Virus record (IMG/VR): IMGVR_UViG_3300025138_000489
Coordinates: 1 to 20,522 of that record
DNA from: a virus
Direction: 5' to 3' (one strand)
DNA length: 20,522 bases
Both the position numbers and the translations under genes were made by a program. Within the stretch, counting starts at the first letter, position 1. Every line of letters begins with the position of its first letter. Below the pieces are notes generated by a model that worked only from the letters and a program-made list of their open reading frames with translations, was not told the DNA's origin and did not search any database. This document shows positions 1 through 20,522 of the stretch, piece after piece.

Positions 1-90
1 CAACACTTTAATGTCATTAATAATAGAAATAACATTGTTTAGTTCAGTTAAGTTCATTGACATTAACTCTTTTTGCATCACTTTATTCAT
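1..90 (-). CDS. Partial small hypothetical protein (C-terminus beyond window)
   Basis: An open frame begins with ATG at 90 and runs without a stop to base 1, giving 30 residues that begin MNKVMQKELMSMNLTELNNV. A purine-rich GAGAGAG ribosome-binding site lies about 8 nt upstream, and a sigma70-like promoter at 135-163 points into it. The visible part looks helical. A second in-frame ATG (MNLTEL...) could be the real start, since many short marine phage proteins begin that way. The gene continues past the window edge, so its function cannot be judged. Confidence 0.6.
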   Translation of the reverse strand, partial: MNKVMQKELMSMNLTELNNVISIINDIKVL

Positions 91-134
91 AATATACTCT
101 CTCTCGTTGTTGTTAAACTTTATCTTACTTGATC

Positions 135-163
135 AATATACCATGTTATGATAACAAAGTCAA
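135..163 (-). promoter_or_regulatory. Sigma70-like early promoter with palindromic spacer
   Basis: On the minus strand, -35 TTGACT (158-163), a 17-bp spacer and -10 TATATT (135-140). The spacer contains the 13-bp palindrome TGTTATSATAACA (144-156). The start of the transcript carries GATCAAGTAAGAT, which also follows the promoters near 5735 and 6740. It would drive the partial gene at 1-90. Confidence 0.75.
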
Positions 164-181
164 GTCTTTTTTTCATTTTAT

Positions 182-259
182 TTACAATCCAGCAACTTTT
201 GATAGGATATATAACATTACCCAAACAAAAACTGCGAACCATATTAATGATTTAATCAT
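182..259 (-). CDS. 25-aa membrane microprotein
   Basis: ATG at 259 overlaps the TGA stop of the upstream metalloprotease gene (ATGA, 4-nt overlap), and a strong ribosome-binding site (AAGGAAGGAA) lies just upstream. The product starts MIKSLIWFAVFVWVMLYILS and ends KVAGL. Almost the whole chain is one hydrophobic segment after a short charged N-terminus, so a single-pass inner membrane peptide is likely. The coupled start and good RBS argue that it is translated. I do not recognise a family; being co-translated with a zinc metalloprotease is the only functional hint. Confidence 0.6.
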   Translation of the reverse strand: MIKSLIWFAVFVWVMLYILSKVAGL

Positions 260-675
260 ATAATTCCTTCCTTCCAGCATATATCTGCTAGTTTATATTC
301 AAGACGATACGCTTCTTTTTCCCAAGGCAAATCGTAGTACTTAGTTCCTTTCTTTACCTTAGTTTTTTTCCATCTGGCTCCATCATCGCCCATCTCGTTT
401 TTTGCATACTGTTTGATGTGAACCATTTCGTGGCAAACAGCAACAATCAAATCTTTCACTTTCATTGATTTCTCAAGTTCAATAGTGAAAGTCCTATTAT
501 CATCTTCCATATAAGCATATCCAATAGCATCCTCATTCTTCCCAAATTTCTTTAGGTCGATGGTAATGAATAGTGTCCTATAACGAGGTAATAATTCTTT
601 AATCATTCGTCCAGCAACAGCGTAACAGATTTCTCTTTGAAACTTGTTCCCACCTATGCATTCAATAAAATTCAT
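256..675 (-). CDS. Putative HExxH zinc metallopeptidase (SprT-like)
   Basis: The 139-aa protein has a zincin signature HEMVH at residues 82-86 (two His zinc ligands, catalytic Glu83), followed about 35 residues later by PWEKEAYRLE, whose Glu is a plausible third ligand. This arrangement is seen in small SprT-like or minigluzincin-type phage proteins. There is no signal peptide, so it should act in the cytoplasm. Its substrate is unknown. It is preceded by its own promoter (705-733) and sits just past a strong terminator that isolates it from the RNase H operon, so it is probably expressed independently with the 25-aa membrane peptide downstream. The metallopeptidase fold is fairly certain from the motif; the biological role is not. 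Confidence 0.8.
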   Translation of the reverse strand: MNFIECIGGNKFQREICYAVAGRMIKELLPRYRTLFITIDLKKFGKNEDAIGYAYMEDDNRTFTIELEKSMKVKDLIVAVCHEMVHIKQYAKNEMGDDGARWKKTKVKKGTKYYDLPWEKEAYRLEYKLADICWKEGII

Positions 676-704
676 ATTTAACCTTTCTTTCTGACTATAT
701 GATC

Positions 705-733
705 ATGATCGCATATTTCTAGCCAAATGTCAA
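705..733 (-). promoter_or_regulatory. Sigma70-like promoter of the metallopeptidase gene
   Basis: Minus strand: -35 TTGACA (728-733), 17-bp spacer, -10 GATCAT (705-710) preceded by TGC, which resembles an extended -10. The -10 is weaker than in the other promoters here. The palindrome TGTTATCATAACA lies just upstream of the -35 at 742-754. The promoter lies between the terminator at 786-816 and the gene at 675. Confidence 0.6.
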
Positions 734-785
734 GTCTTTTTTGTTATCATAACATATTGATTTTATTGACTTTTTTAAAAAAGTT

Positions 786-816
786 AAAAAAAAGTGGGGC
801 GATAAAGCCCCACTTT
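786..816 (-). terminator. Strong Rho-independent terminator
   Basis: A perfect 10-bp GC-rich stem (aaagtggggc 791-800 with gccccacttt 807-816) closes a 6-nt loop. Read on the minus strand the stem is followed by a run of eight T. It ends the operon finishing with the gene at 909-1373. Confidence 0.9.
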
Positions 817-908
817 AGGTGATAGATAGTCATATTTGGTGGTTATTTGAGAGAGAGAGGAAGACCACCCATAATATAATCAGAATCAAATAATATGATT
901 TCAATCAA

Positions 909-1373
909 CTACCCATCTATTCGGCGGAATTCTTCGTTCCACCCGAATGCCGTTCTAACTACATCTTTTGACAATCCCTTGTATACTTGATGTAATTTTT
1001 TATCTTTTGCATCAATAACAACTTGAGCTTCATTTTTGTGAAGTCCTTCAAGCATTCTGATGAACATACCTTCACGTTTGAACAATGGTATTTTATCTGC
1101 ACCACCCTTAATAAAGTTGAATAGAATTCTACTCTCATGTTCTAACATAGAGTGTTCTGTTCCTTCGGGAACATCATTAGGTGTGTAAGGTGTATCACCT
1201 TCTGGGAACACCCATTCGATGTTGGGGTCAAACGATGATTTCAAAATCATTCGTAATCCCTTGTTATCATTCTCTTTGAGAATTGCAATCTTCTTTTCTT
1301 TAGTTTTTGCTTTACCAACCTTGTCCAGAATTTCTGAAATCAATGGTTGATATGTCTTTCTTGGATTATTCAT
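909..1373 (-). CDS. Conserved T4-like marine phage protein (DUF6433-like)
   Basis: This 154-aa soluble protein begins MNNPRKTYQPLISEILDKVG and carries the segments VPEGTEH and EGMFIRMLEGLHKNEA. I recognise these from a conserved protein of T4-like cyanophages, which I believe is filed as DUF6433; the family name is from memory and was not checked. Its start overlaps the RNase H stop by one base (TAATG), so the two are translationally coupled, which suggests a link with DNA replication or repair. There is no membrane segment or catalytic motif that I can identify. A terminator follows about 90 nt downstream, making this the last gene of the operon. Confidence 0.7.
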   Translation of the reverse strand: MNNPRKTYQPLISEILDKVGKAKTKEKKIAILKENDNKGLRMILKSSFDPNIEWVFPEGDTPYTPNDVPEGTEHSMLEHESRILFNFIKGGADKIPLFKREGMFIRMLEGLHKNEAQVVIDAKDKKLHQVYKGLSKDVVRTAFGWNEEFRRIDG

Positions 1374-2233
1374 TAAAAGTCTCCGATGTTTTCCATTAAA
1401 GTATTTAACCGATGTTTGATGAAGTAGTTTAATAGTCCACTTCTATTACCAATTTCGGCAGATAAAAATGTATCAATACATTTCTGCTTGATTTCTGTGG
1501 GAGCACATGATAGGTCTATGAGTTTTTGATTACGCTGATAGTTTCTCATCATATCTTCATTACAGAAATCTTCTGGTTCTAGGTCTACCCAAGTTTCTAG
1601 TTTCTTCTTGGATATAGGACGTTGCCTCAATTCATCAACAAATGTATTATCTGGTGATAGGAAGTTAGGAACTCCATCACTTCTGTCACCTTTTAATATG
1701 TGTCCTTTTATATAGGTAGAAGCATCTTCGCCATTAATGAATTTCTTCAAAACAGGCGAATACTGTTTGACAAAGTTATTACCGTGTAATTGGATGAAAT
1801 CTTTATCGCCAGACACAATCATAACTTTTTCATATCGTGTTGGATCTTCTGATATCCAGAATACAACTGAAGCGATGATGTCATCTGCTTCTGCTTGTTC
1901 TACCTCTAGAACTTTATAAGGAAAAGTCTCTTTTAGTTCATCACGAATACTATTAAGTAATTCGTAAATTTCGTTCCAATCTAGACTATCCTCTTTACGA
2001 CCCTTTCTACGAGCCGCTTTGTAATTGGGGAAGTAATCCCTTCTCCAATTATTTTTACTGTCATAGGTCAAGACAAGTTCACCATATTCACTAGTAAACT
2101 TAGACCTGTAACTTCTTAGTGAGTTAAGTACCATATGGCGTACCATAGATGGGTCTAACTTATTCTCACGTTTACTTCCAATTTGCATCATCAAGTTAGA
2201 CAACACCACTTGGTTCATATCAACTAATATCAT
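1373..2233 (-). CDS. rnh: RNase H / 5'-3' flap exonuclease (T4 Rnh family)
   Basis: The 286-aa product is close in length to T4 RNase H (305 aa) and shows the FEN-family acidic sites in order: D5 (ILVDMN), D58 (LTYDS), E115/D117/D118 (EQAEADD), D143/D145 (SGDKD) and D183/D186 (GDRSDGVPN, the helix-hairpin region). The basic stretch YFPNYKAARRKGR (about 67-79) matches the arch region that contacts DNA. The family removes RNA primers and 5' flaps during lagging-strand synthesis, acting with the phage single-strand binding protein. The gene lies directly after tRNA-Gly and before the DUF6433-like gene, and uses only a weak AGGT ribosome-binding site. All catalytic positions are present, so it should be active. 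Confidence 0.92.
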   Translation of the reverse strand: MILVDMNQVVLSNLMMQIGSKRENKLDPSMVRHMVLNSLRSYRSKFTSEYGELVLTYDSKNNWRRDYFPNYKAARRKGRKEDSLDWNEIYELLNSIRDELKETFPYKVLEVEQAEADDIIASVVFWISEDPTRYEKVMIVSGDKDFIQLHGNNFVKQYSPVLKKFINGEDASTYIKGHILKGDRSDGVPNFLSPDNTFVDELRQRPISKKKLETWVDLEPEDFCNEDMMRNYQRNQKLIDLSCAPTEIKQKCIDTFLSAEIGNRSGLLNYFIKHRLNTLMENIGDF

Positions 2234-2248
2234 AATTCATACCTAAGT

Positions 2249-2322
2249 TGGAGCGGGTGGATGGTAATGCACCACCTTCTATTGGTTGGAAACCTATTGT
2301 AATACTTTTATACTACACCCGC
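2249..2322 (-). tRNA. tRNA-Gly (anticodon UCC), CCA encoded, partly degenerate
   Basis: Folding the minus strand gives a tRNA cloverleaf of 74 nt. The acceptor is 7 perfect pairs (GCGGGTG with CACCCGC), then discriminator T and encoded CCA. U73 and the GCGGG start are hallmarks of bacterial tRNA-Gly, and the sequence resembles E. coli tRNA-Gly(UCC) as I remember it, including the D-arm GTATAA...TATTAC. The anticodon loop is TTTCCAA, with anticodon TCC at 2290-2288. The T stem is GGTGG/CCATC with one G-U pair. Odd points: an A-A mismatch in the middle of the anticodon stem, no GG in the D loop, and T loop TGCATTA instead of a TTC-type loop. It lies 5 nt after the gene at 2328 and 15 nt before rnh. 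It reads GGA codons, frequent in AT-rich phages; function depends on tolerance of these changes. Confidence 0.85.
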
Positions 2323-2327
2323 TTATA

Positions 2328-2723
2328 TTAACTTATATCCTCTTCTTCATTATTAAATAATTCACTTATTTGCTTTAAGTCTATATCAGTATACCACTTG
2401 TTATCGTCTTTGTCAAGGGATAATTGACATAAAGTATCCATCATAGAAATCATGGGATGTTGGAAACCCATATCCCTATACAATATTGCTTTAATAGTTT
2501 CACTTAGAAAACTCAAATCGGCAATGAACCTTTCGTTTCGTATATCTACATCATTCTGTTCCATATTATGTATCATTGATACCATAAGTCCTTCAACCAT
2601 GTCATCAGCGAACTTTAAATCTTCTTGTAATTTTAATGCATCCATATCAACAATTAAAGGGGCTTGTAGTCCATTATATATTTTTGGGAATTGTACAACA
2701 TTGTCCTTCTTTTTGTCATCCAT
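2328..2723 (-). CDS. Conserved marine myovirus protein, unknown function
   Basis: This 131-aa acidic, soluble protein starts MDDKKKDNVVQFPKIYNG and ends in a run of acidic residues (NNEEEDIS). The region SETIKAILYRDMGFQHPM resembles a conserved protein found near RNase H in T4-like cyanophages; I know no function for it. Its start overlaps the end of the upstream gene by 8 nt, so the two are coupled. A consensus-like promoter (TTGACA-N17-TATACT) lies inside its 3' half and points at the tRNA and rnh. Confidence 0.75.
   Translation of the reverse strand: MDDKKKDNVVQFPKIYNGLQAPLIVDMDALKLQEDLKFADDMVEGLMVSMIHNMEQNDVDIRNERFIADLSFLSETIKAILYRDMGFQHPMISMMDTLCQLSLDKDDNKWYTDIDLKQISELFNNEEEDIS
2388..2416 (-). 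promoter_or_regulatory. Intragenic sigma70-like promoter upstream of tRNA-Gly and rnh
   Basis: Minus strand: -35 TTGACA (2411-2416), 17-bp spacer, -10 TATACT (2388-2393). It lies within the coding sequence of the gene at 2328-2723. The predicted start near 2381 is about 60 nt before the tRNA 5' end at 2322. The match is 6/6 for -35 and 5/6 for -10. Confidence 0.6.
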
Positions 2724-3186
2724 CTACCATATCCTTTTCCCATACCATTCCTATATCTGGGTAGAAAATACCTACAGATCTTTTTGGTGTACCGTCTGGA
2801 TAGTATGCCATTGTTGTGCATCTCCACTGAACCTTATTACTCATATGTTCACCGTAGTAATTGTCAACCCAATCACCATTTCGTAGATAGGTTTCGCAAT
2901 GTCTAATATAAGCAGATATTCCTGCTGCTTCTGCTTCAGCACCTTTTACTTTTCGGCGTATATTTCCTTTAGCAACACTGAGCAATTCTTTTTGAGTTTT
3001 AATCCACTTCAATACATTCTTTCTGCTGAATGTATCTTCATCTGGTTTGTCAAGAACAGTTTGATGTACATTAGCATACTTTGGAGGATTTTCTAATAAT
3101 CTTTTCTCTCTAGCTTTTGCTAACCGTTCAACTGCTGCCGCCTTCTGTTCTGGCGACATTGGTTTTCTTGTCTTTTTGATTGGCAT
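2716..3186 (-). CDS. Conserved T4-like phage protein, Lys/Arg-rich N-terminus
   Basis: The 156-aa protein opens with a basic helix (MPIKKTRKPMSPEQKAAAVE and onwards, rich in K, R and A) and ends with RSVGIFYPDIGMVWEKD. I recognise the pattern from a conserved hypothetical protein of T4-like cyanophages; no role is known to me. The basic N-terminus suggests nucleic-acid contact, which is inference. A good ribosome-binding site (AGAGGA) precedes the ATG. It lies between the bS21 gene and the 131-aa protein, in the operon that ends with rnh. Confidence 0.75.
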   Translation of the reverse strand: MPIKKTRKPMSPEQKAAAVERLAKAREKRLLENPPKYANVHQTVLDKPDEDTFSRKNVLKWIKTQKELLSVAKGNIRRKVKGAEAEAAGISAYIRHCETYLRNGDWVDNYYGEHMSNKVQWRCTTMAYYPDGTPKRSVGIFYPDIGMVWEKDMVDG

Positions 3187-3220
3187 TATATCTTCCTCTT
3201 CTCATACTCTCAAATATTAT

Positions 3221-3487
3221 TTAGTAACCAAATTCTTCTTTACGTTTTTCCATATTACGCTTGTATCTTCTGGTGGCTGCTGCTTTGTCTTTACGCTTTT
3301 TCTCACCTTTAGATGTAAAGAATGTTCTTTCCCTTAACTCTTGAAAGAATCCATCTCTCATTAGTTTCTTTTTCAATACACGCAATGCACCATTCACATC
3401 GTTATTTCTAACGGTGATGGTAGTTCCCTTGCCGTCAGCAAGGGTTTCACCACGTTTTTTAAAGTTTTTCTTTTTATTATATGACAT
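3221..3487 (-). CDS. rpsU: Phage-encoded ribosomal protein bS21 homologue
   Basis: The 88-aa product matches the bS21 pattern: a short beta-like start (TTITVRNNDVNGALRVLKKK), then LRERTFFTSKGEKKR, then a very basic C-terminal helix (KAAATRRYKRN) ending in a Tyr. Bacterial bS21 is about 70 aa; the extra residues are a basic N-terminal extension (MSYNKKKNFKKRGE). bS21 sits on the 30S platform near the anti-Shine-Dalgarno end of 16S rRNA and helps mRNA binding at initiation. Homologues are known in aquatic phages, including the pelagiphage HTVC008M. A strong AGAGGAG site precedes the ATG. A role in steering host ribosomes toward phage mRNA is inference. The C-terminal Arg/Lys helix is intact. 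Confidence 0.85.
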   Translation of the reverse strand: MSYNKKKNFKKRGETLADGKGTTITVRNNDVNGALRVLKKKLMRDGFFQELRERTFFTSKGEKKRKDKAAATRRYKRNMEKRKEEFGY

Positions 3488-3496
3488 AACTCTCCT

Positions 3497-4168
3497 CTAT
3501 TGTATGTTCTTTTCTATATCTAGGGTGTTCTGCACGATGGCATCATCCTTGATATCCTGCTCTTTCACAGACGAATCAAGTTCTTCCCATGCTTTAGTAG
3601 ACCTAATTTTAGATAGTAACATTTTGTCTTTCTTTAGACGGTTCATTAAAATCTTAGATGCTTCAGCGTCAGAATATTCTAGTAGAACATATACACGATA
3701 TTGTGTACCATTCACGACTACTTCACTTTCTTTAACCTTATACCCAGCAACATCAACATCAGCAATGATGTTCTTTGTAGCAGTCTGTACTTCATTTAAG
3801 ATAGATGCATCTGCATCTGTAGAACCAATCTTAGAAACAAAAGATTTAGTTTGACTTCTAACTCGGCCATTAATACGGTCTGCAAGAGTAGTCTTAGCAT
3901 TCAGAATTGCAATGTCATTCGACAATTGTAAGTCTGGTGTTGCTGACGTTCCGACTGCATAAATCGCTGAGTCATCTTCTGGTGGTTTTGTAAACCACTT
4001 TGGCATTTCAGCAATCTGCTGAGTTACCAATTTATTTTTGTATTCATAAGTTTCCTTATTAACACCACTGCCTGGCGGTGGGGTATCCATCACCTCTACA
4101 GTTTTCATACTTGAGCAAGCACCCAATAGTGATGCCATCGCACCGACTAGTATCACGTTTTTAATCAT
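3497..4168 (-). CDS. LPP20-family-like lipoprotein
   Basis: The 223-aa protein has a lipoprotein signal peptide with lipobox LGAC (Cys18). The mature part contains PKWFTKPPEDDSAIYAVGTS followed by an Ala-rich segment (LNAKTTLADRINGRV), the layout of LPP20-type bacterial lipoproteins. It should be exported and lipid-anchored in the envelope of a Gram-negative host. It has an AAGGAG ribosome-binding site about 10 nt before the ATG and follows a 45-aa membrane protein and a second lipoprotein in the same operon. Such phage-borne envelope proteins can serve in superinfection exclusion or envelope remodelling; that is inference. Confidence 0.75.
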   Translation of the reverse strand: MIKNVILVGAMASLLGACSSMKTVEVMDTPPPGSGVNKETYEYKNKLVTQQIAEMPKWFTKPPEDDSAIYAVGTSATPDLQLSNDIAILNAKTTLADRINGRVRSQTKSFVSKIGSTDADASILNEVQTATKNIIADVDVAGYKVKESEVVVNGTQYRVYVLLEYSDAEASKILMNRLKKDKMLLSKIRSTKAWEELDSSVKEQDIKDDAIVQNTLDIEKNIQ

Positions 4169-4173
4169 TATTA

Positions 4174-4311
4174 TTATACTCCTTTTAGTAAGTTAACGAT
4201 TGTATCACGGAGTCCAGAATCGACAAACAAAGTCTGTCCTTCTGAAAGAATTTGAGGGTAGTAGACTCCAATACAAACACCCACCAAAATATAAAACATC
4301 ATTTTAAACAT
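4174..4311 (-). CDS. 45-aa single-pass membrane protein
   Basis: ATG at 4311 overlaps the stop of the upstream lipoprotein gene (TGATG), and the frame ends with TAA at 4176-4174. The product begins MFKMMFYILVGVCIGVYYPQ, a hydrophobic membrane segment over residues 4-19, followed by a short hydrophilic tail ending in NLLKGV. The coupled start and its place between two lipoprotein genes support translation. Small proteins of this shape occur in other marine phages, as far as I recall. No function is known. Confidence 0.65.
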   Translation of the reverse strand: MFKMMFYILVGVCIGVYYPQILSEGQTLFVDSGLRDTIVNLLKGV

Positions 4312-4919
4312 CACAAGTTCCCAAACAAAATACTGAACACACTAGTTAAAGTAATACCACTATTATCATAATCACCATGTCGATAAGAAGTTGGGTCTGG
4401 ATTGTAGCCGGGCCTAATTGGTTTAATTAGTTTGACAACATTAGACTCTCTGGTTTCAACTAGGACACCATCTATATAAACTCGTTCTGATATAACTTCT
4501 GGTTCTGACTTTGTTATGGTAACAACTTCGTTGTTAATTGGATCTTTCTTTGCTTGTTGCAAATTACATTGCATATCAGTTTCAGCGGTTAAGGTCTGTG
4601 GAGAAATCTTTCGGATAATCTCACTCTTTGCTCGTTCCTCAGCAAAGGCGCAGGCCTCAACCTGTGACATGGTTGGACTGAATACAAATTCCCCTCTGGT
4701 GGGATAATATCTATCTGCTATTTTGACTGTCATAGTTACAACACATTTTCTAGTGTCTTCTACATAATCAAAAACTTCTGTCTTGAAATTCTTTGTTTCC
4801 TCAATGGTCTGAATATACTTAGACTTCACTACATGATCATAATCACATGGTGAAGCGTGAACTGGATAACAACCACTCACAAGGCTTAACGCCGCTGTAC
4901 ATAATAATAAATTTTTCAT
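4311..4919 (-). CDS. Putative envelope lipoprotein
   Basis: This 202-aa protein starts MKNLLLCTAALSLVSGC, a lipoprotein signal with lipobox VSGC (Cys17). The mature part has three more Cys residues (SPCDYDH, TRKCVV, VEACAF and MQCNL regions), beta-rich sequence and a conserved-looking ACAFAEERAKSEIIRK helix. It should be exported and lipid-anchored. A promoter (4927-4955) ends only seven bases before the ATG, so its transcript would be leaderless or nearly so; AAGAAG next to the ATG could serve as an RBS for longer transcripts. It heads the lipoprotein / membrane protein / lipoprotein operon. I do not recognise a named family. Confidence 0.7.
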   Translation of the reverse strand: MKNLLLCTAALSLVSGCYPVHASPCDYDHVVKSKYIQTIEETKNFKTEVFDYVEDTRKCVVTMTVKIADRYYPTRGEFVFSPTMSQVEACAFAEERAKSEIIRKISPQTLTAETDMQCNLQQAKKDPINNEVVTITKSEPEVISERVYIDGVLVETRESNVVKLIKPIRPGYNPDPTSYRHGDYDNSGITLTSVFSILFGNL

Positions 4920-4926
4920 CTTCTTA

Positions 4927-4955
4927 ATACTACCATAAAAAACTAATTAAGTCAA
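4927..4955 (-). promoter_or_regulatory. Sigma70-like promoter of the lipoprotein operon
   Basis: Minus strand: -35 TTGACT (4950-4955), 17-bp spacer, -10 TAGTAT (4927-4932). The start codon of the lipoprotein is at 4919-4917, so the expected transcription start falls at the ATG or one to two bases before it. Confidence 0.65.
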
Positions 4956-5147
4956 GTCATTTATCTTAATTAGTTCAACCTCTCCATCTTTATCTTTTTT
5001 GGTTTGGATGTATCCACCCTTTTCAAGTTTCGTTAACATAGCATCTATAATGATAGGTGTAGCGTTAACTCTGCCATGATAAACTCCAATGTAATATGCA
5101 ATTGCAATTACCACTGTACTAATTACTGCCATATCTGTAGGATTCAT
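4947..5147 (-). CDS. 66-aa membrane-anchored hypothetical protein
   Basis: I place the start at 5147 (MNPTDMAVISTVVIAIAYYI), where ATG overlaps the upstream stop as TAATG and an excellent AGGAGG site sits 7 nt upstream. An ATG at 5165 is in frame but lacks this. The protein has an N-terminal membrane segment (about residues 7-22) and a soluble, charged C-terminal part with KLEKGGYIQTKKDKDGEVEL. This looks like a small membrane-tethered winged-helix-like or beta domain, but no family is recognised. The promoter for the next operon overlaps its last codons. Confidence 0.7.
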   Translation of the reverse strand: MNPTDMAVISTVVIAIAYYIGVYHGRVNATPIIIDAMLTKLEKGGYIQTKKDKDGEVELIKINDLT

Positions 5148-5701
5148 TATGCGGCCTCCTGCCAATCTTCATACGTTACAATATCTTCTAGTTTCTTGAC
5201 TAATTCTTTCCCATAGTCAGTAAATAGAAGTCCTTTATCCCATACCCAACTTTCAACATCTTGACCATGATAAAACTTCTCATCTTGGGTCAACCACCTT
5301 AGAGCAGTTAACTCATCACCAGCACCTAAGTCGATAGTGTCTTGGATAAGGTTTTTAAAGTCTGCAATAGACTTTTCTTCTGCCCTCTTTTCGGCTTGAA
5401 AGTTCTCTTCACAAACCTTAGAAGCAGAATTAATCTCTGCATCCAACTCTGCATCAGTCATAGATGAGAAATCAAAAGAACGAGCATATGATTTACTATA
5501 TGCATCTGCAATACAGTAGTAAGCACTTTCCTCAAGTTCAGTTCTCTTGAACTCGGCAAGAGTACCAGAGGGAACTCTATCGTTCCAATACGCTGTATCA
5601 GACGGTTCTACCATCGAACCCATCCAACAACCATCCTTCTTAGAAAACTCTTCAGCCTCTAACCTTTGAGCGTTGATATAATCAATTAGTGCTTTTTCCA
5701 T
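5147..5701 (-). CDS. Acidic hypothetical protein, 184 aa
   Basis: This soluble, acidic, Glu/Asp/Ala-rich, largely helical protein begins MEKALIDYINAQRLEAEEFS. It contains a region rich in aromatic residues (WVWDKGLLFTDYGKELVKK) near the C-terminus and five Cys residues or fewer without a metal-binding pattern. I do not recognise it. It is the first gene after the promoter at 5732-5760 and is coupled to the membrane-anchored gene downstream by TAATG, so the two may form a functional pair. Confidence 0.65.
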   Translation of the reverse strand: MEKALIDYINAQRLEAEEFSKKDGCWMGSMVEPSDTAYWNDRVPSGTLAEFKRTELEESAYYCIADAYSKSYARSFDFSSMTDAELDAEINSASKVCEENFQAEKRAEEKSIADFKNLIQDTIDLGAGDELTALRWLTQDEKFYHGQDVESWVWDKGLLFTDYGKELVKKLEDIVTYEDWQEAA

Positions 5702-5731
5702 AATATAGTTCCTTCTCTCATTTACTTGATC

Positions 5732-5760
5732 ATAGTATCATGTTTTGATAACAAAGTCAA
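5732..5760 (-). promoter_or_regulatory. Sigma70-like early promoter with palindromic spacer
   Basis: Minus strand: -35 TTGACT (5755-5760), 17-bp spacer, -10 TACTAT (5732-5737), followed by GATCAAGTAA. The spacer holds TGTTATCAAAACA (5741-5753), one mismatch from the palindrome in the promoter at 135-163 and at the same position. Confidence 0.75.
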
Positions 5761-5763
5761 GGA

Positions 5764-5967
5764 TTAATTTAAACTAATTTGGTATCCGTATACCCAATGA
5801 CCATTATCTAGTGTAAAGACACATCTTTCGATATCTTTCAAATATACACACTTTTGTGGTATGCCATATTTATCACCAGTATTTTCACATAAATCAATTC
5901 CAGTAACTTTACCGATACCAAACTTAGTATCGACTTTTGTACCCTTCATAATAAATTTTGTATTCAT
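5764..5967 (-). CDS. 67-aa hypothetical protein, beta-rich
   Basis: The product starts MNTKFIMKGTKVDTKFGIGK and continues with strands alternating Val, Ile, Tyr and Gly, like a small barrel (SH3-like or KOW-like) fold. That fold is only a guess from composition. The ATG at 5967 is preceded by GAGGA at a 7-nt spacing, which supports this start over the internal Met. Its own promoter lies at 6001-6029, and the next operon's promoter begins immediately after its stop, so it is a single-gene transcription unit. Confidence 0.65.
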   Translation of the reverse strand: MNTKFIMKGTKVDTKFGIGKVTGIDLCENTGDKYGIPQKCVYLKDIERCVFTLDNGHWVYGYQISLN

Positions 5968-6000
5968 AACATATTCCTCATTTCTTAACTCTACATAGAG

Positions 6001-6029
6001 ATCATAACTTAAAATTAACCCAATGTCAA
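6001..6029 (-). promoter_or_regulatory. Near-consensus sigma70 promoter
   Basis: Minus strand: -35 TTGACA (6024-6029), 17-bp spacer, -10 TATGAT (6001-6006), 11 of 12 consensus bases. The transcript start region has a short palindrome CTCTATGTAGAG. It drives the 67-aa gene at 5764-5967. Confidence 0.75.
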
Positions 6030-6036
6030 GTAGTTT

Positions 6037-6273
6037 TTAAGATATATTCCACTTTACTTCGACTTTACCTTTTTTCAGACAATCTGCAAGGTATTCAATA
6101 TAGTTGATTGCAGACCTCTTTTCATCAGAAGCACCCTCAGTTAAATTGATAACTGCATTTTCAAGATTTTCAATCATAGACTTTTCAGCCTCACCAAAGT
6201 TCATAACAAACTGACCTTCGTTGTTTTCAACAAACATCTTCTTTTCTTTCCAATCTTGATAAAAATAACCCAT
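6037..6273 (-). CDS. 78-aa hypothetical protein
   Basis: A small soluble protein beginning MGYFYQDWKEKKMFVENNEG with a helical middle (EAEKSMIENLENAVINL) and a C-terminal KKGKVEVKWNIS strand. Its ATG overlaps the stop of the 53-aa gene upstream (TAATG), making it the third gene of a small operon. No family recognised. Confidence 0.65.
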   Translation of the reverse strand: MGYFYQDWKEKKMFVENNEGQFVMNFGEAEKSMIENLENAVINLTEGASDEKRSAINYIEYLADCLKKGKVEVKWNIS

Positions 6274-6434
6274 TACGCATTCTCCATTTTCTTTGCAAGT
6301 TCTTCACATTCTTTTTCAGTAGCAACACCAACTAGAGTTGCAAGTTTTTCTAGTGTCTCTTGACCAGAAGATGTCATTCTGTCAAACTCCCAATATAAGT
6401 CAGCAACACATTTCGCAATTTTTAATTTATCCAT
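6273..6434 (-). CDS. 53-aa hypothetical helical protein
   Basis: The frame opens with ATG at 6434, one base after the TAG of the upstream gene, and ends with TAA overlapping the next ATG (TAATG). The product begins MDKLKIAKCVADLYWEFDRM and is entirely helix-forming, ending KECEELAKKMENA. It resembles small helical regulators or anti-host proteins common in phage early regions, but nothing specific is recognised. The tight spacing on both sides is the main evidence that it is a gene. Confidence 0.65.
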   Translation of the reverse strand: MDKLKIAKCVADLYWEFDRMTSSGQETLEKLATLVGVATEKECEELAKKMENA

Positions 6435-6435
6435 T

Positions 6436-6696
6436 CTAATATTCCTTTGTCATTTCCATTAATTTAAAACCTTCTTCTGCAAGTATCTTTGCATCATCGT
6501 AGTGGGCGAACCCTTCTTCGTCTGCAAAGTCCATGCTGCTTGTGTAGTAGATGGTATCATTGTCGATATCAATATTGTGAGTATCCATCACATATTTGAA
6601 AGTCTTTGCAGTCTTGATGTTACCACCAACCAAATTGCCAGGCCCCTTGTAAATCTCAAGACCACCATTGTTCGCACCGATAAAAATTGTTTCCAT
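6436..6696 (-). CDS. 86-aa hypothetical protein
   Basis: An acidic soluble protein starting METIFIGANNGGLEIYKGPG and ending KLMEMTKEY. It contains a beta-rich N-terminal half and a short helix near the end. AAGGAAA serves as the ribosome-binding site. It is the first gene after the promoter at 6738-6766. No family recognised. Confidence 0.65.
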   Translation of the reverse strand: METIFIGANNGGLEIYKGPGNLVGGNIKTAKTFKYVMDTHNIDIDNDTIYYTSSMDFADEEGFAHYDDAKILAEEGFKLMEMTKEY

Positions 6697-6737
6697 GATT
6701 ATTTCCTTTTCTCTCTTTTAACTCATCTTACTTGATC

Positions 6738-6766
6738 AATGTACCATGTTATTAGAGCAAAGTCAA
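6738..6766 (-). promoter_or_regulatory. Sigma70-like early promoter with shared transcript start
   Basis: Minus strand: -35 TTGACT (6761-6766), 17-bp spacer ending in AACATGG, -10 TACATT (6738-6743), followed by GATCAAGTAAGATGAG. It keeps only half of the spacer palindrome seen in the two sister promoters. Confidence 0.75.
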
Positions 6767-6787
6767 GCAAAATCGACAAAAAAAGAC

Positions 6788-6813
6788 AAAAAAAAACCCT
6801 GTAAAAACAGGGT
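6788..6813 (-). terminator. Rho-independent terminator
   Basis: Stem ACCCTG/CAGGGT (6796-6801 with 6808-6813) with a 6-nt loop, followed on the minus strand by a run of T. It ends the operon whose last gene is at 6838-6978. Confidence 0.85.
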
Positions 6814-6837
6814 CTTAGTAAGAAAGTTAAAAAAAGT

Positions 6838-6978
6838 TTAATATAAAACTTTAAATCCTTCGTGTTGTAGTCTTTTTTGTCTTCGTTCTAAATCAACCAT
6901 GTCTACTGATTCGGATAGATATTTCTCTACTGATGACATTGTACTTCGTTTCCACCAGAGTTTTAATGACTTAATCAT
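6838..6978 (-). CDS. 46-aa protein, DUF3563-like
   Basis: ATG at 6978 lies inside the end of the upstream gene (8-nt overlap) and the frame ends with TAA at 6840-6838, just before the terminator. The product begins MIKSLKLWWKRSTMSSVEKY and continues LSESVDMVDLERRQKRLQ. The pattern YLs-x-SVD-x-xDLERR matches the short DUF3563-type bacterial proteins as I remember them. The function of that family is unknown. The match is by motif only. Confidence 0.65.
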   Translation of the reverse strand: MIKSLKLWWKRSTMSSVEKYLSESVDMVDLERRQKRLQHEGFKVLY

Positions 6979-7177
6979 TTTTCTTTAACTCCTTTAGTTG
7001 AAGCATTACTGCTTTTGCTTCTTTGTGGTATCCTTGTTGATATAGTTGATGAGCAGCTTTAGCAGTACCTATGACCTCAAAATGACGTACCATGCGTTTC
7101 ATTGATTTACTTGTATACTTTGATATTAAATCACATATCTCGCAAGTGTGTTGGTATGCTTGTGTTAGTACAGTCAT
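6971..7177 (-). CDS. 68-aa helical hypothetical protein
   Basis: The product starts MTVLTQAYQHTCEICDLISK and is helical and basic, ending MLQLKELKKND. CEIC gives one CxxC but no second pair, so a zinc site is doubtful. Its ATG overlaps the upstream stop as ATGA, and its own end overlaps the next gene by 8 nt, so it is the middle of a three-gene coupled unit. No family recognised. Confidence 0.65.
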   Translation of the reverse strand: MTVLTQAYQHTCEICDLISKYTSKSMKRMVRHFEVIGTAKAAHQLYQQGYHKEAKAVMLQLKELKKND

Positions 7178-7326
7178 TTCTGTTTCCTTCCCATAGTTAA
7201 GTAAAAATTGTGTGCATCATTATCTGTCATGTGCCTAACGTCATTTGCGTATTCTGTTCTAATAAATCTTACGATATTAGCATGAGAATTGGAACTTTCA
7301 AATAACTTTTTTAATCTATTTAACAT
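7174..7326 (-). CDS. 50-aa hypothetical protein
   Basis: ATG at 7326 opens a frame that ends in ATGA overlap with the next gene. The product begins MLNRLKKLFESSNSHANIVR and contains IRTEYANDVRHMTDNDA, a motif I recall from other small marine phage proteins. It starts just downstream of a terminator, so it would need read-through or an unseen promoter; I find no convincing -35/-10 pair in between. Confidence 0.6.
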   Translation of the reverse strand: MLNRLKKLFESSNSHANIVRFIRTEYANDVRHMTDNDAHNFYLTMGRKQK

Positions 7327-7338
7327 TATATTTCTCCA

Positions 7339-7364
7339 TAAAAAAAGAGGGGATTACCCCTCTT
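7339..7364 (-). terminator. Rho-independent terminator
   Basis: Stem AAGAGGGG/CCCCTCTT (7345-7352 with 7357-7364) with loop ATTA, followed on the minus strand by seven T. It overlaps the last codons of the 24-aa gene upstream. Confidence 0.88.
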
Positions 7365-7428
7365 GCTTGTTCTCTTCTTTGGGTGGCATTGTTATAAAAT
7401 GCCATTCCTCTTCTGTGTAAGGCCACAT
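7354..7428 (-). CDS. 24-aa microprotein (MWPYTEEE type)
   Basis: A short frame from ATG at 7428 to TAA at 7356-7354 encodes MWPYTEEEWHFITMPPKEEN plus four residues. Very short proteins starting MWP(Y/F)TE(D/E)E are common in marine T4-like cyanophages and in their hosts, as I recall, which is the only reason I call this a gene. Its stop lies inside the terminator stem. There is no clear ribosome-binding site. Confidence 0.45.
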   Translation of the reverse strand: MWPYTEEEWHFITMPPKEENKQEG

Positions 7429-7466
7429 GGTAGTTTCTTATCCCTCTGATTTGAAATTGTTGTGAA

Positions 7467-7531
7467 TGTAGTCTTTCAACTACACATATATTTATGTCAA
7501 TAGTGTTGTCCTAAACACGCAAAACACTATT
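7467..7531 (-). other. Two hairpins in the intergenic region upstream of the 24-aa gene
   Basis: The 98-nt gap after the gene at 7527 holds a 9-bp hairpin (aatagtgtt 7499-7507 with aacactatt 7523-7531, 15-nt loop, containing the stop codon of the gene) and a second 6-bp hairpin (TGTAGT/ACTACA, 7467-7484). Neither is followed by a T run. Between them lies CATAAATA (7489-7496), like a T4-type late promoter. A leader RNA or processing site is possible. Confidence 0.4.
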
Positions 7532-7772
7532 TCTTTTTTGGAATGGGTTGCGACTTGTTGTCGCTACTTTTGTCTTCTTTGAATTTTGGTTTTTCTCGCA
7601 TCTCAAGTTGAGCACGAAACTTCTCTGTAACATTTGGATTGTCACACGATCTAATAAACATACTTATAGCAACATAAGAAAAACCTTTAAACATAAGTCT
7701 ATCATTAACGTAGAATAATCCTGTCGAACCATCTATCACCAATTCATATTGATTATGTTTTATTTTCCTCAT
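7527..7772 (-). CDS. 81-aa hypothetical protein, basic tail
   Basis: The product begins MRKIKHNQYELVIDGSTGLF, with a beta-rich first half and a charged, disordered C-terminal tail ending KSQPIPKKK. It overlaps the end of the PD-(D/E)xK-like gene by 20 nt, so it is the last gene of the operon from primase and RNR. No family recognised. Confidence 0.65.
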   Translation of the reverse strand: MRKIKHNQYELVIDGSTGLFYVNDRLMFKGFSYVAISMFIRSCDNPNVTEKFRAQLEMREKPKFKEDKSSDNKSQPIPKKK

Positions 7773-8100
7773 TCTGATACATCTTTATAAAATATTCTGC
7801 ATCTACTACCACTAATGGTTTTTGATTGTTGCGTTTAATGAAAACCACAGGTTCATAGTCACCAGAATTTGCCTCTGCTTGTTCGTAAGATTTCCACACA
7901 TTAAGTGTCTCTTGGTTCTTACACTCTATAGACAATGGAAACTTTTCTCTTGCAGCCCTTGCCATAATGAGGTCTTCTCCACCAGCACCCATACTTCGGG
8001 ATTCTACATCTTCTGGGTGTACATTTAGGTGTTCGATTAGTTGGTCACGAACCCATTGCTGGAATCGTCTACCTTTAGCTTTCGCTGATTGCACTCTCAC
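7753..8100 (-). CDS. Putative PD-(D/E)xK nuclease, Hjc/RecB-like
   Basis: This 115-aa protein starts with GTG at 8100 (MRVQSAKAKGRRFQQWV). It has an N-terminal basic helix, then SRSMGAGGEDL with the Asp of the core, then FPLSIECKNQE with the E-x-K pair on a strand, and QAEAN on the next helix. This is the order of the PD-(D/E)xK fold in archaeal Hjc-like and small phage nucleases. Holliday-junction or branched-DNA cleavage is the likely activity, inferred from fold only. The start overlaps the stop of the zinc-ribbon gene (TAGTG). T4 uses an unrelated resolvase (gp49), so this could be an alternative recombination or packaging nuclease. Confidence 0.7.
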   Translation of the reverse strand: MRVQSAKAKGRRFQQWVRDQLIEHLNVHPEDVESRSMGAGGEDLIMARAAREKFPLSIECKNQETLNVWKSYEQAEANSGDYEPVVFIKRNNQKPLVVVDAEYFIKMYQNEENKT

Positions 8101-8270
8101 TAATATTCATCCTCTTCAAGATTTTCATCGTACAGTTCGTCTTCATCATCTTCTGTAATGGTGTAGGAGCAGAAAACACAATACTTAGGTTTATACGCTT
8201 CATGGTTCATTCCAAACGATACCGTGAATTCAACATCACACTCATTACAGTAGATAACTTTTTTACTCAT
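8100..8270 (-). CDS. 56-aa zinc-ribbon protein
   Basis: The frame runs from ATG at 8270 to TAG at 8102-8100. The product begins MSKKVIYCNECDVEFTVSFG and has two CxxC pairs (Cys8/Cys11 and Cys31/Cys34), the spacing of a small zinc ribbon, followed by a very acidic tail (DDEDELYDENLEEDEY). The acidic tail could bind a basic partner or mimic DNA; that is inference. It is directly downstream of nrdB and coupled to the nuclease gene by TAGTG. Confidence 0.7.
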   Translation of the reverse strand: MSKKVIYCNECDVEFTVSFGMNHEAYKPKYCVFCSYTITEDDEDELYDENLEEDEY

Positions 8271-8276
8271 ACTTAT

Positions 8277-9527
8277 TTATGCAACCTCATCATATGCATC
8301 ATCCCAAGTTCCTACAAGACCAGCAACCTCATATTCGGTTACTCTGCCTTCAAAGAAATTAGTATGGTCTGCACCATTTAGTATCCACTCCAACCAAGGA
8401 AGTGGGTTCTCTTTAACTTTAAAGTTTGTTTTAAGACCAAGTTGTAACAACCTTCTATCAGTTATATATCTAACATATTGTTTTACTTCAGCAGCAGAAA
8501 GGCCTTCCATATCACCAATTTTGTAAGCAAGGTCTGTAAACTTATCTTCTAGTTTAACTGACTGTCTTGCCATCTCATATATATCATTCTTAAATTGGTC
8601 ATCAACAATCTTAGGATGTTCAATACAATATTGTCTGAATAGTTTTGCATCACCCTCAACGTGAATTGACTCATCACGAATTGACCATTCAACAACCTTA
8701 CCCATACCTTTCATCTTACCGAACCTTTGAAAGTTCAACAACATGACAAACGATGCAAAGAGAGCAACACCCTCATTGAATACAGTTTTAGCAAGTGCAA
8801 GTCCTAGACCACGAGCAGTGTTAACATTAGAATCCATCATAAAATCAATCTTATCTGCCATCTCTTGATATTCTAGAAAGGCATGATACTCAGCGTCTGA
8901 TAGTCCAAGTGTCTCATTCAACAATGCATATGCACGTTGATGAATACCTTCTCTACTTGCAAATGAGCCTAACATATTTCTTACTTCATTATTCTTAAAC
9001 TTGGGAATGAATTGGTCAAAATAGTTCTGTCCAACTGCTACGTCTGATTGTGTGAATAGTCTAAGGATATTAGTAATATATTCTTTCTCTACATCTGTAA
9101 CCTTACCACCCTTCCAATCAGAAACATCTTCTGACAGGTCAATCTCATCTTCAATCCAATGAACTTTTTCATGTCTAGTTGTAATTTCAACTGCCCATGC
9201 ATAGTGAAATGGTTTATATGTTTCACTGAACTTTAACAGTCCACCACCACCTTTTTTACGAAGCAACTCTGCACCGTGTTTCATAAGGTCATCATAACTA
9301 CCAATTCTAGTTCCATCAACAAAAATCTGTGGTACAGAATTGACTCTACGAACTGTAGCGTCTTGACCAACTGTTTCGGTAATTCCATTGATAGACTGAT
9401 AGAACGCTAGTCTTTCTTCTTCATTATCCATTAATTCTTCAGTGTAAGTAAACCCATGTTCACTTAACCACTTTTTTGCCATTCCACAGAATGGGCAATC
9501 ACTTTTAGTTATTACTTTAATATCCAT
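8277..9527 (-). CDS. nrdB: Glutaredoxin-NrdB fusion: ribonucleotide reductase beta subunit
   Basis: The protein joins a glutaredoxin domain (residues about 1-92; redox motif CPFC at 11-14, SVPQIFVDG cis-Pro loop) to a class I RNR small subunit (about 100-416). The R2 diiron ligands are all visible: D162, E193, H196, E252, E286 and H289, with the radical Tyr200 in EGIHQRAY. It makes the tyrosyl radical used by NrdA; the attached glutaredoxin can recycle NrdA's disulphide directly. I choose ATG at 9527 because GAGGA sits 5 nt before it; an in-frame ATG at 9560 (11 residues longer) has no such site. It lies downstream of nrdA with one small ORF between. Separate glutaredoxin genes are usual in T4 (nrdC), so the fusion is a variation. 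Confidence 0.93.
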   Translation of the reverse strand: MDIKVITKSDCPFCGMAKKWLSEHGFTYTEELMDNEEERLAFYQSINGITETVGQDATVRRVNSVPQIFVDGTRIGSYDDLMKHGAELLRKKGGGGLLKFSETYKPFHYAWAVEITTRHEKVHWIEDEIDLSEDVSDWKGGKVTDVEKEYITNILRLFTQSDVAVGQNYFDQFIPKFKNNEVRNMLGSFASREGIHQRAYALLNETLGLSDAEYHAFLEYQEMADKIDFMMDSNVNTARGLGLALAKTVFNEGVALFASFVMLLNFQRFGKMKGMGKVVEWSIRDESIHVEGDAKLFRQYCIEHPKIVDDQFKNDIYEMARQSVKLEDKFTDLAYKIGDMEGLSAAEVKQYVRYITDRRLLQLGLKTNFKVKENPLPWLEWILNGADHTNFFEGRVTEYEVAGLVGTWDDAYDEVA

Positions 9528-9549
9528 TTCATTCCTCTTTCTTTGTTCA

Positions 9550-9783
9550 TTAATAGTCATATAGTTTCGTATTCTTCGGATCGATTAAAACAGTTTTACA
9601 ATAAGCAGTCACCCTATCTTTAGGGTCTACTCTATCGGCATAACTGTAATTACCGTACTGTCTTGGTATCCTAGCGGCATAATATTGACAAGCATTAATA
9701 CCAGTAAAATACATAGGGTTAGGTTGTATCTTTCGGAACTCTCCTGTTCCGATAACAACTACTAACATAAATGCGTGTATCAT
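9550..9783 (-). CDS. 77-aa conserved protein between nrdA and nrdB
   Basis: The product begins MIHAFMLVVVIGTGEFRKIQ, with a hydrophobic start that could be a short signal or membrane segment, then YFTGINACQYYAARI and DRVTAYCKTVLIDP. I recall close relatives at this place in T4-like cyanophage genomes. Two Cys residues outside the hydrophobic stretch could form a disulphide if it is exported. Its role in or beside the RNR operon is unknown. Confidence 0.7.
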   Translation of the reverse strand: MIHAFMLVVVIGTGEFRKIQPNPMYFTGINACQYYAARIPRQYGNYSYADRVDPKDRVTAYCKTVLIDPKNTKLYDY

Positions 9784-9799
9784 TATATTTCATAATACT

Positions 9800-11659
9800 C
9801 TATCCTTGACAGGCAACACACTCATCTTGAGTCATATCACCCACTGCACCTTGTACTGGCGGGGTCAGTCCACAAACTTCACCATCTCCAGCATTATCAT
9901 AATCTTTAAGAGCATCCCTCTCTACTTTAGCCGATACGTTCTCGGCACGTTGTGTGGATTCTGTTCTTAAATAATATAATCCTTTACATCCTTCTTTCCA
10001 TGCATTAAAGTGTACTTTATGTAGGTACTTCTTATCTGCACCAGCAGGGAAGAATAGATTCAATGATTGACCTTGACATAACCAGTTCTGTCTTTCTCCA
10101 CCTTGAGTTACAAGGATTTGTTGGTCAATCTCTATTGCTGTTTTGAAAACATCTTTAACTTTTTGGTCAAGAAATTTAAGATGTTGTACTGAACCACCAT
10201 TAGTAATAATGTCTGTCCATACTTTATCTGTGTTCTTACCAAGTTTTTCTAGTATCTTCTCTAAGTACTTATTCTTTACGAGATGAGAACCAGCCCGTGT
10301 TCTATGAGTATATGCATTTGCTTTAGATGGTTCAATAGATGGGGATGTTCCAACAATTATACTAGAATTGGCATTAGGGGCAATCGCCAACAAATGTGCG
10401 TTACGTCTACCAGTACCCTCCATATCGGGTGCCTCACCCCTTTCTAGACCCATTCTCTTACTTTCATCAACTGCTTCATTCTGTATATATTGGAAGATAA
10501 CTTTGTTCCATACGTTTGCCTGATAATCCTCAAAAGGAATATTCTTCTGGTGTAGGAATGAATGCCACCCCATTGCACCAAGTCCAAGACTACGTTCTTG
10601 TGTTGCAGAGAACCTTGCACGACTAATTTCATCACCAGCATTTTCAATAAAGAATTGTAATACATTATCAAGAAAACGTGTAAGGTCACGAATCATTGTT
10701 GTACCACGCCACGCATCAAAGTGTTCTAGATTAACTGAAGACAAACAACATACAGCAGTTCTATCATCAGAAGTTGGTAGATGAATTTCATTACACAAAT
10801 TAGAACCATTAATTTTCAAACCCTTGTCTTTCATGGTCTGTGGTAATGCACGATTAGCTGTATCAATAAAGTTTAGATATGGTTCACCTGTTCTAAATCT
10901 TGTCTCTAGAATTTGTTCCCACAGCTTCCTTGCTCGCATAGTCTCACGAACTGTACCATCATGTGGGTCAATTAAATCCCACCATTCATTTCTTTCTACT
11001 GCTCTCATAAAAGAATCAGTAATATTTACTGCATGGTGTAGGTTTAGGTTCTTACGATTTACATCGCCAGTAGGTACTCTCATGTTTATAAATTCAATAA
11101 TATCTGGATGGTCAACATTCATATAAGCAGCGTATGAACCTTTACGAGTTCTACCTTGACGGTATGCTGTCATGTCTGCATCTACCGTATGTAGGAAAGG
11201 CATTGGGCCCGGCGCTTTATTTGATACTGCACGAACATCACTCCAATGTCCACCAACACCACCACCCTTTACTGACAACCAACGTAACTCAGCAGTATGG
11301 TCAATTAGACCTTCAAGTGAATCTGGTACATAGGTAAGAAAACAAGAAATAGGAAGTGCCTTTGGTTTCTTGCCGGGCATTGGTGCATTCGACAATACAG
11401 GCGATGCGAACATAAACCAACCCTTTGAAACATAATCATAGATACGTTGTGCTAATTTCATATCACCATAACAATAAGCAGCTGCAGCTCTAGCAAATGC
11501 GTGTTGTGGAGAATCTTCTTCGTCATTACAATAGTAATCTTTTAGTAATTTACTTGCTTGTTCTGATAACAATTTGTCTCTGTTAAGGTCAATAGACACA
11601 CCTAGATATTTCTTTCCCACCATCATAGTTGGGAACTCCACGACTGCTGATTCCGGCAT
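9800..11659 (-). CDS. nrdA: Class I ribonucleotide reductase alpha subunit
   Basis: This 619-aa NrdA reduces ribonucleotides to deoxyribonucleotides for phage DNA synthesis. Catalytic features: Cys106 (PISCFLTYVPD), N287/C289/E291 in NLCNE, the partner Cys in AVCCLSSVNL (about 304-305), the Tyr pair Y562/Y563 (GLYYLRTES) for radical transfer, and the C-terminal ECVACQG pair (C614, C617) that carries electrons. It is shorter than E. coli NrdA (761 aa) because it has no N-terminal ATP-cone, so dATP feedback inhibition is probably absent. It lies between primase and the small ORF / nrdB. The gene is intact, with all catalytic residues. Confidence 0.95.
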   Translation of the reverse strand: MPESAVVEFPTMMVGKKYLGVSIDLNRDKLLSEQASKLLKDYYCNDEEDSPQHAFARAAAAYCYGDMKLAQRIYDYVSKGWFMFASPVLSNAPMPGKKPKALPISCFLTYVPDSLEGLIDHTAELRWLSVKGGGVGGHWSDVRAVSNKAPGPMPFLHTVDADMTAYRQGRTRKGSYAAYMNVDHPDIIEFINMRVPTGDVNRKNLNLHHAVNITDSFMRAVERNEWWDLIDPHDGTVRETMRARKLWEQILETRFRTGEPYLNFIDTANRALPQTMKDKGLKINGSNLCNEIHLPTSDDRTAVCCLSSVNLEHFDAWRGTTMIRDLTRFLDNVLQFFIENAGDEISRARFSATQERSLGLGAMGWHSFLHQKNIPFEDYQANVWNKVIFQYIQNEAVDESKRMGLERGEAPDMEGTGRRNAHLLAIAPNANSSIIVGTSPSIEPSKANAYTHRTRAGSHLVKNKYLEKILEKLGKNTDKVWTDIITNGGSVQHLKFLDQKVKDVFKTAIEIDQQILVTQGGERQNWLCQGQSLNLFFPAGADKKYLHKVHFNAWKEGCKGLYYLRTESTQRAENVSAKVERDALKDYDNAGDGEVCGLTPPVQGAVGDMTQDECVACQG

Positions 11660-11672
11660 TGATTAATACTCC

Positions 11673-12695
11673 TCATATTCTTTTCCAGTTTTGATAATTT
11701 ACTTTCGCCTCTAGATCTTGAAACGTATTACTATGTATTACTTTCCGTATCTCTACAAGCGACATTCCAGACAAAAACATATCATTAATGTCTTTTTGTT
11801 TAATATAGTCAGGCCAAATTACAACACGATATCCGTCTTCAATACATCGTTCTAATTGAGCACAAACTTGAGCATTTCTTGGTTCATTATCTGGAACAAG
11901 AACTACTTTCTCTTTATACTTAGGTAATCGTAAGTCGCTTTGAGCAACTGCGATACCGTTCTCAAGGAATAGACTATCAATGGGGCCTTCCACGACCATA
12001 ACGTCATTAGACCAATCCACCCTGTCCATACCAAATATTTTTTGCTCATCTTCATCAAGGATGATAGTAATGTATTTTGGTTTTTCTTTTCCAAACGCTC
12101 TCCCTTGGTAAGCGAATACTTCACCCTTAGAATTACGAAATGGTATTATCATTCTAGGATGGTCACTATTTAAAGTAACACCAGAGAACTTATTAGGAAC
12201 TAATGAATTAGTCCATTCATAAAATTTATTACACAAATAGATATCAGCAATGCTAGATTCTGGTAATTTTCTATGTTCGATGAATTTGTAAGCAGGGTGT
12301 TCTGAACCAAGTTCTCTAAACGATTTGAGATTTGATAGAACGCCTTTCTTCTTAAAGACAGGCTTAGGGATATTGAATATCGGATTGGCGACATTACCCC
12401 CTCGACCATTTGCTGTATATCCTTCCTTGTATCTTTCAAGTGTGTACTCCTTGTGTAAATTAGCGTCAACGTGTTTAATAAGGTTAGAAAGATTTGTACC
12501 GTAAGCACAGTTGTGACACTTGAAGAATAAATCATTCTTCTTACGATATACAAATCCTCTTGCCTTGTTCTGGTGTTTATGCGAATCACCACAGTAAGGA
12601 CAACGGAAGTTGTACAGATAATCGCCTTTCTTTTTGAATTTACCTAATCTAGACGATAAAAGATTAAGGTATTTCAGATCAATATAACATGACAT
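11673..12695 (-). CDS. 61: DNA primase, T4 gp61 type
   Basis: The 340-aa protein matches T4 gp61 (342 aa) in length and layout: an N-terminal zinc ribbon with C32/C35 (CPYCGD) and C60/C63 (CHNC), a linker, then a TOPRIM-type catalytic core with VMVVEGPIDS (E236, D240) and VLVPDNE (D269). It makes short RNA primers for the lagging strand together with a gp41-type helicase (not in this window). The ATG (12695) sits only a few bases after the -10 of the nearer promoter copy, with no Shine-Dalgarno sequence, so the transcript from that promoter would be leaderless or nearly so. It leads the primase-RNR operon. Confidence 0.92.
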   Translation of the reverse strand: MSCYIDLKYLNLLSSRLGKFKKKGDYLYNFRCPYCGDSHKHQNKARGFVYRKKNDLFFKCHNCAYGTNLSNLIKHVDANLHKEYTLERYKEGYTANGRGGNVANPIFNIPKPVFKKKGVLSNLKSFRELGSEHPAYKFIEHRKLPESSIADIYLCNKFYEWTNSLVPNKFSGVTLNSDHPRMIIPFRNSKGEVFAYQGRAFGKEKPKYITIILDEDEQKIFGMDRVDWSNDVMVVEGPIDSLFLENGIAVAQSDLRLPKYKEKVVLVPDNEPRNAQVCAQLERCIEDGYRVVIWPDYIKQKDINDMFLSGMSLVEIRKVIHSNTFQDLEAKVNYQNWKRI

Positions 12696-12751
12696 AATAT
12701 AACCATTATATAAGACATTCGGTAAAATGTCAAGGGATTTCTACATTAAAG
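12693..12751 (-). repeat. Promoter repeat, copy A (59 bp)
   Basis: First of two direct copies of a 59-bp block, 90 bp apart start to start, differing at 4 positions. It includes the primase ATG (12695-12693), the promoter and CTTTAATGTAG, which in copy B holds the last codons of the gene at 12831-13280. Confidence 0.9.
12705..12733 (-). promoter_or_regulatory. Consensus sigma70 promoter PA upstream of primase
   Basis: Minus strand: TTGACA (12728-12733), 17-bp spacer, TATAAT (12705-12710): 12/12 consensus bases. Predicted start is near 12698, three or so bases before the primase ATG. Confidence 0.9.
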
Positions 12752-12782
12752 ATTTGATGTATAGATTCAAAACCTATAGCAC

Positions 12783-12841
12783 CATAATATAACCATTATA
12801 TAAGACATTTGGGGTAATGTCAAGGGATTTCTACATTAAAG
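12783..12841 (-). repeat. Promoter repeat, copy B (59 bp)
   Basis: Second copy. Its upstream end is the 3' end of the gene at 12831-13280 and its downstream end is an ATG that reads only ATG GTG CTA TAG, so the start codon in the repeat leads nowhere here. Confidence 0.9.
12795..12823 (-). promoter_or_regulatory. Consensus sigma70 promoter PB upstream of primase
   Basis: Minus strand: TTGACA (12818-12823), 17-bp spacer, TATAAT (12795-12800): 12/12 consensus. A transcript from here would carry a leader of roughly 95 nt that includes the whole of copy A. Confidence 0.9.
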
Positions 12842-13280
12842 CTGGAAGTAACTCAGTTAATGCAAAACCTATTACAATAGATCCACCTATAATTAGATAT
12901 CTCCATTTCTCTAGAACACCCACTCTTTGCGATAGTTCTTCACGCAATTTTAAAAACTGTTCAGTCTCTTTTGCGTTATGTGAGTTCATGGCATCGTGAA
13001 GTCTACGTTCCATGTCACCCATCTGTTGAGAGGTTTCTTTAGCGTTAGACGTAATACGACTGTGTAGTTCTTGAACAGTGTCTTTAAACTCTCTCTCTTG
13101 ATCTTCCAATGCTTCTTCCTGTCTTATTAGTTTTTCTTCGTGGACAGCCATTATCGTATGTAATGCTTGCGACACATCGGCGATCTTTTCTATAGCAGAA
13201 TCCAACCTTAGATGAATTTGTTTCATCTCAGTAACTTCTCTTTTTAGAAGTTCTACTTCAGTTGTTAAATCCTTTACCAT
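12831..13280 (-). CDS. Tail-anchored coiled-coil protein, XhlA-like (lysis candidate)
   Basis: The 149-aa protein is a long amphipathic coiled coil (about residues 1-120, heptad-rich in L, E, K) ending in RVGVLEKWRYLIIGGSIVIG, one C-terminal membrane segment. This end resembles the XhlA haemolysin family, which acts with holins in some phages. It should sit in the inner membrane with the coiled coil in the cytoplasm or periplasm. Its ATG overlaps the DUF1353 stop (TAATG). Its last codons lie in promoter repeat copy B. A lysis or membrane-scaffold role is inferred from location and shape. Confidence 0.7.
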   Translation of the reverse strand: MVKDLTTEVELLKREVTEMKQIHLRLDSAIEKIADVSQALHTIMAVHEEKLIRQEEALEDQEREFKDTVQELHSRITSNAKETSQQMGDMERRLHDAMNSHNAKETEQFLKLREELSQRVGVLEKWRYLIIGGSIVIGFALTELLPALM

Positions 13281-13885
13281 TATTTACTTACTTCAACCTC
13301 TTCGTTTCTTTTTCTGTGACCATTCCATGCAACAAAACCACCAAGTCTCAAAGCATAGTATGCTAAGTAGTTTAGGAAGTGAAAACCATTTTGCTCAATA
13401 TTTATATCTCTGAAGATTTGGTCTGCTTGTTTTTGAGTAATCTTACCCATAGTTTCTTTCTGACCAGATTTAAGTAGAGTTGCATACTTGTAAGCGTAAT
13501 CGTGTACAAGTCCACCCATAAGCAAGACGCCTGTTGGTGACAACCATGTGTGTAAGAACTTAGGAATAGATGCTCCGTCAAATCTGAAACCCTGTGGGAT
13601 AATATATTTTTCTCCCATAATGGTGTATGACCAATCGTCTGCAACTTCCCAATGTCGAGTGCCAGTTAACCACATCCATATTGCACCCCAAAATCCTTTG
13701 CCAGATGTTGGTATTGCAATTGGTCTTAGTTGTGGCATAACATTGTATTCAAACCCTATTCTTTTGTGTTTGTTATCTACACCACACATATTGATAATAA
13801 AACCTACTACAATTAATATACCAACTACAGTAAATTGCCACCATGTGATCGCTAAATCAATAACGACATTAATCATCTGTTCCAT
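13280..13885 (-). CDS. DUF1353 protein with N-terminal membrane anchor
   Basis: The 201-aa protein has an N-terminal membrane segment (about 12-33, ending near NMCGVDN), then the DUF1353 signature IIPQGFRFDGASIPKFLHTW and LVHDYAYKYATLL. The Asp/His pattern suggests a metal site, but the family has no proven activity known to me. AGAGGAG sits 7 nt before the ATG at 13885, supporting this start, which overlaps the outer-spanin-like gene by 17 nt. DUF1353 proteins are common in phage genomes, often near lysis or tail genes. Membrane-tethered peptidoglycan or envelope work is an inference from the neighbours. Confidence 0.75.
   Translation of the reverse strand: MEQMINVVIDLAITWWQFTVVGILIVVGFIINMCGVDNKHKRIGFEYNVMPQLRPIAIPTSGKGFWGAIWMWLTGTRHWEVADDWSYTIMGEKYIIPQGFRFDGASIPKFLHTWLSPTGVLLMGGLVHDYAYKYATLLKSGQKETMGKITQKQADQIFRDINIEQNGFHFLNYLAYYALRLGGFVAWNGHRKRNEEVEVSK
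13399..13406 (-). promoter_or_regulatory. Possible late promoter TATAAATA inside the DUF1353 gene
   Basis: An exact T4 late consensus TATAAATA on the minus strand, about 120 nt upstream of the XhlA-like gene start at 13280. It lies in coding sequence (codons for DINIE), so it may be chance. Confidence 0.3.
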
Positions 13886-14264
13886 CTATCTTCTCCTCTG
13901 ACGGTTTTACCGCCTCCTCATAATAGAGTATAATTTGTTTTTGTTGTTCAATATACCTTCTTAGTTCTGCAAAGTTCTTTGATAGGTTTTCATAGTCTTT
14001 CACTGATATTGCGATATATGAGTCTGCACCATTTTTCTTTTTAAACTCTACCATAAACTCATCAAAGTTTTCGGAAGGGGAAACTACATATATTTTAACA
14101 TCATTTAATTGTACTTGTTTTGGATGCGATACAGTAGGTATGTTTCTTTCAACAATCTTTGTTACTGTAACAATTTCTGGTTCAAGTTTAAAAGTACTAC
14201 AACTACTCAGTAGGAGTGTTGCTAGTAATAGACTTGAGATCATCCCAAAGTTTATCTGTCGCAT
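13869..14264 (-). CDS. Outer-spanin-like lipoprotein (o-spanin candidate)
   Basis: I start it at 14264 (MRQINFGMISSLLLATLLLS), where GAGGA lies 6 nt upstream; an earlier in-frame ATG at 14282 adds only 6 residues. The lipobox LSSC marks the lipidated Cys (residue 22). The mature part is mostly polar with a C-terminal helix (EQQKQIILYYEEAVK). Its start lies inside the end of the preceding gene, a 62-nt overlap in another frame, which is the overlapped Rz/Rz1-type arrangement. It should be in the inner leaflet of the outer membrane and bridge to the i-spanin. At 131 aa it is larger than many Rz1 proteins. Confidence 0.7.
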   Translation of the reverse strand: MRQINFGMISSLLLATLLLSSCSTFKLEPEIVTVTKIVERNIPTVSHPKQVQLNDVKIYVVSPSENFDEFMVEFKKKNGADSYIAISVKDYENLSKNFAELRRYIEQQKQIILYYEEAVKPSEEKIDGTDD

Positions 14265-14592
14265 TTTGCATCCTCTTTTCAATCAGCCCAGGCTTCTTAT
14301 TTGCAAGATGGGTTAGATTATGTTTATTTAATGTAGCACGCAATTCATCACCATATTTTTCTGCGACTTGTAAATCAGCATTTAATGCGTCTGCTAATTC
14401 ATTTAATCTTTTTGCGTTATTACCCATCTGTTCGATGGTCGCTTGGTTTTCTTCATTTGCTACTTCTAGTTTGGCGTTATTAGATTGCAATACTGCTATT
14501 TTTGCTTGAGTTGTATCGTAGTAATACTTGGCGCCATATCCAGCGGCGCCAAGTATACCAACTATTATTATAATAGCGTAAAGTTTTAACAT
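14203..14592 (-). CDS. Inner-spanin-like protein (i-spanin candidate)
   Basis: The best start is ATG at 14592 (MLKLYAIIIIVGILGAAGYG), which overlaps the preceding stop as TAATG with AAGAAG just upstream; the in-frame ATG at 14619 would run 28 nt into that gene. The 129-aa protein has an N-terminal membrane segment (about 3-22) and a long periplasmic coiled coil (NNAKLEVANEENQATIEQMG onward). With the overlapping lipoprotein gene it forms a typical spanin pair, which fuses inner and outer membranes at the last step of lysis. The assignment is by architecture, since spanins share little sequence. Confidence 0.72.
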   Translation of the reverse strand: MLKLYAIIIIVGILGAAGYGAKYYYDTTQAKIAVLQSNNAKLEVANEENQATIEQMGNNAKRLNELADALNADLQVAEKYGDELRATLNKHNLTHLANKKPGLIEKRMQNATDKLWDDLKSITSNTPTE

Positions 14593-14756
14593 TAGTCTTC
14601 TTTTTTCCACATAGTCCAAGCACCATAAACAATCGCTCCATAAGCAGCGTACTGTGCAAGACCACCGAACATAAGAATAACTACACCCACAGCAATGAGG
14701 GCAGCGCCATCCAAAGAAGTTCTTTCTGTCAATCTGTTTTTAATCCAAGAAATCAT
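14592..14756 (-). CDS. 54-aa membrane protein, holin candidate
   Basis: The frame runs from ATG at 14756 to TAA at 14594-14592. The product begins MISWIKNRLTERTSLDGAAL, followed by IAVGVVILMFGGLAQYAAYG and AIVYGAWTMWKKED, giving one long or two short membrane segments. I recall closely similar small proteins in T4-like cyanophages. Its place immediately before the spanin pair makes a holin plausible, but nothing in the sequence proves it. It overlaps the end of the gene upstream by 17 nt. Confidence 0.7.
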   Translation of the reverse strand: MISWIKNRLTERTSLDGAALIAVGVVILMFGGLAQYAAYGAIVYGAWTMWKKED

Positions 14757-15222
14757 TTTTTCTCCTTAGTTTTTTTACCTGTTCAAAGGCAAGTTTGGGG
14801 TTGGTTGTTTTAAAGTCCTTCTTACGCATAATTGTTTTCGCAACAAGTTCTAACTCACCACCCTTTAGATTTAATGCAAATGGCATATTTACGTCAGTTT
14901 GCATATCGTTAAGCACCGCTTCGGCATCTGGCCCAAGTTGTGCTATCTTCTTACCAAACTTTTTGAAAGATTGTTTGAACATACGAACTAATTCTGCAAC
15001 AGTTATTTGTCGCTTGTTTCGTGCATCATTCACTCTATCTAGGAAGTGTCTGGTAAATTCTACATCTATACCAACAGACGCATACAGTCTGTCAGCGTAT
15101 TTCTCTACACCATCTAAGTCCTTTTTAGAGATCTGTTTGCCACTGGCAGATGCATTTAAATCTGCAATGGGCATCATCTTCATCATAGGAATTGATTCGT
15201 TATGTTGAGAAAACGTATACAT
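14740..15222 (-). CDS. Conserved marine myovirus protein, unknown function
   Basis: This 160-aa basic protein has a central block VGIDVEFTRHFLDRVNDARN, followed by TVAELVRMFKQSFKKFGKKI, PDAEAVLNDMQTD and ELVAKTIMRKKDF. I recognise this block from a conserved protein of cyanophages and other marine T4-like phages; the H/D/R pattern in TRHFLDRVNDARN might be catalytic or nucleic-acid-binding. The start at 15222 has no clear ribosome-binding site, and Met13 or Met14 could be used instead. It belongs to the virion-side operon. No function is established as far as I know. Confidence 0.75.
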   Translation of the reverse strand: MYTFSQHNESIPMMKMMPIADLNASASGKQISKKDLDGVEKYADRLYASVGIDVEFTRHFLDRVNDARNKRQITVAELVRMFKQSFKKFGKKIAQLGPDAEAVLNDMQTDVNMPFALNLKGGELELVAKTIMRKKDFKTTNPKLAFEQVKKLRRKNDFLD

Positions 15223-15234
15223 GATAGTATTCGG

Positions 15235-15729
15235 TTACTTCATTGCAAGACCAACCAGTTTCATAAACTGTGCCTTGCCCCCATTGTCAATCATATCTAC
15301 TATCTTTTTCTTGTTAGCAGTGTTGACTTTATCATGTATTTGAATAATAGCAGAAGCAGTAAACAAGTCTACTTTCAACGAACCATCCTTCAATTTAATT
15401 TTGTTGTGTTGTTTGTTTTTCACGATGTTTTTCAAAACGTCAAAGTTTCCCTCAAGAAGATATTCTCTGTTGAAATCTTCAATCTGTTCTTTGACTTGGT
15501 TTTGCAACTTAGACTTACGACTCGCTTTAAGAGTTTCCATTCTTTTCAAGAAATTCTTTGCTTCTTTCCTTCGTCCATCGTACATATTCTTTTTCTTCTT
15601 TTTGACAACGACTGTAGATGAATCATCACCAGCACCAGCAACGCCAGCAGTAGTCATATCTTCATTCTTTATTCCTAGAGTCGGATCATCATAGAACTTT
15701 TGCATAATGTCATTAAATTGTTTTGTCAT
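15235..15729 (-). CDS. Lys-rich conserved marine phage protein
   Basis: The 164-aa protein starts MTKQFNDIMQKFYDDPTLGI, has a run of Lys (VVVKKKKKNMYDGRRKEA) near residues 45-60, a long helix, and a conserved-looking C-terminal part VDLFTASAIIQIHDKVN...KFMKLVGLAMK. The C-terminal part resembles proteins in other marine T4-like phages. The basic linker suggests nucleic-acid or capsid-interior contact; that is inference. It lies between two other uncharacterised virion-side genes with gaps of only a few bases. Confidence 0.7.
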   Translation of the reverse strand: MTKQFNDIMQKFYDDPTLGIKNEDMTTAGVAGAGDDSSTVVVKKKKKNMYDGRRKEAKNFLKRMETLKASRKSKLQNQVKEQIEDFNREYLLEGNFDVLKNIVKNKQHNKIKLKDGSLKVDLFTASAIIQIHDKVNTANKKKIVDMIDNGGKAQFMKLVGLAMK

Positions 15730-15731
15730 TT

Positions 15732-16364
15732 TTATAAATCCTCTATTCCTATCTCTGTTATGTCCTCAGCACTAACAAATATTTTACTTTGTGTTGGCAT
15801 ATGGACAACTGAAAAGATATCCACTCCTAAGATTGTGTCTGAAGGACTAGTCGATTCAAATGTTTGAACCTCATCTCCAGCAAGTGCGTTTGGTGTTTCT
15901 GCGTCATCATCGTCTTTAAATATATCATTATTTAGTTTGTAAATACCTTGTGGTAATTTACCATCATCTAAAGTGACTTCCTCAGATATTGTATTATCAA
16001 GTTCATAACCCTGTTCATTTAGATATTTAAGAAACTCTTTCTCAAACACCTGTGGGTCAACAACTTCCTCTTTTAAGGTATCTTTTAACAGGAAAAGAGC
16101 GGCAGCATATGTACCAACCTTTGTTCTCAATCCAGGCACTTTCTCAAATATTCTTTTGATATTAAATACTAGTTTATGGAGAGTAGAGTAAGCGTTCTTT
16201 TCTTTTACTGTTCTTAATGTGGTAGGTTTGTTGGTGCCAGGCTCAGTAATACGCAACCCCTTGTCATCAATGATGCCAAGCTTATACGCCTCCTGTTTAT
16301 TGAATGGCGTTACTAATAACTTAATAAATCTATAAGTTATAAATAAATCAATCGCACTACCCAT
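15732..16364 (-). CDS. Conserved T4-like marine phage protein, possibly virion
   Basis: The 210-aa protein begins MGSAIDLFITYRFIKLLVTP and continues FNKQEAYKLGIIDDKG, a start I recall from cyanophage hypothetical proteins. The middle is helical and basic (RIFEKVPGLRTKVGTYAAAL), the C-terminal half acidic. FLKYLNEQGYELDNTI and VFVSAEDI-like strands follow. There is no signal peptide. Its start overlaps the upstream stop by one base. The setting suggests a minor head or internal protein, but this is not shown by the sequence. Confidence 0.7.
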   Translation of the reverse strand: MGSAIDLFITYRFIKLLVTPFNKQEAYKLGIIDDKGLRITEPGTNKPTTLRTVKEKNAYSTLHKLVFNIKRIFEKVPGLRTKVGTYAAALFLLKDTLKEEVVDPQVFEKEFLKYLNEQGYELDNTISEEVTLDDGKLPQGIYKLNNDIFKDDDDAETPNALAGDEVQTFESTSPSDTILGVDIFSVVHMPTQSKIFVSAEDITEIGIEDL

Positions 16365-16726
16365 TAAATCTTCCTTAATATTTCTGTTACGTTTTCATCT
16401 TCTTCTATCTCTGGTAACTCCCCTTCGGGAATCATATGTAGAAATAAAAGAAAACTTTTCACCTGTGACCAATGTAACTTCTCTATCTTAAAAAACAATA
16501 AGGTAGAAGCCGCATCAGCGCCAAATACATTATATAGTACTATAATATGATTCAATATCAATCGTTCCTTTAGTATACCTTGGTCTTCATACTTTCGTAG
16601 AAGTCGTTTAATATACTTGAACCGTTTCAAATCATCATAAAACTCTTTTTCACCCTCACATTGTGGATTATCATAATGCTTAAGAGCAAACATCAGAACA
16701 TTTTCTGAAGTGATCTTTTTAAACAT
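16364..16726 (-). CDS. 120-aa conserved hypothetical protein
   Basis: A helical soluble protein starting MFKKITSENVLMFALKHYDN, with the region KLHWSQVKSFLLFLHMIPEG and an acidic tail (ELPEIEEDENVTEILRKI). Resembles a conserved gene of marine T4-like phages next to the 210-aa protein; function unknown. Coupled to that gene by a one-base overlap. Confidence 0.7.
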   Translation of the reverse strand: MFKKITSENVLMFALKHYDNPQCEGEKEFYDDLKRFKYIKRLLRKYEDQGILKERLILNHIIVLYNVFGADAASTLLFFKIEKLHWSQVKSFLLFLHMIPEGELPEIEEDENVTEILRKI

Positions 16727-16735
16727 AATTAATCC

Positions 16736-17146
16736 CTATGATATATTAGCAAGAATCCTATGTGTTCCACCAGAAGTTCGTTCCCAAACAAAATTTATTG
16801 AACGACCAGATTCTTTAACATCATCAAATTCATCATATGGAGTATCACCAGACTTACCGAACATACCACCTCTTTGTGTAATTGGTAGTGACATTTCGCC
16901 ACTTTCAGTGGTAAATTCAACATCGCCGAATTCAATTCCAAATTTCATTAATTGCTTTTTCATTTCTTGAATTGCATGGTCTGGTACAAGATATTCCTTC
17001 ATAGATACTGCACCGACAAAAGCATTCAATTTTTCAATTGTAGTGTCAAGAGACAAATCAGCAAGAGCACCCATTTCTGTTTCGATAACAGCACCATCGT
17101 TAGTAGTCTTAGACGCTTCTTTTATGTGTTGTTTAAAGTTCTTCAC
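16736..17146 (-). CDS. Putative internal capsid protein with T4-type capsid-targeting leader
   Basis: The 136-aa protein starts at GTG 17146, with AAGGAG 7 nt upstream and a GTGA overlap with the preceding stop. Its N-terminus, MKNFKQHIKE then A, matches the T4 capsid-targeting sequence MKTYQEFIAE in length and pattern (Met-Lys, aromatic at 4, Ile at 8, Glu at 10). T4 prohead protease gp21 cuts after (L/I)-x-E; here IKE followed by Ala fits exactly. That predicts packaging in the prohead and removal of ten residues. The rest, with SINFVWERTSGGTHRILANI at the C-terminus, is unknown to me. The leader is a direct sequence observation; packaging is inference. Confidence 0.7.
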   Translation of the reverse strand: MKNFKQHIKEASKTTNDGAVIETEMGALADLSLDTTIEKLNAFVGAVSMKEYLVPDHAIQEMKKQLMKFGIEFGDVEFTTESGEMSLPITQRGGMFGKSGDTPYDEFDDVKESGRSINFVWERTSGGTHRILANIS

Positions 17147-17322
17147 GCTATATCTCCTTCATCTTCATCAAAACCCTTATCCATATAAATTTCTTGAAGA
17201 GGTTGTGGTTTTTTCTTTATTTTAGTTTTTTCAACAGATGCAATAGGTTCGACCTTAACAGGTTTTACTTTTTCTATGTAAGGAACACCACCAGCACCGT
17301 ATCTTGTTATTGTATCACTCAT
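17143..17322 (-). CDS. 59-aa basic hypothetical protein
   Basis: A frame from ATG at 17322 to TGA at 17145-17143 encodes MSDTITRYGAGGVPYIEKVK and a Lys/Pro-rich middle (VEKTKIKKKPQPLQEI), ending in acidic FDEDEGDIA. It fills the gap between two virion genes exactly and overlaps the next start as GTGA. The sequence looks disordered. No family recognised; a small virion or assembly accessory is possible from context. Confidence 0.65.
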   Translation of the reverse strand: MSDTITRYGAGGVPYIEKVKPVKVEPIASVEKTKIKKKPQPLQEIYMDKGFDEDEGDIA

Positions 17323-17330
17323 AATATCTC

Positions 17331-17807
17331 CTATGCAAGCGTAGCGTTTACGTTAGAAACAACATACCACTTACTGTTAGTAAATAAACATATAACAGAC
17401 TCACCTTGAGCATTCAAAGTAATCTGGTTAGCAGCAGTTGTTGAAGTACCATAGTTAGTAACTGTTATTACAAAACTTGAACCAGTTGATGGTGCAGTTG
17501 TCATTGTAATAATCTTGATTTGACCGTTAGTACCGTCAGCAAGAGTACCAGTTGCAGTAGTACTGTTAGATGCACCCGACAAGTTAACTTGTGTAATTGA
17601 ACTTGATGAGTTTGGTGCAGTTGAACCAGTAATAGTTTGTACAGCATCATCCAACGCAATATATGTTGGGATGTTGTTAAACAAGTTCGCTATGCTAATC
17701 TTCTTGTTAACTGGTGTACCACTTGGGTCATCAATAACGTGAAGTAGGTCTTCTGAAGCAACACCAGAACCTAAGTTGGTTAGTGCTGTAATTTTCTTAT
17801 CTGCCAT
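17331..17807 (-). CDS. Fibre-like or decoration structural protein
   Basis: The 158-aa protein begins [20 protein letters not shown] and [20 protein letters not shown], an N-terminal motif I associate with marine phage fibre or decoration proteins. The rest is Ser/Thr/Gly/Asn-rich and beta-like ([20 protein letters not shown]), ending in [19 protein letters not shown], which looks like a C-terminal beta domain. AAGGAG precedes the ATG. It lies in the virion module beside the repeat-bearing protein. A virion role is strongly suggested; the precise place (fibre, whisker, decoration) cannot be told. Confidence 0.7.
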
Positions 17808-17830
17808 TTTATTTTCTCCTTGTTAAACCA

Positions 17831-18106
17831 TCAACTTAATACAGAGGCTACTGCATTATCGTTTGAATCCTTCTTTCTTTTTTTGGATTCGGATGGGATG
17901 CTACTGGCAACACTCTTATCGTTACCACCACTTAATTCATTAATAAATAAGTCGCATTGTTGAATTGCTCCACTTAGTGCATATATTTGTGCAGTTAAGT
18001 TTTGCTTCTTTATTTCCAGTTCATTGAGCTCTGCCTTGATTTTCGCAAGGTCAGAGTCCAATGTCTGTTTTCTAATTTTAATCTCAGTCTCAGTCAAAGT
18101 TGACAT
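17831..18106 (-). CDS. 91-aa coiled-coil protein
   Basis: Residues 1-60 form a strong amphipathic coiled coil (TEIKIRKQTLDSDLAKIKAE, then LNELEIKKQNLTAQIYALSG), followed by a Ser/Lys-rich tail (SESKKRKKDSNDN). Such short helical proteins occur among virion genes of marine phages. GGAG precedes the start. Function unknown; oligomerisation is likely. Confidence 0.7.
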   Translation of the reverse strand: MSTLTETEIKIRKQTLDSDLAKIKAELNELEIKKQNLTAQIYALSGAIQQCDLFINELSGGNDKSVASSIPSESKKRKKDSNDNAVASVLS

Positions 18107-18143
18107 AATCTAATCTCCATTATCTAATAAATTATATAATTAC

Positions 18144-19652
18144 TTATACGTTCTCTGGTGTCACAATATCTTCACCATCACCACTCATTGAAGAGGCAGC
18201 GACAAGTGTTTCGTATTGTACACGACCAGCACGACCACCAGTACCTACGGTTTTCTGAACCCAACCAACGTGAGAGATTTCACGACTCATGTTAGCAACA
18301 GTTCCACCCAAACCAAGATTAGCAATACCAGTTGATGTCACACCAGTTAACTTGTGTGCAGTACCACCACCAGCAACAGCAGAGATAACAATCTTAGTAC
18401 CAGCATTGGCATTAACCAAAGTAGTAGCAAGTGAAATTCTGTTAGTAGTTGCAGACTTTATAATAAAGAAGGCAGTTGCATCAGTTAATCCAGCAATATC
18501 TGTACCACCAGAACCGTTAGTGTATGTGACTAAATCACCAGTTTCAACAGCAGCGTAGAAGTTTGCAGAGACAACATATTCGTTATCAGCAACAACTGCA
18601 ACAGCACCGTCTGTAAGGTCAAGTGTTTCAGCGGCAGGAGCAGCAACCGTAAAGGTTGGTGCAGATTGATAATCAGAACCTACGTTTGTAACAGTGTAAC
18701 TCTTAACTTTACCAGAAGAAACTACAGCAGTAATAGCAGCAGTATCACCAAGTAATTTTTGAGCGTTATTACCTGTACCAGTTAAGTTGATTGCAGTACC
18801 AGCATTTGCGTTACTAAGACTAGAACCAAGTTTGAAAGTATTCACACCTGTACTAATAACAAAGTATGCAGTAGCATTTGCTAGACCAGCAAGTGCAGTT
18901 CCACCTTCATGCGTGTAGGTAACTTTTGTACCAGTTTGCATATTGTGGTTAGCAAGTGTAATAGTACTAGTTCCAGTTGTAACAGTTGAAGTTGCAAGAA
19001 CTCTTCCAGTTGGAGCTGCAACAGTAACAGTTGGTGCAGACACATGACAAGTTCCCTCTAATGTTGAAACAGCAGATGTTACGTTATCAATACCAGAAAT
19101 AGATTCAGCACCACTTACACCATAAGTGTTAGTTTCAAAACCTACAGGTGGTCTAGTTTTAGTAGCAGCAACACCACTTTCAGTTCCATCAGCAGCAGTA
19201 GTTAGTGTCATCCCTGTGTTTGTTTTACCAACAAAGTTTTGAGCGTTATTACCTGTACCTGTTAAACCAACAACAGCACCACCAGCAGTTTCAGATAGTG
19301 TGAAAGTATTTGCATTGGTGACTGCTTTGATGAAATAGATTTGTCCATCATTAAGTCCAGCAATCTTAGTACCAGCACCCTTATTGTAAGTAACTTCTTG
19401 GTTAGCGGCGTAACCGTGAGAAGTCATAGTAATAGAATTCGCACTAGTAGTTACAGCAGAAGTTGCTACAACTCTTGGTGGTTGAATATCTAGAACCTTA
19501 TATGATTTTCCTCCATTAGATATGATAGTATCACCAACACTAATTTCGGCCTTATAGACAGTATTAGCGGAGCCTTGAACGACTGCGCTGTTATTTGTAA
19601 ATGTGTGGGTGCCTGTCAACGCAGACCCATCATTCATGCTCCATAATGGCAT
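18144..19652 (-). CDS. Large repeat-bearing virion structural protein
   Basis: The 502-aa protein has an N-terminal segment MPLWSMNDGSALTGTHTFTN like other marine phage virion proteins, then three diverged repeats of about 85 residues (roughly 61-142, 217-302, 350-436). Each has a T-Y-x-x-(G/S) strand, an (I/L)AGL turn, a YF(I/V)I strand and, in two of them, LTGTGNNAQ. The C-terminus contains GWVQKTVGTGGRAGRVQYET and SMSGDGED, a tail I recall from cyanophage structural proteins. Beta-sandwich repeats are likely. AGGAG precedes the ATG, and a late-promoter-like CATAAATA lies 40 nt upstream. Confidence 0.75.
   Translation of the reverse strand: MPLWSMNDGSALTGTHTFTNNSAVVQGSANTVYKAEISVGDTIISNGGKSYKVLDIQPPRVVATSAVTTSANSITMTSHGYAANQEVTYNKGAGTKIAGLNDGQIYFIKAVTNANTFTLSETAGGAVVGLTGTGNNAQNFVGKTNTGMTLTTAADGTESGVAATKTRPPVGFETNTYGVSGAESISGIDNVTSAVSTLEGTCHVSAPTVTVAAPTGRVLATSTVTTGTSTITLANHNMQTGTKVTYTHEGGTALAGLANATAYFVISTGVNTFKLGSSLSNANAGTAINLTGTGNNAQKLLGDTAAITAVVSSGKVKSYTVTNVGSDYQSAPTFTVAAPAAETLDLTDGAVAVVADNEYVVSANFYAAVETGDLVTYTNGSGGTDIAGLTDATAFFIIKSATTNRISLATTLVNANAGTKIVISAVAGGGTAHKLTGVTSTGIANLGLGGTVANMSREISHVGWVQKTVGTGGRAGRVQYETLVAASSMSGDGEDIVTPENV
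18757..19259. repeat. 23-nt exact repeat inside the structural gene, 480 nt apart
   Basis: The sequences at 18757-18779 and 19237-19259 are identical over 23 nt and both encode the (T)GTGNNAQK/N segment. They mark an intragenic duplication with a period of 160 codons. Confidence 0.8.
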
Positions 19653-19690
19653 TTTTATTCTCCTAGTTTATAAAATAGAATTATCTCTTC

Positions 19691-19698
19691 TATTTATG
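19691..19698 (-). promoter_or_regulatory. T4-like late promoter motif
   Basis: CATAAATA on the minus strand, one base from the T4 late consensus TATAAATA, 39 nt before the structural gene's ATG at 19652. It lies in one of the few real gaps of the virion module. No -35 element is visible, as expected for this class. Confidence 0.5.
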
Positions 19699-19702
19699 TG
19701 TT

Positions 19703-20224
19703 TTAATATCCTAATTCTTTAAGTTCAGAGATTGTGCGTGAAACATTGGTATGATGTATCCCCACACCCCCAGCAGATTCCCACTCATCAATGTTCTTCT
19801 TGTAGTCATCAATAAGAATATTAGATTTATTGTTAATCATAGCAAACTTTCTCTTATCAGCCCGTTGAACGAGGTGAATTCGACTTCTTTTAGTCAACTT
19901 AGCATTAGTCTTTAACCATGCAAGTTTCCCCTTCTGGGAATTTGGGTCTTTAGAACTGTATGCTGAAAGAATGTGAGCATCATGTTTATCAATCATACTC
20001 CACAACCTTTGAGCACCACTCATCCAATCCAAGTTCGCCCAAAAGTCTTTAGTACCAGAGATAGTCTTCCATTTCTCCTTTTTATCGGCTTTGGGAAATG
20101 GAACACCAAGTACTTCTTCAGCCCTCGCTATGAAGTTGCAAAGAACTTGATCCATATCACAGTAAATGATAGCACCATCTTCTTTTGCCTCAATAATATC
20201 GTAAACTTCATAGAACTTTTTCAT
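19703..20224 (-). CDS. HAD-family 5'(3')-deoxyribonucleotidase-like protein
   Basis: The 173-aa protein has HAD motif I in YCDMDQVLCNF (D23, D25), motif II in HILSAYSS (about 85-90), a Lys in the motif III zone (ADKRKF, about 122-127) and motif IV in ILIDDYKKN (D139, D140). This is the layout of NT5C-type deoxyribonucleotidases, which remove the phosphate from nucleoside monophosphates. The N-terminus MKKFYEVYDIIE then Ala resembles a T4 capsid-targeting leader with an (I)-x-E cleavage site, though two residues longer. It starts by a TAATG overlap with the partial gene upstream. The catalytic core is complete. The substrate is inferred from the family. Confidence 0.75.
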   Translation of the reverse strand: MKKFYEVYDIIEAKEDGAIIYCDMDQVLCNFIARAEEVLGVPFPKADKKEKWKTISGTKDFWANLDWMSGAQRLWSMIDKHDAHILSAYSSKDPNSQKGKLAWLKTNAKLTKRSRIHLVQRADKRKFAMINNKSNILIDDYKKNIDEWESAGGVGIHHTNVSRTISELKELGY

Positions 20225-20522
20225 TATACAGGCTTATTCTTTGACTCTTTGACTTTAGGCATTTTAGGATCAAGGTCAACCTTGGTCATAACTTTACCAG
20301 TAGCAGTTTTTCCTTTAGTCTTTGATGGTTTTCCATCATCGTCTGTACCGTCACCGTCCTTGTCATTTTCAAGGTCTTGAGATTCTTTCTTAGCGGCTTC
20401 TTGCCAAATACCAAGAACAGTTTCTTTCATAGACTTTGAAATTGCCTTACGTCTTTTATGTAAGAACTTATCAGACGAATCAACATCTCCATCGTTGTCA
20501 ATGTCTTGATCTTTACGGTCTT
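20224..20522 (-). CDS. Partial acidic protein with Ca-binding-like Asp motifs (N-terminus beyond window)
   Basis: The frame is open to the right window edge, so the gene starts outside; the ATG at 20430 is internal. The visible part reads DRKDQDIDNDGDVDSSDKFL, then HKRRKAISKSMKETVLGIWQ, then DKDGDGTDDDGKPSK and a Lys-rich end. The two D-x-D-x-D-G stretches resemble EF-hand/dockerin Ca-binding loops, and this type of motif with a following basic helix is known in proteins of marine T4-like phages. It is directly upstream of the nucleotidase gene. A virion or scaffold role is likely but unproven. Confidence 0.7.
   Translation of the reverse strand, partial: DRKDQDIDNDGDVDSSDKFLHKRRKAISKSMKETVLGIWQEAAKKESQDLENDKDGDGTDDDGKPSKTKGKTATGKVMTKVDLDPKMPKVKESKNKPV

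Follow-up and report, generated by a model that had tools for sequence, protein, structure and literature searches.

Here we report that a phage of the Melnitz group carries a complete gene for ribosomal protein bS21 under purifying selection, in a fixed slot of its replication cassette occupied in roughly half of its relatives, and that the protein belongs to a well-defined clade in which the hinge between helices 2 and 3 has been substituted throughout. The gene lies in a 20.5-kb IMG/VR virus record (IMGVR_UViG_3300025138_000489; 20,522 nucleotides, hereafter the window). Few plausible routes are open to a phage for retuning host ribosomes, and encoding ribosomal proteins is one of them. Hundreds of aquatic phages are already known to encode bS21, which may alter message choice by the host ribosome. 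Earlier papers have described bS21 in phages, among them Melnitz and the pelagimyophages, noted the tRNA beside it in Melnitz and put forward the hypothesis of ribosome redirection (PMC6375957, PMC7029224, PMC9004378, PMC9723584). Our own additions are small: a signature in the hinge, a replication slot that bS21 fills optionally and a negative Shine-Dalgarno (SD) test.

The gene is a minus-strand open reading frame at 3221-3487, with an ATG start in the ORF list, encoding a complete protein of 88 residues (MSYNKKKNFKKRGETLADGKGTTITVRNNDVNGALRVLKKKLMRDGFFQELRERTFFTSKGEKKRKDKAAATRRYKRNMEKRKEEFGY). Its product scores 52 bits against Pfam PF01165 (cut-off 27; E=5.5e-14), with residues 23-74 aligned to positions 1-53 of the 55 in the profile, and 50.2 bits against the NCBIfam equivalog model TIGR00030 (cut-off 28.95), so that both curated cut-offs are exceeded and nearly the whole model is covered. 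The PHROG match is phrog_21469 (“ribosomal protein S21”), the top PDB sequence matches are bS21 chains, and a family profile search of the PDB retrieved the bS21 of 8rd8 at E=6e-12. Where it could be estimated, dN/dS of the core was about 0.02-0.2, indicating purifying selection, which together with the profile scores rules out a chance match. These searches bear out the sequence-only reading, which had placed a complete bS21 here and made the call depend on such matches. The start codon is well supported by an AGGAG SD upstream of it (3492-3496, minus strand), whose predicted duplex energy of -9.4 kcal/mol is the strongest among the 40 genes of the window and which is directly abutted by the stop codon (3497-3499) of the upstream gene. 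A search of the window turned up no further bS21 gene.

An AlphaFold2 (AF2) model of the protein (mean pLDDT 75) contains the three-helix architecture of bS21, two short helices (residues 31-45 and 47-56) followed by a long basic C-terminal one (60-86). The extra basic N-terminus described in the sequence-only reading is likewise present: 23 residues (1-23; about 22-23 depending on where the tail is ended) with a net charge of +5 precede the V-x-V-R core (24-88), and since residues 1-19 are modelled at pLDDT <50 the tail is probably disordered. Most members of the cassette clade have 11-25 residues ahead of this core, with net charges of +3 to +6 among those measured. The tail is missing from L025-L030, L058 and some others, and because these seven named loci are close relatives that retain the same cassette, it cannot count as a constant trait. 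Superposing the model on bacterial bS21 was tried and set aside: Foldseek with the isolated model gave weak matches (best E 0.2), 12 of 13 to mitochondrial or plastid ribosomes, and an isolated hinged protein is poorly suited to rigid comparison.

The helix break in the model falls at residues 57-59, and the window protein reads S-K-G where typical cellular bS21 has a Lys-Pro turn between helices 2 and 3. This turn is a conserved trait of cellular bS21 rather than a formal criterion of the family. Among 89 bacterial bS21 loci sampled from Pseudomonadota, 87 have an [FYHW]-x-K-P hinge, one reads C-E-K-P and one E-K-N (K-P in 88/89 overall), and K-P is also present in the E. coli and F. johnsoniae proteins, both verified against their PDB sequences. 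It occurs in none of 19 distinct cassette sequences and in none of 32 from a scan with the neighbouring ORF_A (overlapping sets); their hinges read S-K/R-G/S or close variants, and that of jumbo Vibrio phage 2.275 reads T-S-K-G-E-K. The substitution was probably a single old change kept by selection, and the papers we consulted do not mention it.

A second position bears on how such a protein could act. In Bacteroidia-type bS21 the aromatic Tyr54 stacks on A1534 and the anti-Shine-Dalgarno sequence is occluded (PMC9976891). The equivalent of F. johnsoniae Tyr54 in the window protein is A71 in a MAFFT alignment or R73 in an ungapped one, neither of them aromatic, and the nearest aromatic residue is Y75. 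Because no aromatic stands at this position, the Bacteroidia mode of hiding the anti-SD is not expected here.

The gene is surrounded by ribonucleotide reductase (RNR), primase, FEN and tail genes in a virus record, and is thus phage-encoded. The cassette, all on the minus strand, runs from bS21 through ORF_A (2716-3186, 156 aa, hypothetical, defined by synteny, alignment and family scan), ORF_B (2328-2723, 131 aa, hypothetical, usually next in the cassette by synteny), a tRNA and a FEN 5'-3' exonuclease/T4 RNase H-like protein (1373-2233; PF02739, PF09293, phrog_107) to a conserved DUF6433 protein (909-1373; PF20025, 147 bits), with RNR and primase further upstream, so that the replication genes the earlier reading had noticed beside bS21 are indeed there. 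Directly upstream of bS21 is a hypothetical protein with a lipobox-like start, judged by eye (3497-4168, minus strand; ORF list and synteny), and L025-L030 and L058 have the same neighbour where the contig reaches. A SprT-like gene is also among the neighbours. This setting of FEN, DUF6433, SprT-like and small genes is not the module of terminase, capsid and prohead protease in which late-module bS21 has been placed (PMC9723584). Further off in the window, at 8277-9560 (minus strand), a 427-aa gene product joins a glutaredoxin domain to the RNR small subunit; the two are annotated as separate genes in HTVC008M.

bS21 is followed directly by ORF_A in 33 IMG/VR loci (L003-L034, L058) and in Melnitz, with ORF_B, FEN and DUF6433 next as far as the contigs reach; ORF_B was undetected in L018-L023. 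In those same L018-L023 phages, solute-binding-protein-like genes (BMP/PnrA-like and PstS-like, by eye) lie upstream of bS21, e.g., at L020:2484-4563. A family scan gave at least 500 ORF_A relatives in IMG/VR, and among the best 80 of these, scoring only loci with enough flanking sequence, FEN was near ORF_A in 58/67, whereas bS21 was directly upstream in 34/69 and missing in 35/69. bS21 is therefore an optional occupant of a replication-cassette slot, and we rejected ORF_A as a dedicated bS21 partner, since it tracks FEN rather than bS21. A structure model of ORF_A gave no convincing match in the PDB. HTVC008M has ORF_B-FEN-DUF6433 with neither bS21 nor ORF_A at that place. Similar cassettes that naturally have or lack bS21 offer a comparison that we did not see used in the papers we consulted.

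Transfer RNA genes recur around phage bS21. The window has a tRNA-Gly(UCC) with an atypical T loop (2252-2322, minus strand; Rfam RF00005, 47.4 bits), with CCA encoded at 2249-2251; it was found by Rfam and missed by ARAGORN, and its anticodon is taken from the alignment. L015-L017 also have tRNA-Gly(UCC) downstream in the same cassette. A tRNA lies directly upstream of bS21 in L002 (9886-9963), L003, L005, L011-L017 and L078 (41140-41213); in the cassette clade it is tRNA-Arg(UCU), and a different tRNA occupies the position in HTVC008M, at another locus. The adjacency thus recurs at two unrelated loci, and the gap in Melnitz is only 13 nt.

The phage itself is a marine, T4-like myophage belonging to the Melnitz group. 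With it, Methylophilales phage Melnitz (MZ577097, PMC9004378) shares 77% identity in the RNR large subunit and 65% in bS21 (over residues 3-88), the same order of primase, RNR, FEN and DUF6433, the same bS21-ORF_A-ORF_B-FEN-DUF6433 cassette, a basic N-tail and a hinge without Lys-Pro. It differs in having tRNA-Arg(UCU) directly before bS21, where the window has none, its tRNA-Gly(UCC) lying three genes downstream. The Pelagibacter phages HTVC008M and Mosig (PMC6375957, PMC7029224) are also T4-like Kyanoviridae phages of streamlined marine bacteria that encode bS21, but theirs sits at a CobS/Hsp20/sliding clamp locus (beside CobS in HTVC008M, beside an AAA-family gene in Mosig), keeps the bacterial Lys-Pro hinge and has no N-tail. 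A maximum-likelihood tree built from 52 bS21s over 80 columns, in which many forks are weak, places HTVC008M and Mosig with bacterial bS21s (98/85), apart from window-type sequences; for so short a protein, the tree and the different locus suggest, short of proof, separate acquisitions. The large Bacteroidetes-infecting phages (PMC9723584) likewise encode bS21, for which the same function has been proposed, but there the gene is in a capsid/terminase module, is probably expressed late and encodes an aromatic residue at position 54, in contrast to the replication cassette and non-aromatic equivalent here. A second phage bS21 group (L035-L057) occupies other loci, with apparent TTG starts and, in most members, a conserved REPWE-x-L-x-G N-tail.

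Cellular bS21 of Alphaproteobacteria (e.g., Stella sp.) is 45-48% identical to the window protein and has the helix-1 motif VRDNDVNGALRVLKKK in common with it, but is chromosomal, lacks the N-tail and has an EKPSE hinge. Naming a host from this similarity was rejected; the closest cellular proteins, from Alphaproteobacteria at 43-48%, are too distant. An extra bS21 paralogue with the phage-like VRDNDVNGALRVLKKK motif occurs in Stella and in alphaproteobacterial MAGs (L065-L068, L073, L074).

The sequence-only reading had also pointed to a contrast between phage genes with strong SD sites and genes with none, to be compared between early and late genes. SD energies are those of duplexes between the 16S tail and the 20 nt before each start, with all ATGs on the same strand as controls. 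For the 40 window genes, whose starts are ORF calls and some probably wrong, the mean was -5.6 kcal/mol; 70% were at or below -5 (26% of control ATGs) and 15% above -2.5. In Melnitz the mean was -5.8 kcal/mol (68% vs 25% at or below -5), and in HTVC008M -5.1 kcal/mol (57% vs 20%). The contrast therefore holds gene by gene within the window but does not follow gene class: with structural versus other genes, split by genome region, as a proxy for late versus early, SD strength did not differ in either of these two related complete phages (Melnitz, p=0.85; HTVC008M, p=0.35). Any discrimination among messages by phage bS21 probably does not work through early/late SD strength. In L019-L023 the bS21 gene itself has no SD, and TATAAATA-CTAGT lies ahead of its ATG (e.g., L020:4982-4995), an arrangement compatible with a leaderless late message or with plain coupling to the overlapping upstream stop. 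A leaderless message from a T4-type late promoter, with TATAAATA directly before the ATG, was left unproven for these loci, as the motif overlaps the upstream stop codon and is not kept in L018.

Redirection of host ribosomes to phage messages by phage bS21 is a published hypothesis (PMC6375957, PMC9723584). Beyond the presence of a selected bS21 in a phage cassette, we infer the steps that follow: a functional bS21, expressed from a replication-region operon with a strong SD, would in the replication phase swap with host bS21 or occupy empty bS21 sites where the 30S platform adjoins the 16S 3' tail, and ribosomes altered in this way would retain SD-based initiation, having no Bacteroidia-type Tyr54, and favor phage messages. 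We give about an even chance that the protein joins the platform and affects message choice, which makes this the leading reading. The profile matches, cassette order, dN/dS and strongest SD of the window are consistent with it, as are the in vivo uptake of a homologue, HTVC008M bS21, by E. coli ribosomes (PMC6375957) and the prevalence of SDs in these phages, where 57-70% of genes reach -5 kcal/mol against 20-26% of control ATGs. Late expression and a preference for phage messages were inferred by Chen et al. for the Bacteroidetes phages (PMC9723584); here the timing may be earlier, because the gene is in a replication cassette. Against this reading, such a ribosome would have no SD difference between gene classes to exploit, Foldseek gives weak matches for the isolated model, and related phages do not need bS21, as it is missing from 35 of the 69 ORF_A loci scored. 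In a narrower version, the cassette-clade protein, with its Ser-Lys/Arg-Gly/Ser hinge and usually a variable basic N-tail, would create a specialised 30S platform in which a changed angle between the mRNA-facing and anchoring helices alters message choice by a route other than SD strength; we hold this to be a long shot.

E. coli ribosomes containing HTVC008M bS21 made GFP in vitro at about 5% of the control level (PMC6375957), an effect that fits poisoning as well as redirecting. Ribosomes with phage bS21 might accordingly be impaired on host messages, the protein being a take-over factor that slows host translation generally, to which its basic tail and altered hinge could contribute. We think this unlikely, since the phage itself depends on these ribosomes, the published result may simply reflect incompatibility with E. 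coli, and HTVC008M bS21 belongs to a different clade. Somewhat better placed, though well behind an effect on message choice, is simple supply: bS21 is loosely bound and easily lost, and a phage copy could keep 30S subunits complete after host expression stops with no preference among messages. Exchangeable ribosomal proteins are those enriched in viruses, as discussed previously (PMC6375957), and the strong SD, the replication-region position and the tRNA genes often directly beside phage bS21, as general translation support predicts, fit this as well; a hinge altered across the whole clade and a sequence so far from cellular bS21 (43-48% identical at best) seem beyond its needs. Least probable, and by our estimate quite improbable, is a role outside the ribosome in which this very basic protein, encoded with the FEN nuclease, binds RNA of the phage or of the cell, or else replication intermediates. 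One report places bS21 in a non-ribosomal ribonucleoprotein, the OLE complex (PMC12054373), but the core retained under purifying selection and the quite different neighborhoods of other phage bS21s (CobS/Hsp20 in HTVC008M and Mosig, capsid genes in Chen et al.) argue against it.

An effect on message choice can be tested in Melnitz, which is cultivated on strain H5P1. In E. coli, RimK modifies bS6, which neighbors bS21 on the 30S platform. The Melnitz genome contains two RimK-like ATP-grasp genes (MZ577097, 141224-1131), and phages of this type may alter two platform proteins, bS21 and, via these genes, bS6.
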